IMG/VR virus record: IMGVR_UViG_3300034682_000252
Location: 1-64,000 of that record
From: a virus
Reading direction: 5' to 3' (one strand)
DNA length: 64,000 bases
In this document: positions 1-64,000 of the stretch, piece by piece
Layout of the letters: each line of letters opens with the position of its first letter
Numbering within the stretch: position 1 is the first letter of the stretch
Notes under the pieces: generated by a model
What the model was told of the DNA's origin: nothing
Databases searched by the model: none
What the model saw: the letters and a program-made list of their open reading frames with translations, nothing else
Position numbers and translations under genes: made by a program

Positions 1-391
1 GAATGTCCGCGGCCACAAGTGCCATGCCGGCCGTGACGCGGCCTTTCGCATCGACGGTCACCTTGCCATAGGTGCCAGCAGTGACGCCGGAATTTGCCAG
101 GGTCAGGGCGATCGCGGCGTTGGCGGTACCGTCAAAGCTGGCGGAACCGGTGGCGTCGCCGGTGGCTGAAATGGTCCGGGCGGTGGCCAGCTTGGTGGCG
201 CTGACGGCGTTGGCGCCTGCCGGCAGAGCGGCGGCGGCCAGGTCATAAGCCTTTTTCACCGCGCCCGCGGTGGCGTAGGTGGTATCGCTGGCGAGGTTGA
301 CGGCGCCGCTGGCCGCCCAGTTGTTGACGTTTTCGAGCTTGAGATCCAGCAGCAGGAGCTGGCGAGCCGAGATTTGCGCTACAGCAGCCAT
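1..391 (-). CDS. Tail fibre protein, C-terminus cut by window edge
   Basis: The reading frame starts at an ATG at 391 and runs off the left edge, so at least 130 residues are seen. The N-terminal 35 residues are helical-looking (ISARQLLLLDLKLENVNNW). A stretch around residues 75-125 has the pattern SFDGTANAAIALTLANSG followed by GTYGKVTVDAKGRVTAG, which is the repeat typical of phage tail fibre proteins (Phage_fiber_2 type). It begins directly after the stop of the next gene upstream (392), at the end of the baseplate operon, where adsorption fibres are expected. Receptor-binding portion lies outside the window. Confidence 0.8.
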   Translation of the reverse strand, partial: MAAVAQISARQLLLLDLKLENVNNWAASGAVNLASDTTYATAGAVKKAYDLAAAALPAGANAVSATKLATARTISATGDATGSASFDGTANAAIALTLANSGVTAGTYGKVTVDAKGRVTAGMALVAADI

Positions 392-1363
392 TTAGCACCT
401 CCAGCCGGTTGCGGTTTTGATAAACAGAAATTCATGGGCCACATCCATCAGAACAGCCAGGGTATCGCCGCCCCGGGTAGCAATAGCGGAACCATCAGAG
501 ACGACTACTTTGCAGGCCAGGGCAGCGGCCACGGCGGCAGGAGTCATGCTGACCCGGACGTGCTCGCCGACCTTGGCGGTGGCTGGCAGGGTCAGATTGC
601 CCGCCAGGTTGAATTGGTAGGCGCCCTGGGCCGTGGCAGTCTTTCCCGCCGCCTCGACCACCAGCGCAGCGGGCAGCATTAACCCACCAGCGACCCCCGC
701 CATCCCTACCGCCAGGCGATCGGTGTCGGTTGTCCAAAGGAGCTCACCCTCTTGGCCGGTGTAGCCCTTGAGCTGGGCCTCAGTCCCTCGGCGAACCTGG
801 ATAGTCACGGCGCCAGTGAGGCTGTTGACGTAGTAACCACCGTCAACCTGATTGCCGCGAGCCAAAGAGATTTCCATGCGCGGCGCACCGAGCACATGGC
901 TATCGAGTAACGTGGTTGTGCCGGCTGGCACATTCAGTCCGTACAGGATGACGTGCTGGGGTTGCAGGCTGGCAGTTGGCACCAACTTGATGGCGGCGGC
1001 ATCGATCGTGCTGGCCGAATCCACCTGCTTGGTGACGACGCCGATCCCATAGGTGGCATCGAGGACGACGTAACCGACAAAGCCAGCCGTGACGGTAAGC
1101 TCTACCTTGGCTACCTGGTGAACGTTGATACTCCAGTTCCCCACCTCGACCACCGCGACGCCGTTACCAGTGGCGCCAATGGCAATCTTCATGGCACCAG
1201 GCAGGCTGTACCGGAAGCCCCGGTAAATGCCAGGCGGCACGATCCCGTGGAACTTGCGGTTCAGCGCATCCGTACCGAAAGGCTCCAGGTACTGCATATC
1301 CGCCAGGAGTGGCAGCGCCGAATAATCAGGCCCCGTAGGGGAAACAAGCACTATTTCAGCCAT
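392..1363 (-). CDS. Tail fibre-associated structural protein
   Basis: 323 residues, rich in Val, Thr, Gly and Ala with alternating beta-like patterns and no obvious membrane segment or enzyme motif. It lies between the collar-type fibre protein (1373-1789) and the repeat-containing fibre (1-391), 1 base from the latter. I infer a beta-rich fibre or baseplate appendage protein that binds host surface or connects fibre segments. No specific family was recognised; the location is the main argument. Confidence 0.55.
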   Translation of the reverse strand: MAEIVLVSPTGPDYSALPLLADMQYLEPFGTDALNRKFHGIVPPGIYRGFRYSLPGAMKIAIGATGNGVAVVEVGNWSINVHQVAKVELTVTAGFVGYVVLDATYGIGVVTKQVDSASTIDAAAIKLVPTASLQPQHVILYGLNVPAGTTTLLDSHVLGAPRMEISLARGNQVDGGYYVNSLTGAVTIQVRRGTEAQLKGYTGQEGELLWTTDTDRLAVGMAGVAGGLMLPAALVVEAAGKTATAQGAYQFNLAGNLTLPATAKVGEHVRVSMTPAAVAAALACKVVVSDGSAIATRGGDTLAVLMDVAHEFLFIKTATGWRC

Positions 1364-1372
1364 AAGCCCCCC

Positions 1373-1789
1373 TTACGCGATGTTGGTGTCGATATAGCCC
1401 TCAACGACAAGGGAACGCTTGTCGTGAAGCCACATCGGAGTTGATACCAGCACAGCCACCAGCCCGTTCTTGTCATCCAAGATCCCCAGGGTGGTGAACT
1501 CAAATTGCTGACCTGCTGGAATGTCGCCAGCCTTGAGAGTGGCGCGAACAGTGATTCGACCATTGAGGTAGGTAAATACAGGGGTGTTCGTCAAAAATAC
1601 CCCTTCCACCGCGGCCAGGTTGGAGGGGATGGCGGCCACAGAGGGGACGCCGTTAACGAGGGTGGTGTTGCCCTTCCCCCATACAACTTGGCCGAGTCGG
1701 AAGGTATCCAGGCCAATACTGGCCTTGGCTCGTCTATCGAAATAGCGATAGAGGAGCTTTGCGTCGTAAAACGTGACTGTCGTGGTCAT
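1373..1789 (-). CDS. Tail-collar fibre N-terminal-like protein
   Basis: 138 residues. The order after the gpI-position gene matches where P2/Mu-like phages place the N-terminal attachment part of a tail fibre. The sequence alternates beta-strand-like segments (TVTFYDAKLLYRYFDRRAKASIGL at the start, split here by function only) and ends with a polar tail. It probably attaches fibres to the baseplate. Family assignment (collar fibre, DUF3751-like) is an inference from position and pattern, not from a clear motif. Confidence 0.45.
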   Translation of the reverse strand: MTTTVTFYDAKLLYRYFDRRAKASIGLDTFRLGQVVWGKGNTTLVNGVPSVAAIPSNLAAVEGVFLTNTPVFTYLNGRITVRATLKAGDIPAGQQFEFTTLGILDDKNGLVAVLVSTPMWLHDKRSLVVEGYIDTNIA

Positions 1790-1851
1790 GGCTGCCTCGG
1801 GGCGCGAGGCTAGAGCCGGGGGAAGGGGGGCGTCGTTATGCTATCACAGGG

Positions 1852-2697
1852 TTAGGGCGAGCCGGGGATTGCCCTATCCAGCGTCCAGGAGTCCAGGCGC
1901 TGCGCATCGAGGCGGGCCCGCTGGCTGTATTTGTACTCCACGCCGTTGTTTGCGATCGGCATGGTCTGGACGGCATCGCTCTTTGTCCTGGCCACCTCGA
2001 CCACCTCCAGGACACGCGGGAAGGTCTGATTCGCACTGGTCAGCAGATGCTTAATCACCTCTTCCAGCTCGGGGAGGGTGTATTGCAGGTAGTATTGCGC
2101 CCCCTCGAACACGATATGAAGCGGGATCAGCGGCTCGATGAATCGGTTCATTACCGCTTCAAAGGCGGTAGCTTGGTCATCTATCGAGCTTGCCCCCACA
2201 AAGCTCGATTGCAGGGAGGTGAGAGGCAGCCGGATCACACCCCGGGACGTCAGAAACCACTCGCTTTCCGGTATATCTTCAAACTCGAGCTGACTCTTGA
2301 TGGAGAACCGGCTCCCGTAGGGGAAACGAACCTGATCCTTGGGGGCGTAAAGCGGCTCCCATGTGACCTTCATCCCGCTAAACTCTCGGCTAATCGTACT
2401 CACCAAGGGATAATCGGTTTTCTTGAGGTGGATCTCGTCGTGGCGCTGCATCAAAGCCAGCGGCCAGTCTGTTTCATCCACTCGATCGGAGAGGAGGAAG
2501 AACTCGCCGAGCTCCGATATGCGCAAGGCCAGATCGTCACTGGTCATGGTGTAGGCGCTGGAAAGCCCCCGAAGGCGGGTCAGCAGCGGTTCAATCTGCT
2601 GCTCGAACACCTCTTGCACCGCCTCGGCCAGTTCGGTCCACATGGGGGCGGCCTGCTTGGCCGCCGTCAGTCGTTGCTTTAACCAATCATGCTTCAC
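1852..2697 (-). CDS. Baseplate wedge/tail protein in the gpI position
   Basis: 281 residues, start overlapping the stop of the baseplate J gene by 4 bases (translational coupling). The order W, J, then this gene, then fibres is the conserved order of contractile-tail baseplates, where the third gene encodes the gpI-type protein that joins wedge and fibre. N-terminal residues 1-60 look helical, the middle contains aromatic beta segments. It is longer than P2 gpI. Assigned by synteny, with no diagnostic motif. Confidence 0.5.
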   Translation of the reverse strand: MKHDWLKQRLTAAKQAAPMWTELAEAVQEVFEQQIEPLLTRLRGLSSAYTMTSDDLALRISELGEFFLLSDRVDETDWPLALMQRHDEIHLKKTDYPLVSTISREFSGMKVTWEPLYAPKDQVRFPYGSRFSIKSQLEFEDIPESEWFLTSRGVIRLPLTSLQSSFVGASSIDDQATAFEAVMNRFIEPLIPLHIVFEGAQYYLQYTLPELEEVIKHLLTSANQTFPRVLEVVEVARTKSDAVQTMPIANNGVEYKYSQRARLDAQRLDSWTLDRAIPGSP

Positions 2698-4100
2698 GAT
2701 CTGTACTCCAGGTTGTAGGTGCTGTTGGCCGCATCGAGGAACACATATTCATTGAGCAACGGGGTGCGGTCCTGGTTATCAACCGTCAGGGTGAACTCGA
2801 TCACGTTGCCCAGGTCGGTCAGCACTCGCCAAATATCCTTCTCGTAGATGGTGGAATCGCCATTGCCGCCTTTCTTGGCCACCGCATCCTCCCCGAAAGC
2901 CTCGTCCAGCTTATCGATCATGGCCTGGCGCACGATCGCGGGCTCTTGGCGCCCACTCATGACGCCATTCAGGGTAATGGTGAAGGGGCTCCGCAGCACG
3001 GGCACGTACCTGTAGCGGCGGTTCAGCTCGTCACTCGACTCAAACAGCGCGAGTATTTCAGCCTCCAGCACAGCCTGGGATTTGCGGTTGGAGTAGGCGG
3101 AGAAGAAAATCCGGTTGATGTTATCCAGGTTGTAGCCGGTTTCCTTTTCTTGGGCAGTCTCCCCCCACACGTTGACCCACACCAGGTCGGAAATGTGTTG
3201 GGCGATGAAGTGGCGATAGTCGTTGTCCCACACGATCTGCTCATCGTAGGCGGTTGCATACAAGGCACCCTTGCGCACATCCTCGGTGGATTCGCCGGCT
3301 GCGCCTCCCACAATGGAGGTGGTGGTCACGATGGCGACCCCGGCCACCAGCTCACTGTTCAGGCTATCGAGCGTCATCTTCTGCCCCTCGATCAGGGTAG
3401 AGTCCCCTACGGTACACCACACATTGAGGGTGATAACCGACCCCGCGGGCGGCATCTTGCCAGATAGACCATTGCCGAACCGGACGCCGAGCTGTTCGGT
3501 GGGCTTATAGAACTCGGTGTACACCCGGGCTTCACCATCAGCACGGCGGAACTGGTAACGCTTCTCCCACTGCTCCATGGGGCGATTGGGTTGGGTCACG
3601 TACACATCCACCTGGGACGCCGCCTTGGTCATCTCCTTGGTCAGCAGCAGCTCCAGCCACTTCTGTTCGGTGGTGATTGTCGTGGCGAGGACCTTCTCCT
3701 CGAGCTGGGCCACCTTCACGATCTGCGATTCGCCCGGATCAAGCTGAATTGACTCATGCAAAACGTAATTGAGCCGGTTTGGCGCAACCAGGGGGGTCCC
3801 ATAGGGCAGGCTGATGGTCGCCAAGGTGTTGTTGGTGACCCGGGCCTTGCCGGTAGACGGCGAGATCATGCGGCCCACATAGCCCCTATCCTCCGCGGCG
3901 GCGAGGATGGAGGCCCGTTTGGTGGCCGTACTCATGAACGCCTCTTGAAGCAGGCGCCTGGCCAGAAAGTCACTGCGCTCTACCATCTGCCCGATGTAGG
4001 TGGCGATCCCGGTGGCGAACTGTGACCCCAGCAGGCGGGACCACCATGTTTTTTGTGCAACGGCCTCCTCAAAGGCCTTTTCAAACTCTTGATAACTCAC
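2694..4100 (-). CDS. Baseplate assembly protein J family (T4 gp6/P2 gpJ-like)
   Basis: 468 residues. It contains the wedge-type organisation of baseplate J: an N-terminal helical part (LLGSQFATGIATYIGQMV), a conserved segment ATKRASILAAAEDRGYVGR where residues become ordered for wedge packing, a central GGAAGESTEDVRKGALYA motif typical of the family (GGxxxESxExxR), and a C-terminal domain with a VLTDLGNVIEFTL stretch. The protein would form the inner ring of the baseplate that triggers sheath contraction. It follows the gpW/gp25 gene by 9 bases. Confidence 0.85.
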   Translation of the reverse strand: MSYQEFEKAFEEAVAQKTWWSRLLGSQFATGIATYIGQMVERSDFLARRLLQEAFMSTATKRASILAAAEDRGYVGRMISPSTGKARVTNNTLATISLPYGTPLVAPNRLNYVLHESIQLDPGESQIVKVAQLEEKVLATTITTEQKWLELLLTKEMTKAASQVDVYVTQPNRPMEQWEKRYQFRRADGEARVYTEFYKPTEQLGVRFGNGLSGKMPPAGSVITLNVWCTVGDSTLIEGQKMTLDSLNSELVAGVAIVTTTSIVGGAAGESTEDVRKGALYATAYDEQIVWDNDYRHFIAQHISDLVWVNVWGETAQEKETGYNLDNINRIFFSAYSNRKSQAVLEAEILALFESSDELNRRYRYVPVLRSPFTITLNGVMSGRQEPAIVRQAMIDKLDEAFGEDAVAKKGGNGDSTIYEKDIWRVLTDLGNVIEFTLTVDNQDRTPLLNEYVFLDAANSTYNLEYRS

Positions 4101-4109
4101 GCTGCCCCC

Positions 4110-4457
4110 TTAGAGCTTGTAAATCGCTTCAACAAAGCCTTCTTGCGTCATGATCTGCACCCGGTACAAATCGGTTTCCTGGGCATCTGGCGAGCACAAG
4201 ATCCCGGTTACCTGGAGGTTCGGCAGATCACGCTGCATCCCTATCAGAATCGAGTTTTCCATTGCCACGGCCGTATCCTCGGTGGGCGGTTCGTGCTTGA
4301 ACAAGGCCAGTTCATTCCCCCAGCCAGGCCGCCCGTAGACGTGCCCCCTGGGGGTGTTCAGCCACTCCGCCACGTTGTTGGCCAGCGCCTCATTGCCGGC
4401 GTAGGTGATGACCCCCGACTCATCGAGCGCCATCAGGTAATCGACTTCATAGGCCAT
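4110..4457 (-). CDS. Baseplate wedge protein, gpW/T4 gp25 family
   Basis: 115 residues, the normal size for the family. The motif NVAEWLNTPRGHVYGRPGWGNEL is the conserved core of gp25/gpW (internal loops followed by the PRG...P.WG turn), and the downstream region LPNLQVTGILCSPDAQ fits the second half of the domain. gp25 initiates sheath polymerisation on the baseplate. It sits between the tape measure gene and baseplate J, as in other myoviruses. Confidence 0.88.
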   Translation of the reverse strand: MAYEVDYLMALDESGVITYAGNEALANNVAEWLNTPRGHVYGRPGWGNELALFKHEPPTEDTAVAMENSILIGMQRDLPNLQVTGILCSPDAQETDLYRVQIMTQEGFVEAIYKL

Positions 4458-4460
4458 GCC

Positions 4461-7400
4461 TTACCCCTTATCGCTATTCGGCCAGCGGACGTAATCGTGA
4501 TCCCCCACGCCGCGAGACTGCCCGTAGTAGTTGTTGGTGGTGCTATTGGTGGTGTTGCTGGCTCCCTTGCTCTCCATGGTGGTGGGTTTCATGCCGTTCA
4601 GGGTCTTGTCCAGCTTCGCCATGACTTCGGTCATCTTGGGGTCCATCTTGGCGGTCAACTCACCATTGGCCGGATTCACCAAGTCGGCCTTGGCCTGTTC
4701 GCGCTGAATATCCAGCACCCCGGAGAAGCCTTGCGGAGTGGGAACCGACTCAGCTTTGGCTGGGGGTTTCTGGTTGGCGGCGCTTTTCAGCACCATGTAA
4801 GGGGCCTCTTTGGCGGCATCGACGGCGGCCTTGTTGGCCTTGTCCAGCGGGATCTGGTTTACCCCGCCGCGCTCTTTGGCGATCTGTATCGCCATAAACT
4901 GCTTGTCGTACTTCGCCATTTGCAGCTCAGCGAACTCTCGAGCTGTCATGTTGAGGTTGCCGCCGTTCCCCGTAATGGCCGCTTCCGCGTTTTTCTGGCC
5001 CCCCAGGCGCAGCGCCTCCACCGCGCTCATGTTGGGGTTCTGCAGCAGCGCTGGGGCGCCCCCCGAGCCTTGTTGGTGCATCAGATAAAGCTCGCGGGCC
5101 TCTGGCGCCCTTCCCATTTTCTTCTGGAACTGGCGGGCATTATCGACGGCAAGGGCGGCCGCACCGGCTGACGCTTGTTGCACGTCATAGGGATCGGTGA
5201 TCCCGTATGCCTTGGCCGTTTTGGGGACGAACTGGTACAGCCCAGCCGCCCCAGATCCGGCGTTGTAGGCAAGCGGATTGCCGCCACTCTCGATCATCGC
5301 CATCGCATTCATGTAGCCAGCCGGCAGCCCGTTAGCCTGCTCCAGGGCGCTAAAGTCATACTGCTTGCCAGCCTTCTTCACATCAGCCTCCGTAATGCCC
5401 TGTCTGGCGCCCGGGGCGTTGTATCGCGCCGAGCTGTTGTTGATGATTACCCGGTCCCCCTCGCCCTTCTTGTCGGCGCCCAGGATGGGGCCGAAGAAGT
5501 CGTATAGGGATTCGGCCAGTTCGCCGGTGTCGAAGGTCAGCGCCTCCTTTGCCCCGTCAAAGCCAAGGTCCTCCGCTATCCCACCCAGGAGGGAGGCGGT
5601 ACCTGACACCATCCCGCCCATGTTGACCGCCCGGGCCACGTTGACGGCCAGGTTCTGGCCGAAGGTACCGGAATCGCCCTCTTCCACGCCCATCGTCGCC
5701 AGCGCCTTATCGTTGCTGAATGCGGCATGGAGCCCTTTCGCCATGTCATCAGAGTTGAAGGTCAGCGACTCTTGCAGGTTCTTCATCCCCAGGGCGCCGG
5801 CCCCATCGGCCAGCAGGCCTGACACCCCGGAGGTGAGGCCACCGAGATCCAGCACCTTGCTGGCCCCCATGGCGATCTTCTGGCTGACGGTCGGGTCCTT
5901 GGCCTGGTCCAGGCCGAACACGCGGCGTTGCCCTTCCTCGTCGGTAAAGCCGGTGTAAGCGTCATAGGCAGTCATGGCAGCACCGATCAGGGGGACCGCT
6001 CGACCACCCAGCGCCATAGCCCCACGCCCAGCCGCCGCAATCGCTCCAGGCGCTGCCGAGAGGGCTCCGCCTGTCATTCCCCCCATAGCGGCCACGGACG
6101 CCAAGGGAGCGCCAACGGCGGGCATACTGGCGGCCATACGGGCAATACGACCAGCGCGGGCCGGGGTGGTAACGGTTCGGGGGGCGGAGACATTCCCACG
6201 CCCAGCAGCGCCCGGGGCGCCCGCGGTACCGACACCTGCAGCGCCAGGAGATCCGCGACCACCCACAGCGCCGGCGCCGCGGCTGCCCGGGACACCACGA
6301 CGACCGCCCTCCCCGCCAGGCACCCCCCTGGCCTCACCCCCAATACTGGGCAGTCTGCCGGTTCGCCCCTGGCCACGACGGGATCGCGGGCCATCTGCCG
6401 ACCCACCAGCATCACGCAGCGAATTGGAACGCCCACGGCTGCCAGGACGCCGCCCCTTGCCTTTGCGCCCTTTCCCCAGCTTCTCCCCCAGGGTGTCCGC
6501 GGCCATGTCCACCAGCCCCTTGGATTGCGGCTTGGACGCTTCGATCAGGGCATCCAGGCGCTCCACAACCTGCTCATGCCGCTCCTCGGTCTTGGCCTCG
6601 GTCTTTTGCTGGACTGCCGCCTGCTGGGCCTCCAGGGCCTCCTGCCGGAACTCTGTTTGACTGCCGGCCTCGGCTTCGGCCTTGGCTTGGTGGTCAGATG
6701 GCTTGGGCTGGGGGCGATCCGCCTTGGCCGTGCCGGCTCGCTCGTCCGCACCCGCTCGCTCACTTCCTCCTGGTTGATCTGCTTGCGCCGGGGGCTCGAT
6801 AGCATCAGGGGAGTCAGTGCGCACGGAATGGGAAGATGCCTCAACCCTCCCAGGCTCCCCCACCACATCGGCGGCCTGGCTGATGGCCTCGGCGGTCGCC
6901 TCGACACGGGCAACCGCATCAGGAGCTATGTGCTCTTGGGGCTGGGCAGGATCTACCCGTTCAACAACAACCGGGGATGGCGTCGCGGCGTCACCCCCCG
7001 CAGCCCCGGGGCCGCCAGCGGCACCAGGCGCAGCCGCCCCGGGACCACCAGCAACTCCGCCAGGCCCAGCGGATCCGGCAGGCCCAGCGGATCCGGCAGG
7101 CCCAGCGGATCCGGCAGCACCGGCAGCACCGGCAGACCCAGCAGCACCGGCAGACCCAGCAGACCCAGCAGACCCAGCGGATCCGCCTGCACCAGCAGAA
7201 CCGGCAGCAGAACCGGCCGCATCAGCAGAGGAAGCAGCAGCGGCAACGGAGGAGGCGGCAGCATTACCAGCAGCGCCGGCAACTCCACCCTGTCCCGCGC
7301 TACCGACCACACCAGCCAATTCAGTGACCTCGACCGCACCTGTCGAGCCAGGCGCAGCGGGCACAGCGGGCACAGCGGGCACAGCGGGCACAGCGGGCAC

Positions 7401-9038
7401 AGCGGGCACAGCGGGCACAGCGGGCACAGCGGGCACAGCAGGCACAGCAGGCACAGCAGGCACAGCGGGAATGGCGGGGGCAGCAGCAGCCGCAGAACTG
7501 GCCGCATCTGCAGAGGCAGAGGCAGAGGCGGCAGCACTACCAGCGGTGCCTGGTCGCCCAGTCGCAGCGGGAGGCGCGGGAGGCTGGTTTGCTATGTCGG
7601 CAGCATCAACCACGATCGGGGTGGTTGTGCTGGTTGAACTCTGCAAGCCCGCATCAGTCACCGCGACCGGAGCGACACCAGGAGCAGGCGCGTCAGGGTC
7701 TGCAGCAGTCGCCCCAGCAGCACCCGGGGCGCCAGCGGTGCCCGCAGATACCCCATCACCCCCAGCTCCACCAGGGGCGCCACTCAGCCAGGCCAGCGGG
7801 TTCTTGATAGCCCCCCATGCCTTAACGAACTTGTCCTTGGCGTAGTCTTTGGCATCCTTGGCGCTGCCGATCTCCCGATCAGCAAGGGCGTCCCTTACCT
7901 CGTCGGCCATGCCCTTGGCCTCTTTGGCCGCCAGCCAGAACGTACTGCCCACCGCGACGCCGGCGCTGTCGGCCGTCTCGGTGTTCGCCAGATCATGCCC
8001 ACCCTTGCCGCCCAAGAGCGCAATGGCGCGGACCAGCAGAGACTGGGGGGCGCCATCGCCCTCTTGCTGCTCGTCGGCGTCCTGGCCCCGTTCACGCTTG
8101 AACCGGCGAGCCTCTATCTTGTTCGCATACTTGCCATCAGGGCGGCGGACCTTGCCATCATCCCCCAGATAGAACCCGTGCATTTTGGCCGGGGTGGGTG
8201 GGTTACCCGGTGAGCCAGCCGATTGCCCGCCATCGGCACCAGGGGAACCTGGTTCGCCCTGGTCGGATTGGATGGCGGCGGGTTGGGTATTGGCCGGCGC
8301 CCCGGGGGTGCCACTTTGGATCGGTGAATTGGCATCACCCGCCTGGGGGGACGTTTCCCGGACAGGGGTCGGCGCGGGCGCTTCGCCCAGGGTAATGGTG
8401 CGACTTTCCCGCACCTCGGCGGCCGTCTTGGTGGGCTTGCGAGGCGCTTTTTCCTTATCGGGCCGCGGCGCCCCCCTTACTTCTCTCGGTGTCTTTTTTT
8501 CCTTTTCGGAGCCTGTTTTCTCCTGCTTTACCTGAATTTCCCTTTTCGGCGCCAATTCGGACAAAACGGGGCGGCGCCCATGGGGGATTTCTTGGTCTGA
8601 ACTTCCCCTTTCGGTGCCGCCATTCTCCGATATTCCCCGAATTTCTCTTTTCGGGTCTTTTTGCTCGGCGCTTATTTTCTCCGATTTTCCCTTTTCGGAG
8701 ATTTCAGGCTCCTGGCCGGCGACCCTTGAATTTCGGCCCAGGCGGTTGTAAATCCCCACCAAGATTTTCTGTTGCTCTACCCCCTGCCGCTCCACCGCCT
8801 CGGTCAGGTTGGCCAGCTCATTGATGATCTGGGTGTCCTTGTCTGACTCGGCAAGTTGGAGGCCTGGCGCACCATTCCCGGGTTGCTCGGCGGCCTCGGT
8901 CAGGCGGGCCAGGTCCTCAATGTTGCGCGGTGCTCGCTCGCCGGCGACGGCCGGGATTGCCTCGGCCTGGTCGCCGTGCTCCCCCTCCCCCTGGCGGCCG
9001 GCCACCTCCGCCAGTTCGTCCTCTGTGTGGTCACGCAT
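4461..9038 (-). CDS. Tape measure protein with lytic transglycosylase domain
   Basis: 1525 residues from the ATG at 9038, which has an AGAGAGG ribosome site five bases upstream; another ATG at 9083 in the same frame has a weaker site. The gene overlaps the preceding small gene by 8 bases. The N-terminal 300 residues are charged and helical, the middle third is low-complexity Ala/Gly/Pro/Ser (12 Val-Pro-Ala units near residues 525-560 and collagen-like Gly-Ser-Ala stretches near 600-680). Residues about 950-1150 have Gly/Ala-rich helical segments that could cross the membrane. Residues about 1235-1340 hold a soluble lytic transglycosylase fold with the catalytic Glu in MAMIESGGNP and the downstream GLYQFVPKTAKAYG motif. 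It would set tail length and open peptidoglycan during DNA entry. The size and position (between tube genes and baseplate) support tape measure. Confidence 0.8.
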   Translation of the reverse strand: MRDHTEDELAEVAGRQGEGEHGDQAEAIPAVAGERAPRNIEDLARLTEAAEQPGNGAPGLQLAESDKDTQIINELANLTEAVERQGVEQQKILVGIYNRLGRNSRVAGQEPEISEKGKSEKISAEQKDPKREIRGISENGGTERGSSDQEIPHGRRPVLSELAPKREIQVKQEKTGSEKEKKTPREVRGAPRPDKEKAPRKPTKTAAEVRESRTITLGEAPAPTPVRETSPQAGDANSPIQSGTPGAPANTQPAAIQSDQGEPGSPGADGGQSAGSPGNPPTPAKMHGFYLGDDGKVRRPDGKYANKIEARRFKRERGQDADEQQEGDGAPQSLLVRAIALLGGKGGHDLANTETADSAGVAVGSTFWLAAKEAKGMADEVRDALADREIGSAKDAKDYAKDKFVKAWGAIKNPLAWLSGAPGGAGGDGVSAGTAGAPGAAGATAADPDAPAPGVAPVAVTDAGLQSSTSTTTPIVVDAADIANQPPAPPAATGRPGTAGSAAASASASADAASSAAAAAPAIPAVPAVPAVPAVPAVPAVPAVPAVPAVPAVPAVPAVPAAPGSTGAVEVTELAGVVGSAGQGGVAGAAGNAAASSVAAAASSADAAGSAAGSAGAGGSAGSAGSAGSAGAAGSAGAAGAAGSAGPAGSAGPAGSAGPGGVAGGPGAAAPGAAGGPGAAGGDAATPSPVVVERVDPAQPQEHIAPDAVARVEATAEAISQAADVVGEPGRVEASSHSVRTDSPDAIEPPAQADQPGGSERAGADERAGTAKADRPQPKPSDHQAKAEAEAGSQTEFRQEALEAQQAAVQQKTEAKTEERHEQVVERLDALIEASKPQSKGLVDMAADTLGEKLGKGRKGKGRRPGSRGRSNSLRDAGGSADGPRSRRGQGRTGRLPSIGGEARGVPGGEGGRRGVPGSRGAGAVGGRGSPGAAGVGTAGAPGAAGRGNVSAPRTVTTPARAGRIARMAASMPAVGAPLASVAAMGGMTGGALSAAPGAIAAAGRGAMALGGRAVPLIGAAMTAYDAYTGFTDEEGQRRVFGLDQAKDPTVSQKIAMGASKVLDLGGLTSGVSGLLADGAGALGMKNLQESLTFNSDDMAKGLHAAFSNDKALATMGVEEGDSGTFGQNLAVNVARAVNMGGMVSGTASLLGGIAEDLGFDGAKEALTFDTGELAESLYDFFGPILGADKKGEGDRVIINNSSARYNAPGARQGITEADVKKAGKQYDFSALEQANGLPAGYMNAMAMIESGGNPLAYNAGSGAAGLYQFVPKTAKAYGITDPYDVQQASAGAAALAVDNARQFQKKMGRAPEARELYLMHQQGSGGAPALLQNPNMSAVEALRLGGQKNAEAAITGNGGNLNMTAREFAELQMAKYDKQFMAIQIAKERGGVNQIPLDKANKAAVDAAKEAPYMVLKSAANQKPPAKAESVPTPQGFSGVLDIQREQAKADLVNPANGELTAKMDPKMTEVMAKLDKTLNGMKPTTMESKGASNTTNSTTNNYYGQSRGVGDHDYVRWPNSDKG
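7357..7464. repeat. Twelve tandem 9-bp units inside tape measure gene
   Basis: The 9-mer GCGGGCACA repeats head to tail, with some units reading GCAGGCACA, and encodes a Val-Pro-Ala repeat on the minus strand. In-frame repeat length changes would lengthen or shorten the tape measure by three residues per unit. Confidence 0.95.
8534..8698. repeat. Four spaced copies of a 16-bp DNA repeat
   Basis: Copies of GAATTTCCCTTTTCGG lie at 8534-8549 (exact), 8599-8614, 8639-8654 and 8683-8698 with one or two changes; a weaker half copy ends at 8509. The copies fall in more than one reading frame of the tape measure gene (read as PKREI in some and SEKGK in others), so the conservation is at DNA level. 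Function unknown. Confidence 0.75.
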
Positions 9039-9171
9039 TGCGGCCTCTCTGCTTGGGTTTGAATCGCTCCACCAGCCCCTCATTGATGGTTTCCGCCAGG
9101 CGGGCGCTGGAACTCATAACACTGTCGATTGGCTGACTTCCGTAAACCGTGAGGTTCTTGATGATCGTCAT
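9031..9171 (-). CDS. Small protein between gp26-like and tape measure genes
   Basis: 46 residues starting at ATG 9171, 13 bases after the stop of the gp26-like gene and overlapping the tape measure start by 8 bases. The frame also extends upstream without a stop to 9441, but the upstream part overlaps the gp26-like gene and looks non-coding. The C-terminus is helical and basic. Position immediately before the tape measure is where tail assembly chaperones or baseplate hub partners lie, so a small tail assembly factor is possible. Confidence 0.55.
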   Translation of the reverse strand: MTIIKNLTVYGSQPIDSVMSSSARLAETINEGLVERFKPKQRGRNA

Positions 9172-9184
9172 CCAGTCGATCAGG

Positions 9185-10003
9185 CTAAATTGCTGGTATG
9201 AACTGGACAGGCCGAAATCGGAGCAGCAGGACGGTTGCTGGTGCCGGTTCGCCCGCTGCCTCCTTTTCGGCTGGATGGTTTTCACAGGGGAGCGCCGGCG
9301 ACACCAGATCCACCCTTCCCTCTCGGATCTCAACGGCCAGGCCGTGGCGGAGCTCGGCGGCGGCCAGCAGGCACTGGGCCACCAGCGGCTGGTATTCGCT
9401 CTCGCGGTCCATGTGTGTGACCAGCTCACGCTTTTTCTCAAGGGCTACTTCCCAAGGCAGGGCGGCCCACTCCAGCACGGTGAAGGAATGCAGCACCTCG
9501 GCCACCTTGATCTCGGCGGTGAGCCGCTTTTGCTTGGCCGGTTCGCTGTTGTCGCGCTGCAGGCGCAGGCCTTCCAGGTGAGCCATGGCGAGGCCATTCA
9601 TCGGGTGGAAGTGCGCCGGCTTGCTCTCGCCATTCACCCGGACCTCCCCCTCGATGTAGGCGGGGCGGTCTAGCATCACCACCGCATCATCGAGATCCAC
9701 CAGGTCAATATCGACATAGTGCGTCTCTCCGCAGTGCTGGCACTCGTAGGAATACGCCAGGGTGGTATCTGCCGAACTGGACACAAAGATCCACCAGAGC
9801 GCGGTACGGCGGTCCTGGGCGGTCCATAGTTCGGCGTTGTCCCGGGTGCCCTCCTGCAATTGATTCAGGTAATCGCTGGTGGATTGCTCCTCGAGCTCGG
9901 GACGCAGGTCGCAGAAGTCCAGGCAATCGGCCACGGTAGGCGCCCGAAAGTGGATCTTCTTGGCTGGGTTGCTGGGGAGCGGGAACGGTTGAATCGAAAT
10001 CAT
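9185..10003 (-). CDS. Baseplate hub/assembly protein, T4 gp26-like
   Basis: 272 residues. The N-terminus (KKIHFRAPTVADCLDFCDLRPELEE) follows the pattern of T4-type gp26 proteins, in which FxPxTVxDYxDFxxxRxD precedes a CxxC element; here the CQHC pair is seen around residue 88 in YECQHCGETHYVD. T4 gp26 acts in baseplate hub assembly. Placement before the tape measure agrees. The C-terminal 60 residues are less conserved-looking. Confidence 0.6.
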   Translation of the reverse strand: MISIQPFPLPSNPAKKIHFRAPTVADCLDFCDLRPELEEQSTSDYLNQLQEGTRDNAELWTAQDRRTALWWIFVSSSADTTLAYSYECQHCGETHYVDIDLVDLDDAVVMLDRPAYIEGEVRVNGESKPAHFHPMNGLAMAHLEGLRLQRDNSEPAKQKRLTAEIKVAEVLHSFTVLEWAALPWEVALEKKRELVTHMDRESEYQPLVAQCLLAAAELRHGLAVEIREGRVDLVSPALPCENHPAEKEAAGEPAPATVLLLRFRPVQFIPAI

Positions 10004-10012
10004 GTTGGCCTC

Positions 10013-10501
10013 TTAGGCTTTGTACTTCTGGAAGCTCATCGGGTAGCTGACGAACTCGGACACGGCCGAGCGGTCGCGGGTTATCTCGCCGTACTCGGCG
10101 GCGCTCACGGTCCACTCCTTGTCCAGCACTTCGCTATCGTCCGACTTGAGGCGGTAAAGGCGCATCTTGAACAGGTAATCGATCGGAAGATTGACGGTGC
10201 CGTCATCGTTGACCACCTTCTTGGCCTTCTTGTGAAAGAACTCCGCCACCCGGCCATCCTCGTGATCGCGCACGATCAGGGTGACCAGGCCGGCCGTCTT
10301 GTTCACTGGCGCATTGAGTGTTTGGCTGCCGATCTGCTTGGCCTCGTACTCGATGGTCAGGCCGCCGTAGGTGATTTCTTTGACGTAAATGTCCAGGTCT
10401 GACGGCTGGCCATCGATCTCGACCCGGAATTGCCACCCCTGCTGGAAGGGCGTTTGCACTAGCTGCTTCACCATGCGGCGCTGGCGGTCTAACAGTCCCA
10501 C
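10013..10501 (-). CDS. Tail tube-like protein (gp19/gp54 type fold)
   Basis: 162 residues with the pattern of tube subunits: an N-terminal beta strand (WQFRVEIDGQPSDLDIYVKEI), a middle loop with VTLIVRDHEDGRV, and a C-terminal strand series ending in VSYPMSFQKYKA. The protein may be the tube-initiator or a second tube-like protein, because a further tube-like gene lies at 11151-11651. Upstream neighbour overlap is absent (9 bases). Confidence 0.5.
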   Translation of the reverse strand: MGLLDRQRRMVKQLVQTPFQQGWQFRVEIDGQPSDLDIYVKEITYGGLTIEYEAKQIGSQTLNAPVNKTAGLVTLIVRDHEDGRVAEFFHKKAKKVVNDDGTVNLPIDYLFKMRLYRLKSDDSEVLDKEWTVSAAEYGEITRDRSAVSEFVSYPMSFQKYKA

Positions 10502-10510
10502 AGAGCCCCC

Positions 10511-11068
10511 TTAGCACGGATGGATGGTGATCATGGGCAGGATGGCCCGCTGTGACTTCATGGCTTCACGCAGGGCGGCGAGCTGGGCCTCTCGGTCTGC
10601 AGGTGTCGGCAGGCGGGAGGTATCGAGCTTGCCGGCTTCCTGAATGCGGGCGGTGCGCTCGTCATTCGGGATGGCGATCAGGATCTCCAGGTAGTCCTGA
10701 ATCATCCCCACGGCAGTGGGTGGGATGTGGTAGCTATCCATGGCTACGCCGCGCAGGTTAACCAGGTAGGTGAAGCGCACCGGCAGCACAGCGCCAGGGT
10801 CCAGCTCCAGGGTTTCCTTGCTGTTTTCGTCGGCGGTGATTTCGGTGGGGGTGTAATTGCCCTCGGCATCGCTCGCAACAATGGGCGCGAGATAGTCGGC
10901 GGGAACAGGATAAGCGGTGCGCTCGGACAGCTTGACCGTCTTGGTCACGCCGGCCAGGTCTTGGTATTGACCCATGGCATCAATGAGTAATTGCCGTTGT
11001 TGAGGTTCGCCCACCAGCAGCACTGAAAACCGCTTTTGGACTGCTGATAGCAGCTCAATAGGCGTCAT
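10511..11068 (-). CDS. Tail structural protein of unknown type
   Basis: 185 residues, acidic with no membrane segment. The first 20 residues are helical (MTPIELLSAVQKRF) and the centre contains LPVRFTYLVNLRGVAM, a beta-like segment. It lies between two tube-like genes in the tail operon. A tail completion or hub function is plausible from location only. Confidence 0.5.
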   Translation of the reverse strand: MTPIELLSAVQKRFSVLLVGEPQQRQLLIDAMGQYQDLAGVTKTVKLSERTAYPVPADYLAPIVASDAEGNYTPTEITADENSKETLELDPGAVLPVRFTYLVNLRGVAMDSYHIPPTAVGMIQDYLEILIAIPNDERTARIQEAGKLDTSRLPTPADREAQLAALREAMKSQRAILPMITIHPC

Positions 11069-11116
11069 GAATTACCCCCTTTTGCGCGTGATGAACATGC
11101 CGGTTAGGGCACTATG

Positions 11117-11138
11117 AACCCCGCCTCGCAGCGGGGTT
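11117..11138 (-). terminator. GC-rich hairpin after tube-like gene
   Basis: An 8-bp inverted repeat AACCCCGC/GCGGGGTT lies between the gene at 11151 and the one at 11068. No T run follows on the minus strand, so it may be a processing or attenuation hairpin rather than a full terminator. Confidence 0.4.
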
Positions 11139-11150
11139 AGGAAGTGGTGG

Positions 11151-11651
11151 TTACGCCCATTCGGACCAGTTATAGGTCACGGTGATGGAGGGTTTGACCA
11201 GGCTCTGCACGTCCTCGGTGCTGAACTCGATCGCGTCAGAGCGCATCTTGCAGTGCTCCATGCGGCAAGTCATACCCTTGGCCGGGGTGCCGCCCAGGGA
11301 TTCAGGGGTCGGCTTGATCGACAGGTTGACGTACTTCTTGCCGCGGATCATGTCTTGCAGCGCACGAACGACCGGACCCTTGATGGTTTCCACGCAGGTG
11401 ACGGTGATCTCGCCCTTGTTCTCGAGCGGCCCGTGCTGGGTGAAGTTAAGACCCATCGGGCCAAAATCTTCTACGTCAGCGCGGCCCATGGCGGGCATCT
11501 GGGCGGTGCGGATAAGCACGGTCAGATCGGGATAGCCATCAAAGACCATTTCAAACTCGGCACCCAGCAGCTTTTCGCCGGCGTCGATGTTCTTACGGAA
11601 CTTGTTGCGCAGCAGGCCCAGGTCGGCCTTGGTATTGGTATGTCCAGGCAT
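11151..11651 (-). CDS. Probable tail tube protein
   Basis: 166 residues. Beta-rich pattern with the segments GAEFEMVFDGYPDLTVLIRTAQMP and GEITVTCVETIKGPVV matches the layout of contractile-tail tube subunits (strand, then a MP/LP turn, then paired strands). It comes two genes downstream of the sheath, which is the usual place of the tube gene. The product would stack into the hollow tail tube. It is followed by a GC-rich hairpin. Confidence 0.5.
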   Translation of the reverse strand: MPGHTNTKADLGLLRNKFRKNIDAGEKLLGAEFEMVFDGYPDLTVLIRTAQMPAMGRADVEDFGPMGLNFTQHGPLENKGEITVTCVETIKGPVVRALQDMIRGKKYVNLSIKPTPESLGGTPAKGMTCRMEHCKMRSDAIEFSTEDVQSLVKPSITVTYNWSEWA

Positions 11652-11660
11652 AGTGATTCC

Positions 11661-12257
11661 TTATGGGTACATGGAATTGATTTCGGAAGCGTTGATCATG
11701 CGATCCGGGGTGATGGACAACATGACGGTGTTGCGCGTCATGTAGCCGTCTTTGGTCCGGGGCGCGTCCAGTTCGCTGGTTACTTCGGTGATCACCGCAT
11801 TGGTGATCTTGAAGCGGCGGCCAACGTCGATAACCACCAGTTGGGGAGTCCGCCCACCGGGCAGGTACTCCTTGAGCTCGGGTGAAGCCATGGTTTCCAG
11901 CGCCTTGATGGCGTCGTGAACCTCGGCTTTCGCGTCGGCGTAGGCCTGAAAGTAAACGGGCATGTTGATAGTGGGAGGGGTGGTCCCCTCCCACACCATG
12001 ACGGAGTTATGTTGGGTGACGGTGGTCAGCTTGCCGGAGTCCTCGCCAGACTGCCCAGATTGCGCCAGGCCGGCGATACGGCTTGCCCCGCCAGCATTGC
12101 CCAGGGTGTCGCTCTCGAAGGGGCTGGTCCATTGGGAGGAGAGCGTCTTGGCGGCGCCCTCCCCGATATAGCCCACAACGGTGGTGGCGCCCTGGGTGAT
12201 AAACACCTTGAGGCCGCCGCTGATACCGTCCTTTGAACTGACTCCGAACCTTGGCAT
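11661..12257 (-). CDS. Tail structural protein
   Basis: 198 residues, preceded by a good ribosome site (GGGGGA). The N-terminus is Gly/Ser rich, and the second half contains LVVIDVGRRFKITNAVITEVTSEL, a paired beta-strand pattern like those of tube or head-tail joining proteins. Lies between 12277-12978 and the tube-like gene. I do not recognise the family. Confidence 0.5.
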   Translation of the reverse strand: MPRFGVSSKDGISGGLKVFITQGATTVVGYIGEGAAKTLSSQWTSPFESDTLGNAGGASRIAGLAQSGQSGEDSGKLTTVTQHNSVMVWEGTTPPTINMPVYFQAYADAKAEVHDAIKALETMASPELKEYLPGGRTPQLVVIDVGRRFKITNAVITEVTSELDAPRTKDGYMTRNTVMLSITPDRMINASEINSMYP

Positions 12258-12276
12258 AACTCCCCCTTCCCGTTAC

Positions 12277-12978
12277 TTACATGCCGCGACTGCTACGGAT
12301 CCGCATCGACTTGCGGCGAGCGGCGCGAGCTGATGCGGTGTTGGCTTTGGCACGGGCCTTTTTCAGGGCGGCGCGTTGGGCGGCGGACAGGCGCTTTTTG
12401 CGAAGTGGTTTGCGGATCATCTTGACCTTGCCGTCCCGGACCACTCTCACCATGGCATCCATCATCATCGACTCGCGCACGGCGAACTCGGCGATCATTT
12501 CGTCCACGTTCACATCGCCACCCAGGAAGTCGCCAGCGGTCACGAATGCCTTGGCGGCGGCGCTATCGTCACCCCCCATGGCATCGGTCGCGACCTGGAC
12601 GGGAACGCCCAGGGACACCAGCGCATCGGCCATCTGGGTCAGAGCCTGCTCATAGGCTTCCTGCTCCTCGTCGCCGGTCACCTCGCCATCCTCGTCCACG
12701 TCGGCCAGGGCTTGGGCGTAAACGTCCAGGCCTTCGGCGGAGTCGTCGCCATCAGCCACCCACTCGACAACCATTGCCATGGCGTCAGCGCGGGCGGCCT
12801 GCATGGCGGCCCCGGCGACCGCATCGAGCATCTGCTCGTCGGTGACCGAATCGAAGAAGGCTTGCTCGGTCATGCTGGCGGGGTCTTTGTTCTTCACCCC
12901 GTCCAGCATGGCCACCGCAGCGCCAAATTCACTGCCGGCAGCGGCGCCGGCAAAGCCTTTTGCATTACGCATACTCAA
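12277..12978 (-). CDS. Virion-associated protein with basic C-terminal tail
   Basis: 233 residues. Residues 1-160 are acidic and Ala-rich with helical spacing; the last 50 residues are strongly basic (KPLRKKRLSAAQRAALKKARAK) and could bind DNA. Between the sheath and tube genes. A scaffold, decoration or DNA-binding virion protein is possible; none is proven. Confidence 0.5.
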   Translation of the reverse strand: MSMRNAKGFAGAAAGSEFGAAVAMLDGVKNKDPASMTEQAFFDSVTDEQMLDAVAGAAMQAARADAMAMVVEWVADGDDSAEGLDVYAQALADVDEDGEVTGDEEQEAYEQALTQMADALVSLGVPVQVATDAMGGDDSAAAKAFVTAGDFLGGDVNVDEMIAEFAVRESMMMDAMVRVVRDGKVKMIRKPLRKKRLSAAQRAALKKARAKANTASARAARRKSMRIRSSRGM

Positions 12979-12987
12979 ACGCTCCTA

Positions 12988-14574
12988 TTAGCGGATAAGT
13001 GAGGGGGAACCCAGGATCCGGCGAGAGGTGCCTGTCACGCAGCAGCCCCACTGGACTTCCCAGGAGTCGATTTCTCGTTGCGCCACGGTCAGGGTGTACG
13101 GGCTCTCGCCGTCCTCGTCGGGGTTGCGCGGCTTGACCAGGGCGTCAGCGGACACATAACCGCTCAGGATCTCGGTCATGCCACGCTCCAGGCCGTCATA
13201 GGTGAGCCCGTCCGGGGAGTGCTTGAGCTGGTTCGCCAGTTGGTAGAACTGACGGGAGATCGCATTCATGGTCGAGCTGACGTGCTGGAAGCGCAGGTAA
13301 TCCTCGGACTGGCGACAGGTGAGCGCGTCGTCAATCATCAGCTTGCCGGTGGTGGACAGGCCGATCTTGTTGATACGGGCCTTGTACATGGCCTTCTCGT
13401 CGGGTTCGCCAGCGCCAGGCAGCAACTGCACCTCGCGACGGTCGATGATCCCGCGCTCCTCGCCGGCCGGGGAGTAGTGCCAGCCACCCACAGCACCGGT
13501 CGCTTTCGCCACACCGGCCGCCTTGGCGACGAACGCCACGCCGGAGATACCCCAGATGGCACGGCCGCCGCTGTACGGGTCTTTGGCGCTGTACGGGAAG
13601 TGGTACAGGGAAAGGTTGTTGTTGTTGAACGCCATGGAGTTTGATGCTGCCAGGGCCTGCTGGTAGGTCTTGGTCGGCAGAATGTCGATGAACGCATCCA
13701 CGCGACGATCCCGGGCGATGGCACCCAGGGAGGCCATCACATCCTCGTCATAGCAGCCCAGGCCCAGCACGGCGGTATAACCCACCAGCGCGTTGCGCAG
13801 GATGGTGAGCGCCTTCTCATATTGCGCCGGCGCGATGTTTTTCTGGTTGCCCAGGGTGCCACCGGACAGGGTGGTTTTGGTAAAGCCGGTAAAGCCGGTC
13901 CGATCAATTGCCATGTCACATACAGCCTCCAGCACAGTGCTGGTGGATTGCAGGCGATCCAGGATGAAGGTGGACGCCCCCATGTCGTCGGTGGCTTCCG
14001 TATCAAAGGACACTTCCAGCTCCTCGACGGTGTAGTCCACGCCGAACTTATCGGTGGCGGTCACGGTCAGGGTGTAGGAACCGGGCTTGCTGGCGATCGG
14101 GGTCATGGTCAGGTGGCGACCGGTCACGTTGCCATCCTTGACGCCCAGGGCCAGCAGAACGTTACCGCCCTGGGTCAGCTCCAGCGGGGTGCCGAAAGCC
14201 AGTGCCCCAGGCATCACCTCGAAGGTGGCAGCACCTTGGCCGGCCACACGATGAATGTACAGCACGGGGCGACGCGCATCTTCGGCTACCACTCGCACCA
14301 CATAGCCATCACCGCCCTTCACAGCGTCGCCAACATGGCGCAGCGGTTCGGATAAAGTCAGGCCCATTGACGGGTGATAGGGGTTGCCCAGCTTGGATTT
14401 CCAGTTGGTGCCGGTAATGCGGATCAGCTCAAACGGGTTGCCGAGCTCAGAGATAACGATCCCGGCAAAGACGGACTCGCTGCCAGTGCCACCAGCGGAT
14501 TGAGTGGAGGAGGTATCAATAGCCTGAACGGCTACCTGGGCTACCTGACTCAGGGTAAACGGGATAGATGACAT
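12988..14574 (-). CDS. Tail sheath protein
   Basis: 528 residues, close to the length of the P1 sheath protein. The N-terminal 120 residues hold the assembly arm; a central region has the pattern seen in sheath proteins (CDMAIDRTGFTGF, NALVGYTAVLGLGCYDEDV), and the C-terminal domain contains a linker-like segment and ends in WEVQWGCCVTGTSRRIL, an alternating strand pattern similar to the sheath interlocking arm. The protein contracts to drive the tube into the cell. Gene order MCP, small protein, sheath, tube fits myoviruses. Confidence 0.75.
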   Translation of the reverse strand: MSSIPFTLSQVAQVAVQAIDTSSTQSAGGTGSESVFAGIVISELGNPFELIRITGTNWKSKLGNPYHPSMGLTLSEPLRHVGDAVKGGDGYVVRVVAEDARRPVLYIHRVAGQGAATFEVMPGALAFGTPLELTQGGNVLLALGVKDGNVTGRHLTMTPIASKPGSYTLTVTATDKFGVDYTVEELEVSFDTEATDDMGASTFILDRLQSTSTVLEAVCDMAIDRTGFTGFTKTTLSGGTLGNQKNIAPAQYEKALTILRNALVGYTAVLGLGCYDEDVMASLGAIARDRRVDAFIDILPTKTYQQALAASNSMAFNNNNLSLYHFPYSAKDPYSGGRAIWGISGVAFVAKAAGVAKATGAVGGWHYSPAGEERGIIDRREVQLLPGAGEPDEKAMYKARINKIGLSTTGKLMIDDALTCRQSEDYLRFQHVSSTMNAISRQFYQLANQLKHSPDGLTYDGLERGMTEILSGYVSADALVKPRNPDEDGESPYTLTVAQREIDSWEVQWGCCVTGTSRRILGSPSLIR

Positions 14575-14587
14575 GTCTTGCTCCTAC

Positions 14588-15019
14588 TTACTTGGTTTTG
14601 GTGGACTTGTTGCGCTTGTCCTGCACCACGCCATCACCTGCTTGGGCAGCAGCAGCGGCGGCGGCCTGGGCGGCAGCTTCGGCAGCGGCAGCTTCGGCTT
14701 GCGCAGCGTCGGCGTCTGCCTGGGCTTGGGCCTGGGCGGCTTCTGCTTCGGCGTCTGCCTGGGCTTCGGCGTCTGCCTGGGCTTGGGCGTCTGCCTGGGC
14801 TTGGGCGGCTTCTGCTTCGGCCTGCTCATCCCCCAGTGTCACGACAGCAAGAGGGATGACGGCGTTAACGGAACGGGTGAAATAGCCCACCAGGCTCTCG
14901 GGAACCTCGAACTCTTGCGGGCCGGCATTCTTGGACACGGGCGCAATATCAATGCCGGGGTGGCTGGTGTGGCCGATGAAGCAGTGCGAACCCGTCGGGT
15001 TGGTGACGATCAGTTTCAT
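14588..15019 (-). CDS. Small structural protein with Ala-rich coiled tail
   Basis: 143 residues. Residues 1-80 form a compact domain (TNPTGSHCFIGHTSHPG at the start). Residues 81-130 are almost only Ala, Gln, Glu and Asp in an AQADAQAQADAE pattern, a continuous helix or coiled coil. The last residues are basic. It lies between the MCP and the sheath. Possibly a head decoration, neck or tail-completion protein. Confidence 0.55.
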   Translation of the reverse strand: MKLIVTNPTGSHCFIGHTSHPGIDIAPVSKNAGPQEFEVPESLVGYFTRSVNAVIPLAVVTLGDEQAEAEAAQAQADAQAQADAEAQADAEAEAAQAQAQADADAAQAEAAAAEAAAQAAAAAAAQAGDGVVQDKRNKSTKTK

Positions 15020-15036
15020 GAGTACCTCGCTAGGTG

Positions 15037-15058
15037 AGGTGCGGCCGGTGCCGCACCT
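15037..15058 (-). other. Perfect 9-bp hairpin between MCP and next gene
   Basis: AGGTGCGGC/GCCGCACCT with a 4-base loop lies just 3' of the MCP stop, and no T run follows on the minus strand. It could stabilise or partly terminate the MCP mRNA so that capsid protein is made in excess of downstream tail proteins. Confidence 0.6.
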
Positions 15059-15067
15059 TTACCGGGA

Positions 15068-16708
15068 TTAGGCCGGGATCATTTTCAGACGGGCGAAGAA
15101 GCGGCTGCCGTTCTTCGGGTGAATGTCGCAGTAGGACAGTTCCCAGATGGTGTTGCGGTCCTTGAGGGCGGCGTTGACGTTGTGGTTGTAGATGGTGGCC
15201 GGGACGGCATCACCCACGACCAAGCCGGCTTCGGCGTGACCTTCGCCACGGGCGTAGCACAGGCAATCGAAGGTGCCGAGCTTGGTTGCAGGCATACCCT
15301 TGATGACCTCGATTTCCACCGGGACCTCGTAGATCTTGAACTGGCCAAACAGCTTGCCGACGTAGTGAACGCGGTTCACCTGGCGGTAGCCCTCGACCAT
15401 CTGGAAGTGCGGCGCACCCAGGGACTTGATGACGGCGCAGGCTTGCGGGCCGCAGAACATGCCGACCAGACCGGAAACCTCGGTCTTAACCTGCATTTCC
15501 TGGGAGATCACCAGCAGCAGCTTGTGCAGCGTCTCGTAGTGCTCCTTGAAATACTGCCCTTCTGCCACGGTCAGGTTGAAGGTGTAGGTCTTGCTCATGG
15601 CCAGGATCATCTTGCGCAGGTTGCGCACGTCTTTCTCGTAGGCCAGGTAGTTGCGCAGCTCGCTCATTTGCATGGAGCGGGTGTCGATACCGAACTCACG
15701 GTTCATGGTCCAGTACGCCTGGACGGTGTGCTCGGCCGCCAGGGCGGATTCGTGCGGACGCAGCTTGAAGGGTTGCATGTCGTTGGCGATGACCGGGATC
15801 AGGTCGGGGGCCTTCTCGATGTCAACGTCATACTCCAGCAGCATGAGCTGGCCGGTTTTCAGCGCGGCGCTGGTGGTCAGTTCGACCTTGCCGGTGGCGG
15901 AGGTAACAGTGCCGTTGATGACGACCTCGGTACCGTCAACGGTGGTAGTGCCGTACAGCTTGCCGATCTGGCCTTCCACTTCGGTAGCCACGACGGCGCC
16001 GTCCAGCCACAGCTTGGCGGAGGCCTTCTTGAAGGGGACGGTGACACCGAAACCAGCAGAGGCGGAGTCGTAGACGAAGGTTTTCTTGGTGCCGTCCGGT
16101 TGCTGGTCAGCATTGAAGCCGTAGATCTGGTTCAGGCTGGAATACTGGCCGAACGCGGAGTTACCCAGCACGTCGCCGACCTCGTAGTCGCCGAAGTTAG
16201 AGCCGGCGACGCGGCGAACGTCGAAGATCTCCACCTCGTTGGCCTGGGCCGGGATGTAGGTCACGGCGTCAGAGGTAGCGCACATGAGCAGGGTCGGCAG
16301 GATCAGAGCAGCTTGCTTGGCGCGGATTTCCACGCCCTCGCTAGAGCTCAGGGACTGGCCGACGGCATCGAGCATCTTGACGCCCTTGGACTTATCCATG
16401 TCCACGGTGATGTTTGCCAGAGCCTGGGCGGCGGAGGCCAGCATGGCCTTGCTGGGCATGGTGCCGTAGGAGTCGTAATAGCAGTTGATCGAGGTGGCCC
16501 AGGCAGTTGCTACCATGGGAGCGAGCTCGCCCAGGGCGTCAAACATCGGGCTCTGGCTGGCAGCCTCGGCGATAGCACTCAGGCGAAGGCCGGAGTCAGA
16601 AATCATCTGGCCGTCGGCCAGTTGCGGGTGGATACAGACTTGTGCAACCTCGCCGCTCAGGTTTTCAATCAGCGCGGCCCGTTTTTCTACGGCTTGCATG
16701 TTAGACAT
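15068..16708 (-). CDS. Major capsid protein (T4 gp23/P1 gp23-like)
   Basis: 546 residues starting at MSNMQAVEKRAALIENL (ATG 16708), with an AGGGGAA ribosome site; an in-frame extension upstream to 16837 lacks support. Length is close to P1 gp23. The C-terminal part has the pattern of gp23-type capsids (CGPQACAVIKSLGAPHF, YVGKLFGQFKIYEVP, FDCLCYARGEG), where the last segments form the axial domain. A strong promoter precedes it (16833-16863) and a hairpin follows. The product would form the icosahedral head. The similarity is by pattern and synteny. Confidence 0.75.
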   Translation of the reverse strand: MSNMQAVEKRAALIENLSGEVAQVCIHPQLADGQMISDSGLRLSAIAEAASQSPMFDALGELAPMVATAWATSINCYYDSYGTMPSKAMLASAAQALANITVDMDKSKGVKMLDAVGQSLSSSEGVEIRAKQAALILPTLLMCATSDAVTYIPAQANEVEIFDVRRVAGSNFGDYEVGDVLGNSAFGQYSSLNQIYGFNADQQPDGTKKTFVYDSASAGFGVTVPFKKASAKLWLDGAVVATEVEGQIGKLYGTTTVDGTEVVINGTVTSATGKVELTTSAALKTGQLMLLEYDVDIEKAPDLIPVIANDMQPFKLRPHESALAAEHTVQAYWTMNREFGIDTRSMQMSELRNYLAYEKDVRNLRKMILAMSKTYTFNLTVAEGQYFKEHYETLHKLLLVISQEMQVKTEVSGLVGMFCGPQACAVIKSLGAPHFQMVEGYRQVNRVHYVGKLFGQFKIYEVPVEIEVIKGMPATKLGTFDCLCYARGEGHAEAGLVVGDAVPATIYNHNVNAALKDRNTIWELSYCDIHPKNGSRFFARLKMIPA

Positions 16709-16810
16709 GAGGCATTTCCCCTGGTGTGTGGTCGATAGAAAACGCGCGGCAGTAGGCCGCTTAACGCTTTCTTGGCTGGGCAACCAAGGGGGAAGGGTGT
16801 TCAATATCGG

Positions 16811-16820
16811 GTTAGGATGT
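16811..16820 (-). promoter_or_regulatory. Dispersed 10-mer GTTAGGATGT in MCP leader
   Basis: The motif reads ACATCCTAAC in the MCP direction and lies about 12 bases downstream of the -10 box (TATGAT) of the MCP promoter, 103 bases from the start codon. It is one of about ten copies spread over the window. Confidence 0.6.
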
Positions 16821-16832
16821 TGAGACGGGCAG

Positions 16833-16863
16833 ATCATAGCGGATTTTGTTTTGCCGTTGTCAA
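16833..16863 (-). promoter_or_regulatory. Sigma70-type promoter of the MCP gene
   Basis: On the minus strand a perfect -35 TTGACA lies at 16863-16858 and a -10 TATGAT at 16838-16833, separated by 19 bases. The spacing is slightly long. The start would be about 16826, giving a leader of about 115 bases carrying the dispersed 10-mer. Confidence 0.7.
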
Positions 16864-16924
16864 ACCACCCAAAAACGGCATTTTCAGCCGCCTGGTGGCC
16901 TTGCTAGGCTGGTCGCTCGAGCGA

Positions 16925-16952
16925 TGAAACCGCCCCCGCCAGGGCGGTTTTT
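16925..16952 (-). terminator. Hairpin terminator after the 16958-17740 gene
   Basis: Inverted repeat AACCGCCC/GGGCGGTT with a six-base loop directly after the stop at 16958. The T run is short on the minus strand and longer (TTTTT) on the plus strand. It separates the upstream minus operon from the MCP promoter. Confidence 0.6.
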
Positions 16953-16957
16953 CGTTG

Positions 16958-17740
16958 TCAGATACCGAACCCGTCGATCACTGATTTCACTTCATCGGGC
17001 ATGACGGAATCCGCTATATCCCGCAGGCAAGGGTTGTTGATGACGGACGCGATGATGGATGACTGGATCGCCTGGTTGAAACTGGTCTGCAGGTCGCCCC
17101 ACATGGCTTGCGCATCGTCCACCAGCCCCTTTACCTGGTCGCGGGCCAGCTTGATCTGGTTGGTGATGCCATCCAGGGATCTCAGGAGCGCCGCCAGCTT
17201 GTCCTGGTCGGCCTGACTCATCGAGCCGGTCAGGCTGTTGGCGTACTTGGCCACCAGGGCCTCCAGCTCGCCCAGGGGGCCGCTGACCATATCCATGGCT
17301 GCCTTGAGCATGTCTGTCCCGCTGGTGGAAGTGAGCACGGAGAAGGCCGAGCCGAGCGGGCCGCACCCCGCCGAGGCGTCCCCCATCTTCTGGGCCACCC
17401 CAGCCGCCACCCCGAACACGGCAAACTTGCTCGTCACGTCCTCCATGCGCTGATCGATGGCGCCCCCCAGGGCCTCCAGCACCCCGCCAGAGCTGCTTAC
17501 TGCCTGCTGGTAGGTGTTGAACTTGGTGGCGGCGGCCCGGATCTGGGGCGGGATCTTGATGGATGACCCGCCCCCGGTGGAAATGCCATCTTCTGGCAGG
17601 TCAGCCAGGGACGTGAACCGGCCGCTTAGGCTGGTGGCCTGCTCCATGGCATTGGCCGCCTTGCCCGCAGCCGGCGAGGATAAGCCAGCGCTCGAGCGCA
17701 GCGCCCGATAGATGGCTTGGGACTTGGGATCGTCTAGCAT
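16958..17740 (-). CDS. Virion-associated protein, unknown
   Basis: 260 residues starting at MLDDPKSQAIYRALRSS (ATG 17740, with AAGGGGGC just upstream). The N-terminal third is Ser/Ala/Gly rich, a middle section is Gly-rich (GAFGVAAGVAQKMGDAS type), and the C-terminal 120 residues are helical and coiled. Located at the end of the operon carrying holin, tip and spike genes. A tail-tip or baseplate component is possible; not recognised. Confidence 0.5.
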   Translation of the reverse strand: MLDDPKSQAIYRALRSSAGLSSPAAGKAANAMEQATSLSGRFTSLADLPEDGISTGGGSSIKIPPQIRAAATKFNTYQQAVSSSGGVLEALGGAIDQRMEDVTSKFAVFGVAAGVAQKMGDASAGCGPLGSAFSVLTSTSGTDMLKAAMDMVSGPLGELEALVAKYANSLTGSMSQADQDKLAALLRSLDGITNQIKLARDQVKGLVDDAQAMWGDLQTSFNQAIQSSIIASVINNPCLRDIADSVMPDEVKSVIDGFGI

Positions 17741-17768
17741 GATGCCCCCTTGTTGCGCTTGTCTGTTG

Positions 17769-17870
17769 TCATTGGGCGGCCTCCACCAGGGCATGGCCCA
17801 GAACGACCGTCAAGAAGATAACCCCCACCAATACGCCCACCAGCAGGCGGCAGCTCTTGGGTTGCTTCAT
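17769..17870 (-). CDS. 33-residue single-span membrane peptide
   Basis: A short frame from ATG 17870 to TGA 17769 with an AGAGGGGGC ribosome site. It encodes basic MKQPKSCR followed by a hydrophobic span (LLVGVLVGVIFLTVVLGHALV) and a short polar tail. It overlaps the stop of the RyR-domain gene by 4 bases and lies in the same operon as the holin. A lysis-helper (spanin-, antiholin- or pinholin-like) role is inferred. Confidence 0.55.
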   Translation of the reverse strand: MKQPKSCRLLVGVLVGVIFLTVVLGHALVEAAQ

Positions 17871-18337
17871 GCCGCCCCCTCTACTGCTGGACCTTCATCA
17901 CCCTCGCAGTTGGGGCAGCCATAGGCGCCCAGGGAAGCGGGGAACTCGCAGCCACAGCCGCACTGATATTGCGCCGGGGCTTCGTCCACCAGCTCGCGCA
18001 GGTTGCCCACCACAGAGCAGATCAAGCGGTCCTTGGCCTGCTGGTGGTCGGGGAGCTCGGCAAACGGCACCATGCACGGGTGCTCTTTCAGTTCGGCGTC
18101 CTTCACCGGGCCATAGATCCAGCCCTCGGCCTGTTTGTGGGCCATCCACGCTTCATGGGAGGCTTGAGGGCCTGCCGATGGGTTGCCCAGGTGCAGGCGT
18201 ACCCCGGCGATCATGGATGCGCGTTGCCAGTCGGGGGCGAGCTCCCAATCAACCTGTGAGTGGTCGCCGCAGGCCTCGCAATAGGCCTTGTTGGTCTGGT
18301 GGCAAACACGGGCCACCGCTTCTATCGAAAATTTCAC
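17867..18337 (-). CDS. RyR-domain protein with C-terminal zinc cluster
   Basis: 156 residues from a GTG at 18337, chosen because of the GGAGG site seven bases upstream; an in-frame ATG at 18385 is possible. Residues 1-95 match the phage-borne RyR domain pattern (ARVCHQTNKAYCEACGDHS, then SHEAWMAHKQAEGWIYG...FAELPDHQQAKDRL). The C-terminal QYQCGCGCEFP...YGCPNCEG has four to five Cys that could bind zinc. In ryanodine receptors the domain is a modulatory module; in phages its role is unknown. It lies between the membrane peptide and the holin. Confidence 0.7.
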   Translation of the reverse strand: MKFSIEAVARVCHQTNKAYCEACGDHSQVDWELAPDWQRASMIAGVRLHLGNPSAGPQASHEAWMAHKQAEGWIYGPVKDAELKEHPCMVPFAELPDHQQAKDRLICSVVGNLRELVDEAPAQYQCGCGCEFPASLGAYGCPNCEGDEGPAVEGAA

Positions 18338-18389
18338 GTCACATCCTCCAGGTGGGCGACCGGAGGCGAGGAAGGGGAGAGCCAAGGGG

Positions 18390-18791
18390 TTAGCCGGCCA
18401 GGCCGAGCAGACCGCCCAGGAATTTCAGGATGACCACCGGATCGAGCGGCATCACCGGCACCTCCTCGGGCTTGAGGCGCAGCGTCAGCACCAGCACATC
18501 ACGGACCACCAGCCCGTAGAGCACAGACAGCGCCAGGACGTACATCACCGCCGAGCGGCCATAGGCCACGAACCGGCTACCGCTGGCCATGCTGAACGCG
18601 GTGGTCATGGCCTGGATGATCTGGGGCTCTTGCTCCACCTTCTTCATCATCACGGCCCATTGCGCCCGTTCGGCGTCCGAAGTGAACAGCCGATCACCGG
18701 CACTCCCCAGGGCGTCAATAACACCACCTGCAGCGACGGCCGCAGCCTCACCGGTGGCCTTGCCCAGCCCCAACATTGACAGCAAACCCAT
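18390..18791 (-). CDS. Holin (GTA-type 3TM family)
   Basis: 133 residues. N-terminal amphipathic region MGLLSMLGLGKATGE, a linker with SDAERAQWAVMMKKVEQEPQ, then two hydrophobic segments (around residues 72-105, ending LVVRDVLVLTL) and a third near the C-terminus (VVILKFLGGLLGL). This is the arrangement of 3TM holins of phages and gene transfer agents. It would perforate the inner membrane at lysis. The endolysin is not in this window. Confidence 0.75.
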   Translation of the reverse strand: MGLLSMLGLGKATGEAAAVAAGGVIDALGSAGDRLFTSDAERAQWAVMMKKVEQEPQIIQAMTTAFSMASGSRFVAYGRSAVMYVLALSVLYGLVVRDVLVLTLRLKPEEVPVMPLDPVVILKFLGGLLGLAG

Positions 18792-18800
18792 ATAAACCTC

Positions 18801-19085
18801 CTACGTGATTTGAAATGCCCCGTTGCCGGTGACAATCACCGACCCGCAGGACACGTTATCCCCCACCACGCACACCGGAGCGCCGTTGATGGTGAAATTC
18901 TTGGAACCAATCCCGACCCCGGTGTGAGGCGGGTTATCGGGCTTGACGTGGAACGCCCAGAGCATTCCGTCACAGTGAACGGGCGTCCCGTTGACCGTAA
19001 ACAGCGGCTGGCCTTCCACAGCGGGCCGGGGCGGGTAACCGTCATGCCCGGAGCACAGGGACCCCTCGATTGCGACCTCTGCCAT
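18801..19085 (-). CDS. PAAR-type tail spike tip protein
   Basis: 94 residues, normal for PAAR proteins. Glycine and proline-rich loops contain GTPVHCDGMLWAFH, HTGVGIGSKNFTINGAPVCVVGDNVSCGSVIVTGN. Two Cys and one His are placed to hold a metal at the tip. It is directly downstream of the spike gene, overlapping by one base. The protein sharpens the membrane-piercing spike. Confidence 0.85.
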   Translation of the reverse strand: MAEVAIEGSLCSGHDGYPPRPAVEGQPLFTVNGTPVHCDGMLWAFHVKPDNPPHTGVGIGSKNFTINGAPVCVVGDNVSCGSVIVTGNGAFQIT

Positions 19086-19786
19086 CAGCCCAGACTCCAG
19101 GAGGCGCTGGACCCCTTGAAGGAGTAGCTACCGCCCGCCTCGAACGACACGCTCCCGCCCGCCTTGACGGAGTAATCCCCATCCGTCTCGAGAGTGGCAT
19201 TGCCCTTGATGGTCACCTTGAGCGCCCCGCCCACCTCCTGGGTGGTGTCGCCGGCGCTGGATTGGAATATGCCCTTCTCGCCATGGATCACGATCTCGCC
19301 GGCGCTGGTCAGCTCGACCGCCGAGCCGGTGGCCTTGTGGGTGAACCGCAAGGCGCCCTCTTTGGTCAGTTCGGCCAGGATGCCGTACAGGGAGAGGGTG
19401 GCGTTGCCGTGGTAGGTCGCCGCTTCCGGCTTGGGCTGTTTGGCGGTGCGCTTGTGCTTGTGGGCCTGTTTGCCGGCGAAGGCCTCGTGCGGCATGTTCA
19501 GCACCCCATCAGGGGCGTACAGGCAGCCGCCCGTGATGATGGGGCAACGGGTATCGCCGTGATCGAACTCGACCCAGACCAGATCCCCCACCGCGCAGGG
19601 GATGGCGCCGCCCATATTGGCCCGGGTGCCCAGTGGGAGGCGCGGCTCAGCCCAAGGCAGTTCCTCGTTTCTCATGCCATCCCAGAGCCCCAGGACGCGG
19701 ATTTGCACCTTGTAGTGCCCCTGGGGGTGGTTGACGTTGGTCACTATCGCCCGGTGGGAGCCCAGGAGCTTTCTCGGTTCACTCAT
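19085..19786 (-). CDS. Baseplate spike protein (gpV/T4 gp5 C-terminal type)
   Basis: 233 residues. Residues 10-90 form an OB-fold-like domain (HYKVQIRVLGLWDG, GDLVWVEFDHGDTRCPIITGG). Residues 130-233 show the repeated strand pattern of a triple beta-helix (GSAVELTSAGEIVIHGEKGIFQ, DGDYSVKAGGSVSFEAGGS). Its start overlaps the hub gene stop by 4 bases, and a PAAR gene follows. It pierces the outer membrane. Confidence 0.85.
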   Translation of the reverse strand: MSEPRKLLGSHRAIVTNVNHPQGHYKVQIRVLGLWDGMRNEELPWAEPRLPLGTRANMGGAIPCAVGDLVWVEFDHGDTRCPIITGGCLYAPDGVLNMPHEAFAGKQAHKHKRTAKQPKPEAATYHGNATLSLYGILAELTKEGALRFTHKATGSAVELTSAGEIVIHGEKGIFQSSAGDTTQEVGGALKVTIKGNATLETDGDYSVKAGGSVSFEAGGSYSFKGSSASWSLG

Positions 19787-20778
19787 ATCTGGCTCGCCCC
19801 CGTGGTCAGCTTGCAGCGGTATTCGTTGTTCTCGTCGATGTGGCTCACGGTCATGATCACCTGCTTGGCCGGCAGTGACTCATCGAGCACGTAGCCGCGG
19901 TTGATGCGGTGAAGGCGGATCCCGACCGTCATCCCGGCCATGTAGGTGCCATTGCCTGGCATGTCACACACCAGCGCCGGCACGGTATTGGCCCCCATGC
20001 CATCGAGCTCGTCCAGGGTGGCCCCTGGCACGAAACGACGGGGCGCCTCGGGGTTAACCTGACTGACCATCAGGCCGGCCACGGTGTCCCACGACATGTA
20101 ATTGCGCTGCACCTCGCGCTCCGCATTGGGCGCCTCGTACAGGGGCTTGTAGCCCAGGATCGGGTGGGCGGTTCGTTGTGCCTGGTACTCCAGGACGGGG
20201 TATCCGTCCTTCTGGCCACCCAGCATGTTGCGGGGGATGCAGTAGACCGTCCCCCTCGCCACCCAGATCGCCGCGCCAAGGTCACGTTCCATCTTTTTCA
20301 GGACGCTCCCCGGGGTGGCGCTGGCCGTGATGTGGTGCGTCACCTTGCGGGTGGTGAAGGTGGTTTGAATTTTGTAGCCCGGGAACAGGTCGGCCAGCAT
20401 GTCCGCCACCCTCACCCCGATGAAGAAACGGGGCTTGGGGGCGGGCTGCTTGAGGGCGAAGATCCCCGCCTCCAGAGCCTCCACGCGCAGGCGCCGGCCA
20501 TCCGGCTTGATGGACACCACAATGAAGGTGGATTTGAAGTAGGCGCGGCCGCGGCCGTTCACGTCCCCCATGGCCAACTCCAGGGTGGCGCCACTCACTA
20601 GCCTCATGCCGTCCCGCAGGGTGCTATCCAGATCGTTGAGTGTGAGGATCAACTGAGGGCCATCCAGGTTGGTATCCTCGATGTAGACGCCGCGAACCAG
20701 GTTGAAGATCGGCGCCTCTTGGCCGTTTATCTTGAGCTCCTGGAAAAACCGATGTTGGGGCTTCTGACCAGCCATCAC
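19783..20778 (-). CDS. Baseplate hub protein (P2 gpD/T4 gp27-like)
   Basis: 331 residues. Early segment FKSTFIVVSIKPDGRRLRVEALE, then GVRVADMLADLFPGYKIQTTFTTRKV (the hub domain pattern of gpD), and a helix-strand section with SHIDENNEYRCKLTTG at the C-terminus. The hub trimer joins spike to tube. It is placed just upstream of the spike, as in P2-like and T6SS clusters. Confidence 0.75.
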   Translation of the reverse strand: MMAGQKPQHRFFQELKINGQEAPIFNLVRGVYIEDTNLDGPQLILTLNDLDSTLRDGMRLVSGATLELAMGDVNGRGRAYFKSTFIVVSIKPDGRRLRVEALEAGIFALKQPAPKPRFFIGVRVADMLADLFPGYKIQTTFTTRKVTHHITASATPGSVLKKMERDLGAAIWVARGTVYCIPRNMLGGQKDGYPVLEYQAQRTAHPILGYKPLYEAPNAEREVQRNYMSWDTVAGLMVSQVNPEAPRRFVPGATLDELDGMGANTVPALVCDMPGNGTYMAGMTVGIRLHRINRGYVLDESLPAKQVIMTVSHIDENNEYRCKLTTGASQI

Positions 20779-21539
20779 ACACCCCCGAACAGAGCCACCG
20801 GCTCCAGCAGGGTGTAATTGACGACTTGCTCCCCGATACCTTGGGCCTCGAAGGCTTCCGCGATCACCTCAATGGTGCATGACAGGGCCATTAGGCGGTC
20901 TGTCTCCACCCCGGGGCTCACGTCCTCCCACATCAGGACGCTGGTCAGCACGTCGGCGCCGGCCGGGATCGGGGTGTTGAAGAGGTGGATCTGATAGCCA
21001 AACTTGCGGGCATGGTGGCGGAAGTATGCCCCCAGCAGGGATGAGAGCAGATCCAGCGACTCCAGATCCCACGCCAGGATTGCCACCCGGTAACTCATGG
21101 CCAGGTGATGCTGGTGGATGGTGGCCGCCGAGCCATCGCTGAACCCCAGTTCGTTCCAGTTCCGCACCGGGGCGGCTCGATCCCCCTCATAGACGGAGTG
21201 CCCCAGGTCGCGCTGGAACATCATGATCGGCAGGGCCTGCTTGTTGATGGCCTTCCCCAGCTTGGTTTCTTCCAGCCGGCCACGACCAGCGGCCCGTAAG
21301 GCCTTCATGAAGGCTCTGGGGTCGCTGTATGGTGACTTGATGATCTGCTCGGCTGGTGGACGTGCCAGGAAGGCCCTCACGTCGTTATAGGCGGGGCCAG
21401 GGCGGGATACGGTCACCCCGCGCAGGGCAGCCACCAGCATATTGCCAAAGCCGCGATCCACCCCATCCAGGGTGCTAACCTCGCGCTCCTCGAGCGGGGT
21501 CTTAATTACCTCGCTCCAGGACAGGATAGGGGCGCTCAT
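20775..21539 (-). CDS. Baseplate-associated structural protein
   Basis: 254 residues from ATG 21539 (MSAPILSWSEVIKTP). It overlaps the hub gene by 4 bases and the preceding gene by 4 bases. The middle contains RVAILAWDLESLDLLSSLLGAYFRHH, a helical stretch, followed by EVIAEAFEAQGIGEQVVNYTLLEP. No family recognised. Its place between hub and a DUF4406 protein suggests a baseplate component. Confidence 0.5.
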   Translation of the reverse strand: MSAPILSWSEVIKTPLEEREVSTLDGVDRGFGNMLVAALRGVTVSRPGPAYNDVRAFLARPPAEQIIKSPYSDPRAFMKALRAAGRGRLEETKLGKAINKQALPIMMFQRDLGHSVYEGDRAAPVRNWNELGFSDGSAATIHQHHLAMSYRVAILAWDLESLDLLSSLLGAYFRHHARKFGYQIHLFNTPIPAGADVLTSVLMWEDVSPGVETDRLMALSCTIEVIAEAFEAQGIGEQVVNYTLLEPVALFGGV

Positions 21540-21844
21540 ACCGGCACCCCCACATAATGGATGCGCTTGCCGCTGCAGGTGGCCCACTGGTGTTCCATCA
21601 GGGCACCCTTGCTGTTCACCCAGCCCGGGAGAAAGTGCAGCTCGTCGGCAATCGCCACCATGGGGCGGCACAGCTCCATGTACTGGGCATGGGTCAGCCC
21701 CAGGGGGAAGATGGCCGGGTTCAAGGCAATGTGCCCGGAGGCCTCTATTTTGGCGGCGTAGGCGTGAAACGCCGGGCGGTTGAAATTAGGGAGCCCTGTC
21801 ATTGGGCCCGCCACGTAGATCTTTCGCTGGGTCTGCTCAATCAC
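21536..21844 (-). CDS. DUF4406 (nucleoside 2-deoxyribosyltransferase-like)
   Basis: 102 residues. IYVAGPMTGLPNFNRPAFHAYAAKI is the typical start of DUF4406, a family with the deoxyribosyltransferase fold (binding loop GPMTG), and HIALNPAIFPLGLTHAQYM with LPGWVNSKGALMEHQWA completes it. Reaction is unknown; nucleotide-related function is inferred from the fold. Its presence inside a baseplate operon is unusual. Confidence 0.8.
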   Translation of the reverse strand: MIEQTQRKIYVAGPMTGLPNFNRPAFHAYAAKIEASGHIALNPAIFPLGLTHAQYMELCRPMVAIADELHFLPGWVNSKGALMEHQWATCSGKRIHYVGVPV

Positions 21845-22377
21845 TCCTCACCTCCTGTCAGCACTTCAATGGCAGCCTCTTGGGCCTTCTCCAGGTCACC
21901 GCACGGGATGCAGGTATGCAGCGCTCCCACGGCAGCGGTACCCACGGCCTCTACGTGGTGGATGTACCACCAGACGCGCCGGTTCTGGCCGTCGGCTATC
22001 TCCTCCTCGAACTCCACGATGGAGCCCAGCGGGGCGACGCCGGCAGAGAGCAGCAGGATCAGGGTGTCCCCTGCCCCGGCCCCCATACCGTCCTCCTCGT
22101 CCCACATGGCGGAGAACATCGGATCATCCTGGGCGGCCACCAGGGCGGAGATCAGCGCCGGCTCCTGGTAGGTCACCGCCTGCTGGTGGCGGTCCAGCGA
22201 ACCGAATAGGGCCTCCTCGTCTCCCTCCTGGGGAACCGTGGCGACCCCGGGCATGTAGATCAGCACGTCGAAGGCGTCGGGGTGTCCCTCCACCAGCCGG
22301 CGCCAGTCCTCGCGCACCAGGTCATTGAATGGGGAGTGCCCACTATTGCGGGCACGGGTCAAAACGGGGGTGGTCAC
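21841..22377 (-). CDS. Unknown acidic protein
   Basis: 178 residues, very acidic, with a central EEDGMGAGAGDTLILLLSAGV and a C-terminal EAVGTAAVGALHTCIPCGDLEKAQ. Overlaps the neighbours by 4 bases each. Not recognised; possibly head-tail connector or tail completion from location. Confidence 0.5.
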   Translation of the reverse strand: MTTPVLTRARNSGHSPFNDLVREDWRRLVEGHPDAFDVLIYMPGVATVPQEGDEEALFGSLDRHQQAVTYQEPALISALVAAQDDPMFSAMWDEEDGMGAGAGDTLILLLSAGVAPLGSIVEFEEEIADGQNRRVWWYIHHVEAVGTAAVGALHTCIPCGDLEKAQEAAIEVLTGGEE

Positions 22378-23591
22378 TTGACGATCTCCTTGAGCTTGGC
22401 GATGGGCATTTTCTGCTGCTTGGCGAAGGCCTCGAGCGCCTGCTCCCGGGGCAGCCCTGCCACCTTGAAGGCGTCGGAAAAGGCCTGGAATTGGTACTTG
22501 AGCCGGTCGCGCAGCAGCTCGGCCGCCTGCTTGCGCAGTGCCTCGTTTTCCTCGGCCAGCTTGCGGGCCTTCTCCTTGGATTTGGTGGCCTGCTTGCGGG
22601 CCTTGGTGGCCTTCTCACGCAGCGTCTCCACCAGCTTCTTGCTGGCCTTGATGCGGTCCTTGGCACCCTGCTGGCGAGCCTGGTACTTCTCCCAGGCGGC
22701 CTTGACCTTCTCGGCGTTGACGCTGGTGGTCTTGTTGCGGGCGAGCTCCTTCTCGTCCTCGTCCTCGAACACCTTTTCTGTTCGGCTATCGTCGCCATAG
22801 CCGGCGCGGCGAGCCTGGTCCGCCATCTGGCGCCCCAGCACCTTCTGCCAGACCGGCGACTGCATCATGGTCATGGCCTTGATGACGTGCTTACAGGCCA
22901 GGCCGGCTAGTTCGGGGTTGGTTATCTTGGGGAAGGCGAACTCTTTGGGCGGCGCAATGGCGTAGTTGCCCAGGGTGGCCATGTAGCGGTACCGGTACTG
23001 GTGATCGCCGCAGTCACAGGCAATCGAGATCCGGCCGGCGCAGGCCTTCTTGGTGGCGAGCTCGTAACTCCTGACCGTGCCGGAGGCGTCGGCCATGTAA
23101 CTCTCCCACTCCTCCAGGCGCAGCATGACGCGGTGCTCCTGGTGGACGGAGATCTCGGAGGCCTTCACCCGGATGGTGGCGACGTTGGCCCGGATGGCCA
23201 GCAGTGCGGCCTTGCTGATCCCGCGGCGGTCATTGGAGCGGTTGCTCGCCCGGTCGATACGGGTCTTGGCGGAGCGGTGCGCCACCTCCAGGTAAGTGAC
23301 CCCCGGCATTCCGCCCATGCGCTTCTTGAACTTCTTGCGCATCTTGTCAAAGCGGATCAAGTCGTCCTGGGTGAACTCGGTCCCGTCAGCCTTGCGGCCC
23401 AGGCGCACCAGGTCCTGGACCTTGTTGCGGCGCCCCTTGCTGAACAGCGCCGGCGTCAGGGTGCGGCGAGCGCTCCGACGCTTGGAATTGTTCTTGCGCT
23501 GGATCTCCTTGAACACCCGCATAAAGTCGCGATGGTCCAGGCCTTCGGTGAGGTAGCGCTCCTTGGCGTCCTGCTCGAAGATGCGGGGCAT
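22374..23591 (-). CDS. SWIM-like zinc-binding protein with coiled C-terminus
   Basis: 405 residues. The N-terminal 90 residues are very basic (RKNNSKRRSARRTL). Around residues 192-240 there is a pattern CDCGDHQYRYRYMATL...CKHVIKAMTMM, a C-x-C ... C-x-H arrangement typical of SWIM zinc fingers. Residues 290-370 are a long charged coiled coil (KATKARKQATKSKEKARKLAEENEAL). Such proteins usually bind nucleic acid. It sits in the late region next to a baseplate wedge gene, so a virion DNA-binding protein is possible. Confidence 0.55.
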   Translation of the reverse strand: MPRIFEQDAKERYLTEGLDHRDFMRVFKEIQRKNNSKRRSARRTLTPALFSKGRRNKVQDLVRLGRKADGTEFTQDDLIRFDKMRKKFKKRMGGMPGVTYLEVAHRSAKTRIDRASNRSNDRRGISKAALLAIRANVATIRVKASEISVHQEHRVMLRLEEWESYMADASGTVRSYELATKKACAGRISIACDCGDHQYRYRYMATLGNYAIAPPKEFAFPKITNPELAGLACKHVIKAMTMMQSPVWQKVLGRQMADQARRAGYGDDSRTEKVFEDEDEKELARNKTTSVNAEKVKAAWEKYQARQQGAKDRIKASKKLVETLREKATKARKQATKSKEKARKLAEENEALRKQAAELLRDRLKYQFQAFSDAFKVAGLPREQALEAFAKQQKMPIAKLKEIVK

Positions 23592-23593
23592 GG

Positions 23594-23917
23594 CTACAGC
23601 CCCCCGCCATCAGCAAAATGCCGGATGGTTTCCCGCAGCCAGGCGGCGGTAGGCAGGCGCAGCACCACCCCCTCGGGGAGTGGGTCGGCCTCGTCCTCCA
23701 CATCAGCCACAACGGAGAACACCCAGCGGAGATCCGCATTGCCATATACCCGGTATGCGGCCAGGTCGCGGCGATAGACTTCATCCTGGCGGATCTCGTA
23801 CTCCAGGATTTCGGGGCTGGTGACGTCGGCTGAATAGGCGAGCACTTCCGCGAACAGGTACGACCGCAGAATGTCGTCCTCGATGTTGAGGGCGGATAGG
23901 CGGGACAGTTCGGTCAT
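23594..23917 (-). CDS. Baseplate wedge protein, T4 gp53-like
   Basis: 107 residues. YRRDLAAYRVYGNADLRWVFSVVAD is the conserved core of gp53-type wedge proteins (the YGN...W pattern), and PLPEGVVLRLP resembles the following segment. gp53 joins wedges around the hub. It overlaps the preceding gene by 4 bases. Confidence 0.6.
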   Translation of the reverse strand: MTELSRLSALNIEDDILRSYLFAEVLAYSADVTSPEILEYEIRQDEVYRRDLAAYRVYGNADLRWVFSVVADVEDEADPLPEGVVLRLPTAAWLRETIRHFADGGGL

Positions 23918-24573
23918 GACGGCAGCTCCCAGGATCCTGGTGTCGTGGGCAGTGAGCTCACCCGGGGATCGTCATAGCCCCTGGTGATGGCATGGAAGGA
24001 GGTGATCAGAGCGGTGTCGTCTCTATGCCCCCCAATCTGGCCATAGAGCCGTTCAAGGTAGGTCGAGTGCATCGGCCCCTGGCACATGGCCCCGTAGATG
24101 AGCAGCAGCAGGACGCGGGAAGCGTCTTTGAGTTGGGGCCAGTCGATTTCATAGGCCGCCTTGCCGTTATCGCCCATCTTGATGTTCATGATGGATTCGG
24201 GGATCTGGTACTGGGCGCCACCCTCGCCCGGGTAGACCAGGGCCCCCATGGCGGACAGGGAGCGGTAACGTTCCATCGCCAGGGCCAGCACAGGACGACC
24301 GTCGGCGGTCTTGTCATCGAGACGGATGCGGTAGCCCAGGCCCGCCAGCAAGCCGGTAGGGTCCTCAATCATCAGGGTGGCATCAAACCCACCAGCGGCA
24401 TTTTTGGCGACCATGGCCTCCACCTGCTTTCGGATCTTGGCGATAGAGCGGGGGAGCGTGGTCAGAGAGAGAACGTGTAGGGCGTTGGGCGTCAGCGAAC
24501 CGGCCAGCATGATTGGTGCCTGCTTGGCCTGCAGCGAAATCGCCAAAACGTTGATAGGTGCGGGTTGGCTCAA
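23914..24573 (-). CDS. Unknown late protein
   Basis: 219 residues, mixed alpha/beta, with no recognised motif. First gene of the late minus operon that runs down to the 16.9-kb hairpin. A terminator hairpin (24585-24608) lies immediately upstream, so this gene must have a promoter inside the 12-base gap or be reached by readthrough. A structural role is inferred from context. Confidence 0.5.
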   Translation of the reverse strand: MSQPAPINVLAISLQAKQAPIMLAGSLTPNALHVLSLTTLPRSIAKIRKQVEAMVAKNAAGGFDATLMIEDPTGLLAGLGYRIRLDDKTADGRPVLALAMERYRSLSAMGALVYPGEGGAQYQIPESIMNIKMGDNGKAAYEIDWPQLKDASRVLLLLIYGAMCQGPMHSTYLERLYGQIGGHRDDTALITSFHAITRGYDDPRVSSLPTTPGSWELPS

Positions 24574-24584
24574 GGTTCACCCCT

Positions 24585-24608
24585 AAAAAAAGCGCCCGGA
24601 GGCGCTTC
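24585..24608 (-). terminator. Rho-independent terminator after Ref-like gene
   Basis: On the minus strand AAGCGCC-TCCG-GGCGCTT is followed by a run of seven T. Classical stem and T run. It ends the 27.2-24.7 kb transcript. Confidence 0.85.
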
Positions 24609-24664
24609 AAACATGTAAGGAAGCTGTCAGAGTGCGAAGTGGGTCAACACCCGCACCGGCAGTA

Positions 24665-25375
24665 TTACACGATGAGGTTAGGATGTGTGAAATAGCCTAA
24701 ATTGGCCGCCCTCTCGGTCAGGCTGCCCAGCATGTCCGGGATCTTCTCTTCCAGGCCGGCCATGCACCAGGCCTGGATCAGCATTTCGATCTCGCTCCCG
24801 AATCGCCGTTCCCATGCGGCACGACCGCCCAATGAGCCCTTGGCGTGACGCGGGATAAGGTCCGGGTACTTCTGGCGGGCCTCGGCATCGGCGGGGGTGT
24901 CGTGGTGCCAGATACACATGGGCAGGGTTCGATAGTGGGCGCCCGGTTCGGTGCGCCCGGTGACGTGGTGCAAAGAGATAACGGGATTGGTTCGGCCCTC
25001 GCGCAGGCAGCACAGGCAAGGCAGCGCCCCCAGCTTATCCATGACCCGCTGCTCATCGGCCGTCGGGGTGCGCCCCTTCATGCCGCGGCAGCTTTTCTTG
25101 CTGGTGGATGGTGCCGGCGTCGCCCTGGGGGCCTTCTGCTTGGCGGCCTGCTTCTGCTCTCGCTTGAGCTGCTGGGCGGCCTGGTATTTAGGGTCGGCCA
25201 GCTTGGCCTGGCGCCGCTGGATCTGGCGCTCGACCCTGGCGGCCTCCTTCTCGCGCTGGGCGGCCTGATAGGCGGGATCCGCCTGCTTGGCTCGCTGCCT
25301 GGCAAAAGCCCGGGCTTGTGCGTCCCGGGCCTTCTGTCTGGCCTTCTCAAAATCCACTGATTTGGACAGTGCCAT
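24665..25375 (-). CDS. ref: Ref-like RecA-dependent nuclease
   Basis: 236 residues from ATG 25375 (AAGGGGC upstream). Residues 1-100 are a basic helical region with Lys/Ala/Gln repeats. Residues 112-236 match P1 Ref: GRTPTADEQRVMDKLGALPC, CLREGRTNPVISLHHVTGR, HYRTLPMCIWHHD. The two His pairs and Cys residues form the HNH-type nuclease site with zinc. P1 Ref makes breaks at RecA-formed D-loops and stimulates recombination. Long basic N-terminus differs in length from P1's. Terminator directly after the gene. Confidence 0.82.
   Translation of the reverse strand: MALSKSVDFEKARQKARDAQARAFARQRAKQADPAYQAAQREKEAARVERQIQRRQAKLADPKYQAAQQLKREQKQAAKQKAPRATPAPSTSKKSCRGMKGRTPTADEQRVMDKLGALPCLCCLREGRTNPVISLHHVTGRTEPGAHYRTLPMCIWHHDTPADAEARQKYPDLIPRHAKGSLGGRAAWERRFGSEIEMLIQAWCMAGLEEKIPDMLGSLTERAANLGYFTHPNLIV
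24677..24686 (-). promoter_or_regulatory. Dispersed 10-mer inside 3' end of Ref-like gene
   Basis: GTTAGGATGT on the plus strand overlaps the last codons of the nuclease gene (read as HPNL on the minus strand). About 100 bases upstream of the next gene but before the terminator, so regulatory function here is uncertain. Confidence 0.35.
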
Positions 25376-25385
25376 GTCCAGCCCC

Positions 25386-25988
25386 TTACGCGGCCACACC
25401 CAGATCGCGCAGCAGGGCTTGCACCTGGGCCAGCTTCTGGATCTTGTCGTTTACCTGGTCCGTCTCCAGAGTGATCTGGATGGCGAGCTCGTCCAGCTCG
25501 GTGGATAGGCTGGTGAGCTGGCGCAGTTGCTGGCGAACCCCCTCCACCACTTCAACCACCTCGCCAGCAATGGCGGCTATGCGGTCGGTGGCGGCCTGGA
25601 TGGGGTTAGGCACCTCTTGCGCTGCTGCCGGGGCGGCCTGGACGCTGGTCGGGGCATACACTGGAACGGTGGCGGCCTGGCGAATGGTGATCTCGAGGGA
25701 GGTAGTCATGCTGGCGGTGTCCTTGTCTGATTCTTGGGATGGTTCATAAGGTTGGCTGGCGTCAAAGGCGGCACGGAACCGGCCGCTATTGGTGACCACC
25801 AGCCCGACGCGGACCAAGCTATGGAGGCAGCCCTCTATGATGTTGTGCGCCATGTGGCGGCCCCTGGCCACCAGCACGGCACGGATTTGATGGATGGTCA
25901 GCGATTCATCGACCAGCAGGGCATCAAAAACCTTACGGGCTTGGATAGTCTGCTCGCGCAGCAGGCGGGAAAGGCGGTGAGGGGTCAT
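25386..25988 (-). CDS. Unknown protein with N-terminal winged-helix-like region
   Basis: 200 residues from ATG 25988 (GTGGGG upstream). Residues 10-75 have the spacing of a winged helix (LTIHQIRAVLVARGRHMAHNIIEGCLHSLVRVGLVV). Residues 100-200 are Ala/Val/Glu rich and end in a coiled region (QQLRQLTSLSTELDELAIQITLE). 11 bases from the Ref-like gene start. A transcription factor or DNA-binding accessory protein is possible. Confidence 0.5.
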   Translation of the reverse strand: MTPHRLSRLLREQTIQARKVFDALLVDESLTIHQIRAVLVARGRHMAHNIIEGCLHSLVRVGLVVTNSGRFRAAFDASQPYEPSQESDKDTASMTTSLEITIRQAATVPVYAPTSVQAAPAAAQEVPNPIQAATDRIAAIAGEVVEVVEGVRQQLRQLTSLSTELDELAIQITLETDQVNDKIQKLAQVQALLRDLGVAA

Positions 25989-26105
25989 TATTTCGCACCC
26001 CACAGCAGGACATGAACAAAAACGATTGAGTTAGATTGGCGCATACACTACGATCTCTCTGCTTCTTGAGACGGGAACCCCTTGGGGGCTACCTGAACAA
26101 TTACG

Positions 26106-26164
26106 AACCCCCTGGCCTCGGCTGGGGGTTTTCGTTTCTAAAGCCCGGCCACCAGCCGGGCTTT
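26106..26164 (-). terminator. Double hairpin terminator region
   Basis: Two GC-rich inverted repeats lie side by side. AACCCCC...GGGGGTT at 26106-26130 is followed on the plus strand by TTCGTTT. AAAGCCCGGC/GCCGGGCTTT at 26140-26164 can end the transcript of the gene ending at 26168 on the minus strand. Confidence 0.65.
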
Positions 26165-26167
26165 GTC

Positions 26168-26704
26168 TTATTTGGCGTCGCCAGCCTTCGGCTTACGCTT
26201 CGCACCCTGGGGGGCAGCCGGCGCCTTGTCGGCCACCATCGCCGTCAGTTGTTGCATCTGGTTCATGATGAACTGGTTGCGGTCCAGTTCGGCGCGGTCG
26301 CGCAGCTTGCCAAGCATCACATTCAGGCGACCCTGGCGAGCCTGGCTTACTGCCCACACTTCCATCAGCAGCTCTGGCAACGGCTGCTCGCCCACTCTCA
26401 CATCACCCAGCGTTGCGGCCATGGTTTCCAGCACCAGGGAGTTATTGTCCGGGTTCACGTTGAATGCAGTCAGGACCAGGGTGGACATGGCATTGCCAAT
26501 GCCAGTCAGCACGGCCTCGGGACCCTGTTCGGCCACGGCCGCATTAACGCAGTGCTGCAGATAGTTGCGGGCCATGGATTGGCGCAGCAGCTCGGTTTCA
26601 GAAACCTGTTCCTCTGCCCCTGCTTGAGCCTGCTCCTCGGCGAGCTGCTGGGCGGCAAGTTGTTCTTGTTCGGTGGCCAGGGCCTGAGTGTCTTGCATTT
26701 TCAT
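26168..26704 (-). CDS. Unknown helical protein
   Basis: 178 residues. The first 40 are Gln/Glu/Ala rich (AQQLAEEQAQAGAEEQ). Middle parts contain GIGNAMSTLVLTAFNVNP and TMAATLGDVRVGEQPLPELLM. C-terminus is basic (GAKRKPKAGDAK). Isolated between terminators and the 26733 gene. Not recognised. Confidence 0.5.
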   Translation of the reverse strand: MKMQDTQALATEQEQLAAQQLAEEQAQAGAEEQVSETELLRQSMARNYLQHCVNAAVAEQGPEAVLTGIGNAMSTLVLTAFNVNPDNNSLVLETMAATLGDVRVGEQPLPELLMEVWAVSQARQGRLNVMLGKLRDRAELDRNQFIMNQMQQLTAMVADKAPAAPQGAKRKPKAGDAK

Positions 26705-26732
26705 TCCTTACATTGGTTGGGGTTGTGATGGG

Positions 26733-27170
26733 TTACAGGGCCTGGTCTAGCTGGTAGCGCACAGCTTCTCGCTGCTGCTCCAGCTCGGCCAAGGCTGATG
26801 TTCTTTGGAGCGGTTCATTCGTCACGATCACCGTGCCGGTATTGGCCGGTGCGGGGCGCCGAGCGGCAGCCACCAGCAAGGGGTGATCGGGAGAGCCCAC
26901 GACCACGACTTGCACCGGGCAGGGTAGCCCCACGGATTCCGCGATATAGCCGCCCCCCTTGGGGTGGTGAATATTGAACAGGGCGGACCCCTCCAGGGAG
27001 CGCACGATGCCCGCCTGGGCGGCGCTATCTACCGCCACCAGCACCGTCAGGGCGCCAGTGGCCTTGTTAACAAGACTCCTGACCAGGTGGGCCACCATGG
27101 AGGCCGGGAAGGGGCGAACTCGCCCAACGGGGGTTGCTGGGTCGCCCAGGGAGTAGGGGTCCGGTGACAT
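26733..27170 (-). CDS. Unknown protein
   Basis: 145 residues from ATG 27170, chosen because of AGGAGC nine bases upstream; a GTG at 27194 is an alternative. Contains ALTVLVAVDSAAQAGIVRSLEGS and PVQVVVVGSPDHPLLVAAARRP, alternating alpha and beta, with no catalytic signature seen. It is the first gene of its minus operon, downstream of a promoter at 27235-27262. Confidence 0.5.
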   Translation of the reverse strand: MSPDPYSLGDPATPVGRVRPFPASMVAHLVRSLVNKATGALTVLVAVDSAAQAGIVRSLEGSALFNIHHPKGGGYIAESVGLPCPVQVVVVGSPDHPLLVAAARRPAPANTGTVIVTNEPLQRTSALAELEQQREAVRYQLDQAL

Positions 27171-27214
27171 GAAATAGCCGCTCCTGTTTAACACCCTTTA
27201 ATTCAGGGCTTCGG

Positions 27215-27224
27215 GTTAGGATGT
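27215..27224 (-). promoter_or_regulatory. Dispersed 10-mer downstream of 27.2-kb promoter
   Basis: GTTAGGATGT on the plus strand, which reads ACATCCTAAC in the direction of the 26733-27170 gene. It lies about 10 bases after the -10 box. Confidence 0.6.
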
Positions 27225-27234
27225 GAGTCCGACA

Positions 27235-27262
27235 AGGATACCGTTCTGTTCGCGCTAAGCAA
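27235..27262 (-). promoter_or_regulatory. Sigma70-like promoter for the 27.2-24.7 kb operon
   Basis: On the minus strand -35 TTGCTT (27262-27257) and -10 TATCCT (27240-27235), 16 bases apart. The start would fall next to the dispersed 10-mer. Confidence 0.5.
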
Positions 27263-27282
27263 GGGGGAATAGCTCACACGCC

Positions 27283-27326
27283 GGAAAATATTTCACTCCA
27301 ATCTCTTCTTTTCGGAAATATCTTCC
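27283..27326. promoter_or_regulatory. Tandem dyad pair GGAAATATTTTCC, locus A
   Basis: Two imperfect copies, GGAAAATATTTCA at 27283-27295 and GGAAATATCTTCC at 27314-27326, lie between divergent genes. Each is nearly its own reverse complement, as expected for a dimeric repressor. The other two loci are at 46466-46498 and 58528-58561. Confidence 0.6.
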
Positions 27327-27368
27327 TATAGGATGGATTCATACATATACCATAAAACAGGGATAAAG

Positions 27369-27378
27369 GTTAGGATAT
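27369..27378 (+). promoter_or_regulatory. Dispersed 10-mer variant GTTAGGATAT
   Basis: 9 of 10 bases match the dispersed motif. It overlaps a possible ATG at 27377, which is one reason to place the gene start at 27392. Confidence 0.45.
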
Positions 27379-27391
27379 GGGGATCAACACC

Positions 27392-27958
27392 ATGAGCATT
27401 ATCAGCGCGGCTGTATCACACCTCAAAGAGCCATCCATGGAGCGAGCAGAAGAGGCGGCCCGCAGCCTGGCCGAGCGTTACATGATAGGCCTAGAGGCGG
27501 CCGGCTGGGATGTGAACGTGGCTTACCCCATGCCCAAATCCACTATGTCACGGATCGACTATCAGCCCCTTATGGCCCGCCACAACCTCGCCAAGCGCCT
27601 GACCACCTACGACAACGAGCGCAACGACATTAAAACCGGAGCGGGTCGCGCCCACTACCGGGTATGGAACAAGGACGCCGTTGAGCGGCTGGTGGCCGAA
27701 GCCCGCGAACAGGCCGCCCAGCAGTACGACGCCTTTGTCGCCAAGCTGGTGGGCAAGGTGGAGGCTGACGGGCCGGTGGTGGAGGCCATCCTCACCGGCG
27801 AGCACGTTTGGGGGCATTCCATCCTGACCGTGTGCCACGCCGACGGCACCACCCACAAATGGCGCACCGAAATGATTATCAACGTCTCGAAACTGGGGAC
27901 CCTGTTCAACCAGTGGCCCACCCGCAAACTCAAGCCGGCCAAGCGCAAAGCAGCCTGA
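27392..27958 (+). CDS. Unknown early-type protein
   Basis: 188 residues from ATG 27392 (MSIISAAVSHLKEP). An in-frame ATG at 27377 has an AAGG seven bases upstream but overlaps the operator-like 10-mer. Central part YQPLMARHNLAKRLTTYDNERNDIKTG, then a polar helix and HSILTVCHADGTTHKWRTEMIINVSKL with C-terminal basic tail. First gene of the 27.4-31.4 kb plus-strand operon. Not recognised. Confidence 0.6.
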   Translation: MSIISAAVSHLKEPSMERAEEAARSLAERYMIGLEAAGWDVNVAYPMPKSTMSRIDYQPLMARHNLAKRLTTYDNERNDIKTGAGRAHYRVWNKDAVERLVAEAREQAAQQYDAFVAKLVGKVEADGPVVEAILTGEHVWGHSILTVCHADGTTHKWRTEMIINVSKLGTLFNQWPTRKLKPAKRKAA

Positions 27959-28003
27959 CCAAGCCGGCCCCGCCCTGGGGCCATCCATTACCAGGAACAC
28001 ACC

Positions 28004-28393
28004 ATGATACCCACCATGACCCCCGAGTTTTTGCAGCAGTTGGCGCTATCCACCCTGCTGGCCGAACGCAGCGAAGAACAGGGGACCGACTACGAAGAAG
28101 GCACCTATGAGCAAGGGGTGCGGGACACCCTGCAATGGGTGGCCGGCATCCTTTCCGCCCCGCCTCACGCAGCAAGCGAATACCCGGAGCTGGCGCTCCC
28201 CCTGGAGGTCATCAGGGAGCACCTGGCGAACCACGGCACCGTCGAGTTCATGCACCTCCTATCGGGCCTCAAGAAAGCCGGGTGCCCCACCCTGGGCCCC
28301 ACCTGCCGGGGCTGCCCGGACTGCGCCGGGCCAGTGATGAGTGATGCCGACTACCAAGCAATGCTTGGCGATTCCAAACCCACCGAAGTTTGA
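28004..28393 (+). CDS. Unknown protein
   Basis: 129 residues. Begins MIPTMTPEFLQQLALSTLL (AGGAA ribosome site). The C-terminal third has Cys-rich segments (CPTLGPTCRGCPDCAGPV), which could coordinate a metal. 45 bases after the previous gene. No known family. Confidence 0.6.
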   Translation: MIPTMTPEFLQQLALSTLLAERSEEQGTDYEEGTYEQGVRDTLQWVAGILSAPPHAASEYPELALPLEVIREHLANHGTVEFMHLLSGLKKAGCPTLGPTCRGCPDCAGPVMSDADYQAMLGDSKPTEV

Positions 28394-28409
28394 CCAGGAG
28401 AAACCCAGA

Positions 28410-28733
28410 ATGACCACTTCCGCTGTTATCGCCCTCACACCCGAGGCGCTGAATGTTCTGTTCCCCGAGAGGAAGCTGTGCGCCCACTTCGGCGACCACG
28501 CCAACGGAGTCGGCCGCAATCGCTTCATCCTCACCCAAGACATAAAGGACCGCATCAGGGAGGCCGTCCAGGCGGAAGTACGCCTCAAAGAGGTGGCCGC
28601 AACCACCGCCCGCACCGCCGTTTACAACGTCCTCAAGTCCGAACTGGTCAGCGTCACCCAGCAGGAGCTGGAAGCGCGGGCGGCCGCCCTCAAAGCCGGG
28701 ATCAGCAAGTCACCCGCGGAGCATCAACAATGA
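28410..28733 (+). CDS. Unknown helical protein
   Basis: 107 residues from ATG 28410 with AGGAG upstream. Middle is polar (FILTQDIKDRIREAVQAEVRLKEVA) and ends in coiled-looking VTQQELEARAAALKAG. Overlaps the next gene by 4 bases (ATGA). Function unknown. Confidence 0.55.
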   Translation: MTTSAVIALTPEALNVLFPERKLCAHFGDHANGVGRNRFILTQDIKDRIREAVQAEVRLKEVAATTARTAVYNVLKSELVSVTQQELEARAAALKAGISKSPAEHQQ

Positions 28734-29632
28734 TCACCACTACCATCCTCTATCACAACGACGCTGACGGGTTCGCTTCTGCCCTGGCCGCCTGGTTGCG
28801 CTACGGTAACAACGCCCACTATATCGAGGTTGCCTATGGTAAGCCGGTCCCCACCATCCCGGCCGGCACCGTCGATCTCTTCATCCTGGATTTCAGCTAC
28901 TCCCGCGAGGTGTGTGACCTGCTGGCCTCCCAGTACCGGCTGGTGGTCCTGGACCACCACAAGACCGCCCAGGCCGCCCTGGCTGATGCTCCCTACGCCA
29001 TCTTTGACATGAGCAAGGCCGGCTGTGAGCTCGCCTGGGAGCACTTCTTTCCGGCCGAGCCGCTGCCGGAGCTGCTGGCCTACGTGGCCGATCGTGACTT
29101 GTGGCTCTGGGAGCTCCCCCTCTCCAAGGAGGTGAACGCCTGGATCTCCACCCTGCCCAAGCGGTTTGATGAGTGGGCGCTCTCCCTTCGCAGCGGGATC
29201 AACCAGGGCATGGTGATGTGCGGCCAGGCTGTTCTGGCCAATCAGGCCAACTTGCTGGAGATCATGGCGAGTGGCGCCAAGTTCATCGAGATCGCCGGCT
29301 TGCCCGCCGTGGTGGTGAACAGCACCCAGGCGCTGCACTCCGAACTGGCCGATTTTCTGGGCCAGCGCTTCCCCGGAGCTGCCGTCGTGGCCATCTACCA
29401 GGACCAGGGGAACGGCACCCGCAAATACTCGCTGCGCACCACCAGCCCCGATGTGGATGTGAGCGCCATTGCTCGCCAGTACGGCGGCGGCGGTCACCGC
29501 AAGGCGGCCGGGTTTGAGTTGCCGCCCTACAGCTACCCGTCCGAGCTCTGCATGGGTGGCGAACTGAGCCGCGCCCTGGAGTCCATGAATCACATGGAGC
29601 AGATGATTAATCTTAGAGGGGGGAAGGTATGA
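28730..29632 (+). CDS. DHH-family phosphoesterase
   Basis: 300 residues. Motifs of the DHH superfamily are clear: YHNDADGFASALA near residue 8 (DxDG metal site), FILDFSYS near 47, VLDHHKTAQAA around residue 72 (the DHH triad) and GGGGHRKAAGFELP in the C-terminal DHHA1 domain. Such enzymes cleave short oligoribonucleotides or cyclic dinucleotides with Mn. It could recycle nanoRNA or counter cyclic-nucleotide defence signals; the substrate is not determined. ATGA overlap with the upstream gene. Confidence 0.88.
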   Translation: MITTTILYHNDADGFASALAAWLRYGNNAHYIEVAYGKPVPTIPAGTVDLFILDFSYSREVCDLLASQYRLVVLDHHKTAQAALADAPYAIFDMSKAGCELAWEHFFPAEPLPELLAYVADRDLWLWELPLSKEVNAWISTLPKRFDEWALSLRSGINQGMVMCGQAVLANQANLLEIMASGAKFIEIAGLPAVVVNSTQALHSELADFLGQRFPGAAVVAIYQDQGNGTRKYSLRTTSPDVDVSAIARQYGGGGHRKAAGFELPPYSYPSELCMGGELSRALESMNHMEQMINLRGGKV

Positions 29633-30279
29633 GCCCCCTCGAGCAAGACACCCCACCAGCCCTGGTGAAGGCCATCAAGCCAGCCGTGGCCTGGAAGGTG
29701 GATGACGGCGAGCACAGCAAGATCGTGTTTCATCATCACGGCCTGGCCGCCCGCCGTGAGGGGGCCAACGAGCTGGATGTGGAGTTTGAGCTCGCCATCT
29801 GCACCCGGGCGCGGGAGTTCGACCAGTACGCCAGCCTGGGCGAAGTGCCCACCCAAGTGCTGCTCGATGCCGGCTGGTTCTTCTACTGCCACTATTGTGA
29901 CGCGACCGTGCGCCAGGACGACGACAGCGACGAGGAGCGCGGGCCGCTGGTGGTCGATGGGGATTCCGTCTATTGCAGCCAGGCTTGCCAGGACAACCTG
30001 GCGGCCGAACGGGCCAGGCTGGACAGCAATTTCGCCCGGTTCAAGGAGTCCGTGATCGCACTGCGCCCGGATCTGACCTTCACCTCCTGGCACGGGGGCT
30101 ACCCCATGGCAACCTGCCGCGCTCACTTCCGCTTCCCTGGGAGCGACTACACCGGCACCATTCTTGATTTTGCGGACGGCAGGGGCTTGCTCTGGTCCAT
30201 CCCCAAGGCAGATATGGCGGCCTGGGAAGCCTATGAAGCCACGCGAACTGGCGCGAACAAGGAGCAACCCCATGGCTAA
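29629..30279 (+). CDS. Unknown protein with FCS-type zinc motif
   Basis: 216 residues. The centre holds FYCHYCDATVRQDDDSDEERGPLV followed by DGDSVYCSQACQDNLAAER, a pair of CxxC sites as in zinc ribbons. Overlaps both neighbours by 4-8 bases. Family not identified. Confidence 0.55.
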   Translation: MSPLEQDTPPALVKAIKPAVAWKVDDGEHSKIVFHHHGLAARREGANELDVEFELAICTRAREFDQYASLGEVPTQVLLDAGWFFYCHYCDATVRQDDDSDEERGPLVVDGDSVYCSQACQDNLAAERARLDSNFARFKESVIALRPDLTFTSWHGGYPMATCRAHFRFPGSDYTGTILDFADGRGLLWSIPKADMAAWEAYEATRTGANKEQPHG

Positions 30280-30892
30280 GAAACCCGATCCCGTGCTCGC
30301 CGCGCTCACGCTGTACGAGCAGAAGAATGCTTTCATCCGTCGGCTTATCAACCCCCTGCCGGATCCGGCCTACGCCACGGACGCCCACTTTATGAACCTG
30401 GAGGGAATGCTGGAGAGCTACCGGCGCGACTGGGGGCTGAACCTGGCCCCCGACTTCCAGCGCGGCCACGTCTGGACCAAGGCCCAACGGGTCGCCTATG
30501 TCGAGGGGATCTTGCGGGGGACCGTTGGGGAGAGCCAGCGCATCATCCAGTTCAACGCGCCCCACTGGGAGGACACCAATTATGCCGGCGAGCTGCCGAG
30601 AGAGATCCAGATAGTGGACGGCCTCCAGCGCCTGACCACCGTTCGCCAGTACCTGGCCGGCGAGTTGAAGATCTTTGGTGGCCTGACCGTGGGGGACTTT
30701 GACGGCTCGAGTTACAGCGCCAGGATGGGAATTTACCGATTCAGGGTAAACATCCACACCTTCGCCACCCGCCAGGCGCTGCTGCGCTACTACCTCGAGA
30801 TCAACAGCGGCGGCACCCCGCACAGCAAAGCCGAGATCAAGCGGGTGCAGGCCCTGCTGGTGGCCGCTACCGAGACAAGGAACAACCCATGA
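30272..30892 (+). CDS. DUF262 (GmrSD/ParB-like) domain protein
   Basis: 206 residues from ATG 30272 with an AAGGAG site. DFQRGHVWTKAQRVAYVEGILRG, IVDGLQRLTTVRQYL and NSGGTPHSKAEI are the signatures of the DUF262 fold, present in nucleotidase and modification-dependent restriction proteins and many phage homologues. The domain hydrolyses nucleotides in some. A phage defence or counter-defence role is possible. Overlaps the previous gene by 8 bases. Confidence 0.82.
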   Translation: MAKKPDPVLAALTLYEQKNAFIRRLINPLPDPAYATDAHFMNLEGMLESYRRDWGLNLAPDFQRGHVWTKAQRVAYVEGILRGTVGESQRIIQFNAPHWEDTNYAGELPREIQIVDGLQRLTTVRQYLAGELKIFGGLTVGDFDGSSYSARMGIYRFRVNIHTFATRQALLRYYLEINSGGTPHSKAEIKRVQALLVAATETRNNP

Positions 30893-31119
30893 GCACCACC
30901 GAACAAACCCCCCACGTCACTACCCTTACCTGCATCAGGGAGGGCGAGATCGAGAGCATCAAGCTGGGCCAGACATTCCAGGTGCTGACCGAAGATCAAC
31001 GCAACTGGGAGATAGAGGCGGACGGAGAGCGCTACCTCGTCAGCAAGATCACCAGCCAGGTGCGCTACTACTGGGATTCGCCCTGGCTCACCACCAGCGA
31101 GCAAGGAGACAAGGCATGA
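30889..31119 (+). CDS. Small unknown protein
   Basis: 76 residues, acidic, with FQVLTEDQRNWEIEADGERYLVSKI, a beta-like pattern. 4-base overlap with the previous gene and next gene. In operon with DUF262. Confidence 0.55.
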   Translation: MSTTEQTPHVTTLTCIREGEIESIKLGQTFQVLTEDQRNWEIEADGERYLVSKITSQVRYYWDSPWLTTSEQGDKA

Positions 31120-31391
31120 CCATGCTGACCTGGCTGCGCCTTCGGGTGAAGTGGTGGGTTGCCGGCCGGGAACTGGCCGAGCTGCGCCGCTGGCAAGTGC
31201 AATGGCATCTGTACCGGCGCTGGCTGGCCGAGTTCCAGGACGTGGGGGAAGCAATGGACAGCCTACAGGCCGCCGCCAAGGGTGAGGGGCTGAATAGCTG
31301 CCTGCCGGCGCACGGGGATGGCCCCTGGTCGGTGGAGGCACTGAGGGACAGACTACGGGCCAGGCGCGACCGGCCAGACAGAGCAGCATAA
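31116..31391 (+). CDS. Small unknown protein
   Basis: 91 residues, basic N-terminus (MLTWLRLRVKWWVAGREL) and several Trp; could be a membrane-associated or regulatory peptide. Last gene of the plus operon, followed by a terminator at 31397. Confidence 0.5.
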   Translation: MTMLTWLRLRVKWWVAGRELAELRRWQVQWHLYRRWLAEFQDVGEAMDSLQAAAKGEGLNSCLPAHGDGPWSVEALRDRLRARRDRPDRAA

Positions 31392-31396
31392 ACACC

Positions 31397-31420
31397 AGGG
31401 CGCCACAAGGGCGCCCTTTC
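31397..31420 (+). terminator. Terminator of the 27.4-31.4 kb plus operon
   Basis: AGGGCGCC-acaa-GGGCGCCCT followed by TTTCT. Stem is perfect over 8 bp with a four-base loop. Confidence 0.8.
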
Positions 31421-31529
31421 TACGCCCGTCGCGGGCTCCTATTTAACATATAAGGGTCAGTCACGCGGTTCAGCATCTGGTCGGCCAGGCTGTAACAACG
31501 TGGCTTTTTTGTCTCATTCTGTCACATGG

Positions 31530-32651
31530 CTACCGTTTTCCAGCCCTACGGCGGGCCATGGCCGATTCGCCGGCCAGAATGTCACGGCAATAGCGGATCA
31601 CCATGCGCTCACTGGTCCAGCGGCCGGCCTGCATGATCTCCAGAGTGTTGTATCCCTCGGCTGCCAGATCCTGGGAGGCGCCCACCCGGGCGGAGTGCCC
31701 AGACCAGCGCGGGATACCCAGGCGCTCGAGATCCAGCTCCATCCACGCCTTGGCGAAGATCTTCTCTACCGTATCCACCGACAGCGGGCCGCCAGCATAG
31801 GCCGGCTTGTTGTGCTTGGTGACCTTGCCGAACAGTTGATCGCCCCCCTCCAGCTTGCGGCCGGCCGCCTCCAGGTACTCCAGGATCAGCCGCATAGCCT
31901 GGCGCGACAGCGGCGCTTTGTCCGGTTCGCCTGAGTGGTTCGTCTTGGTGATGGGGATGGTCAGCACGGCGGTCCCGTCGGGATTGAGCTTGATGTGCTG
32001 GCAGCGAATACGGGCCACCTCGGACGCCCGCAGCAGCGTTTCATAGGCCACTACCAGGAGCGCCAGATCCCGCTTGCGCACCAGGAACGGGGATTGCCCC
32101 CACAGCTCCACCAGGTTATCGAGGTGAACCTCCCGCAGCGCGGAGGCCTGGTCGATCGTCTCCTCGGCCTTCACCTTGGCCCGCACCAGGGCGGCAAAGG
32201 TCCCCTGTAGCCGCTCGTCGGTGGTCGGGTCCGGGCAGCCGGCCGCCCGGTGAACCCGCCCAATGGCCCAGCGGTCAATCGCCAGGGTGTTGCGGTGGAC
32301 GCTGGTGGCCCGCTCGGTCAAGTAGGCTTCCACGTCGGCCACGTCGGCCGGAAGCGGTGACCGGTCACCAGAACTGGCGCACCAGGCCGCGAACCGGGAC
32401 CAGGCGCCGGTGAGGGATTCAATGGTCCGCTCGGAGTAGCGGCCGGCCCGCACCTGGAATTCCTCCAGGAACTGGGCGATGGCCTCCTGGATGCGCGGGT
32501 GTCGGTCGATGCGATGGCCATGCAGGCGAGCGCGGCGGATCAGCTCGCCCAAGTCGCTCGGGGTGAAGGCGTCGAGATCGAGTTGGTCGATAGTGGCGGT
32601 GAGTTCGGCCGGTAACATCTTGTCGCCGGCGAAGATGGCAAGTTGAGTCAT
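31530..32651 (-). CDS. cre: Cre-like tyrosine site-specific recombinase
   Basis: 373 residues (30 longer at the N-terminus than P1 Cre). The N-terminal domain (residues 60-160) and the catalytic domain align by pattern to Cre: YETLLRASEVARIR holds Arg208, TKTNHSG holds Lys236, WSGHSARVG holds His319 and Arg322, GRWTSERMVIRY holds Trp345 and Tyr354. Spacings Arg322-Trp345 (23) and Trp345-Tyr354 (9) equal those of Cre (292-315-324). A lox-like palindrome lies 56 bp upstream of the start. It should circularise redundant ends and resolve plasmid dimers. Confidence 0.9.
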   Translation of the reverse strand: MTQLAIFAGDKMLPAELTATIDQLDLDAFTPSDLGELIRRARLHGHRIDRHPRIQEAIAQFLEEFQVRAGRYSERTIESLTGAWSRFAAWCASSGDRSPLPADVADVEAYLTERATSVHRNTLAIDRWAIGRVHRAAGCPDPTTDERLQGTFAALVRAKVKAEETIDQASALREVHLDNLVELWGQSPFLVRKRDLALLVVAYETLLRASEVARIRCQHIKLNPDGTAVLTIPITKTNHSGEPDKAPLSRQAMRLILEYLEAAGRKLEGGDQLFGKVTKHNKPAYAGGPLSVDTVEKIFAKAWMELDLERLGIPRWSGHSARVGASQDLAAEGYNTLEIMQAGRWTSERMVIRYCRDILAGESAMARRRAGKR

Positions 32652-32689
32652 GGGAAAGGGTCTTTTCTAGTTGTTTGGGCGCGTCGGTG

Positions 32690-32695
32690 AGTATA
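32690..32695 (-). promoter_or_regulatory. -10 box of the cre-like gene
   Basis: TATACT on the minus strand, 39 bases from the start codon. Where the -35 box would lie is the right arm of the lox-like site, so recombinase binding could repress its own promoter. No clear -35 consensus is seen. Confidence 0.4.
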
Positions 32696-32706
32696 GCCCC
32701 ATTTGC

Positions 32707-32742
32707 ATCAATTCGGAATAATTGTCATTAGTCCGAATTGAT
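32707..32742. other. lox-like recombination site
   Basis: A 36-bp element with 14-bp arms ATCAATTCGGAATA and TAGTCCGAATTGAT, matching at 13 of 14 positions as inverted repeats, around an asymmetric 8-bp spacer ATTGTCAT. This is the layout of loxP (13-bp arms, 8-bp core), with a different sequence, next to the cre-like gene. Confidence 0.7.
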
Positions 32743-32985
32743 AATTTATGGAAATCGCCAGGTGGTGAGTGCTGGTTTTTTGAAAATCAGCAATGGTACT
32801 CAATGGCGACCCGAAATAAGGGGCGATTGTTGCAACCATCAGGAAAGGGTGGAGTTTTTGATCAAGACATGATCAAGGTAATTTTAAGACCCATAGCAAT
32901 CCTTGCCACTCGCTGAATATGCTGCGAAAATCGCGGCCTAGAAAAAATAACAAGCACGTCGAACTAAATCAGGCGGGATAATGTA
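32743..32985. other. AT-rich region without a clear gene
   Basis: The stretch is clearly lower in GC than its surroundings. A 64-codon frame overlapping the lox-like site (32722-32916) has no good start or ribosome site, and its TTG start lies in the spacer. I treat it as non-coding. Near 32965 a GATAAT box may belong to a promoter for the next gene. Confidence 0.5.
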
Positions 32986-33240
32986 ATGGCAAGCCAGTTC
33001 TCACTCTCAACAGTGGTTAATCACACGGAATTTATATACTCACCCGCCACGGCGTCAACGCCAGCAAAATTCGAACTGCCAGCCAACATAGATGATGTTG
33101 TGGCAGTTTGTGGGGGCCACGACGACCTATCAGCCTGGATTGTTTATCAGTTCGCCATCCCCAGCGACTATAACGACCAGCTAGAAACAATCCAGCAACT
33201 CTTTATTTCAGCCATGCAGGAACGGCGCCATGGACGATAG
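32986..33240 (+). CDS. Unknown small protein of the AT-rich cargo
   Basis: 84 residues. Ser/Thr rich N-terminus, then IDDVVAVCGGHDDLSAWIVYQFAIP. Overlaps the next gene by 11 bases. GC content lower than phage core genes, suggesting later acquisition. Confidence 0.5.
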   Translation: MASQFSLSTVVNHTEFIYSPATASTPAKFELPANIDDVVAVCGGHDDLSAWIVYQFAIPSDYNDQLETIQQLFISAMQERRHGR

Positions 33241-33571
33241 CCTAACCCCACTGGAGGCCCGCCGGCAGAGTCGGGATCGCCTCATCCAAGCCGTCAGGGT
33301 CACGCTGACCGGCGCGGCGGCTGGCTGGTTGGCGGGCAGGATCACGCTCGAGCCGGCAACTTTAGTCGCAGCCGGCGCGATGTTGATTCTCGTTCCACTC
33401 AACTTCCTAACGGCAAGCCCTGTCCGCCCATTTGTGCGCATCATGGGGGCCACCGTCGCCACCATGGCGGTACATAGTCTGATCGAACCGGGATACTTTA
33501 GTGCCTGTTTGGCCATTTTATGGCTTGTTATTGCTGCTTTCGCGATCAATAGCCACCTAACCCGCCAGTAA
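33230..33571 (+). CDS. Small membrane protein
   Basis: 113 residues. Three hydrophobic stretches: VTLTGAAAGWLAGRI, LVAAGAMLILVPLNFLTA and MGATVATMAVHSL with CLAILWLVIAAFA at the C-terminus. Predicted multi-spanning inner membrane protein. Encoded with the preceding gene in the cargo block. Confidence 0.55.
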   Translation: MDDSLTPLEARRQSRDRLIQAVRVTLTGAAAGWLAGRITLEPATLVAAGAMLILVPLNFLTASPVRPFVRIMGATVATMAVHSLIEPGYFSACLAILWLVIAAFAINSHLTRQ

Positions 33572-33671
33572 TATGCCTTTGAAATGCGTGTAATCAGCCA
33601 GGGCCCCCGCCCTGGCCGCTCCTCCCCTTCATACCGCCCCCTCGTTCAGGTATTGATCTGAGTCCCCTGTC

Positions 33672-33681
33672 ACTTCCTAAG
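33672..33681 (+). promoter_or_regulatory. Variant of the dispersed 10-mer, ACTTCCTAAG
   Basis: 9 of 10 match to the ACATCCTAAG version seen at 58481. Lies 10 bases upstream of the -35 region of the 33.7-kb promoter. Confidence 0.35.
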
Positions 33682-33696
33682 CTATGCCGCATTGAC

Positions 33697-33726
33697 TTGA
33701 ACAGTCCTTTTGTGAGCTACTATGAT
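33697..33726 (+). promoter_or_regulatory. Promoter of the 33775-34614 gene
   Basis: TTGAAC (33697) and TATGAT (33721) are separated by 18 bases. This promoter overlaps an upstream TTG that could be mistaken for a start. Confidence 0.65.
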
Positions 33727-33774
33727 GGCACCAATTATTTAAACCCCCCCGTAAAAGAGAAGGCGGTCAACGTT

Positions 33775-34614
33775 ATGGCAGTAGATATTTCCCGGTACGA
33801 AAAGTTCTTGGAAGTCCGCAATAACGCAACAAAAATAATTCAGCGTCATTCTATTCACCACGAATTGAAAGGCGATGACGAGAGCGGGCACTATTCAAAA
33901 TTGGATGGCGGCAAGGCAAGTGACACCCTGCCACCCACAGAGAGCGCACGTAATAAAAATGATGATGCCGAGCAAAATATTACAGTGCGCCACGTTGGCG
34001 TTATTACAGATAAGGATGAATTACTTAATTTAAATCAATTTATTCAGCAGTGGCAGAATATGGCCAATGAATTAACCAAGGCTGACCCGCTCCGTTTCCC
34101 AAAGAATGCTGCCGTATTAGCACCGGTCCCCAGTATTATTTATGGTGTCCGCGCTATGTCAATTAGTGTTGGGCCAGCGACCACCAGCAAGAAATTTACC
34201 AAGCAAAGCATTCTGACCCGGTACGACAAAGCCATCAAAAAGGCGCTCCAGAGCGAGCGGGTGAGCCATAACAGCGCACTACGCCTCCAGCTCGAGCGAG
34301 AGCGGGCGTTATTGGTCGCGGACAGCGAAACCCACTACCGGATCCGCAATACATGCGGAACAGAGACAGTTTGCACCGTGACATATAACGACGGCACCAC
34401 GGACAAGGTGAGAGTCCCCCATGTTGGAGTGGCTTTTGCGGCCCCGTTTGGAGGCATTGAGATTAGAAAGCCGCGTGTAATGCGCCCTCGATCAGACCGT
34501 TTGGAGCTGATGGGCATTGAGCCGCTGGATTGTTCCCTGTCTGGCCTGTCTGGCTTTGTTTACCGCGAATCAGAGGTAATTACAGCAAGGGGGCGTCACG
34601 CACGGCGGAAATAA
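33775..34614 (+). CDS. Unknown cargo protein
   Basis: 279 residues from ATG 33775. Start chosen because the promoter at 33697-33726 lies upstream and GAAGG precedes it. Central parts: NLNQFIQQWQNMANELTKADP, then AVLAPVPSIIYGVRAMSISVGP, and GGIEIRKPRVMRPRSDR. Base composition is AT-richer than late genes. No known domain. It is probably a lysogenic-conversion or defence gene because it has its own promoter between cre and terminase. Confidence 0.55.
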   Translation: MAVDISRYEKFLEVRNNATKIIQRHSIHHELKGDDESGHYSKLDGGKASDTLPPTESARNKNDDAEQNITVRHVGVITDKDELLNLNQFIQQWQNMANELTKADPLRFPKNAAVLAPVPSIIYGVRAMSISVGPATTSKKFTKQSILTRYDKAIKKALQSERVSHNSALRLQLERERALLVADSETHYRIRNTCGTETVCTVTYNDGTTDKVRVPHVGVAFAAPFGGIEIRKPRVMRPRSDRLELMGIEPLDCSLSGLSGFVYRESEVITARGRHARRK

Positions 34615-34649
34615 CAAAAATTCATCAGCCATGGGGGCGGTTGTCATAT

Positions 34650-36155
34650 TTAGACGTCCTCCGCCACCAGCGCCTGCGCCCATCCTGCCAATGATTCTCG
34701 CTCAGCCACCATATCCGATGTAATGAGCATATTCGCCGGGATGTAGTCGGCCATCATGCTGAAACAGTAGGTATCCCACCGGTCGGGTGAGGGTAAGCCA
34801 AGTTTCTGCCGCATCGTCTCCTTGGGCATCATGCAGTTCTGACCCAGCTCGTTGAGCCTGCAGGGCATACGAGAGGCCTGGTCGAGGGTCTTTTCGTGCC
34901 CATCGAGGCGCATACGGCCGCTTCTCACCGCATCCCGGGCCATGATGTTGGCAAAGGCCCGTTTGTTGATGAAGCGCTTCTTATCCTCCTGGGAGAAGCA
35001 CGGTTGCCCCCACCGAATACGGATAACCTGGCGGCCGGCCTCTTCCAGGATCGTGGCTGTATCAGCCCCTACGCCGTCGCCATCCACAGCAAAGGTCACG
35101 TTGGGATACTGCTCGTTGGGGTACTCCGTGTTGAGCAGGCGGCCGTAATTCACCGGGTCGATAGTGCCGGCCCACTCCTTCACGCTCACTGGCACCACTC
35201 GCCGCTCGAATCGCTCCCCACTCACCCGCACCAGGTTGGCCACCGAGCTATCCCGGCCGTTCCCCACGTCCACCAGCACCAGCCAGCCCCAGCCTTTCGC
35301 CAGCTTGGGCTGGGCCCTGGTGGCCTTCTCGCAGTCATCCCGGGAGAGCAGGTATTCCGACGACGTGCGCGGGAACTCGCCCCGCACCTTGATCATGTAC
35401 TCGGGCGCGTCGCGGCTGCCGCCGTACTCGCGGATCTTGGACCGGATGAATGAGAGCTTTACCAGGGGGGACTGCTCAGAGCTCAACTTGATGGCCGTGT
35501 ACCCGTCCTTGTCACCGGGGTGGCGCTTCTTGAGCTTGTGGTGCGTATCGTAGAAGTAGCCGCTGGGGCGCGTTGGCTGGCTCAGGAGGAGGATCCGGTT
35601 GTCCTCCTCGGTCAGGGCACCGGTCATGACCCCGAACGCCTTGTCAGAGACGCCAGAGGCCTCGTCCACGATGTAGAACAGGTGCGCGGCGTGTTCGCCG
35701 GCGAGGGATTCCTCATTGCCGATACGGCAACCCTTGGGGGAGACGAACCAAACGCCCTTGCTGGACCGCTCGAAGAAGGTGGTTTCGGTCAGGACGAAGT
35801 ATTGCTCTACCCAGGGGTGACGCCGGCACAGCTCGCGATAGTTGATCTTGAGGTACTTCCAGACCACCGTCTGCACCTGGCTTATCTTGTTCGCCACCAC
35901 AATGACGCGAGCGCCCGGGAAGCAGAGCATGAAGATCAGGATCATGATGGATGTCATGTCAGACTTGCCGGTACCGTGACCAGAGGAGACGGAGGTTTTG
36001 GCCCCTGTCTCCTGGGCAGAGTCCAGGATCAGGGCCTGCTGCCAGGTCGGTTCCTTGCCGAACAGCTCCACGGCGGCCGTGGTCCAGTCATAGCGGTACC
36101 GCTTCACCAGGTCGAGGTAACGGGGGTCCTTGGTTATCGAGCGGATACGCCCCAT
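34650..36155 (-). CDS. pacB: Terminase large subunit (P1 PacB-like)
   Basis: 501 residues, close to P1 PacB. Walker A SSGHGTGKSDMTS near residue 60, Walker B LFYIVDEAS near residue 160, coupling motif with GALTEEDNRILLLSQP, and a C-terminal nuclease domain with AVDGDGVGADTA (catalytic Asp) and INKRAFANIMARD. Directly adjacent to the pacA gene (1-base overlap). It translocates and cuts DNA during headful packaging. Confidence 0.9.
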   Translation of the reverse strand: MGRIRSITKDPRYLDLVKRYRYDWTTAAVELFGKEPTWQQALILDSAQETGAKTSVSSGHGTGKSDMTSIMILIFMLCFPGARVIVVANKISQVQTVVWKYLKINYRELCRRHPWVEQYFVLTETTFFERSSKGVWFVSPKGCRIGNEESLAGEHAAHLFYIVDEASGVSDKAFGVMTGALTEEDNRILLLSQPTRPSGYFYDTHHKLKKRHPGDKDGYTAIKLSSEQSPLVKLSFIRSKIREYGGSRDAPEYMIKVRGEFPRTSSEYLLSRDDCEKATRAQPKLAKGWGWLVLVDVGNGRDSSVANLVRVSGERFERRVVPVSVKEWAGTIDPVNYGRLLNTEYPNEQYPNVTFAVDGDGVGADTATILEEAGRQVIRIRWGQPCFSQEDKKRFINKRAFANIMARDAVRSGRMRLDGHEKTLDQASRMPCRLNELGQNCMMPKETMRQKLGLPSPDRWDTYCFSMMADYIPANMLITSDMVAERESLAGWAQALVAEDV

Positions 36156-37573
36156 TACTCGGCCTCCCAGGATTCTTCATCCCAGTCGCCCGGTTGCGGG
36201 TCGTCATCGAGCGGAAGCGCATCGTCAGGGTGCCAACTGCCATCGTCGCCGGCGAGGATAAGCTCCCCCTCCTGGGCGTCTTTCTTAAAGGCCGCCTCTC
36301 CCAGCAGCTCGCCAGCCTGGTGCGCGGCCTCCTCGGCGATGATGCCCGAAATCTCCTCGTTGCGACCTGACAACCACTCCCCAGTCTGGACGCGCATCTT
36401 CTCCCGGTACGCCCTGGACTCTCGCTCCAACTCCTCTTCGGTGATGCCGCTACCCTGCTCGGCCCGGGGCTCCAGCCACGAGATTTCCTTGATCATTTCG
36501 GCATGGAGGGCATCCGGCAGATCGATACCCTCCCGGTTGAACAGGGTGGCCGTCTCGATGGCGGTCAGGCCTTCCTGGTTGCGGAGCTCCAGCAGCTCGG
36601 CCGTGCGGGCGATACGCTGGGCCAGGGAGAGGGGGTGGCGGCTCCACTCAGCCAGGGCCAGCTTGCGGCGCTCAAGCTCCAGCTTTTCACTGTCCATTGC
36701 GAGCTTGATGTAGGTGGCTTTCTGGCGGTGTATCGACTTCTCAAGTTCGGTGATGGGCTGGCTAGTCCCAAACTCTACTTGCATCAGCGCCTGCTCTTTG
36801 GGCATGGCGGCGCCGTTGTCATCGAGCCAGGGGCCACCCTTGCTGTAGTCCTTGCGGATCTTCTGCAGCGCCTCGCCCCGGGTTTTATACATGCCAGCCA
36901 GGCGGGCCCGGGCGAGTGTCAGCTCGTCGTCTGCATACTCATCCGAGGAAACCATCTCCAGCACCTCGGGATCAATCCCGAACTGGGAGGCATACCGCCC
37001 AAGCAGGACGTTACGGGCGCCGCCGCGCCGGTTTTTTGGGCGCGTCGGCGTTTGATCCTCAGAATTTCCCAGGTACTCGCCGACCACCACGCTCTCGCCT
37101 GCGCCCTCCCCCCTGGCCTGATCTGATCTACCCCCCTTTTTCGCTGCACCCCGCGTCGCGGCTGGCTTTGCGCTCCCTGCCGCTCGCTTTCGCTGCTGAT
37201 CAGGCGATGTGCTCCCGCTCGATGTAATAGGTTGATCAGCGGCCCTCCCACCACCTGATCTGATCACATGATCAGGCCCTCCCTTGGCATCCTTGGCCGC
37301 CTTCTCCTCGCGCTTCTCGGTGACCATCTTGCGCACTTCCCGGCGCACCACCTTACCCATTTTCAGGCCGGCGCCCTGGGCCCCCTCGGCGGTCGCCCTG
37401 GCCGCTGCCCCCTTGGCCTCCAGGGCAGCCGCGACCGCAGCCCCCATCGAGCGGCGGGCCGAATTTCTGTTCAAATCATTGGCAAGGGCGTACTCCACCA
37501 GACTCATAGAGTCGGCGAAGTGATCAACGTAGTTGTTGATATGGAATTGCCAGTCGAAAGTTGCCTTTGCCAA
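36155..37573 (-). CDS. pacA: Terminase small subunit (P1 PacA-like) with internal pac
   Basis: 472 residues. N-terminal helix-turn-helix YALANDLNRNSARR follows the PacA pattern (NLNPNTARR in P1). A charged linker holds PDHVIRSGG and SDQARGEG, encoded by GATC hexamers (pac, codons about 100-151). The middle third is helical with ELEKSIHRQKATYIKLAMDSEK, and the C-terminus is acidic. It would recognise pac DNA. Longer than P1 PacA (about 400). Confidence 0.82.
   Translation of the reverse strand: MAKATFDWQFHINNYVDHFADSMSLVEYALANDLNRNSARRSMGAAVAAALEAKGAAARATAEGAQGAGLKMGKVVRREVRKMVTEKREEKAAKDAKGGPDHVIRSGGGRAADQPITSSGSTSPDQQRKRAAGSAKPAATRGAAKKGGRSDQARGEGAGESVVVGEYLGNSEDQTPTRPKNRRGGARNVLLGRYASQFGIDPEVLEMVSSDEYADDELTLARARLAGMYKTRGEALQKIRKDYSKGGPWLDDNGAAMPKEQALMQVEFGTSQPITELEKSIHRQKATYIKLAMDSEKLELERRKLALAEWSRHPLSLAQRIARTAELLELRNQEGLTAIETATLFNREGIDLPDALHAEMIKEISWLEPRAEQGSGITEEELERESRAYREKMRVQTGEWLSGRNEEISGIIAEEAAHQAGELLGEAAFKKDAQEGELILAGDDGSWHPDDALPLDDDPQPGDWDEESWEAE
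37119..37274. other. pac-like packaging site, seven GATC hexamers
   Basis: Seven TGATC(A/T) hexamers lie in 156 bp: 37119, 37124, 37197, 37233, 37256, 37261 and 37269. P1 pac is about 162 bp inside pacA with seven TGATC(A/G) hexamers in two groups, cut only when Dam methylated. The size, number, and location in the linker after the N-terminal HTH agree. Three more hexamers lie nearby (37521, 37589, 37652). Confidence 0.75.
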
Positions 37574-37593
37574 TGAATACGTTCTCGATGATC

Positions 37594-37603
37594 ACATCCT
37601 AAC
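37594..37603 (-). promoter_or_regulatory. Dispersed 10-mer upstream of pacA
   Basis: ACATCCTAAC on the plus strand, so GTTAGGATGT is sense for pacA, 21 bases upstream of the start. It overlaps a TGATCA hexamer at 37589-37594, so methylation could affect protein binding. TAGGAT could also act as a weak -10 box. Confidence 0.55.
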
Positions 37604-37745
37604 GATTTTGCCTGTTTGTAAGTGTGTAAACCAGCGGCGGGCGCCCTCTGGTGATCAACCGGCCACGACTCGAACAATTAGGGCCCGAATATCTCCGGCT
37701 TTCACCCACAATCACCGATTGGCATTTATTGGCTCCAATTTGGAC

Positions 37746-37776
37746 CAAAAAAAAGCCACCTTGGTGAGTGGCTTTA
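37746..37776 (-). terminator. Minus-strand terminator in pacA-parM gap
   Basis: AAGCCAC/GTGGCTT stem with an 8-base T run on the minus strand. There is no minus-strand gene immediately to its right, so it may end an antisense transcript coming from the parM side. Confidence 0.65.
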
Positions 37777-37838
37777 CCATAACGGGTCAAACCCCGGGAA
37801 AATTCGGTACTAATGGGTGATTCTGGGAGTTTTTAGGG

Positions 37839-37867
37839 TTTAAATGGGGACGATTTGCGCCTATTAT
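37839..37867 (+). promoter_or_regulatory. Candidate parM promoter
   Basis: TTTAAA and TATTAT at 17-base spacing, about 47 bases upstream of the start. Moderate match. Confidence 0.45.
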
Positions 37868-37914
37868 TGCCGCTGGCAATCATGCCACCCCCCGTCATCA
37901 AGGAGCCCATGACA

Positions 37915-39054
37915 ATGACTAACAAAGCAGCAGTAAGCCCCGCCGAACATCCTAACCCTTTTGTGGCCCTCGTCGCGCTGGACGATGGCAGCGGCAATAT
38001 CGCCTGTTCATTCCACGACGCCAGCGGCACCGTTTACGAGTCTCACCAGCCCTCCCTCATTGAGAAAGGGGCCGCGGCTGGGCTAGGTGCCTCCCACATG
38101 AGCAACAGCATTTGGGAGACAGAGGAAGGCGACCGCTTCACCGTGCGCCGCAATCCGACCAAGCCGCTCACCACCCTGGACCCGGCCTATCAGCTCGGCC
38201 AAGCCAACCGAGTGCTTGCCATTGACACTATGGCGAAAGCTAACCTGGGCGGCGTGGCCTGTGTTGTGGGCTGCACCCTGCCAGTGGAACAGTTCTACAA
38301 CCGCGGGGATGAAGCCCAGCCAGTCAACGTTGAGCGCATCCAGGCCAAGAAAGCCAACCTTATGAAACGGGCGACCAACGTGTACGGCGCTTATGAGCCC
38401 CCGGTCATCCTGTCTGTGAAGGTGTTCCCGGAAGCCTTCCCGGCCTACTACTATTGCGCCAGCAAGACCCGCAAGGATGGCGCCCAGGACTACCCAGAGG
38501 AGCATAAGACCCTGGTCGTTGACCTGGGCGAGTTCACGGCAGACCTGGCCATCATCAGCACCGGTAACGAGTTCGTGGACTTCTCCACTCATGAGCACGG
38601 CGTACACATGATGGTGTCCCACTTCCGCACCCTGCTGGCGCGGGAGCGTCAACGGTTCTACCTGGACGATGTACAGTCCATGTCTGATGCCGACGTGAAA
38701 GCCATCATCACCCGTGGCTATATCGGCGCCACCCTGGAAACGCCGGCCGCCATCGCCGCCCGCATTGACGTCACCCCACTCATCAAGGAGGCGGCTGAAT
38801 ACCTGAATCAGATGCTGCTGGCCGACATTCGCGAGCTGGCGCGAGGTCAGATGAACACCCTAGACCGCATTGTGTTCGTGGGCGGTGGTGCGAACTGGCT
38901 CCGCGAGCAGGCCATGCAGTGGCACCACACCGTTGATATTCCCTCTGAACCCCACATGGCCGTAGTGCGCGGGGTGCAACTGCTGTTGCAGGCGAACGCC
39001 GCAGAGCTGCAGGCCGAAGCAATCTCTCTCCTAGCAGATAAGGCGGTAGCATGA
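37915..39054 (+). CDS. parM: ParM/StbA-type plasmid segregation actin
   Basis: 379 residues from ATG 37915 (AAGGAG nine bases upstream; ATG 37909 is also possible). Actin-fold motifs: phosphate-1-like VALDDGSGNIACSF, adenosine/phosphate-2-like LVVDLGEFTADLAII, and RIVFVGGGANWLREQ. It would form filaments that push sister plasmids apart. It overlaps the small partner gene by 4 bases. P1 uses ParA/ParB, so the partition module here is different. Confidence 0.85.
   Translation: MTNKAAVSPAEHPNPFVALVALDDGSGNIACSFHDASGTVYESHQPSLIEKGAAAGLGASHMSNSIWETEEGDRFTVRRNPTKPLTTLDPAYQLGQANRVLAIDTMAKANLGGVACVVGCTLPVEQFYNRGDEAQPVNVERIQAKKANLMKRATNVYGAYEPPVILSVKVFPEAFPAYYYCASKTRKDGAQDYPEEHKTLVVDLGEFTADLAIISTGNEFVDFSTHEHGVHMMVSHFRTLLARERQRFYLDDVQSMSDADVKAIITRGYIGATLETPAAIAARIDVTPLIKEAAEYLNQMLLADIRELARGQMNTLDRIVFVGGGANWLREQAMQWHHTVDIPSEPHMAVVRGVQLLLQANAAELQAEAISLLADKAVA
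37947..37956 (+). promoter_or_regulatory. Dispersed 10-mer within parM 5' codons
   Basis: ACATCCTAAC inside codons for HPNP. Coding constraints could explain it, but it lies near the promoter like other copies. Confidence 0.3.
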
Positions 39055-39458
39055 ACAAACCAGCAAAATACATGCTGACACCAGAGGCCAATAACGTTCA
39101 CGGCCGGTTCGCCAGGCTCTATGAAACTGGCGCCGCTGGAAAAGGCTCGCTGGTTACCCAGTGCGTAGCCGGGGGGATGATGCTCAAGGAGTGCGGCATC
39201 CTGGAAACCATCAACATGCTGGACCAGCACCCGGCCTACCAGGCCGGCACCCCATCGGTGCGGCGGGCCCTGCTCATTAACGAGCTGGTCGCCCTACTGG
39301 GTAACCAGGCGCCGGCCCACCAGCCCACCAGCGACGTTTTGACGGCGCAGCCGGCCGCCCCCGTGGTAGCGCCCTCCCCAGCCCCGCAAACGCCAGCAGC
39401 GAGCGATACAGCGGCCAAGGATCCGCAAAAGCCAGACCTCCCCAGGCTTGGGGTGTAA
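39051..39458 (+). CDS. stbB: ParR/StbB-type partner of ParM
   Basis: 135 residues, start overlapping parM by 4 bases. N-terminal helices (FARLYETGAAGKGSLVTQCVAGGMMLKECG) resemble the ribbon-helix-helix/helical DNA-binding part of StbB. The C-terminal 60 residues are Pro/Ala-rich. It would bind a centromere and cap ParM filaments. Assigned by position and length. Confidence 0.65.
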   Translation: MNKPAKYMLTPEANNVHGRFARLYETGAAGKGSLVTQCVAGGMMLKECGILETINMLDQHPAYQAGTPSVRRALLINELVALLGNQAPAHQPTSDVLTAQPAAPVVAPSPAPQTPAASDTAAKDPQKPDLPRLGV

Positions 39459-39487
39459 AAAAGGCGCCTTCGGGCGCCTTTTTCTTT
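39457..39487. terminator. Bidirectional terminator between parM and minus operon
   Basis: GGCGCC-ttcg-GGCGCC with six A on one side and five T on the other; works for both the plus partition operon and the minus operon ending at 39498. Confidence 0.85.
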
Positions 39488-39497
39488 CCTTGTGAGG

Positions 39498-39893
39498 TCA
39501 GCGGCTTTGCTGCTTGTCCCGGATGGCCGCGACGGCCAGCTCCAGCGTCGCGAATGAACCGCGGTTCGTCGAACGGTCCCAGGCTCCCCCATCGAGACAG
39601 CGCACGTCATAGCGCACCCCTTCCGGCCATGCCGACAACCAGCTCGCCCTGTCCTGCTCGGCAGCAAGGAACTGGGGCGCCGGGGTGTAGGTCTGGATGT
39701 AGTGAACCCCCCACCAGTCCTGGACCTCCAGGGGGTCACGCTGCTCGTTCGGAGTGCAATCGAAGTCATCCCGTTGAGCTGGGTTAAGCGGAATGCCTGG
39801 TGCCGCCCAGGTGGTCTGGTTCTGTAGCCGGTGCGCCTCCAGGTAGTCGTCCACCCACTCCCAGCGCCCATCCACTTCTATCTGTCGTCCCAT
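39498..39893 (-). CDS. Small unknown phage protein
   Basis: 131 residues, Trp rich (GRWEWVDDY, YDVRCLDGGAWDR). Last gene of the 58.4-39.5 kb minus block. No family known to me. Confidence 0.6.
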   Translation of the reverse strand: MGRQIEVDGRWEWVDDYLEAHRLQNQTTWAAPGIPLNPAQRDDFDCTPNEQRDPLEVQDWWGVHYIQTYTPAPQFLAAEQDRASWLSAWPEGVRYDVRCLDGGAWDRSTNRGSFATLELAVAAIRDKQQSR

Positions 39894-39896
39894 GCT

Positions 39897-40178
39897 CTAC
39901 TCCTCCCGGCCTGGCTCAGGGCTCAGGCACTCGTTGATTCGACGCGCAAACTCTTGCTCACAGGCCGCCTTGGCATCCTCCAGGTCAGGATAGGGGCCGA
40001 ATGTCGAGTTGTATCCCTCCCAGGGGACTTCATCCACAGTCGGCCAGTCATCGCCCTTCCACCCCTTCCAGGTGATACCGAATCGCCCGAACGGCGTCAT
40101 GGCCTCCACATGGTTGTATCTGCAGCTCTCCGTCGGGGCTGACTCATCAGTCCAGGCAAGCGGCTTCACTCTGACCAT
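39897..40178 (-). CDS. Small unknown phage protein
   Basis: 93 residues with the VKPLAWTDE start and FGRFGITWKGWKGDDW centre common to small phage proteins of unknown role. Terminator upstream at 40233-40267 separates it from 40277. Confidence 0.6.
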   Translation of the reverse strand: MVRVKPLAWTDESAPTESCRYNHVEAMTPFGRFGITWKGWKGDDWPTVDEVPWEGYNSTFGPYPDLEDAKAACEQEFARRINECLSPEPGREE

Positions 40179-40232
40179 TCTCTATCTCCCGGGCTTGACT
40201 CTCATACTCGCCAGCCAAGCCGCCTTGTCTAT

Positions 40233-40267
40233 CAAAAAAGGCCAGGCCTGATAATCAAGCCTGGCCC
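40233..40267 (-). terminator. Terminator downstream of 40277-40723 gene
   Basis: GGCCAGGC/GCCTGGCC stem followed by six T on the minus strand. Confidence 0.8.
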
Positions 40268-40276
40268 CGTTCGTCA

Positions 40277-40723
40277 TCAGTCCACCAGCACTGGGGGCGG
40301 CGTGAAGGTCGGTGTATTCACGAACCCGCCTATTCCGTCTCGGCGCCGGCCGTCCTGGATAACCTGGATGTAGCCAGGCTTGTACTTGTTCTCAGCCGGC
40401 GAGAAGTAGCCGCCTTCTGGGAGCTCCCATATCTCGCGGACGGAGTACCCCAGATCGACCAGGTACACCCGCTTGTGCGTGACATTGCCGCCCTCGTTGT
40501 TGCTGAATCGGGCAATGTAGCTGGCCGCTACCTGGTGGATCTCTCCGCCGTAACTCCAGCGCCCGCCGAACGAGCTCCCTGATTCGTCCTGATAGCGGAT
40601 CTCCTCCCCTACCTTGAAAGCCTCCTCGGGCACTCCCAGAGCCTCACAGGTAACGGCTTCATGGTGGTGGTCATAGCTGTGACCACACAGGGAGCACAGG
40701 TAAATCTGTTTGATAATCGGCAT
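40277..40723 (-). CDS. Unknown protein with N-terminal zinc-like motif
   Basis: 148 residues. The N-terminal LCSLCGHSYDHHHEAVTC carries CxxC and His residues that could bind zinc; the middle has VAASYIARFSNNEGGNVTHKRVYLVDLGY. Function unknown. Confidence 0.6.
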   Translation of the reverse strand: MPIIKQIYLCSLCGHSYDHHHEAVTCEALGVPEEAFKVGEEIRYQDESGSSFGGRWSYGGEIHQVAASYIARFSNNEGGNVTHKRVYLVDLGYSVREIWELPEGGYFSPAENKYKPGYIQVIQDGRRRDGIGGFVNTPTFTPPPVLVD

Positions 40724-40736
40724 GTCTTGTTATCCC

Positions 40737-40901
40737 TTACTCCTCAGTGCCTGGACAGTCGTCAAGGCTGGTTCCCGCATCACCCCTCAGCACCCGGCAA
40801 TCGCACGGGTCAGGGCCTCCTGGGCCCCACTCGAAGTGGCTGCATCCGTCGCACAGGCTGCCCTGCTCGAAGGTGGCTATCACCTGCTCCTCGGGCGCCA
40901 T
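40737..40901 (-). CDS. Cys-rich 54-residue protein
   Basis: Short frame from ATG 40901 with GGGAGG site. Contains SLCDGCSHFEWG and PDPCDCR, four to five Cys. TGATG overlap with the upstream gene. Confidence 0.6.
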   Translation of the reverse strand: MAPEEQVIATFEQGSLCDGCSHFEWGPGGPDPCDCRVLRGDAGTSLDDCPGTEE

Positions 40902-41248
40902 CACTTGCACCTCCCAAACTTCTTCTTGAAGAAAATCTCACTGTTGATGGCGCCTATCTCAATCTCAAGGGTCGTCTGCTCATCCATGTCCTTGAAGGTG
41001 TCCCGCTTGCTCTGCTTGTCCAGGGCAGCCCTGGCCACCCTCTCCCTCTGCGCCAGAGAGTCCAGCTTGGCCAACCCCTCCTTGGTCTTGAAATCAAGGC
41101 CTGCCGCCTCAGCGTGAAGCGCCAGCAAATCCCCGAGCGGGTCAGCCGCTCTAATGGCTTTCAGCTTCTCCAGCCGGCGCGATAGGCGGACCTTCTCCGC
41201 CTCCAGGGCATCTACCAGGATTTGATCATTGCTTCTTGGCTCGGTCAT
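40901..41248 (-). CDS. Unknown helical protein
   Basis: 115 residues, charged and helical (EAEKVRLSRRLEKLKAI), ends in KKKFGRCK. Coupled to both neighbours. Confidence 0.55.
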   Translation of the reverse strand: MTEPRSNDQILVDALEAEKVRLSRRLEKLKAIRAADPLGDLLALHAEAAGLDFKTKEGLAKLDSLAQRERVARAALDKQSKRDTFKDMDEQTTLEIEIGAINSEIFFKKKFGRCK

Positions 41249-41491
41249 CTACTCCCCCCAGAACCGGCCAGTGGCCTTGTTGAAGTGCCTGCATATCCCA
41301 TGGAAGGGGCCCCGGGCCGCGCCCCGCTCGATGTAGTGCGTGACCTCCTTCTTGGCTCGCCGGCGATTGCGGTAACAACCGGACGTTGCCGCCATATCCT
41401 GGTCGCCATAGCACACCAGCCACCGGCCTTTGCCGGCTGGGGCAGGGACTATCCCCCACCCCTCAGTCCACCACTCTTTCAACTCGCTCAC
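41249..41491 (-). CDS. Small unknown protein
   Basis: 80 residues from a GTG overlapping the stop of 41488-41787; a TTG eight bases from AGGAG is an alternative. Basic C-terminus (YRNRRRAKKE, HFNKATGRFWGE). Confidence 0.45.
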   Translation of the reverse strand: MSELKEWWTEGWGIVPAPAGKGRWLVCYGDQDMAATSGCYRNRRRAKKEVTHYIERGAARGPFHGICRHFNKATGRFWGE

Positions 41492-41787
41492 TCCTGCACC
41501 CAATGACCCTGACTGAACGGGACCACCTTCTCCAACTGCTCCTTGACCCCACCAGAGACCTTGAAGGCCTCCCACTCCTGCAGATGCCCAGGGCAATAGT
41601 GAACCTCCGGCGCAACCTCCGCAGCGTGACGCCCGCACAGGGGGCGATCACATGTCTTGCCCTCTCCCACCGGGAAATCACACAGGTAGCCCGACACACC
41701 GCCGCAGCAGGTGCAGGGCTCCCCAAGGTTTCCGCAGAGGTGGCCTATCGGCTTGCCGTTCTTGTCGTGAAGCGCGTAGCACGGCAT
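41488..41787 (-). CDS. Cys-rich unknown protein
   Basis: 99 residues with LCGNLGEPCTCCGG and KTCDRPLCGRH then YCPGH, probably two zinc-binding knuckles. Coupled to neighbours by 1-4 base overlaps. Confidence 0.6.
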   Translation of the reverse strand: MPCYALHDKNGKPIGHLCGNLGEPCTCCGGVSGYLCDFPVGEGKTCDRPLCGRHAAEVAPEVHYCPGHLQEWEAFKVSGGVKEQLEKVVPFSQGHWVQE

Positions 41788-41996
41788 CAGCCTTGCCCTC
41801 CCCGCTGCCAGGTGATCACATCCCAGGAATGGCTGACCTCGGACCGGTCATCTGCCGTTCGCCAGGAACAATCATCCTCCTCCACATGGATCAGCTCGAA
41901 CTCACGAACCGAACCGGTGAAGCAGTGCTTGAGCTGGCACAGGACCGGCACCTCTGGCGGTGGCATTTCATCCCAGACACTGACCCATTCAGCCAT
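41787..41996 (-). CDS. DUF551-like protein
   Basis: 69 residues from ATG 41996. EWVSVWDEMPPPEVPVLCQ and SHSWDVITWQ follow the DUF551 pattern (W-I/V-S-V-x-D-x-x-P ... TxWx). DUF551 is common in phages, role unknown. Confidence 0.7.
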   Translation of the reverse strand: MAEWVSVWDEMPPPEVPVLCQLKHCFTGSVREFELIHVEEDDCSWRTADDRSEVSHSWDVITWQRGGQG

Positions 41997-42550
41997 CAAC
42001 CTTTCTCCTCGATGTACTTGCGCAGCCCGTCGCGCACCGCCTGGATGATGCGGCACAGGTACAGATAATCGGAATTGGCCATGGTCGGGGGATCACGAAA
42101 CCACTCCTCGCCGAAGGCGGCCACCATCAACTTGTGGTCGCTGCAATGCGCCTCGCTGATCTCAATCCCCTCGGCACCCTCCCAGAAGGTTCTAGCCAGC
42201 CCCTTGTCCAGCTCTCGAGCGCGGCGCTGGCGCAGGAACTCGACCCGCAAAAGCCTGGTAAGCTCCTCCCCGTTCGCCAGCACTTCGGCCTTGAAGGAAC
42301 TCAGGTTCTTGGCGAGGTAGTGGTCATTCTGGGCTACAAAGAACTCCTCTACGCTGCGACCAGACAGTCCACGCCAACCAGCCGTCCAACTGGTGTCCCA
42401 GCAACGGATGGTGATCTGACCACGCCCAGGCTCCGGGTTATCCAGGTAAACGGTGATCGGGTCCAGGTTATCGAGCCCGGTCAGGCGCAAGGCCGTCACA
42501 TGGGCGGTGGCGACCTCCACCAGCGGCAAATCCTTATTCATGTGTGACAT
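41996..42550 (-). CDS. Unknown protein
   Basis: 184 residues from ATG 42550. N-terminal LPLVEVATAHVTALRLTGL, then helical charged middle, C-terminal VAAFGEEWFRDPP. Not recognised. Confidence 0.55.
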   Translation of the reverse strand: MSHMNKDLPLVEVATAHVTALRLTGLDNLDPITVYLDNPEPGRGQITIRCWDTSWTAGWRGLSGRSVEEFFVAQNDHYLAKNLSSFKAEVLANGEELTRLLRVEFLRQRRARELDKGLARTFWEGAEGIEISEAHCSDHKLMVAAFGEEWFRDPPTMANSDYLYLCRIIQAVRDGLRKYIEEKG

Positions 42551-42552
42551 GA

Positions 42553-42894
42553 TTAACCCTCTTGCTCGTCGGCCGGGGCTAACGCATTGCGGGCCAGTTC
42601 GCTCAGCTCGGCCCAGCCAGGCAAGGCGCGGTGCTGCTGAACCCATCGAGCTATGTCAGCGGCAAACGTGCCGGCCAGAGCGGTGAACCAGGAGGAGCCC
42701 GCATCAATGCCGTTGAGGGCCGCCGTGCGCTCCAGAACCGGCAGCGCGTCGTCCATGAACCATTCCGGGCGCCAGGCCACACTGCCCCACGGAAATTCAG
42801 TACCTGGATACTCCCGGGCCACTGCCTGGAAAACCTCGGCCATCTGGATCAGGGTGCGAACCTGGCGGCGCGTGAATGTCGTTCTATTCGTCAC
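42553..42894 (-). CDS. Unknown protein
   Basis: 113 residues. TRRQVRTLIQMAEVFQAVAREYPG start, then aromatic segment EFPWGSVAWRPEW. No family seen. Confidence 0.55.
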   Translation of the reverse strand: MTNRTTFTRRQVRTLIQMAEVFQAVAREYPGTEFPWGSVAWRPEWFMDDALPVLERTAALNGIDAGSSWFTALAGTFAADIARWVQQHRALPGWAELSELARNALAPADEQEG

Positions 42895-43274
42895 TTATTC
42901 CTCCTCATTGGCGCTGCCATATCCAAACCGACGGCTGTCCAGTCGGCGCGTAAATTGGCGGCGTCACATGCGAATCCACCAGCAGGCGGCGGAAAGCCCA
43001 TTTCGGTCAGTTCGCGGGTCAGCTTGGCGATCTCCACTTGCAGCTCCCCCAGCCTTTTCAGCATGACGCTATGCTCTCGCTGCTTGTTCTTGAGTGACCG
43101 CTCGACTTTCTCCACCTGGGTAAGCGGGGCGGTCTGGCCGGAACCTTCCCGCACCTCGTAATCGCACTCGGGATCAGCGGGGCAGAACTCGAACCCGGAT
43201 TCGATGTGTTGCCACAGGCCTCGCAGGCAGAAGGGGCAGAAGCGCCCCGACAGCTTATGGGTTTTTGGGTTCAA
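42891..43274 (-). CDS. Unknown protein with zinc-like N-terminus
   Basis: 127 residues, TTG start at 43274 inferred (GAGGGCAGG upstream), overlapping the preceding gene by 20 bases. Contains FCPFCLRGLW and FCPADPECDYE, four Cys spaced for zinc, then a coiled middle (NKQREHSVMLKRLGELQ). Confidence 0.5.
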   Translation of the reverse strand: MNPKTHKLSGRFCPFCLRGLWQHIESGFEFCPADPECDYEVREGSGQTAPLTQVEKVERSLKNKQREHSVMLKRLGELQVEIAKLTRELTEMGFPPPAGGFACDAANLRADWTAVGLDMAAPMRRNK

Positions 43275-43623
43275 AGCCTGCCCTCTCCAAGAATTTCGTC
43301 ACCAGTGCCAGGGCTTGCCGGCGCTCGGCCTGCACTTCCGGGTTGTCCGGGTTGTTGTGCTCGCCCAGGAACGCCAGCGGGGTCTTTTCCAGGGCTCTGG
43401 CTACCCGGCCGTAGTGCTCCTCGCACTGGTACACGGCGCTACGTGTCAGAAAGGGCGTCATTCCCTCCTTCTCGGCCATATGCAGCCGCTCCAGCGCTAT
43501 CCGGTCGAACGTCATCAGATGGTCCATAGCGCACAGTGCCAGGCGGAGATCGTCATAGTCTGGGCGCTCACCAGAGCGGGCCGCCCTGATGATCTCCCCC
43601 AGCGTCTTGCCGGTCGGTGTCAT
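43255..43623 (-). CDS. Unknown protein, paralogue of 51710-52108 gene
   Basis: 122 residues. The core (LRLALCAMDHLMTFDRIALERL, SAVYQCEEHYGRVARALEKTPLAFLGE, RRQALALVTKFL) is shared with the protein at 51710-52108 (LRHAVCAL, SAVYQNEAYANRMSEALSSTPMDFLGE, RRQARAMLAKF), so both derive from one gene. Role unknown. Confidence 0.7.
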   Translation of the reverse strand: MTPTGKTLGEIIRAARSGERPDYDDLRLALCAMDHLMTFDRIALERLHMAEKEGMTPFLTRSAVYQCEEHYGRVARALEKTPLAFLGEHNNPDNPEVQAERRQALALVTKFLERAGFEPKNP

Positions 43624-44072
43624 ATCGGCTCGTCCTCGCCATCATCATCCTCGATGTACCCCTGGGCATTGTTCGCCACCAGCGCAAAGAGCCCATAGAG
43701 CGCCAGGTTTGCCACCAGGGCGTCATCAAGTGCCCGCTTTGCCTTGAGCGGCTGGTGGGCGAACGGGCCCATACCATCGTCGTCATCCATGGAGTGGAGC
43801 ATGTCGCTACACACGTCCAGGGTGTCACTGAACACCTCGCAGCGACTGATCACGGATTGCGGCGCCAGCTCAGGGTCTGCTGCAAGCCCCTCAAGCGCGT
43901 CCTTCATGTTCAGGTTCGTGATCAGCTCCAGGAGAGAATAGCGAGCATGGAACATCGGCGAGTCAGCCTTGCCACCTTCCATCGCCTCCGCCAGGCGCTC
44001 AAGCGTCGGCTGGTCTATGAGGCAGGCGATCCGCTCCACCAGCGGCTCAATGTTCGGGATCTCGTATGTCAT
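43620..44072 (-). CDS. Unknown helical acidic protein
   Basis: 150 residues, mainly helical (LVERIACLIDQPTLERLAEAM), acidic C-terminus (IEDDDGEDEPI). Overlaps neighbours by 4 bases. Confidence 0.55.
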   Translation of the reverse strand: MTYEIPNIEPLVERIACLIDQPTLERLAEAMEGGKADSPMFHARYSLLELITNLNMKDALEGLAADPELAPQSVISRCEVFSDTLDVCSDMLHSMDDDDGMGPFAHQPLKAKRALDDALVANLALYGLFALVANNAQGYIEDDDGEDEPI

Positions 44073-44452
44073 GACAACTTTCCTTCTTGTGCCCGCCCTG
44101 CTGGCGAATGGATGGAGCCGGTCAGGTGGTAACGATTCAACTCCTTGAGCTGCTCAAACAGTGCGCTCCCTCCCGCCTCGAGCCGGTCAGAAAGAAGCAG
44201 CAAGTCGTGATTGATCACGGGGCGCAGCAGCGCCAGATACGCCAGACCCAGCAGAACCAACTGGCGATCCGCCGCCTCCAGCCGGTTCGTGCCGGCACCG
44301 CCTACCTGGTAGCCCCACCAGGCCGACTGAATCACCGAGCTGGTGTAGCAGTCCCCATCAGCGTCACGCCTGAAAAGCTCCTCGGGGGTGCCCATCTGGC
44401 CGTACAGCGACCGCATGATCGCCGATTCAAAATTCTCTCGTTGGTTTGCCAC
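44069..44452 (-). CDS. Unknown protein
   Basis: 127 residues from GTG 44452. Contains SVIQSAWWGYQVGG and VLLGLAYLALLRPVINHDLLLL, two hydrophobic helices, so it could be membrane-associated. Confidence 0.5.
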   Translation of the reverse strand: MANQRENFESAIMRSLYGQMGTPEELFRRDADGDCYTSSVIQSAWWGYQVGGAGTNRLEAADRQLVLLGLAYLALLRPVINHDLLLLSDRLEAGGSALFEQLKELNRYHLTGSIHSPAGRAQEGKLS

Positions 44453-44454
44453 CC

Positions 44455-44670
44455 CTATTCCCCCTGCTGCTCGCCGGCATCGCACCGGCAGGACTCTATA
44501 TGTACGCTCCAGGTGCCATCGAAACGCGGTTCGACCGTACACCCATCAGCCAGCCACTCCCCCAGGAGTTTGCCCATGTCAGAGCGGCCAGTTCGGCGAG
44601 CATCAAGGGCTGCCACATAGACGCCGCACTGACACAGAGCCACATACCCGTTGGGCTTACGCTTCTTCAT
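44455..44670 (-). CDS. Small unknown protein
   Basis: 71 residues from ATG 44670 (GGGAGG site). Start KKRKPNGYVALCQCGVYVAAL with a CxC, then KLLGEWLADGCTVEPRF. Confidence 0.55.
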   Translation of the reverse strand: MKKRKPNGYVALCQCGVYVAALDARRTGRSDMGKLLGEWLADGCTVEPRFDGTWSVHIESCRCDAGEQQGE

Positions 44671-44920
44671 CGCAGGCCTCCCGCTTGACCGGTGCCCCAA
44701 CCACGGGGCAGGAACAGCGACCACCAGCGTGACCCTGAATGCTCACATAACCCGTGCCCTGGCACTGGTCACATCCGGGGTGCGCCTGGTTCGGGGTCTC
44801 CCCCTCGAGCTCGCCCAGGATCACCAGCACCTCCGCAGCGGAGATATGGGGGTGCATGTGCCCCATACCCTTGTCCACCAGCTCAAGGCAATGATTCTTC
44901 AACCACGCGAGGCTCCTCAT
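44657..44920 (-). CDS. Small protein with DnaJ-like zinc motif
   Basis: 87 residues. CDQCQGTGYVSIQGHAGGRCSCP resembles half of the CxxCxGxG zinc repeat. Possibly a partner of the translated neighbours. Overlaps the next gene by 14 bases. Confidence 0.6.
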   Translation of the reverse strand: MRSLAWLKNHCLELVDKGMGHMHPHISAAEVLVILGELEGETPNQAHPGCDQCQGTGYVSIQGHAGGRCSCPVVGAPVKREACDEEA

Positions 44921-45420
44921 TGGGCCGGCTCCTTCGGCTGCTCCAGCTCCAGCGGCATGAAAATTTCATGAACGACGGGGGCGCTCAGGAATGTGTCCTT
45001 GATGACCACCCGCAACCCCTCGCCCATAGTTCGGAACAAGCCAAAGCTGGCCCAGTTGCAGACATTGCCGGCTGATGTGACCACCCCGCTATTGCAGCGG
45101 TTAGGGTCTGTAGACTCCCCCTTGCAGCACGGGCAACGGAATTTCCGGCTTGGTATGGCCGCCAGGAACTCATCCCGGGTAGCGTAGATAGATACCTCAG
45201 CCAGCTTAGGGAAGTGCGCCTCCTGGTAGTAATTGGCGGCTGAATGGTCCCGAGCCTTCTCCACGGCCACCAGCACGTCGAACTGGGACAGGCTCAAGGC
45301 CTCCGCATACTCGGCCGTGAACTGGCGAATGAACTCCACCACCTTTTCAGTGGTGCTGTCACCGTGACCGCTACAGGCCGCCTTGATCTGCTCCAGGAGC
45401 TCGTTGAATTGCTGTTCCAT
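44917..45420 (-). CDS. Unknown protein with CPCC motif
   Basis: 167 residues from ATG 45420. Helical start (FNELLEQIKAACSGHGDSTTE), then FRCPCCKGESTDPNRCNSG. The C-terminus binds a short acidic tail. Similar small proteins are common in large phages. Confidence 0.55.
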   Translation of the reverse strand: MEQQFNELLEQIKAACSGHGDSTTEKVVEFIRQFTAEYAEALSLSQFDVLVAVEKARDHSAANYYQEAHFPKLAEVSIYATRDEFLAAIPSRKFRCPCCKGESTDPNRCNSGVVTSAGNVCNWASFGLFRTMGEGLRVVIKDTFLSAPVVHEIFMPLELEQPKEPAQ

Positions 45421-45475
45421 CTGTTTTTCCTTCGCTTCTTGATGCGGGAGCCCGGCAGCAGCCAGGCCCACCTGA

Positions 45476-45943
45476 TTAGTGTGTCAGCCGGGGCAGCAGG
45501 TCTTGCTTGTCCGCCATATCGTAACCATCCTCGCCAGGCAGGCGGCCTTGGGTATCCGGCCAGCGGATTTGCACCAGGCGAACCGACTTACCCGTCCCCC
45601 GGTAGAACTCCAGGGCCTGGACGATGTAAGAATCACGCACCAGTTCAGAGGTGCAATCTACCTCCACCAGGTCAGCCCGATCCCCCTGACCCAGTACCTC
45701 CTTCGTCTCACCTAGGAACACCCCGCGCTCCTGGTACAGCTCCAGCAGCTTGCCGATCATGTATTGCTGCAACCAGGGCGAGACTGGGCCGCTGATGATG
45801 ATTTCCGGCAGCCCCATGCCCGTCAGCCCCACCGTGTAGATAAAGGGGAGCCCTGGTAAATCAGGCGTCGGGTGGACCCTGAACATGGCAAGGCGCCCCT
45901 CGGCCAACCTGGCGGCTATCTCGTCTTGCATCGAATTACTCAC
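45476..45943 (-). CDS. DUF4262-like protein
   Basis: 155 residues from GTG 45943 (GAGGAG six bases upstream). LPFIYTVGLTGMGLPEIIISGP is the DUF4262 signature (F-x-Y-T-V-G-L...PE-I-I-x-G). Function unknown. Confidence 0.75.
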   Translation of the reverse strand: MSNSMQDEIAARLAEGRLAMFRVHPTPDLPGLPFIYTVGLTGMGLPEIIISGPVSPWLQQYMIGKLLELYQERGVFLGETKEVLGQGDRADLVEVDCTSELVRDSYIVQALEFYRGTGKSVRLVQIRWPDTQGRLPGEDGYDMADKQDLLPRLTH

Positions 45944-45981
45944 AACAAACTCCTCACACTGAAACTGGAACGGGGGGTGCA

Positions 45982-46404
45982 TCACCCCTCCATTGGGGTG
46001 GCGGATTGCTCGGTTGACTCAAGGAACCAGCGATAGCCGGCATGGGTGCCCTGCACCCCTTTCAGGCAACGGCAGATGGCGCCGCAATCAAAGCCGCCCA
46101 CGCTCTCGGCCTTCCCGATACTGGGGAACCGGACGCGCTGCTTGGCCTTGTTCTCCCCCACTACCGGCATGGCCCGCCCATCTTGCACGGGCCTGATTTC
46201 ATCCACGTAGAGGCGCCGCCCCAGGCGGTTGCCGTTGTAATACTCAATGCGAACAGTGAACCACTCGCCCCTCTTGATTTCGTTCATGAAGTTGGAGGCC
46301 TCAGTGGTGGTCAAATCAAAAGCCTCCACCACGTCAGCACTCACCGCTCCATTGGGCCGAGCGTGAATCCACTCGGCGATTTGTTGTGTCAGGCTCGAAC
46401 TCAT
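45982..46404 (-). CDS. Winged-helix-like regulator
   Basis: 140 residues from ATG 46404. Residues 4-45 fit a winged helix (LTQQIAEWIHARPNGAVSADVVEAFDLTTTEASNFMNEI). Its upstream region carries the tandem GGAAATATTTTCC pair, so it may be controlled by or may itself be the regulator of that operator class. Confidence 0.6.
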   Translation of the reverse strand: MSSSLTQQIAEWIHARPNGAVSADVVEAFDLTTTEASNFMNEIKRGEWFTVRIEYYNGNRLGRRLYVDEIRPVQDGRAMPVVGENKAKQRVRFPSIGKAESVGGFDCGAICRCLKGVQGTHAGYRWFLESTEQSATPMEG

Positions 46405-46465
46405 GACGCCCTCTCTGGGTGCTTGTATGGAGCCAATGATGCGGGAACACACCACCCCAAAACAA

Positions 46466-46498
46466 GAAAAATATTCCCATTTTAAGGAAATATTTTCC
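46466..46498. promoter_or_regulatory. Tandem dyad pair GGAAATATTTTCC, locus B
   Basis: GAAAAATATTCCC (46466-46478) and GGAAATATTTTCC (46486-46498), centres 20 bp apart. Between the winged-helix gene and the HExxH-type protein. Confidence 0.65.
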
Positions 46499-46510
46499 TT
46501 GCTCGTTTAT

Positions 46511-47596
46511 TCAAAGGGAGGGTGCATTCTGGGGGACGTAAGCACTCCCGGACTGCCCAAGCTCGTTGCTGCCCGTGCAGGCGTGACGATGGTCATTGGC
46601 TCGCGGGCATCGCTTGTTCCCGCAGTCAGGGCACACCACAAAGCGCATGTCCTCCACGGTCACCGGCCGGCAGGCCTGGCACCAGCAAGAAACAGCCGAG
46701 GGCCCCAAGGCCTTCTCTATGCGGTCGATGATGTGGAAATTCCGAACGAACCCTAGACCAGTTCGCAGCGGGCGCAGAGCCTCGCGCAGCAGGTCAGCCA
46801 TATGGTCTTGGCTGGGCGGCAACTGGCAAGCGGCTCTTGACGGTTCGGGCAATCTGCCAGCCAGGGAGCTGGTGATGCGGGCCTCCAGCTCAATGGTGTC
46901 AGCGCCACCAAATGAGAATCGGCTTATCCATTCACCAGCTTCCCGCAGCAGGTCGGCCAGTTCGCCGGCCTGGCGGGTGGCCTCGGCAAGCTGCTGGTGG
47001 TGATTGGCAAGCATCTGCAGACGGGACAATAAGGGGTGTTGCTCGGGCACCTCGCCGGCCGTGATGGCCTTGTCGATGGCAAGGCCGGTTCGGTTGCGCT
47101 CCTCCAGCAGCTCCTGGACCCTGGCTTGCAGGCCTGCAAAGTGGTGGCGGCCGGCCTCCCGCAGCAGCCGCAGCGCCTGGCTGGCGACATAGCCAAACTG
47201 TTCGGCCCGCATTTCTTCCTGGAAGTCGTCCGGGTCAGGGTGACCGGTAACGTGACCTATCTCATGAGCCAGGAAGTGGGCCACCAGCTCGGGATCTGCA
47301 TCAGGCGCCATCCAGGCGTGAATCACGTTCTGCTCAGTGTCCACCCACCCCCAGCAGCCCATGGCCCGCATCCCCTCGAGCACCTGCTCTTGGGTGACGC
47401 TGACCTCCTGCCCGTTCTCGTCCAGGGCGCCGACCTCAGTCCCCTGCAACAGCTCATCGACCGGGACCCCATACTCAGCGGCTGCCTCACTCCACAAGGA
47501 GCGGTGAACCTCCTCCGGGGAGTCATACCAGGTAATGGTCAGTTCTGGCGGGCGGGGCCAGGGCTCAATGCCTGGCGCCTTCTCATTGTTCGTCAA
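46511..47596 (-). CDS. HExxH-type putative metalloprotease with zinc ribbon
   Basis: 361 residues from a TTG at 47596 (GGGAG upstream), no Met near. VAHFLAHEIGHVTGHPD (residues 105-121) is a HExxH...H zinc-protease signature. The middle is a long helical region with LLEERNRTGLAIDKAITAG. The C-terminal 60 residues contain CWCQACRP, CPDCGNKRCP and HACTG, a multi-Cys zinc domain. Combining a protease-like domain and zinc ribbon is uncommon. Substrate unknown. Confidence 0.65.
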   Translation of the reverse strand: MTNNEKAPGIEPWPRPPELTITWYDSPEEVHRSLWSEAAAEYGVPVDELLQGTEVGALDENGQEVSVTQEQVLEGMRAMGCWGWVDTEQNVIHAWMAPDADPELVAHFLAHEIGHVTGHPDPDDFQEEMRAEQFGYVASQALRLLREAGRHHFAGLQARVQELLEERNRTGLAIDKAITAGEVPEQHPLLSRLQMLANHHQQLAEATRQAGELADLLREAGEWISRFSFGGADTIELEARITSSLAGRLPEPSRAACQLPPSQDHMADLLREALRPLRTGLGFVRNFHIIDRIEKALGPSAVSCWCQACRPVTVEDMRFVVCPDCGNKRCPRANDHRHACTGSNELGQSGSAYVPQNAPSL

Positions 47597-47718
47597 TTCA
47601 GTTCACTCCCGTTGTTGTCATGCTCATGGTTTCTTTGGGGGCGTCGCCGGCTGCTTGCTGGAGGCCTGCCGGCAAGGCGAATACCCTCCACCAGCCCGGA
47701 CCCGGCAACAGCTCTCAC
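47593..47718 (-). CDS. 41-codon overlapping ORF, possible coupling peptide
   Basis: Frame from a GTG overlapping the TGA of the phosphatase gene (GTGA) to a TGA overlapping the TTG of 47596. Composition is Arg/Pro rich and looks non-typical. It may be real or a coupling leader. Confidence 0.3.
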   Translation of the reverse strand: MRAVAGSGLVEGIRLAGRPPASSRRRPQRNHEHDNNGSELN

Positions 47719-48452
47719 AATTGCACTTTGCTCTCACTGCTTTCCCCCTCCACGCAGCAAAACGCCCGCAGAGAGTGCAGATCCAGCAGCGTGAAATAGC
47801 CGCCCGCCTTGTGGTTCCATCCCGCCGTGTCTATGTGGATCACGTTGCCCAGGGCAGTAGGCTCATTCATGGGGGTATGCCCCACCACCAGGGCCCGAAC
47901 ATGCCCAACGCCAGTCGTGTCCAGCTCCTGGCAACGCCGGCGCGACCACATGCAGGAATTGCGCAGGGCTCGCAACGCCCCACCTTGCATGTTCTCCAAG
48001 CCATGCAGCAGAGCCGGCCAGTTGCGACCAGGGCAATCGGCATGGACTATGCCCACCGGACCAGATGGGGTGGCCACCTCGATCGCAATGGGGAGCTGAC
48101 GGAACCAGGCCGCAAACTCCCCCTTCTCGTAATCCGTCAGCCCCTGGAACCAGAGCCCGCCATTCTCCAGCCAGTTACCCACCATGCAGGAGTCAAAGCG
48201 GCAAACGTAGTCATCGTGGTTACCGCGAACGGGATGGAACCAGGGCTTATTCAGCCACTGCAAAACCTGCTCGCACTCCGGGCCACGGTCCACCAGGTCG
48301 CCGACGGAAAAGAGACGGTCAACCGCGGGATCAAAACCGATCTCGTCCAGCGCGGCTTGCAGCCGGCTAAAGTGCCCGTGAATGTCCCCGACACAGAAAT
48401 CTCGACCCGCCGCATTGAGGGGGAAGCGCTTTACCAATGGTGCCTCTTTCAT
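47715..48452 (-). CDS. PP2A-type serine/threonine phosphatase (NinI-like)
   Basis: 245 residues from ATG 48452. Metallophosphatase motifs GDIHGHFSRL, GDLVDRGPE and GNHDDYVCRF appear in order within residues 20-95, followed by VVGHTPMNEP, as in lambda protein phosphatase. The active site binds two Mn. The target in the phage cycle is not known. Confidence 0.9.
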   Translation of the reverse strand: MKEAPLVKRFPLNAAGRDFCVGDIHGHFSRLQAALDEIGFDPAVDRLFSVGDLVDRGPECEQVLQWLNKPWFHPVRGNHDDYVCRFDSCMVGNWLENGGLWFQGLTDYEKGEFAAWFRQLPIAIEVATPSGPVGIVHADCPGRNWPALLHGLENMQGGALRALRNSCMWSRRRCQELDTTGVGHVRALVVGHTPMNEPTALGNVIHIDTAGWNHKAGGYFTLLDLHSLRAFCCVEGESSESKVQL

Positions 48453-48459
48453 GCCCACC

Positions 48460-48807
48460 TCATCGTTCGTCCGAGTGACGGGCCTTGCCCGACTTGTGCG
48501 AACCCAGCTCCGATATGCCGATCCCGGACAGGCCCACCAGCTCCTGGCCGGTCTTGGTGTCGGTGATGATGTAGATACCGCGGCGCCCGTCGTATGCCAG
48601 GTCATCCTTGAACAGGCCCACCCGCTCCACCTTGAATCGGTTGCTGGGAAAAGCCCCATCCCGGGGCGGCGTGACCACCTGCTCATACATCGGCATAGTC
48701 GCCTCGGGCTTGCACCCTGGCAGCACCAGGGCGGCCAGGAAAATAAAGACCTTGAGACTGCCCGGACGCCCGGGCTTGTTCTGCTTAACCATTCCATCCA
48801 TCCCCAT
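48460..48807 (-). CDS. Putative lipoprotein
   Basis: 115 residues; several in-frame Mets (48807, 48792) leave the start uncertain. KQNKPGRPGSLKVFIFLAALVLPGC is a signal peptide with lipobox LPGC, so the Cys would be lipidated. The mature part has GIYIITDTKTGQELVGL. A surface or periplasmic anchored lipoprotein; perhaps superinfection exclusion, by inference. Confidence 0.65.
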   Translation of the reverse strand: MGMDGMVKQNKPGRPGSLKVFIFLAALVLPGCKPEATMPMYEQVVTPPRDGAFPSNRFKVERVGLFKDDLAYDGRRGIYIITDTKTGQELVGLSGIGISELGSHKSGKARHSDER

Positions 48808-49109
48808 CAGTTGTACCCGTTGAATGCCCTGCTGACCTCTCGGTCGTTCGCAATGTCGGTCATCTTCCCGCAGTGCTGACACTTGCACTTGGTCTTGGCC
48901 CTGGTCTCGGCCACCAGCCGCTCGAGCTGGGCCAGATACCGGACGATTCGGGACTCCTTGCGGGTGAACTGCTCCAGCACCCACATAGGGTTCAGGTGCT
49001 CGCCGCAGATGCCGCACTCCACATAGCCCTTCGTCTCGTCGTAAATGAACTTGTTGTGCTGGCAGTTGCCGGCGAACCGGTCGGCCTGCTGAATGACTCG
49101 CTCTGTCAC
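48807..49109 (-). CDS. Double zinc-knuckle small protein
   Basis: 100 residues with NKFIYDETKGYVECGICGEHL and KCKCQHCGKM, two CxxC pairs, joined by a helical linker. Confidence 0.6.
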   Translation of the reverse strand: MTERVIQQADRFAGNCQHNKFIYDETKGYVECGICGEHLNPMWVLEQFTRKESRIVRYLAQLERLVAETRAKTKCKCQHCGKMTDIANDREVSRAFNGYN

Positions 49110-49339
49110 AGGATCCGGTCCCCCAGCAGGCTGTAGAGCTCCCGGGCCGCATCGTTGATTGCCTGCTGGCTGTTGCCACCCAGGGCGTAATACAGGCGGT
49201 CAAGAAGGATCTCCATATCCCCCTTCTCCATCGAGGGAAGAACCACTCTCCCGCGGCGCTCAACCTCTGCAACCAGGTCGCTTTCATCAAAATCCGTCAG
49301 GGAAACCTCTACCTCTACCGCTACCGTCACACTCGGCAT
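49106..49339 (-). CDS. Small unknown protein
   Basis: 77 residues from ATG 49339. VTVAVEVEVSLTDFDESDLVAEVE is a beta/acidic segment found in small phage proteins. Overlaps both neighbours. Confidence 0.5.
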   Translation of the reverse strand: MPSVTVAVEVEVSLTDFDESDLVAEVERRGRVVLPSMEKGDMEILLDRLYYALGGNSQQAINDAARELYSLLGDRIL

Positions 49340-49659
49340 TGCAGCCCATCCTCGTCTTGAACGATCTGCTGCACCGCCATCAGTTGGGCGGCCTGCAGAT
49401 ACTCCTTGGCCGACACCTCCAGCAGCACCGGCACGAAACCAGGGCAGACCGCCCACGATTTGGATAGCCCATCCATTCTCATGGCATGGGGAAAGCGAGC
49501 GCGAAAGTCGCTGAATATCGAGGACGCAGAGATCGGGGAGTTGTACCCAAAGGCCCGCATCAGATGGCAGCGGCGCACCTCCCCGTAGTGCACCAACATG
49601 GCCTCAATGAAACGCAGTTGCGGCAACCGCTTACCCCCTTCCGGGATCGCGCCAATCAT
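49327..49659 (-). CDS. Unknown wHTH-like protein
   Basis: 110 residues. LRFIEAMLVHYGEVRRCHLMRAFGYN and SSIFSDFRARFPHAM have the helix spacing of a winged helix. Role unknown. Confidence 0.55.
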   Translation of the reverse strand: MIGAIPEGGKRLPQLRFIEAMLVHYGEVRRCHLMRAFGYNSPISASSIFSDFRARFPHAMRMDGLSKSWAVCPGFVPVLLEVSAKEYLQAAQLMAVQQIVQDEDGLQCRV

Positions 49660-49886
49660 CCACGCCTCCCTGTCCAGGCCATGAATACGCCCCGGTTCTG
49701 GTCCCGCATCTTCGACGACGGCAGCAGGGGCAGCAGGGCAATCAGGGTCTTGAGCTGGGGGTTGGCCAACTCGCTCTCGATAGTCACCTTGGCGCCCGGG
49801 TTGCGCTGGATGTAGCGCTCTTTCAGCTCGGCTGCCTCAGCCCTGGTCAGGCCGCGCTGAATAATGGGTTCTCTGTAGCGCATCAC
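49656..49886 (-). CDS. Small unknown protein
   Basis: 76 residues with helical basic region GLTRAEAAELKERYIQRNP. Confidence 0.5.
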   Translation of the reverse strand: MMRYREPIIQRGLTRAEAAELKERYIQRNPGAKVTIESELANPQLKTLIALLPLLPSSKMRDQNRGVFMAWTGRRG

Positions 49887-50266
49887 TTGTTCCCCTCACC
49901 GCTCAGAGCCGACAAGAGATCGGTCGCGGCATCCATCACGCTCTGCTCGCCGAGGTGATCGGCAATAATCCGCCCCGGCACCTCCTGGAATTTGCGCTCC
50001 CAAGAGATCCCGACCCCCAACCAGGAGGCGCGGCGCTGGTACTTGCAGAATTTGGGGCGCCAGGAAAAGCCGCTCGGGCGAATGCTCGCAGTTACCGACC
50101 AGCCATCCGGCTTGTTCTGCATTTCCACCAGCACCGCCCCGTACATGTAGGAACCAGGTTTCAGGTGCCAAGCCTTGTCCTCCTCGTAGGCTCGCCGCGT
50201 CACCAGCACATCCGGGGTCATGAAAAAGGCCGTGAGATCACGGTCCATAATGGCTAACTGGCTCAT
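49883..50266 (-). CDS. Unknown protein
   Basis: 127 residues. Starts MSQLAIMDRDLTAFFMTPDVLV, beta/alpha mixed. Upstream leader holds the dispersed 10-mer and a promoter. Not recognised. Confidence 0.55.
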   Translation of the reverse strand: MSQLAIMDRDLTAFFMTPDVLVTRRAYEEDKAWHLKPGSYMYGAVLVEMQNKPDGWSVTASIRPSGFSWRPKFCKYQRRASWLGVGISWERKFQEVPGRIIADHLGEQSVMDAATDLLSALSGEGNK

Positions 50267-50313
50267 GCTGCCTCCTGGGCAATGGTCAAGGTTATTTCGT
50301 ATTTCACAGCGAA

Positions 50314-50356
50314 GTTAGGATGTATTGGATATGCAGCAGTGACGCTCACGCAGCAA
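50314..50356 (-). promoter_or_regulatory. Promoter with dispersed 10-mer, 50.3 kb
   Basis: On the minus strand -35 TTGCTG (50356-50351) and -10 TATCCA (50331-50326) with 19-base spacing, then ACATCCTAAC (50323-50314) three bases downstream of the -10. Same order as the MCP and 27.2-kb promoters. Confidence 0.6.
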
Positions 50357-50729
50357 CCCCCAGGAGGGACTTGTACCCCTGCTTTGCAGCGGCCAGCAGC
50401 ACAGCCTGGCGCAAGGCCGATACAGGGTCAGAGGAGGTGAAAGAGGCCTCATGCCCGCCACTCACAATCGCCGCCTTGGCGGTACGCCCCTCGATCGACA
50501 CAGACATTCCAAGCTGGGCCATCAGCAGCAGGTTGTCGTTGCTGCATGTCAGCGGGCGCCAAAGCCGATAACTGTCCCGGCTACCAACGCGCAAACAGTT
50601 GCGCTGACTCTCGTAACACAGCACCGGACCCACGTTGGCGGCCTGGGCGGCCAGTCTCAACAACTCAGGGACAGGCATGAGCTCAACACACTTCGTTTTA
50701 TCCATCACTTCCACCACTTGCTTGTTCAT
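50346..50729 (-). CDS. Unknown protein
   Basis: 127 residues from ATG 50729. LLRLAAQAANVGPVLCYES and GMSVSIEGRTAKAAIVSGGHEAS; ends DPVSALRQAVLLAAAKQGY. Possibly oligomeric; not recognised. Confidence 0.55.
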   Translation of the reverse strand: MNKQVVEVMDKTKCVELMPVPELLRLAAQAANVGPVLCYESQRNCLRVGSRDSYRLWRPLTCSNDNLLLMAQLGMSVSIEGRTAKAAIVSGGHEASFTSSDPVSALRQAVLLAAAKQGYKSLLGVAA

Positions 50730-51088
50730 GCCTCCCCCCGGATGGCCGCGCCAGACGGACGGGTGATCAGTTGCCGCCATAGCTGCTTTTCGGTGTCCCC
50801 CATCCCTCGCTCCACAGTCCGCTTTTTGATAATGCCTTTCACATGAACCGACGTTACCCTTGCCCCCTTACCCTCCCGGTAGTGGCGATCGACGCTGTAA
50901 CGGTTGTTCTCGTGCAGCTTGTTGAGGAGAGAGGAGATCGTCTGAATGGTCGTCTCGGCCCCGAACTTGAAGCAGAAACCCGCCTCGAACACCTCCCGGG
51001 CCGTCATAGATTTACCCTGCTCCAGCAGCCAGGCCGCGAGCTGGTCCGTCTTTGTCGGGCTGTCGTGGTAACGATCCTCCGCCATCAC
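50726..51088 (-). CDS. wHTH-like protein
   Basis: 120 residues. LAAWLLEQGKSMTAREVFEAGFCF and ETTIQTISSLLNKLHENNRYSVDRHY fit a winged helix. Likely DNA-binding. Confidence 0.55.
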   Translation of the reverse strand: MMAEDRYHDSPTKTDQLAAWLLEQGKSMTAREVFEAGFCFKFGAETTIQTISSLLNKLHENNRYSVDRHYREGKGARVTSVHVKGIIKKRTVERGMGDTEKQLWRQLITRPSGAAIRGEA

Positions 51089-51390
51089 TGCCCCCCTCTC
51101 ATTTTCGCCAGGCTCTTGGTGTAGAACGTGCCGGTAAACTCCACCCAGTCATTGATCTGACTGACCCTCATCGAATAGTCGATCCCGCCGTGGCGGTTCT
51201 TACCCTTGTTCGCCAGCAAGGAGCCTTGGAACGCGGTCAGTTCGCGAAAGCGCTTGGGAACTGGAGAGAAGCGAAGGTGATATTCCGTGCGGTCGCGGTG
51301 AACAATCAGTTTCTCCTTGACGCGCTCACTACCAGCCAAGATCTCCTTGGCGGCCTGGTAGGTGTCTATGTGAGGGTTGATATAGGGCAT
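51085..51390 (-). CDS. Unknown protein
   Basis: 101 residues from ATG 51390 (AAGG upstream; 51414 also in frame). AAKEILAGSERVKEKLIVHRDR helical start. Confidence 0.55.
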   Translation of the reverse strand: MPYINPHIDTYQAAKEILAGSERVKEKLIVHRDRTEYHLRFSPVPKRFRELTAFQGSLLANKGKNRHGGIDYSMRVSQINDWVEFTGTFYTKSLAKMRGGQ

Positions 51391-51446
51391 GGTAACTACC
51401 TTGTTTGAGGCCAAATCAGAGGCGGCCTAGATGGCTGGCGCGGAGC

Positions 51447-51710
51447 TCAGCCTTTGCAAAAGCGATAAACAATTTCCGGCCAGAACATGGCTTCACGGAA
51501 CACCCAATACATCAGGCGCCAGGCGCTGGGCGGGCCGGGGTAAACGGGGCGGAGCCCCATCATCATGGCAAATCCGAACTGGTGCCAAACCAGGACCCAG
51601 GCAAAGGGATCTGTCGGCAGTAGCACCAGGGCATACAGCTCCAGGAGCAGCACCACCACCATGGGCGCCGGCACCTGGCGATAGAGCACGTTGAGCAGCT
51701 TGCGGATCAC
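51447..51710 (-). CDS. Small membrane protein
   Basis: 87 residues. Hydrophobic spans APMVVVLLLELYALVLLP and FAWVLVWHQFGFAMMMGL. A two-span inner membrane protein; could act in exclusion or lysis. Confidence 0.6.
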   Translation of the reverse strand: MIRKLLNVLYRQVPAPMVVVLLLELYALVLLPTDPFAWVLVWHQFGFAMMMGLRPVYPGPPSAWRLMYWVFREAMFWPEIVYRFCKG

Positions 51711-52108
51711 TAGAATGTCGCCCTGTTCGTGAACTTCGCCAGCATGGCCCGCGCCTGGCGGCGAACCCTCATCAAGGGGCTCCCCAGGTCATCGAGCTCG
51801 CCCAGGAAATCCATGGGGGTGCTCGACAAAGCCTCACTCATGCGATTGGCATACGCCTCATTCTGATACACGGCGCTATTCGCCCTCATGGGGGCCCGAC
51901 ACTCGAGCTCGGCAGTGGCGAGGGTCTGCATCGCCTGCTGATCGCGAACCAGCAGGGCTGATAGGGCACACACAGCATGACGCAGCTCGTCAATCTCCAT
52001 GGGGTGCCCAGCCCAACAGGCCTCGACAACATCCCCCAGCGATTTCTGGGCGGCGACCATGTTGAGCTGGTGCTCTGCATGGTCAGCCAAGAGAGCCTTA
52101 TCACTCAT
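51710..52108 (-). CDS. Paralogue of 43255-43623 protein
   Basis: 132 residues from ATG 52108. Shared core with 43255-43623 (see that entry). Shares TPxxFLGE and RRQAxA motifs. Unknown function. Confidence 0.7.
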   Translation of the reverse strand: MSDKALLADHAEHQLNMVAAQKSLGDVVEACWAGHPMEIDELRHAVCALSALLVRDQQAMQTLATAELECRAPMRANSAVYQNEAYANRMSEALSSTPMDFLGELDDLGSPLMRVRRQARAMLAKFTNRATF

Positions 52109-52394
52109 TGCTCGCATCCCCGACTGGCAGAAACTCGCCATTACCGAGCACGTCGCCCACCCAGGCCATGACCGCGGGGGGCAACCCTTGGGCCACCACT
52201 GCCTCCTGCACGAGGAATTGCCCCTGACGCTCAGGATCTGGCTTGATCAGGCCCGCGTCCAGCATGATGGAAAAGAGACGCAGATTGCGGCTATTGCCCC
52301 AGCCAAACAGGCGATGAATGTTGACTACGGTTATCTTCTGGCGACTCTGCAGCAGCTCCAGCAAGGCGCGGCATTTGGCGTTTTCCATATCCAT
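52101..52394 (-). CDS. wHTH-like protein
   Basis: 97 residues. CRALLELLQSRQKITVVNIHRLFGWGNSRNLRLFSIMLDAGLI matches winged-helix spacing. Overlaps the neighbours by 1-8 bases. Confidence 0.55.
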   Translation of the reverse strand: MDMENAKCRALLELLQSRQKITVVNIHRLFGWGNSRNLRLFSIMLDAGLIKPDPERQGQFLVQEAVVAQGLPPAVMAWVGDVLGNGEFLPVGDASNE

Positions 52395-52684
52395 CAGTTC
52401 GGTTCCTTGGGCTGTTCAGCCTTGTTGATTCGATAGTCCACCCCGAGCCGATCAGCATACTGACGGGACAGGGCCATCAGCAGTTCACAGATGCTCCCGA
52501 AATTTCCCCGGGCTTTCAGCTCATCCAGCATGGCCCGCTCAGTCGTCGATATGCGCATACCTCGCAACTCCTGGATCCCTAGCAGGCGCTCCCGCTCACG
52601 GCGATCGCGCTGATAGTCGGCCTCCTGCTTCCGGTTGCGGTGGCGCGGGCGCCCCGTCCGAATTAGCTCAATCACCATAAACAC
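52394..52684 (-). CDS. Ribbon-helix-helix-like small protein
   Basis: 96 residues. Basic N-terminus (RTGRPRHRNRKQEADYQRDRRERE), then LRGMRISTTERAMLDELKARGN, which looks like a ribbon-helix-helix strand plus helix. Possibly a transcriptional regulator; dispersed 10-mer lies 14 bases upstream. Confidence 0.55.
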   Translation of the reverse strand: MFMVIELIRTGRPRHRNRKQEADYQRDRRERERLLGIQELRGMRISTTERAMLDELKARGNFGSICELLMALSRQYADRLGVDYRINKAEQPKEPN

Positions 52685-52697
52685 ACCACAAATTAAG

Positions 52698-52707
52698 GTT
52701 AGGATGT
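52698..52707 (-). promoter_or_regulatory. Dispersed 10-mer, 52.7 kb
   Basis: GTTAGGATGT on plus, so ACATCCTAAC in gene direction, 14 bases upstream of 52684. Confidence 0.55.
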
Positions 52708-52714
52708 TGGACTC

Positions 52715-52738
52715 AAAAGGACGCCAGCAAGGCGCCCG
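52715..52738 (-). terminator. Terminator after 52743-53336 gene
   Basis: GGCGCC-ttgct-GGCGTCC stem with wobble, followed by TTTT on the minus strand. Imperfect stem. Confidence 0.5.
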
Positions 52739-52742
52739 GTTA

Positions 52743-53336
52743 TCAGGGTTGGACGGGCAGATTGTTTGTCAGCGCGTTGCGGGTAATCACCTCACGCCAC
52801 TCGGCCATACTAAAATCGTTCAACCTGGCGATCGGCTTGCCATCGGGGTCAGTCAGCGGGATCCGCTCTTTGACCCTGCTTCCCCCTTTCGCGATTGAGA
52901 TCTCCCACCATTTACGGGTGTTGTTGAACTCCAGGCTCGCCCCAAACTCGGCCGCAATCTCATCCAGGTTCTGCCGGAATATGCGCGGGCCCATCTCCGC
53001 ATCCCAGTTCTTGGGGTGGCCGTCAGATGCCATGTCGTCCAGATTCAGGGCCTTTCCGCGCTCACTTAACACATACAGCCGCCCCCATTGCAGGGGGGCC
53101 GGACTTAACGCCAGGTAACCCCCATCAGCCAAGCCAGAGGCCGCCGCACCGTTCAGCGCGGGTACCCCCGGGCACTCAACAGGCTGGCCATCAACAAGAT
53201 GCACAACCCTGGTGCCGGTAAGCAAATCCTGGCGACGATACATTGGTACGGCGGAGACAGGTCGAACCATCAGTAAACTCGCCGGGTGGCGCTGTAGGTA
53301 CTGGATTATCTCGGCCCGTCTCTCTGTCATTCTCAC
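52743..53336 (-). CDS. Unknown phage protein
   Basis: 197 residues. MRMTERRAEIIQYLQRHPASLL helical start, middle LLTGTRVVHLVDGQPVECPG, C-terminus NTRKWWEISIAKGGSRVKERIPLTDPDGK. 4-base overlap with the nuclease gene. Possible DNA-binding N-terminus. Confidence 0.6.
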   Translation of the reverse strand: MRMTERRAEIIQYLQRHPASLLMVRPVSAVPMYRRQDLLTGTRVVHLVDGQPVECPGVPALNGAAASGLADGGYLALSPAPLQWGRLYVLSERGKALNLDDMASDGHPKNWDAEMGPRIFRQNLDEIAAEFGASLEFNNTRKWWEISIAKGGSRVKERIPLTDPDGKPIARLNDFSMAEWREVITRNALTNNLPVQP

Positions 53337-53992
53337 GTTTCAATCTCCTTCTCTTCCCATGTGGCATTTCTCGACCAGGGCGGCATGGCCTCCCCGGCGC
53401 CAAGGCGACGGTACAGCATTAGCACCTCAAAGGCTTCCTCAACTCCAGCCACCAGGGCGCAGTAGTAGCCACGTTCAGACAATAGGCGCAACTTGATGAC
53501 TTGAACGTCACTGACCTTGCCCCCCTCTTTGGCCTTCAACTCCAGGCGGCAACCGTGGTAGATGCCACAGGGCAAATCCACGAGCACATCCGGGTATCCG
53601 TCCTTCTGTCCGCTGGCTTTCATCATCCCGGCCGTTTTGCCTGGACGGTAACCACCGTTTGGAACTGCACTCATCAGCGCGTAGAGCTCGGGGTCTATCA
53701 CCTCCACGCGGGCGAACAGCTCCACCTGTTCGTAATACTCTTGGTTGCCCTTTCGCTGGCTCGGGTCCTTCGCCAGGATGGCCAGGGCCACAGCATGGGG
53801 GGAGACGTAGCCAGGATCCCCCAGCTTCGCCCCAGGGATGGATTTCTTCCCCTTCTTCCCCTTGCTCGGTACCGAACCTGGCGGGTTCGGCATGGTGAAG
53901 CTCTTGCCCGAGCCAGCACGAAACCCCTTGCTCGCCCACCCCTGGCGTTTCGCCACCTGCTCGCTCAGGAAACCCTCGTCGAACCGGGCCAT
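53333..53992 (-). CDS. VRR-NUC family nuclease
   Basis: 219 residues. EQVELFARVEV, DGYPDVLVDLPCG and RLELKAKEGGKVSDVQV show the Glu, Asp and ExK of the PD-(D/E)xK fold. VRR-NUC proteins cut branched or replicating DNA. N-terminal 70 residues are basic and may bind DNA. It may help process phage recombination intermediates. Confidence 0.8.
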   Translation of the reverse strand: MARFDEGFLSEQVAKRQGWASKGFRAGSGKSFTMPNPPGSVPSKGKKGKKSIPGAKLGDPGYVSPHAVALAILAKDPSQRKGNQEYYEQVELFARVEVIDPELYALMSAVPNGGYRPGKTAGMMKASGQKDGYPDVLVDLPCGIYHGCRLELKAKEGGKVSDVQVIKLRLLSERGYYCALVAGVEEAFEVLMLYRRLGAGEAMPPWSRNATWEEKEIET

Positions 53993-53994
53993 GG

Positions 53995-55518
53995 TTAGTG
54001 TCCCTTCTGGGTTGCCTGGCGGGCAGCCTTGGCGGCCTTCTTCGACAGCAGGCGCAGGGCCTTTTCACTGTCTCGTTTCAGGGCAGCCTGGCTGTTCTTG
54101 ATAGCCTGGCGGCGGGCCTGCAGGCGCTTAATGTCGGCTACCGCAGTTCGCAGCAGCGGCTCGACGCGGTAGGCCTCATCATTGGCATGATCGGACGCCT
54201 TTTGCAGCACCGCCTCGATGGCGGGCAGGTCGAGGGACTTGATGTAGTCGGCGATCTCGTCGCGCAAGGCCAGCGGGGGCGCCACCGCGTCCGTGATATT
54301 GATCCGCTTGCCATCGTGTTCCATGTGCAGGGCGGGAGTTATCAGTACCTGCCGGCCGCGCTCATCCCGCCTTTCTGACAGCGCGACCATGCAGCCGGCG
54401 CCGTCCCGGCCGGTCCACCACATCAACGGCTTGGTGAGATCGATAGGGTCATCCCCGGCATCCATCAGGCATTCCGTGCTCAGGCTGAACACCGTCACAT
54501 GCCCTTCGGGGCGCGAGTAGTCAGGAAGGTTGTTGCGGCCGTGGTAGGTGTGGATCAGCATGTTGGCGTAATGCAGACTCCGCTTTTGGTCCTTGATCAG
54601 TAGCGCCTGCTCTTTGATGGTGACGGCGTACAGCTCCAGCTCCAGGGCGGCATGGTCCAGGTCGCGCCCACCCTGCTCGATGGCGTCGGACTGCTCGACC
54701 ACCTGGGCGTTAAGGGCGGTCAGTTCGGCGGAGATCTGCCGGTTGTGCTCGCGCAGGCCATTTATCTCGACCCCCTGACTCCGCAAGCTGGCCAACTCCT
54801 CCAGGCTGATCATCACCATGCCTTCCGGCACGGCAGCCGGCGAACCGGCCAGTTGATCCCGCACCCGCTGCTCAGCAGCAGCCACTGCATTGACCTTGGC
54901 CTTGTCAGCCAGGGCCAGGCTTTCATGCGCACGGCGCAAGTCGTTGCGTAGCTGCTCCTCGGACACCTCCAGGGCACCCAAACTCTTCTGGGCAATCGTC
55001 AGGTCGAGCTGGACCCGATGAAGCTCTTTTTTCAGCTCCTCGAGGCTATCGCAGGTGTGGCGATGGCGGGCCGTCAGATCGGCCAATTGCACACCACGCT
55101 CCGCCGACTTGGCCGCCACCTCTTCGGCAGCAGCAAGGCGGCCTTCCAGGGAGCGGCATTTGTCTTGTTCGGCCACCAGCAGCCCGCCCAGGTGCTCCAG
55201 GGTAAGGGCGTCCGCCTCAGACTCCCCATGGGCCAGTATCCTGGCTTCAAGTTCGGCCTTGGTGCGCTCCAGGCCCGATATGCGGGCCCGAGCTGCCACC
55301 ATGTCACCGTTGAGCTGGATAGATCGCTCCCTCGCCCGCTCGGCTGCAGCCTCCGCCATATCGGCGCGAGCATTGGCCGCGGCCACATCACCCCGAAGGG
55401 AGATCATCATGGCCTCGGCCAGGCGGTCAGAATCCGCGTCTAGCTGCCCGTCGCTGCCCTCGCGAAAGATGGAAAGGGGGACGGAAACCATTTCTTCCGT
55501 TACTGCTTCTTGACTCAT
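53995..55518 (-). CDS. Large coiled-coil protein
   Basis: 507 residues from ATG 55518. Residues 40-260 have long Ala/Glu/Arg/Gln runs (AAANARADMAEAAAERARERSIQLNGD) typical of a coiled coil. The C-terminal half has YANMLIHTYHGRNNLPD, and a domain with MWWTGRDGAGCMVALSERRD. Ends basic. May be an organising or virion protein; also possibly a replication factor. No family recognised. Confidence 0.55.
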   Translation of the reverse strand: MSQEAVTEEMVSVPLSIFREGSDGQLDADSDRLAEAMMISLRGDVAAANARADMAEAAAERARERSIQLNGDMVAARARISGLERTKAELEARILAHGESEADALTLEHLGGLLVAEQDKCRSLEGRLAAAEEVAAKSAERGVQLADLTARHRHTCDSLEELKKELHRVQLDLTIAQKSLGALEVSEEQLRNDLRRAHESLALADKAKVNAVAAAEQRVRDQLAGSPAAVPEGMVMISLEELASLRSQGVEINGLREHNRQISAELTALNAQVVEQSDAIEQGGRDLDHAALELELYAVTIKEQALLIKDQKRSLHYANMLIHTYHGRNNLPDYSRPEGHVTVFSLSTECLMDAGDDPIDLTKPLMWWTGRDGAGCMVALSERRDERGRQVLITPALHMEHDGKRINITDAVAPPLALRDEIADYIKSLDLPAIEAVLQKASDHANDEAYRVEPLLRTAVADIKRLQARRQAIKNSQAALKRDSEKALRLLSKKAAKAARQATQKGH

Positions 55519-55557
55519 GGGGGTTCCAAAACACATTTAAGGCGGTTTCAATTAACG

Positions 55558-55567
55558 CTTAGGATGT
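55558..55567 (-). promoter_or_regulatory. Dispersed 10-mer variant CTTAGGATGT
   Basis: Upstream of the coiled-coil gene (40 bases from its start). The gene direction reads ACATCCTAAG. Confidence 0.5.
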
Positions 55568-55592
55568 TACCAAAACCGACGCGCCAAAAAAA

Positions 55593-55724
55593 CTATTTAG
55601 TTAGCCAATCGGCAACTAATAGCAAAAAAAGAGGGGTCACAGTGGGGAGGACCAGCCAGCCTACAACCAGGCGACGCTGGCCCCGGGGGAGCTCAGGGCA
55701 ATCCTCATCGCCCCAGTCGCTCAC
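55593..55724 (-). CDS. 43-residue membrane protein
   Basis: GTG start at 55724 with a GGAGG site five bases upstream. Polar head (SDWGDEDCPELPRGQRR) and one hydrophobic span (LVVGWLVLPTVTPLFLLLVADW). GTGA overlap with the upstream gene stop. Confidence 0.6.
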   Translation of the reverse strand: MSDWGDEDCPELPRGQRRLVVGWLVLPTVTPLFLLLVADWLTK

Positions 55725-55942
55725 GAACGCCTCCGCAACCGATTCAGCCCAGCCTTGAACATCCCCAACAGCCCGCCGCCATGGCGGGCATCGACACCCT
55801 CCAGACCCTCCGACAAGGCCGCCGCCAGGCGCTCATGCCTTGCTTGCTCGGCCTCGCGCTCCGCCTGGTCAGCCGCCTCGGTCGCCTGCTTCATCAGGGC
55901 CCACTGCACGGCGCTAGACACCGCTGTCTGTCTATGTCTCAT
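55721..55942 (-). CDS. Small helical protein
   Basis: 73 residues. AVQWALMKQATEAADQAEREAEQARHERLAAAL is a continuous helix; the tail FKAGLNRLRRRS is basic. Confidence 0.5.
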   Translation of the reverse strand: MRHRQTAVSSAVQWALMKQATEAADQAEREAEQARHERLAAALSEGLEGVDARHGGGLLGMFKAGLNRLRRRS

Positions 55943-56232
55943 CGTCTCTTCCTCCTCTTGGCTTTCAGCCGCTTGTTGATCCGTTCAAATACCGCATTCC
56001 AGCCAAGACAGATCGCCTCATCCTGCACTGACCAGCACCCCCGCTCGGCGGTCTTGCTGGTCCTTCTCCCGTGCCGCTCCGCTCGCTTCTTTGCAATGCC
56101 TGACGGGGTTCGCAGGGGCAGGAGCAAGGCCAACTGCTCCGCTGACAGATCCAGGTTCTCATCAACGATCAGGAGCTCTTGCGAGCTCCATGATTTTCCT
56201 CTCCTCTGCTTCGCCTTTTGCGACCCGTTCAT
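55939..56232 (-). CDS. HTH-like small protein
   Basis: 97 residues, basic. Two tryptophan-centred helices (RGKSWSSQELLIVDEN and RGCWSVQDEAICLGWN) resemble a Myb/SANT-like repeat pair. Unknown target. Confidence 0.55.
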   Translation of the reverse strand: MNGSQKAKQRRGKSWSSQELLIVDENLDLSAEQLALLLPLRTPSGIAKKRAERHGRRTSKTAERGCWSVQDEAICLGWNAVFERINKRLKAKRRKRR

Positions 56233-56259
56233 CTTGGCGGCTCCCTCTGCGACGTGGGA

Positions 56260-56541
56260 TTACTCGGCGACCGGCACCAAGCCGCTGGCATTGGCCTCGG
56301 CGGCCGGATTGAGCAGCCAGGAAACGTGTTGGGCGAACTGGCCGGCGTTGATATTGATCAGCAGCTCCAGGGAGGCGGTCCGATAACCCAACTCATAGTT
56401 CTTGAGGGTTGTTTGGGGGATACCCAGCAAATCGGCAAACTTGGGGCGGCTCAGGCCGTAATGCTCACGCATCAGGCGCAGCTTTTTACGGAACAGCTCC
56501 AGGGCGGCGGTCATTTCTGGGGTCACGGTTACTTTACTCAT
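56260..56541 (-). CDS. Cro/CI-family HTH regulator
   Basis: 93 residues. LRLMREHYGLSRPKFADLLGIPQTTLKNYELGYR is an XRE-type HTH domain. The tail is hydrophobic. It could bind the dispersed GGAAATATTTTCC dyads or other operators; no evidence shows which. Confidence 0.8.
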   Translation of the reverse strand: MSKVTVTPEMTAALELFRKKLRLMREHYGLSRPKFADLLGIPQTTLKNYELGYRTASLELLININAGQFAQHVSWLLNPAAEANASGLVPVAE

Positions 56542-56987
56542 TGGGCACCTTCTCTATGGGTTGTGGTGAGATCGGCAATGCGCCGGTTCACGCGGTCTAT
56601 CAGTTCTTCCATGGCTGCAAGGGCAGCATCCACGGCCACCCCTTCCGGCTTGTCCAGGTAGAGGGGCAGCACGGCGGGGGAACGCGGGGTGACAACTTCA
56701 CGCAGCAATGGGATTTGGGATAACTCAGGGAACACCCCGGCCGCGCCGGGGATCAGGATCTGGGGGGTCGATAACCCCTGATAACGAAAGCCGATCGTCC
56801 GCCCGTGATTGAGGTAAGCCCTCATGGGTTCGGGCAAGTAGTCGAGTCCTGGCGGTACCGCCTGCTCGACATATCGAGTAGCAGCCGCGGATAACCCGGC
56901 CATCACCTGGCCATGCTCAATGGCGAACTCATCCCTCACCGCCTCCAGCACACTGGAAACGTGTTGGGTGTTGGCAATCATGGTCAT
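56538..56987 (-). CDS. Unknown protein
   Basis: 149 residues. Helical start then GLDYLPEPMRAYLNHGRTIGFRYQ and LYLDKPEGVAVDAALAAMEELIDRVN. Between the regulator and the methyltransferase, overlapping both by 4 bases. Confidence 0.55.
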   Translation of the reverse strand: MTMIANTQHVSSVLEAVRDEFAIEHGQVMAGLSAAATRYVEQAVPPGLDYLPEPMRAYLNHGRTIGFRYQGLSTPQILIPGAAGVFPELSQIPLLREVVTPRSPAVLPLYLDKPEGVAVDAALAAMEELIDRVNRRIADLTTTHREGAQ

Positions 56988-57721
56988 GCGGCTTCCTTGT
57001 GGACGATCTGCATCGTGGTTGGGTCGATGTGGTAATCGGTTCGGTCTACCTGGTCCCCCAGGGCAGACCAGCCCGGGCGATTGCGGCGGGTGAACATGTC
57101 CAGGCGCTGAATGTCGTCGCCGTAGAGCCGTGACAGACGCTGATACACCTCGTCAGGCTTCACGCTATGCTCCTGCACCAACTCTTCCAGAATCTGGTGT
57201 ACGCCCTTGTCCAGGCGCTGCAGCACCCTCCCCTTGCCACGCACACCCACGATCACCAGCTCGGCATTCGAACGGGTGTAATGGCCCTGCCCCCAGTTCC
57301 AAAAATCGGCGGACACCTTCTTGATCAGCTCAGGGGTGATCATGCTCAGCATCTGCCCGGTCGTTACCGGTGCCCTCATGGCCTTTTGCGGGGTCACCCC
57401 CAGTTGGGTGGCGATTTGGTACTTGAGCGACCGGCGCAGGCGAAAGGCCACGTTCTCCCAGTGCTTGGGGGTGCGCTTCACCCACACAAAGCCGAGAGTC
57501 CGGTAATTGAATCCCCAGGCCTTCATCAGCTCCAGGGCTTCGGGCAGCAGGGGGCCGGTGGCCCACATCCACAGGACAGACGTCGGCGCGGCCAGTTCGG
57601 CCACGTTCATGGCCTTCATCTGCTCCATAGACATGGTTTCATAATGGCGCTCGGCCCCGCCGCGGTTGCGGCTCTTGTCCTCGTAGCGCCAAGGCGGGTC
57701 GGCATGGATTAGTTGGAACAT
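56984..57721 (-). CDS. MT-A70 family adenine-N6 methyltransferase
   Basis: 245 residues. DPPWRYED at residue 8 is the catalytic motif; ELAAPTSVLWMWATGPLLPEALELMKAWGF and FVWVKRTPKHWENV follow the family order, and SNAELVIVGVRGKG ends the domain. The enzyme would methylate adenine in DNA. It might protect against restriction or, if GATC-specific, act on the many GATC hexamers; the specificity is unknown. Confidence 0.9.
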   Translation of the reverse strand: MFQLIHADPPWRYEDKSRNRGGAERHYETMSMEQMKAMNVAELAAPTSVLWMWATGPLLPEALELMKAWGFNYRTLGFVWVKRTPKHWENVAFRLRRSLKYQIATQLGVTPQKAMRAPVTTGQMLSMITPELIKKVSADFWNWGQGHYTRSNAELVIVGVRGKGRVLQRLDKGVHQILEELVQEHSVKPDEVYQRLSRLYGDDIQRLDMFTRRNRPGWSALGDQVDRTDYHIDPTTMQIVHKEAA

Positions 57722-58143
57722 CAGTCAAACCTCGAATGGTGTTTTTCGACCCACGCCTCTTCCTGGCGGCGCTTGATCTCTTCTTCGCCTATCAGCTCCC
57801 GCAGCACTTTCGTCTCGCGCTGGTGGGCCTGGAATTGCTGGCGCAGTTTTCGACCCCCAGCTAGGAGGTGTTTGATCACTGCCACGGGGTCGGATAGGTC
57901 ATAACCGGTTTCTTCACACACTCCGCACCCGTACTTGCTGAACAGACCGCCCACCATGCCGGTGCCTTCACAGAACGAGCACTTTGCGGGCGCTCCATCC
58001 GGGCGAGGCTCCGAGGTCATTGACGTGTCAATCTCGGCAGTCTGAATTGCCGGGGCGGCAGCCTCTCGAGCCAAGCGGTTGGCTTCGGCCTGGCGGCGTT
58101 TGAAGGCGGCCAGTTCGGCGGCCAGGGAAGGATCGCGATTCAT
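57721..58143 (-). CDS. Small DnaJ-like zinc protein
   Basis: 140 residues. CSFCEGTGMVGG and CGVCEETGYDL resemble a DnaJ zinc motif pair; flanked by coiled basic regions. Overlap of 1 base with the methyltransferase. Confidence 0.6.
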   Translation of the reverse strand: MNRDPSLAAELAAFKRRQAEANRLAREAAAPAIQTAEIDTSMTSEPRPDGAPAKCSFCEGTGMVGGLFSKYGCGVCEETGYDLSDPVAVIKHLLAGGRKLRQQFQAHQRETKVLRELIGEEEIKRRQEEAWVEKHHSRFD

Positions 58144-58415
58144 TTCTCAGATGGTTCTGTCGATTTTGCGCGGCGCTTGGCGCGGCGTTGTTCATTGGCG
58201 GTTTGGGCCTTGGCCTCTTTGGCGTCACGCATATCGCGGAGCTCGCGCAGCATGTTTATCCGGTCCTCAATCCACTGGGGGACGCTGTTGCGGCGGTAAT
58301 ACCCTCGGAGTGAATGATGCCCCTTGAGCCCCAGCATCTTGGCGAACTCGCTTTTACTGCCGAACGCGCCACCCACCAGCTCAATTCGCGCCGAGTCCAA
58401 TTCATCCAACGTCAT
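58140..58415 (-). CDS. Small DNA-binding-like protein
   Basis: 91 residues from ATG 58415. FGSKSEFAKMLGLKGHHSLRGYYRRNSVP is HTH-like and the C-terminus is strongly basic (NEQRRAKRRAKS). First gene of the large minus operon, downstream of dispersed operator elements. Confidence 0.6.
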   Translation of the reverse strand: MTLDELDSARIELVGGAFGSKSEFAKMLGLKGHHSLRGYYRRNSVPQWIEDRINMLRELRDMRDAKEAKAQTANEQRRAKRRAKSTEPSEK

Positions 58416-58480
58416 CCGAACAAGTCCTTTCAGGCAAACCAATGGCGGGTACGATACAGGCTCAAGGGGGTTCCATGCAA

Positions 58481-58490
58481 ACATCCTAAG
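58481..58490 (-). promoter_or_regulatory. Dispersed 10-mer variant ACATCCTAAG
   Basis: Next to the tandem dyad pair at 58528, between the divergent genes at 58415 and 58684. In the minus direction it reads CTTAGGATGT. Confidence 0.5.
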
Positions 58491-58527
58491 CTATTTTTGT
58501 GAGCCTATTTACCCTGTAGTTTCGATT

Positions 58528-58561
58528 GGAAATATTTTCCCACTCATTGGAAATATTTTCC
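58528..58561. promoter_or_regulatory. Tandem dyad pair GGAAATATTTTCC, locus C
   Basis: Two exact copies at 58528-58540 and 58549-58561, centres 21 bp apart, so on the same face of the helix. Best conserved of the three loci. Confidence 0.75.
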
Positions 58562-58683
58562 TGTTTAGGGGGTGACTTGTTCATAAATTGCGCCTACTCT
58601 TGGGCTACTGGTTTCAGACAAGACCAGCAGGAAGCCCCCAACTGGGTGGCAAAATCTCGAATCAAGAAGCGGATTTAAGAGAT

Positions 58684-58854
58684 ATGAGCAACAAAAAACA
58701 GAGCATTATCAGCGTGTTGAGTGGAATAGACTCTTTCGACAAGCTCAAAGAGTTTGAGGGAATGGTGATGGGCATGAGCATTAACTCCGATCTTCGCAAT
58801 CGGCTGCTCAGACAGGCCACAGAAAACTTCTGCAAGGCCTGCCCAATGAGTTGA
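58684..58854 (+). CDS. 56-residue protein upstream of the origin
   Basis: MSNKKQSIISVLSGIDSF start, then helical KLKEFEGMVMGMSINSDLRNRLL and C-terminal FCKACPMS. Followed by the dispersed 10-mer and a terminator. Function unknown; possibly a regulator because it is made alone from the dyad-controlled region. Confidence 0.6.
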   Translation: MSNKKQSIISVLSGIDSFDKLKEFEGMVMGMSINSDLRNRLLRQATENFCKACPMS

Positions 58855-58859
58855 TTCCT

Positions 58860-58892
58860 ACATCCTAACAAGGGGCCGAAAGGCCCTTTTTC
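58860..58892 (+). terminator. Terminator with dispersed 10-mer at its start
   Basis: ACATCCTAAC at 58860-58869 leads straight into GGGGCC-gaaa-GGCCC followed by TTTTT. The 10-mer sits next to the terminator stem here, unlike at promoters. Confidence 0.75.
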
Positions 58893-58945
58893 ATGTCTGG
58901 CCGGCCGGGTTCCCGGCGCTCAGGGAGAGGAGCCAGGCGAGCAAG

Positions 58946-58954
58946 TTATCCACA
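58946..58954. other. DnaA box
   Basis: Perfect consensus TTATCCACA at the left end of the origin. A second copy lies inside repA at 59333-59341. Confidence 0.8.
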
Positions 58955-59090
58955 GAAAACGGCCTAGCTAAAACCAATAAGATCCCTCTTTAAGATCCCT
59001 TCTTTAAAGATCCCAAAGATCCCCAGCACTCCAGAAAGCGCACAAACCCCAGGCCTGGCGCGGCCTAGCGGAGCGCCCCCATGACCTCGC

Positions 59091-59209
59091 GATGTAGTCA
59101 AAATTGGAGGTTGATGTGGTCAAAATTGGAGGAATAGCCCGCCTCGATGTAGTTGAAATTGGAATGGCATGTAGGCAAGATTGGAAGTCGATGTAGTTGG
59201 GATTGGAAG
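59091..59209. repeat. Five origin iterons
   Basis: 20-bp units GATGTAGTCAAAATTGGAGG at 59091, 59113, 59146, 59168 and 59190, most with 3-6 changes. Four intervals are 22, 33, 22 and 22 bases, so whole or half helical turns are kept. They would bind RepA. Confidence 0.85.
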
Positions 59210-59242
59210 CCAACAACAGGTTTCAGCAACCACAAAAATCAA

Positions 59243-60121
59243 ATGGAAAGCGATAAATTGAAAGAAAAAACAAAAGGTTGCGATAGCGTTGTGGAGGCTG
59301 GATCAGCCCTGACAGACGTGCGTCATTCCTCGTTATCCACAGTTCACCCCAACATCATTCTGCGCACTCCCATCTTCACCCCATCAGCCCGCAACCCCCA
59401 CCCCGCAACTGGCTTAGGGCGCACTGCTGATGTATCGGAGGAAATGCAGAAACTGACCTTTGCCAGGTCAGAGGGGTATGACAAGGTGATGATCTCCGGG
59501 TACCGCCTCGACATAGAAACGGATTTCCGGGTCTGGTGCGGCATCACCCAGGCTTTCGAGAGTGCCGGCTTTTGCAGTGAAGGCGTGGTTTTCGACTTCA
59601 AGGAGTTCGCATCACTTTGCGGATACCCGAGCAAGCACCTCACAACCGTTCTGCGAGAGCGGATCGACCGGTCGCTTACCCGCATCATGAGCCAAGTCAT
59701 TTCCTTCTCGCGGGCCGGGAAAGGGTGGGTAAAGACGCACCTGATCCACCGGGCCGAGTACAACTTGGACACCGATGAGATACGACTAATTCCCGACGCC
59801 AGCCTATGGGATCTCTACCGAATCGATCACAACATCCTGCTCTATATCGAGCACCAAGCTCCACTCAAGGGGAAGCCTGTCGCACTCTGCCTGCAAATGT
59901 ACCTAGCTGCCCTCCCCGCCAACCCCGTCCCGATCTCCATGACCAGGCTTCGGGAGCGCGTTGCCCTGAAAACAAGCAAGGTGGCAGAGGCGAACCGGAG
60001 CATTACCAATGCCCTGGCAGAGCTCAAGAAGATCGGGTACCTGGACTACGAGATCGTGACCAAAAACCGCGAGCGATACGTGCTGATACATGAGAGACAT
60101 AAGCAATTGAAATCAAAGTAA
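59243..60121 (+). CDS. repA: RepA replication initiator (P1/RepFIB type)
   Basis: 292 residues from ATG 59243, close to 286 of P1 RepA. Upstream ATGs lie inside the iterons and are rejected. Matching patterns with P1: SEGYDKVMISGYRLDIETDFRVW (residues about 75-97), FKEFASLCGYPSKHL, SLWDLYRIDHNILL, and a second winged helix PISMTRLRERVALKTSKVAEANRSI followed by IGYLDYEI. RepA monomers bind iterons to open the origin, and dimers or handcuffing limit copy number. A DnaA box lies within the first codons. Confidence 0.92.
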   Translation: MESDKLKEKTKGCDSVVEAGSALTDVRHSSLSTVHPNIILRTPIFTPSARNPHPATGLGRTADVSEEMQKLTFARSEGYDKVMISGYRLDIETDFRVWCGITQAFESAGFCSEGVVFDFKEFASLCGYPSKHLTTVLRERIDRSLTRIMSQVISFSRAGKGWVKTHLIHRAEYNLDTDEIRLIPDASLWDLYRIDHNILLYIEHQAPLKGKPVALCLQMYLAALPANPVPISMTRLRERVALKTSKVAEANRSITNALAELKKIGYLDYEIVTKNRERYVLIHERHKQLKSK

Positions 60122-60237
60122 AAAGCCTTTCAGGATGTGGCCCTAATTGGTAATTCTGTGAGCTATTGGGTGGCGACAAAAACCACCCAACAAGGGGGCC
60201 GGAATCAGGCTGGAAACAGAGGTGACAGCGAGGGCCT

Positions 60238-60336
60238 GATCATGAATTTCAGGCAAAAGAAAGCCCACCGCGAGGGTGGGCCAAGAGTTCTTTGATCATT
60301 TCGGCAGATGATCATTGATCAGGAGCCTAATGATCC
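60238..60336. repeat. Second TGATCA cluster
   Basis: Four TGATCA and one TGATCC in 99 bp. Similar in type to the pacA-internal cluster. Confidence 0.75.
60255..60282 (-). terminator. Minus-strand terminator downstream of repA
   Basis: GCCCACC/GGTGGGC stem; on the minus strand TTTCTTTT follows. No minus gene to its right, so it may end an antisense RNA or readthrough from the right. Confidence 0.6.
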
Positions 60337-60570
60337 TTTAGGCTATCGGTGTGTTCCAGGGAGTACCACCTCCCCGGGCACCAAATAACCGGTCAGCGCA
60401 CCTCTTACAAAGGCTGCCGACTGCCAAGCTATTATCGCATTCACCTGGCACATGCTAGGGGCTGGATTAAGTCCGCCTGCACGGTTGCACCATCGCGCAA
60501 CTGTGATAAGTGTACCCGACCATGATCCCCCCCTCAAGTGTTTGGTGAATCCAATGTACGGATTTTGCCC

Positions 60571-61194
60571 ATGACATTAACAAACTCCACCAGCGCAATC
60601 GCCCATAGCGATCAGATCGTCGCCGTTCTCGCCAAGATGCCGATCAGCACCTTTGGCTCCCCCGCCGTCCAGCGCGTCGCCATCCAGATAGCCGCCAGCC
60701 TGAACAAGGCGCAAGGGTGGGCCTTCTCCCTGCCGATAAAGTATTTTGCCAAGAAAGCCGAGTGCACCCCTCGCACGGTTCAACGTGCCTTGCAGTCACT
60801 GACTAAGCTCCAGTTCTTCGAGGTGGAGTACCGCAAGGACCCCCATGATGCAAAGTTCAATCTCTCATCGGTATACCGGCTCGGATCAGCCCTGCGCTCA
60901 ATTTGCGAGCGACTTGTCACCAGGGGGCGATCAGGAGATCGTGGTTCTTTAAAACCAAACAAAGACAGACCTACAAGAAAGATCCCCGCTCCCGCAAATT
61001 CAGTTTCGCAGAAGCCCACCAGGAAGCCCTACGGGCCCAGCAAGCCGAGTAAGGCCGTTGGCCCTACCGCAACAGTCCGCACACCCGAAGAGTGGGAAGC
61101 AAGGCGCCTGGAGGGCATAGCGCTGGCCCAGGAGTCACACAAGAGGGCTATGGCCAAGATGGCGGCCATGATGGGTGGTGCCCTCCCCGCTTGA
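60571..61194 (+). CDS. HTH_36-like replication/regulatory protein
   Basis: 207 residues from ATG 60571. VQRVAIQIAASLNKAQGWAFSLP and KAECTPRTVQRALQSLTKLQFFEVEYRKD are a winged helix of the kind in phage replication proteins. The remainder is basic and disordered. It may be the lytic replication initiator or a regulator. The promoter is not clear. Confidence 0.65.
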   Translation: MTLTNSTSAIAHSDQIVAVLAKMPISTFGSPAVQRVAIQIAASLNKAQGWAFSLPIKYFAKKAECTPRTVQRALQSLTKLQFFEVEYRKDPHDAKFNLSSVYRLGSALRSICERLVTRGRSGDRGSLKPNKDRPTRKIPAPANSVSQKPTRKPYGPSKPSKAVGPTATVRTPEEWEARRLEGIALAQESHKRAMAKMAAMMGGALPA

Positions 61195-61211
61195 CTGGTG
61201 ATGAAGGCTGT

Positions 61212-61234
61212 TTAATCATGCGTGGCATGATTAA
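61212..61234. promoter_or_regulatory. Perfect 10-bp hyphenated palindrome
   Basis: TTAATCATGC-gtg-GCATGATTAA sits just upstream of the ribosome site of 61249. Classical dimer operator geometry. Confidence 0.7.
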
Positions 61235-61248
61235 GAGGTGAGGCACCC

Positions 61249-61530
61249 ATGAGACTATCGGCGATTCAAAAAGACGTGCTATTCGTGCTGTTCGCTATCA
61301 GGACCAAGGGGAAGGCTGGGCCGGTTCCCAGCATGACCCTGTTGGGGATGATCAACCGGGGGAGGTCCACAGAGGTGTTCCCGAGCAACTTCCGTACATC
61401 GTGCCACACCCTGGTTGATAACGGCTTGCTGGGCAAGTATCGAGACGAACAGTTAAACCTGGGCTTCTCTCTGACGGAGGCAGGCGCGGAACTGGGCGGC
61501 CAGATATACCAGGCCCGGATGGAAGGTTGA
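61249..61530 (+). CDS. Small wHTH protein, plasmid maintenance type
   Basis: 93 residues with IQKDVLFVLFAIRTKGKAGPVPSMTLLGMINRGRSTEVF and FRTSCHTLVDNGLLGKYRDEQ, a winged helix with family resemblance to small proteins found near plasmid stability genes. The palindrome at 61212-61234 is placed for autorepression. Confidence 0.65.
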   Translation: MRLSAIQKDVLFVLFAIRTKGKAGPVPSMTLLGMINRGRSTEVFPSNFRTSCHTLVDNGLLGKYRDEQLNLGFSLTEAGAELGGQIYQARMEG

Positions 61531-61562
61531 GGGCCACCACATGGCGGCCCTCAGTTGGCGAC

Positions 61563-62528
61563 TCAGCGCAAGCGGAGCTCGTGACCGAAGTCGATAGCAC
61601 CAGGCACGACTGGCGGCCGGCCATGTTGCGGCACGGATACCGGGTCGCGCTTGCCAAGCGGCAGGCTGCCGAGATCAGAGCGTGACAGGCTATCAAGGAA
61701 CTGACGCAAGATCTTGGCATCGTCCGGGGTCGCCATGGTGGCAATGGCCCGACGCTGGTCCTTGGTCAGCATGACCGGGTACGCCTCCAGGGCATCCATC
61801 ATGACCTGTTCGCGCTGCAGAGCGGCCGCCTTTGCCTCCTCCCGGGAGGCCTCCAGATCCTGGGCCAGCTTGGCCGAGTGCTGGCGCTGCTCAGACAGCA
61901 TCCCATCGAGCATCATCACATCGTAGAGGCTGGCCTCCTCAATGCGGCGAGCGGCGGATACCTGCACCCAGCTATCCAGCATCGCCACATAGGCGTCACG
62001 GTCCATGCCAAGCTCAGCGATCATCGCCTCCCCTGCTGAATCCAGCATCGCGCCCTGGCGGGCCAGCGGCACAAAGTTGGGCTGGGCTACGTAGTCGAAC
62101 CCGTACATCACCTGGGGATGGTCCCCGGTGTAGTTGCTGGGGCCGGTTACCGCCCAGGACCAGCCACCAGCATTCGAGTCGAGCATGGAGCACACGATAG
62201 CCCCGGACGGGGTATCCAGGATCTCCTGGGTGTGGTGCAACGTGCCGTCGTCGTCCAGGCTGATGGCCACCAGCCGGTTGCTGGGGACGTTCTGCATGAT
62301 GACCGGCTTCCCGTCGAGCATCACCACCTCCTGCTCGGCCGGCTTCATCTTGCCGGATAGCGAGCGGGCCGTGTGGCCGAAGTAGCCGAACAGCTCGCCC
62401 AGGCGCAGGCCTTCTTGGGTGGCTGCTGAATCCAGCATCTTCTTGACGGAATGGTGAACATAGCGGCGCCCGTTGTGGCCGGAGCGGCCTTCCTTGTGGA
62501 TGTTGATCGAGGTCTCTACGCGCCTCAT
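61563..62528 (-). CDS. Head-processing-type protein (position of P1 Pro)
   Basis: 321 residues. It follows the portal gene by a 4-base overlap, where P1 has pro and T4-like phages have scaffold and protease genes. The sequence has six MLD(S/G) tripeptides (KMLDS, MLDGK, SMLDS, AMLDS, AMLDS, MLDGM) and a helical region QDLEASREEAKAAALQREQV. No catalytic Ser-His pair was clear. It may be a prohead scaffold, maturation substrate, or protease. Confidence 0.55.
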   Translation of the reverse strand: MRRVETSINIHKEGRSGHNGRRYVHHSVKKMLDSAATQEGLRLGELFGYFGHTARSLSGKMKPAEQEVVMLDGKPVIMQNVPSNRLVAISLDDDGTLHHTQEILDTPSGAIVCSMLDSNAGGWSWAVTGPSNYTGDHPQVMYGFDYVAQPNFVPLARQGAMLDSAGEAMIAELGMDRDAYVAMLDSWVQVSAARRIEEASLYDVMMLDGMLSEQRQHSAKLAQDLEASREEAKAAALQREQVMMDALEAYPVMLTKDQRRAIATMATPDDAKILRQFLDSLSRSDLGSLPLGKRDPVSVPQHGRPPVVPGAIDFGHELRLR

Positions 62529-64000
62529 AGCGGTTCTCCTAGCAGGTTAACGAGTTGGGTGTTGATGACGCCCTCCAGGAATGCCTGGAAGCCATCCCGG
62601 GGGCCCTTGTAGCCGACGGACTCCATGAAGTTCTGCCCGTCGCCGGCCTCCTCTTCGGCTGCATCCTTGGCGGCCTGGGCGAGGTCCTTGATGATCTGGG
62701 CGGCCTTGTCCGGGTCGAGCCGCACAATGTCGGTCAGCACCAGTTCCTTGAATGCGTCCGAACCGGCCAGGCGGCCGTTTTCGATGGTGTCGAGCACAGT
62801 GGCCAGCGCCATGGCGTAGTTGGTGCGCGTCTCCATGGCATCAGCCTGTTCGGCTTCGATCGCGGTGTTGAGGGAGTGGAATTTGATTTCGATGGGACGG
62901 AGCTCGCCGGCGCCGAACACTTTCCCGTACTTGTGGGCCATGTGAATGTCGATGAGCCGGTTCACGGACTGGACCACCCCCACCCGCAGCCAGTTGGCGC
63001 GGATCGCGGCTTGAATGGACGTTCGGAAGAATCCGCCATCCCCCAGCCCGCCAGACATGAGATCCCCCCAGCCGAGCATCGACACATCGATCCCCAGGGA
63101 TGACGCCATGCGCTTGAGGTGAAACATCACATCCTCAATGTGCTGAATGTCCGGGCTGACTGTCTGGGTGTCGATCGTCACGCCGCCCTTGTTGCCAGAC
63201 AGGTTAGGGATGAGCTGGTTCCAGACGGTGGGGATCAGGCCCTTGGCTTTCCCCTTGCGGGCGGCAGCCTCCATGTCCTTGCGCATCTGGGTACCCACGA
63301 GATTTAGGTACTGCGCGGCGCGGGCCGGGTCCAGGTTATCCATGCCGAGCGCCACGAACCGGTCAATACGGCTGGCGTTATAGCGGCTGCCCTTCATCGA
63401 ACGGATGGCATCGCTCAGATCACTCCAGGAGCCATAGGCAAACTCGAGGAACGACGTGCCGTAGTCCTGGGTTTCTATGGGCTTGCGGCGGTGAATGTCG
63501 TCATAGAGCGAGTAGCGGATCCCGGATGTGCCGGTGGGCTCCAGGGAGAGGGACGGTTGCCAGTACGGCACCTTGAGCCCCACCAACTGCCAGGGCTCCA
63601 CCAACTGGATCTCGCCCGGACGGGTGGGCGTCTTGAGGTATTCACCGGTGAAGCCGGCCAGGCGGCCGCCGCGGACGTACTCGCGGATCTGGTGCGCCAT
63701 CGTGTACCAGGACGATTCGAGATCGACGATCCCCTTGCCTGTCTCGCAATAGGGCCGGATGTAGTGGACCCCGTATGCGGCCATGAGCTTGCACCAGGAC
63801 GGCAGGCCGTTGTTGAGCATGGGCCCGAGCTCGGCCATGAGCGACGCGGCGATCTCCTTGGCGTCATCCGTCTTGGCCTCGATTGTGATGATGTTGCCGG
63901 TGCGGCTATCCACGCTCAGGGCGTGTGATATGTGCATATCCAGGGCGGCGGAGAGCACGGGATCGACAACCATCTCCTCGAGCAGGGCGTACTTGGCGAA
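62525..64000 (-). CDS. Portal protein, N-terminus beyond window
   Basis: At least 491 residues seen, open at the right edge (reads FAKYALLEEMVVDPVLSAALDMHISHA). The pattern of VLSAALDMHISHALS and the middle segment KGKAKGLIPTVWNQLI, FHLKRMASSLGIDVSMLGWGD are typical of portal clip and crown parts, with a helical C-terminus. It forms the DNA entry ring of the prohead. Size and position beside the Pro-like gene match P1 Prt. Confidence 0.75.
   Translation of the reverse strand, partial: FAKYALLEEMVVDPVLSAALDMHISHALSVDSRTGNIITIEAKTDDAKEIAASLMAELGPMLNNGLPSWCKLMAAYGVHYIRPYCETGKGIVDLESSWYTMAHQIREYVRGGRLAGFTGEYLKTPTRPGEIQLVEPWQLVGLKVPYWQPSLSLEPTGTSGIRYSLYDDIHRRKPIETQDYGTSFLEFAYGSWSDLSDAIRSMKGSRYNASRIDRFVALGMDNLDPARAAQYLNLVGTQMRKDMEAAARKGKAKGLIPTVWNQLIPNLSGNKGGVTIDTQTVSPDIQHIEDVMFHLKRMASSLGIDVSMLGWGDLMSGGLGDGGFFRTSIQAAIRANWLRVGVVQSVNRLIDIHMAHKYGKVFGAGELRPIEIKFHSLNTAIEAEQADAMETRTNYAMALATVLDTIENGRLAGSDAFKELVLTDIVRLDPDKAAQIIKDLAQAAKDAAEEEAGDGQNFMESVGYKGPRDGFQAFLEGVINTQLVNLLGEPL

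What the first reader, a model, noticed from the sequence alone, without database searches (positions are those of the whole stretch)
32707..32742. A lox-like site with a new sequence beside a Cre-like recombinase
The 36-bp element has near-perfect 14-bp inverted arms and an asymmetric 8-bp spacer (ATTGTCAT), next to a Cre-family gene that keeps all catalytic residues with Cre spacing. Known lox variants used with Cre-type enzymes are few. The arm sequence here is unlike loxP. The cre -10 box abuts the site, so binding could autoregulate. Seen: sequence and spacing. Inferred: it is the recombination site.
Basis: partly seen in the sequence, partly recalled or inferred. Interest (0 to 1): 0.85.

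Follow-up and report, generated by a model that had tools for sequence, protein, structure and literature searches.

The report
New lox site of a P1-like phage-plasmid
This short DNA palindrome is almost certainly the recombination site of the Cre-like enzyme encoded beside it in a P1-like phage-plasmid; its sequence matches no known lox site checked here, but it works in a well-known way.

Summary
Window 32708-32741 is a 34-bp lox-type element: 13-bp inverted arms (12 of 13 paired) around the asymmetric spacer ATTGTCAT, 56 bp upstream of a Cre-like tyrosine recombinase (31530-32651, minus strand) with all seven Cre catalytic residues. Chance is excluded (1 of 5000 shuffles). In 72,556 plasmid records the full site occurs only in the four that carry this recombinase, once per record. 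The same scan recovers loxP and rox at their annotated positions, and VloxP at VCre of p0908. The locus has the P1/D6 order pacA-pacB-C1-lox-cre, about 4.5 kb from a GATC cluster like P1's pac. Best reading: a single-copy lox site for circularising redundant virion DNA and resolving plasmid dimers. The half-site TCAATTCGGANTA is new among sites I could check, but shares TCAATT and 7 of 8 spacer bases with VloxP. The "-10 box abuts the site" autoregulation claim is weak. New member of a known kind.

The parts
32708..32741 (-). 34-bp lox-type site; in cre orientation TCAATTCGGACTA-ATGACAAT-TATTCCGAATTGA
32708..32720 (+). left arm / half-site TCAATTCGGAATA
32721..32728 (+). asymmetric 8-bp spacer ATTGTCAT
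32729..32741 (-). right arm / half-site TCAATTCGGACTA
31530..32651 (-). Cre-like tyrosine recombinase, 373 aa
33697..34614 (+). C1-like repressor homologue (27% identity to D6 C1 over 197 aa); the likely start is the internal ATG that begins MAVDISRYEK, as in the A. salmonicida relative
34650..36155 (-). PacB terminase large subunit homologue (55-57% identity to P1 and D6 PacB)
36155..37573 (-). PacA terminase small subunit homologue; GATC cluster at gene nt 301-451 suggests a pac site near 37.1-37.3 kb
32675..32688 (-). 14-nt block ACCGACGCGCCCAA between lox and the cre start, conserved in all five close relatives; role unknown

Best explanation
The element is the core recombination site (lox) of the adjacent Cre-type recombinase in a P1/D6-like phage-plasmid. 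Two recombinase monomers bind the two 13-bp arms, two such sites pair, and strands are exchanged across the 8-bp spacer. The genome holds one copy, so its substrates are two copies made by terminal redundancy of headful-packaged virion DNA (circularisation on entry) and by plasmid dimers (resolution to monomers). Shown here: sequence, conservation, exclusivity to genomes with this recombinase, synteny, catalytic residues, single copy. Inferred: binding, cleavage, recombination and the two biological roles.
For: Palindrome beyond chance. In five close relatives the 34 bp is 31-34/34 identical to the window while the 80 upstream alignment columns are 28-33/80. Among 72,556 plasmids the full site is found only in the four records with 78-97% identical recombinases, and in 2.9 million viral contigs only in the one with an 80% identical recombinase. 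Single copy in the window's 91-kb record and in five relatives. A lox-type palindrome (10/13 pairs or more) was found upstream of 27 of 30 recombinase genes examined, among them annotated loxP and rox, and VloxP and vox as I know them. Half-site similarity tracks recombinase similarity: Mantel r 0.63, 0/5000; dereplicated r 0.30, 8/5000. Gene order pacA-pacB-c1-lox-cre and spacing as in P1 (loxP 4.0 kb from pac) and D6. GATC cluster in the pacA homologue. Published predictions by the same criteria for Nigri/nox and Panto/pox recombined when tested (PMC4957104).
Against: No biochemical or genetic test. The site in pASP-135 is imperfect (10/13 pairs) although its gene is 91% identical. For three of the 30 homologues the scan found no convincing site, so a nearby site is not universal. 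Its place upstream of the gene leaves an additional operator role possible.
Confidence: 0.93

Rival explanations
1. The palindrome is mainly an operator for a repressor of cre or of the divergent 32986+ gene, not a recombination site.
For: It lies in the intergenic region 56 bp upstream of cre; a -10-like hexamer lies 11 bp away.
Against: Arm and spacer lengths equal those of known lox sites; in homologues the site sits anywhere from 15 to about 700 bp upstream, which does not suit a promoter operator. The asymmetric spacer is conserved across the family. Single copy, unlike P1 C1 operators, which are many.
Confidence: 0.04
2. The site works as lox and, when occupied by the recombinase, also represses cre. 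This is an add-on to the best explanation and not exclusive with it.
For: The right arm covers the position where a -35 would lie for the TATACT hexamer.
Against: No promoter passing a loose consensus was found there; the -10-like hexamer is not conserved in position in the Leclercia and pASP-135 relatives.
Confidence: 0.25
3. The site is an attachment site for integration into the host chromosome rather than a resolution and circularisation site.
For: The protein belongs to the phage integrase family in Pfam.
Against: Four relatives are circular plasmids; the window carries ParM- and Rep3-like genes. The site is a simple palindrome as in Cre systems.
Confidence: 0.03

Closest known systems
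VCre/VloxP of Vibrio plasmid p0908
   Same: Protein 46% identical over 359 aa; half-site begins TCAATT; spacer ACTGTCAT versus ATTGTCAT (7/8); site upstream of the gene in a P1-like phage-plasmid (PMC4132613)
   Different: Inner half-site CGGANTA instead of TCTGAGA or TCCGAGA; spacer runs the other way relative to the gene; 56 bp instead of 434 bp from the gene
Dre/rox of phage D6
   Same: Order pacB - c1 (opposite strand) - site - recombinase; same site architecture
   Different: Protein about 29% identical in the alignment; half-site ATAACTTTAAATA
Cre/loxP of phage P1
   Same: Catalytic residues, site architecture, pacA-pacB-c1-lox-cre order, about 4-4.5 kb between pac and lox
   Different: 30% identity; half-sites 50% alike; specificity residues K43 and R259 are E78 and D293 here
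Vika/vox, SCre/SloxP, Nigri/nox, Panto/pox
   Same: Same kind: Cre-like recombinase with a nearby 34-bp site (PMC4957104)
   Different: Other arm sequences for vox; SloxP, nox and pox were not compared base by base here
Cre-type systems of Jelicic et al. 2023 (doi 10.1093/nar/gkad366)
   Same: Same class, by title
   Different: Paper not held, so I cannot exclude that this clade was among them

Membership tests
Cre-type (P1-like) site-specific recombination system | Tyrosine recombinase with the Cre catalytic residues | tested here: met
   All seven residues aligned; PDB Cre hit E=3.5e-33
Cre-type (P1-like) site-specific recombination system | 34-bp site: two 13-bp inverted arms, asymmetric 8-bp spacer, intergenic near the gene | tested here: met
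   criteria of PMC4957104
Cre-type (P1-like) site-specific recombination system | Site conserved with the recombinase gene across relatives | tested here: met
Cre-type (P1-like) site-specific recombination system | P1 hallmark gene cluster around the locus | tested here: met
   PacA, PacB, C1-like homologues in P1/D6 order
Cre-type (P1-like) site-specific recombination system | Recombines two copies of the site without accessory factors | not testable with these tools
   needs an excision assay
VCre/VloxP system | Same target site | tested here: not met
   half-site identity 58%; the inner part differs
XerC/XerD recombinases | XerC or XerD equivalog score above the curated cut-off | tested here: not met
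   XerC 27 bits versus cut-off 335

The most novel reading that the evidence does not exclude
The recombinase has its own site specificity, orthogonal to Cre, Dre, VCre and Vika, read partly by acidic residues (E78 and D293, at Cre K43 and R259) that occur at these two positions only in this clade among those aligned. In addition, the spacers of Cre-type sites are not free but keep a shared core AT[TG]ACAGT across enzymes with different arms, which would point to a constraint on strand-exchange order.
Probability: 0.45. Interest if true: 0.5.

Novelty: new member of a known kind. Interest (0 to 1): 0.4.

Why it matters
Validated Cre-type enzyme-site pairs are few and each new orthogonal pair is useful for genome engineering. 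Here both partners and a natural series of relatives with graded site divergence are available, which makes site specificity directly testable. The family-wide spacer bias also gives a testable statement about why natural lox spacers look alike.

Tried and rejected
Second lox copy or array in the genome: none in 91 kb at up to 3 mismatches. SloxP, recalled from memory, in the Shewanella ANA-3 locus: not found there, so it was not used as a control. Consensus promoter at the site: none. C1 homologue among phage records by tblastn: none at 1e-5, so that homology rests on the direct comparison with D6 C1. Viral and genome scans gave only one viral contig and one truncated gene in Aeromonas rivuli as close relatives. 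The papers describing VCre and Vika are not held.

Full report
What is there. It is the only 13+8+13 palindrome with 12 or more pairs in the 64-kb window; other 600-bp pieces reach 11 pairs in 2 of 105 cases and never 12. A palindrome as good arose in 1 of 5000 dinucleotide shuffles of the 400 bp upstream of the gene. The window lies in a 91,016-base virus record, and the site is single-copy there at up to 3 mismatches.

The enzyme. The gene at 31530-32651 (minus strand) encodes 373 aa. It matches solved Cre structures at E=3.5e-33 and Pfam Phage_integrase. XerC and XerD models score far below their cut-offs. R208, E211, K236, H319, R322, W345 and Y354 align with the Cre catalytic residues. 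Named relatives are VCre of p0908 (46%), Cre (30%) and Dre (29%).

Relatives keep the site. Four plasmid records carry 97, 91, 80 and 78% identical recombinases, and one viral contig 80%. All five have the site at a similar place, 56-102 bp from the gene. Against the window the 34 bp is 34, 31, 31, 31 and 32 identical, whereas of the 80 alignment columns upstream only 28-33 are identical. Searching the site itself in 72,556 plasmids found just those four records plus two weak partial matches. A scan of the viral contigs found just that contig. Each relative has one copy. A further relative, in Aeromonas rivuli, is only a truncated 3' end of the gene, and its locus has no site.

Controls and family picture. 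The same palindrome scan upstream of 30 homologous genes finds a lox-type site in 27 with 10 or more pairs; two of those with only 10 pairs (L013, L004) are not significant on symmetry alone. It recovers loxP and rox where the records annotate them. It also finds, at the VCre gene of p0908 and in V. coralliilyticus, sequences that I know as VloxP and vox. Three genes gave nothing. Half-site similarity follows recombinase similarity (Mantel r 0.63, none of 5000 permutations; 20 dereplicated systems r 0.30, 8 of 5000). Part of this is shared ancestry, so it supports but does not prove recognition.

Specificity. The half-site TCAATTCGGANTA shares its outer six bases with VloxP and differs in most of the inner seven. 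At positions K43 and R259 of Cre, shown by swap experiments to help set site choice (PMC4957104), this clade alone has E and D among 30 aligned proteins. Orthogonality to VloxP is therefore likely but untested.

Genome context and mechanism. On the strand of cre the order is PacA homologue (36155-37573), PacB homologue (34650-36155, 55-57% identical to P1 and D6 PacB), C1-like gene on the opposite strand (33697-34614), lox, cre. D6 has pacB-c1-rox-dre and P1 has pacA-pacB-c1-loxP-cre, with pac cut at 90.8 kb and loxP at 94.8 kb, 4.0 kb apart. P1 pac lies in pacA among GATC motifs; the homologue here has a GATC cluster at gene nt 301-451, about 4.5 kb from lox. The window also has tail sheath, T4-like portal, ParM and Rep3-like genes. 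This is the layout in which headful packaging from pac can leave lox in the terminal repeat, so that one recombination circularises the incoming DNA. That role, and plasmid multimer resolution, are known for P1 (multimer resolution: PMC10999674; circularisation: my own knowledge) and are inferred here.

The autoregulation remark. The TATACT hexamer is 11 bp from the element, does not abut it, and has no acceptable -35; the promoter scan reports nothing there. The hexamer is not kept in place in the more distant relatives. Possible, but unsupported.

A wider pattern. Turned to one direction, 20 dereplicated spacers share AT[TG]ACAGT: A at position 1 and T at position 2 in 20/20, C at position 5 in 16/20. 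Mean pairwise identity is 0.68 against 0.52 in shuffles that hold positions 1, 2 and 8 fixed (0 of 2000 as high). Spacers are more alike than arms in 143 of 190 pairs, with the caution that choosing the better of two orientations inflates the raw number. Direction relative to the gene is mixed.

Verdict. The finding is right in substance: a genuine lox-type site, of a sequence not matching any published site I could compare, with its recombinase. It is a new member of a well-described kind. One paper that might already contain this clade (doi 10.1093/nar/gkad366) was not available.

Noticed in passing
window 32675-32688 (minus strand); L003, L004, L005, L006, L032 upstream of the recombinase: The block ACCGACGCGCC[CT]AA between lox and the gene start is conserved in the window and all five close relatives while the surrounding sequence changes; copies with one mismatch lie at 37036-37049 and 55575-55588.
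   Followed up: partly
20 Cre-type loci, spacers of the lox-type sites: Spacers share the core AT[TG]ACAGT across enzymes with different arm sequences, in either direction relative to the gene.
   Followed up: yes
window 36155-37573, gene nt 301-451: GATC cluster in the PacA homologue resembling that of the P1 pac site.
   Followed up: partly
L033 5900-6240 (Aeromonas rivuli DSM 22539): Truncated 3' end (about 80 aa, 95% identical) of the same recombinase, with no lox site in the locus: a decayed remnant.
   Followed up: partly
L006 and L008 (pM17-63, pASP-135): Relatives of this phage-plasmid carry resistance genes (tet(D), blaSHV-12) beside IS26 close to the recombinase locus.
   Followed up: no
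L012 (Aeromonas hydrophila YURI 17 plasmid, 87 kb): A related phage-plasmid with terminase and a 55% identical recombinase has a different lox-type site, TTAATGTCTGATA-ATTACAGT-TATTCGACATTAA.
   Followed up: partly
L009, L010, L011, L013-L017, L020, L023, L024, L026-L028: Lox-type palindromes, apparently unnamed, upstream of further Cre-like genes on Aeromonas, Vibrio, Photobacterium and Shewanella plasmids, several with perfect arms.
   Followed up: partly

What the first reader, a model, noticed from the sequence alone, without database searches (positions are those of the whole stretch)
37119..37274. Dam-dependent pac-like site inside a diverged PacA gene
Seven GATC-containing hexamers sit in 156 bp in the linker after the PacA HTH. 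P1 pac has seven in about 162 bp at the matching spot. The hexamer arrangement differs (2, 1, 1, 3 instead of 4 and 3). Conservation of this logic in a diverged phage suggests methylation-gated packaging. Seen: positions. Known: P1 pac. Inferred: function.
Basis: partly seen in the sequence, partly recalled or inferred. Interest (0 to 1): 0.85.

Follow-up and report, generated by a model that had tools for sequence, protein, structure and literature searches.

The report
P1-type packaging site in phage-plasmid
Inside a phage gene for the protein that starts DNA packaging lies a two-part array of methylation sites, matching the start-of-packaging site of phage P1 in position and layout; most relatives of this gene keep the same layout for DNA-level reasons, so it is very probably this phage's packaging start, though this phage seems to borrow the methylating enzyme from its host.

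Summary
In detail: seven GATC hexamers lie at 37119-37274, in the predicted disordered linker of a PacA-like gene beside a PacB 55% identical to P1's. Density alone is weak (random placement of the record's 549 GATCs gives such a cluster somewhere in 17% of trials), but at this pre-specified place it is significant with protein and codon usage fixed (P=0.0007). Across 20 lineages the linker excess is P=2e-18; the rest of the gene gives P=0.999. Most relatives share a two-part layout (left array, core without GATC, right array); in P1 the core holds the IHF and cleavage sites. PacB relatives with a different small subunit show no such array. Differences from canonical P1 pac: three of seven hexamers are AGATCA, not TGATCA/G; no IHF consensus in the core; no Dam gene found in the record, while 40 of 41 Aeromonadaceae genomes sampled encode Dam. 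Best reading: a P1-type pac site cut by PacA/PacB and gated by host Dam. Cleavage and gating are inferred by homology, not shown.

The parts
36155..37573 (-). pacA-like gene (small terminase / packase A), 472 aa; HTH residues ~8-67, disordered linker residues 98-194, helical C-terminal part
   Evidence: PHROG terminase hits; HTH and linker in an AlphaFold model, mean pLDDT 69; ~23% identity to P1 PacA, 48-53% to Aeromonas plasmid relatives
34650..36155 (-). pacB (large terminase), 501 aa
   Evidence: 55% identical to P1 PacB, 94% (397 aa) to A. hydrophila pASP-135
37197..37274 (-). left (HEX4-like) array: 5 GATC hexamers, on the pacA strand TGATCA, TGATCA, AGATCA, TGATCA, TGATCA
   Evidence: layout shared with relatives
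37130..37196 (-). core without GATC (73 bp start to start), the place where P1 is cut; no IHF consensus here
   Evidence: 73 bp also in pASP-135; P1 cleavage and IHF sites lie in the matching core; position of the cut here is inferred
37119..37129 (-). right (HEX3-like) array, first two sites, AGATCAGATCA
   Evidence: first site aligns with the first right-array site of the A. hydrophila and A. salmonicida relatives
   Evidence: lies in the ..DQ..PTRP stretch where relatives have their last right-array TGATCA
36992..37282 (-). DNA encoding the predicted disordered PacA linker that contains the whole array
   Evidence: pLDDT below 50 for residues 98-194; coordinates

Best explanation
This is a P1-type pac site: the place where PacA/PacB make the first cut for headful packaging, embedded in the pacA gene. 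PacA (HTH) would bind GATC hexamers in a left and a right array on either side of a ~73-bp core, and PacB would cut in the core. Adenine methylation of the GATCs would set whether the site is used, so that few sites per concatemer are cut. With no Dam gene found in the record, methylation would come from the host's Dam. Shown here: the array, its non-chance nature, its conservation, its absence from relatives with another small subunit, no Dam found in the record. Inferred: binding, cut position, methylation dependence.
For: Linker GATC excess with protein and codon usage fixed: window P=0.0007; 20 lineages combined P=2e-18; rest of the same genes P=0.999. Most P1-type PacA genes (P1, Serratia, Pantoea, Xenorhabdus, Rosenbergiella, Vibrio, Leclercia, Aeromonas) have left array, 71-155 bp core, right array at this spot. 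Annotated P1 IHF and cleavage sites lie in that core. Between the A. hydrophila and A. salmonicida relatives (74% nt identity) 9 of 10 linker GATCs are shared but 0 of 6 elsewhere in the gene; left-array hexamers 30/30 nt identical, spacers 35/46. The window's sites use all three reading frames, so the pattern is not set by the protein. PacB relatives with a different small subunit show at most 4 scattered GATCs per 162 bp and no bipartite array. Hosts with arrays all encode Dam; 40 of 41 Aeromonadaceae genomes do. In P1, recoding the hexamers synonymously cut phage titre ~9-fold (PMC10028697), and P1 needs Dam methylation at pac (PMC12707154).
Against: Record-wide, a 7-GATC cluster somewhere is not rare (17% of random placements). 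Three of seven hexamers differ from TGATCA/G. No IHF consensus in the core. Spacing in the window's left array (8, 5, 23, 36) is less regular than in relatives, and two right-array GATCs are only 5 bp apart, so not all sites need be bound. D6, L080 and Photobacterium L011 have weak or irregular arrays. Left/right boundaries in relatives were assigned by eye. No end-mapping or binding data exist.
Confidence: 0.85

Rival explanations
1. By-product of coding: a disordered, DQ/DH-rich linker in a GATC-rich genome gives many GATCs without any DNA function.
For: The record has 549 GATCs, 1.46 times the dinucleotide expectation, and random placement gives a 7-site cluster somewhere in 17% of trials.
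Against: Excess remains with the protein fixed (P=0.0007 here, 2e-18 over 20 lineages) and is absent in the rest of the gene; all three frames are used; in relatives hexamers are conserved beyond spacers and beyond other GATCs of the gene.
Confidence: 0.04
2. A Dam/SeqA-type regulatory element (hemimethylation timing, control of pacA or parM transcription, or a replication site) rather than the packaging cut site.
For: GATC clusters also mark Dam-controlled origins; this record has a P1-oriR-like GATC cluster at 58981-59018. TGATCA also occurs just upstream of pacA (37590, 37653).
Against: The cluster is inside the gene in a bipartite layout tied to PacA type and centred on the P1 cut site, not at a promoter; no iteron array was found there.
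Confidence: 0.06
3. A relic: the array is homologous to pac but packaging now starts elsewhere, for example at the TGATCA cluster 60237-60335.
For: IHF consensus missing, irregular left-array spacing and divergent hexamers in the window; a second TGATCA cluster exists.
Against: Window linker still exceeds the codon null (P=0.0007); 3-4 of 8 linker GATCs are shared with relatives at 56-63% nt identity against 0 of 5 elsewhere in the gene; pacA and pacB are intact open frames.
Confidence: 0.05

Closest known systems
Phage P1 pac site (HEX4 - IHF/cleavage - HEX3, in pacA of AF234172)
   Same: In the linker after the PacA HTH, upstream of pacB; two GATC-hexamer arrays flanking a core; seven hexamers in ~160 bp
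Putative phage-plasmid pASP-135 of Aeromonas hydrophila AHNIH1 (NZ_CP016381; listed as a putative phage-plasmid in PMC9600943) and A. salmonicida AS3 plasmid (NZ_CP110646)
   Same: PacB 94% and 87% identical, same neighbourhood (ParM divergent to pacA), bipartite array; core also 73 bp in pASP-135
   Different: More regular left arrays (mostly 18-bp steps, mostly TGATCA); pASP-135 has a weak D12-class methyltransferase hit; the arrays are not annotated in these records
Phage D6 pacA region (MF356679)
   Same: Same pacA-pacB order, PacB 56% identical, C1-like repressor gene next to pacB
   Different: Only a weak GATC group (5 in the linker, P=0.08), and it encodes its own D12-class methylase

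Membership tests
Canonical P1 pac site | Lies inside pacA, after the HTH, upstream of pacB | tested here: met
Canonical P1 pac site | About seven Dam-site hexamers in ~161 bp | tested here: met
   7 in 156 bp
Canonical P1 pac site | Every hexamer is TGATCA or TGATCG | tested here: not met
   4 TGATCA, 3 AGATCA on the pacA strand; so it is called a variant, not a canonical P1 pac
Canonical P1 pac site | Two hexamer groups flanking a core | tested here: met
   5 + 73 bp + 2(3); P1 4 + 96 + 3
Canonical P1 pac site | IHF site in the core | tested here: not met
   no match with 2 or fewer mismatches in the core; 6 of 19 family cores have a match with 1 or fewer, against 0.54 expected
Canonical P1 pac site | Cut in the core by PacA + PacB | not testable with these tools
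   needs end mapping or a cleavage assay
Canonical P1 pac site | Use depends on Dam methylation | not testable with these tools
   Dam present in the likely host family; no D12, Dam-family or N6_N4 methylase found in the record
P1-type PacA/PacB packase | PacB homologous to P1 PacB over full length | tested here: met
   55% identity over 492 aligned columns
P1-type PacA/PacB packase | PacA with N-terminal HTH and linker, directly before pacB | tested here: met
   alignment and model; overall identity to P1 PacA only ~23%

The most novel reading that the evidence does not exclude
In the Aeromonas branch of P1-type phage-plasmids, pac has become an IHF-independent, host-Dam-gated site whose recognition unit is essentially the methylated GATC itself, with flanking bases varying by lineage along with the PacA HTH (CGATCA in L013, YGATCC in L010, YGATCG in Vibrio L121), so that related phages tell their own pac sites apart.
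Probability: 0.25. Interest if true: 0.65.

Novelty: new variant of a known kind. Interest (0 to 1): 0.5.

Why it matters
The P1 pac site is the textbook case of methylation-gated packaging. The comparison indicates that the bipartite GATC layout is a selected trait of a wider phage-plasmid group in Enterobacterales, Aeromonadales and Vibrionales, while the IHF site and the phage-borne Dam seem dispensable. It gives testable pac coordinates for a phage-plasmid branch whose close relative pASP-135 carries blaKPC-2, and a sequence rule (GATC excess beyond codon expectation in the PacA linker) for proposing pac sites in unstudied members.

Tried and rejected
tblastn of window PacA against phages: no match; PacA single-protein scan of viral contigs: none. 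Fold search of the PacA model: no significant match in PDB or viral library; HK97 small terminase ranks first in PDB at E=1.1 only. Profile search of PDB sequences: nothing. IHF in the window: the only 1-mismatch match, GATCAACCTATTA, overlaps the hexamer at 37234 and was not counted. Density as sole evidence was rejected as too weak (17%). Paper searches turned up no description of pac arrays outside P1; only open-licence papers were searched.

Full report
Observation. The seven GATC hexamers are at the stated coordinates. On the pacA strand they read TGATCA (37270), TGATCA (37262), AGATCA (37257), TGATCA (37234), TGATCA (37198), AGATCA (37125), AGATCA (37120). The window is part of a 91,016-bp virus record, 61% GC, with 549 GATCs. 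The cluster is the densest of the record, but with that many GATCs a cluster of seven in 162 bp arises somewhere in 17% of random placements. The useful test is at the pre-specified place. The 420-bp length was chosen once for all genes so as to span the linker.

The gene. The ORF 37573..36155 (-) overlaps by one base with a PacB-like terminase that is 55% identical to P1 PacB and 94% (over 397 aa) to that of A. hydrophila pASP-135. PHROGs calls it terminase. An AlphaFold model (14 sequences, mean pLDDT 69) gives a confident N-terminal HTH and a disordered stretch at residues 98-194 (pLDDT ~30), that is 36992-37282, which holds the whole array. Around it are a ParM-like gene on the other strand, a weak relative of the D6 C1-like repressor beyond pacB, and tail sheath and baseplate genes.

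Family comparison. Relatives were fetched through PacA and PacB from plasmids, viral contigs, phages and genomes. Most P1-type PacA genes carry the same bipartite pattern after the HTH: P1 4+96 bp+3; P1-like L015 4+71+3; Cronobacter JK004 4+96+5; Serratia 5+83+3; Enterobacteriaceae B14 5+80+3; Pantoea 7+126+2; Rosenbergiella 6+155+1; Xenorhabdus 3+111..155+2-3; Vibrio owensii 5+75+3; Leclercia 6+93+2; A. salmonicida 5+85+3; pASP-135 6+73+3; A. hydrophila YURI17 7+98+4; the window 5+73+2, or 3 with 37054. Array boundaries were assigned by eye. Photobacterium L011, L080 and D6 have weak or irregular arrays. PacB relatives with another type of small subunit (Shewanella, several Vibrio, Tolumonas, Psychrobacter) show at most 4 scattered GATCs per 162 bp and no bipartite array. 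On a PacB tree the array label needs three changes (one row without the label, L101, is truncated at a contig end).

Selection on DNA. With protein and codon usage fixed, Fisher's combination over 20 lineages gives P=2e-18 for the linker and 0.999 for the rest of the same genes. Lineages are related by descent, so the combined value overstates independence; the contrast with the rest of the gene is the stronger point. Between pASP-135 and the A. salmonicida relative, 9 of 10 linker GATCs are shared but 0 of 6 elsewhere in the gene; left-array hexamers are 30/30 identical, spacers 35/46. The window shares 3-4 of 8 with these relatives and 0 of 5 elsewhere. In the window all three reading frames are used. 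Flanks vary by lineage, but TGATCA is the commonest hexamer (83 of 146).

Core and IHF. In P1 the annotated IHF site (90784-90796) and cleavage positions (90804-90813) lie in the core. Six of 19 family cores have an IHF consensus with at most one mismatch on the same strand as P1, against 0.54 expected (P=5e-6), starting 27-51 bp after the left array. The window and its Aeromonas/Leclercia neighbours (L006, L007, L008, L012) have none.

Methylation. No D12-class, Dam-family or N6_N4 methylase was found in the record. P1, D6, JK004 and other P1-like records have a strong D12 match; five array-bearing relatives (A. salmonicida, Leclercia, YURI17, two viral contigs) have none. All array-bearing genomes searched encode Dam, as do 40 of 41 Aeromonadaceae genomes. 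The window's host is not known; Aeromonas is inferred from the nearest relatives.

Known biology used. P1 pac: 161 bp, seven TGATCA/G hexamers, IHF and cleavage site between HEX4 and HEX3; synonymous recoding of the hexamers lowered P1 titre about 9-fold (PMC10028697). P1 needs Dam methylation at pac, and its own methylase in Dam- hosts (PMC12707154).

Verdict. A P1-type pac site in a diverged PacA gene, a variant without an IHF consensus and without strict hexamers, probably served by host Dam. What is shown is conservation, layout and selection on DNA; cleavage and gating are inferred.

Noticed in passing
window 58947-59207: P1-oriR-like origin: DnaA box TTATCCACA, four AAGATCCC Dam-site repeats (GATC 58981, 58994, 59009, 59018), then iterons ATGTAGT..ATTGGA before/at a weak Rep3-like initiator gene; same order as annotated in P1 oriR. 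So the record has counterparts of two P1 Dam-site elements but no Dam gene was found.
   Followed up: partly
window 60237-60337: Second TGATCA cluster (four TGATCA plus TGATCC in about 100 bp) after the rep gene, partly within a possible hairpin AGCCTAA..TTTAGGCT; role unknown.
   Followed up: no
window 37590 and 37653: Two more TGATCA sites in the pacA-parM intergenic region, outside the array.
   Followed up: no
L010 and L013, pacA linker: Array units are lineage-specific and longer than a hexamer: AAAAGCGATCC in A. hydrophila YURI17, AAAAGCGATCA in L013, hinting at lineage-specific PacA recognition.
   Followed up: partly
record 64210-71067 (L098:210-7067): 2285-aa protein with SNF2/helicase domains and, by eye, a methyltransferase-like N-terminal part, perhaps DarB-like; contains a 4-GATC cluster at 65914-65959.
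   Followed up: no
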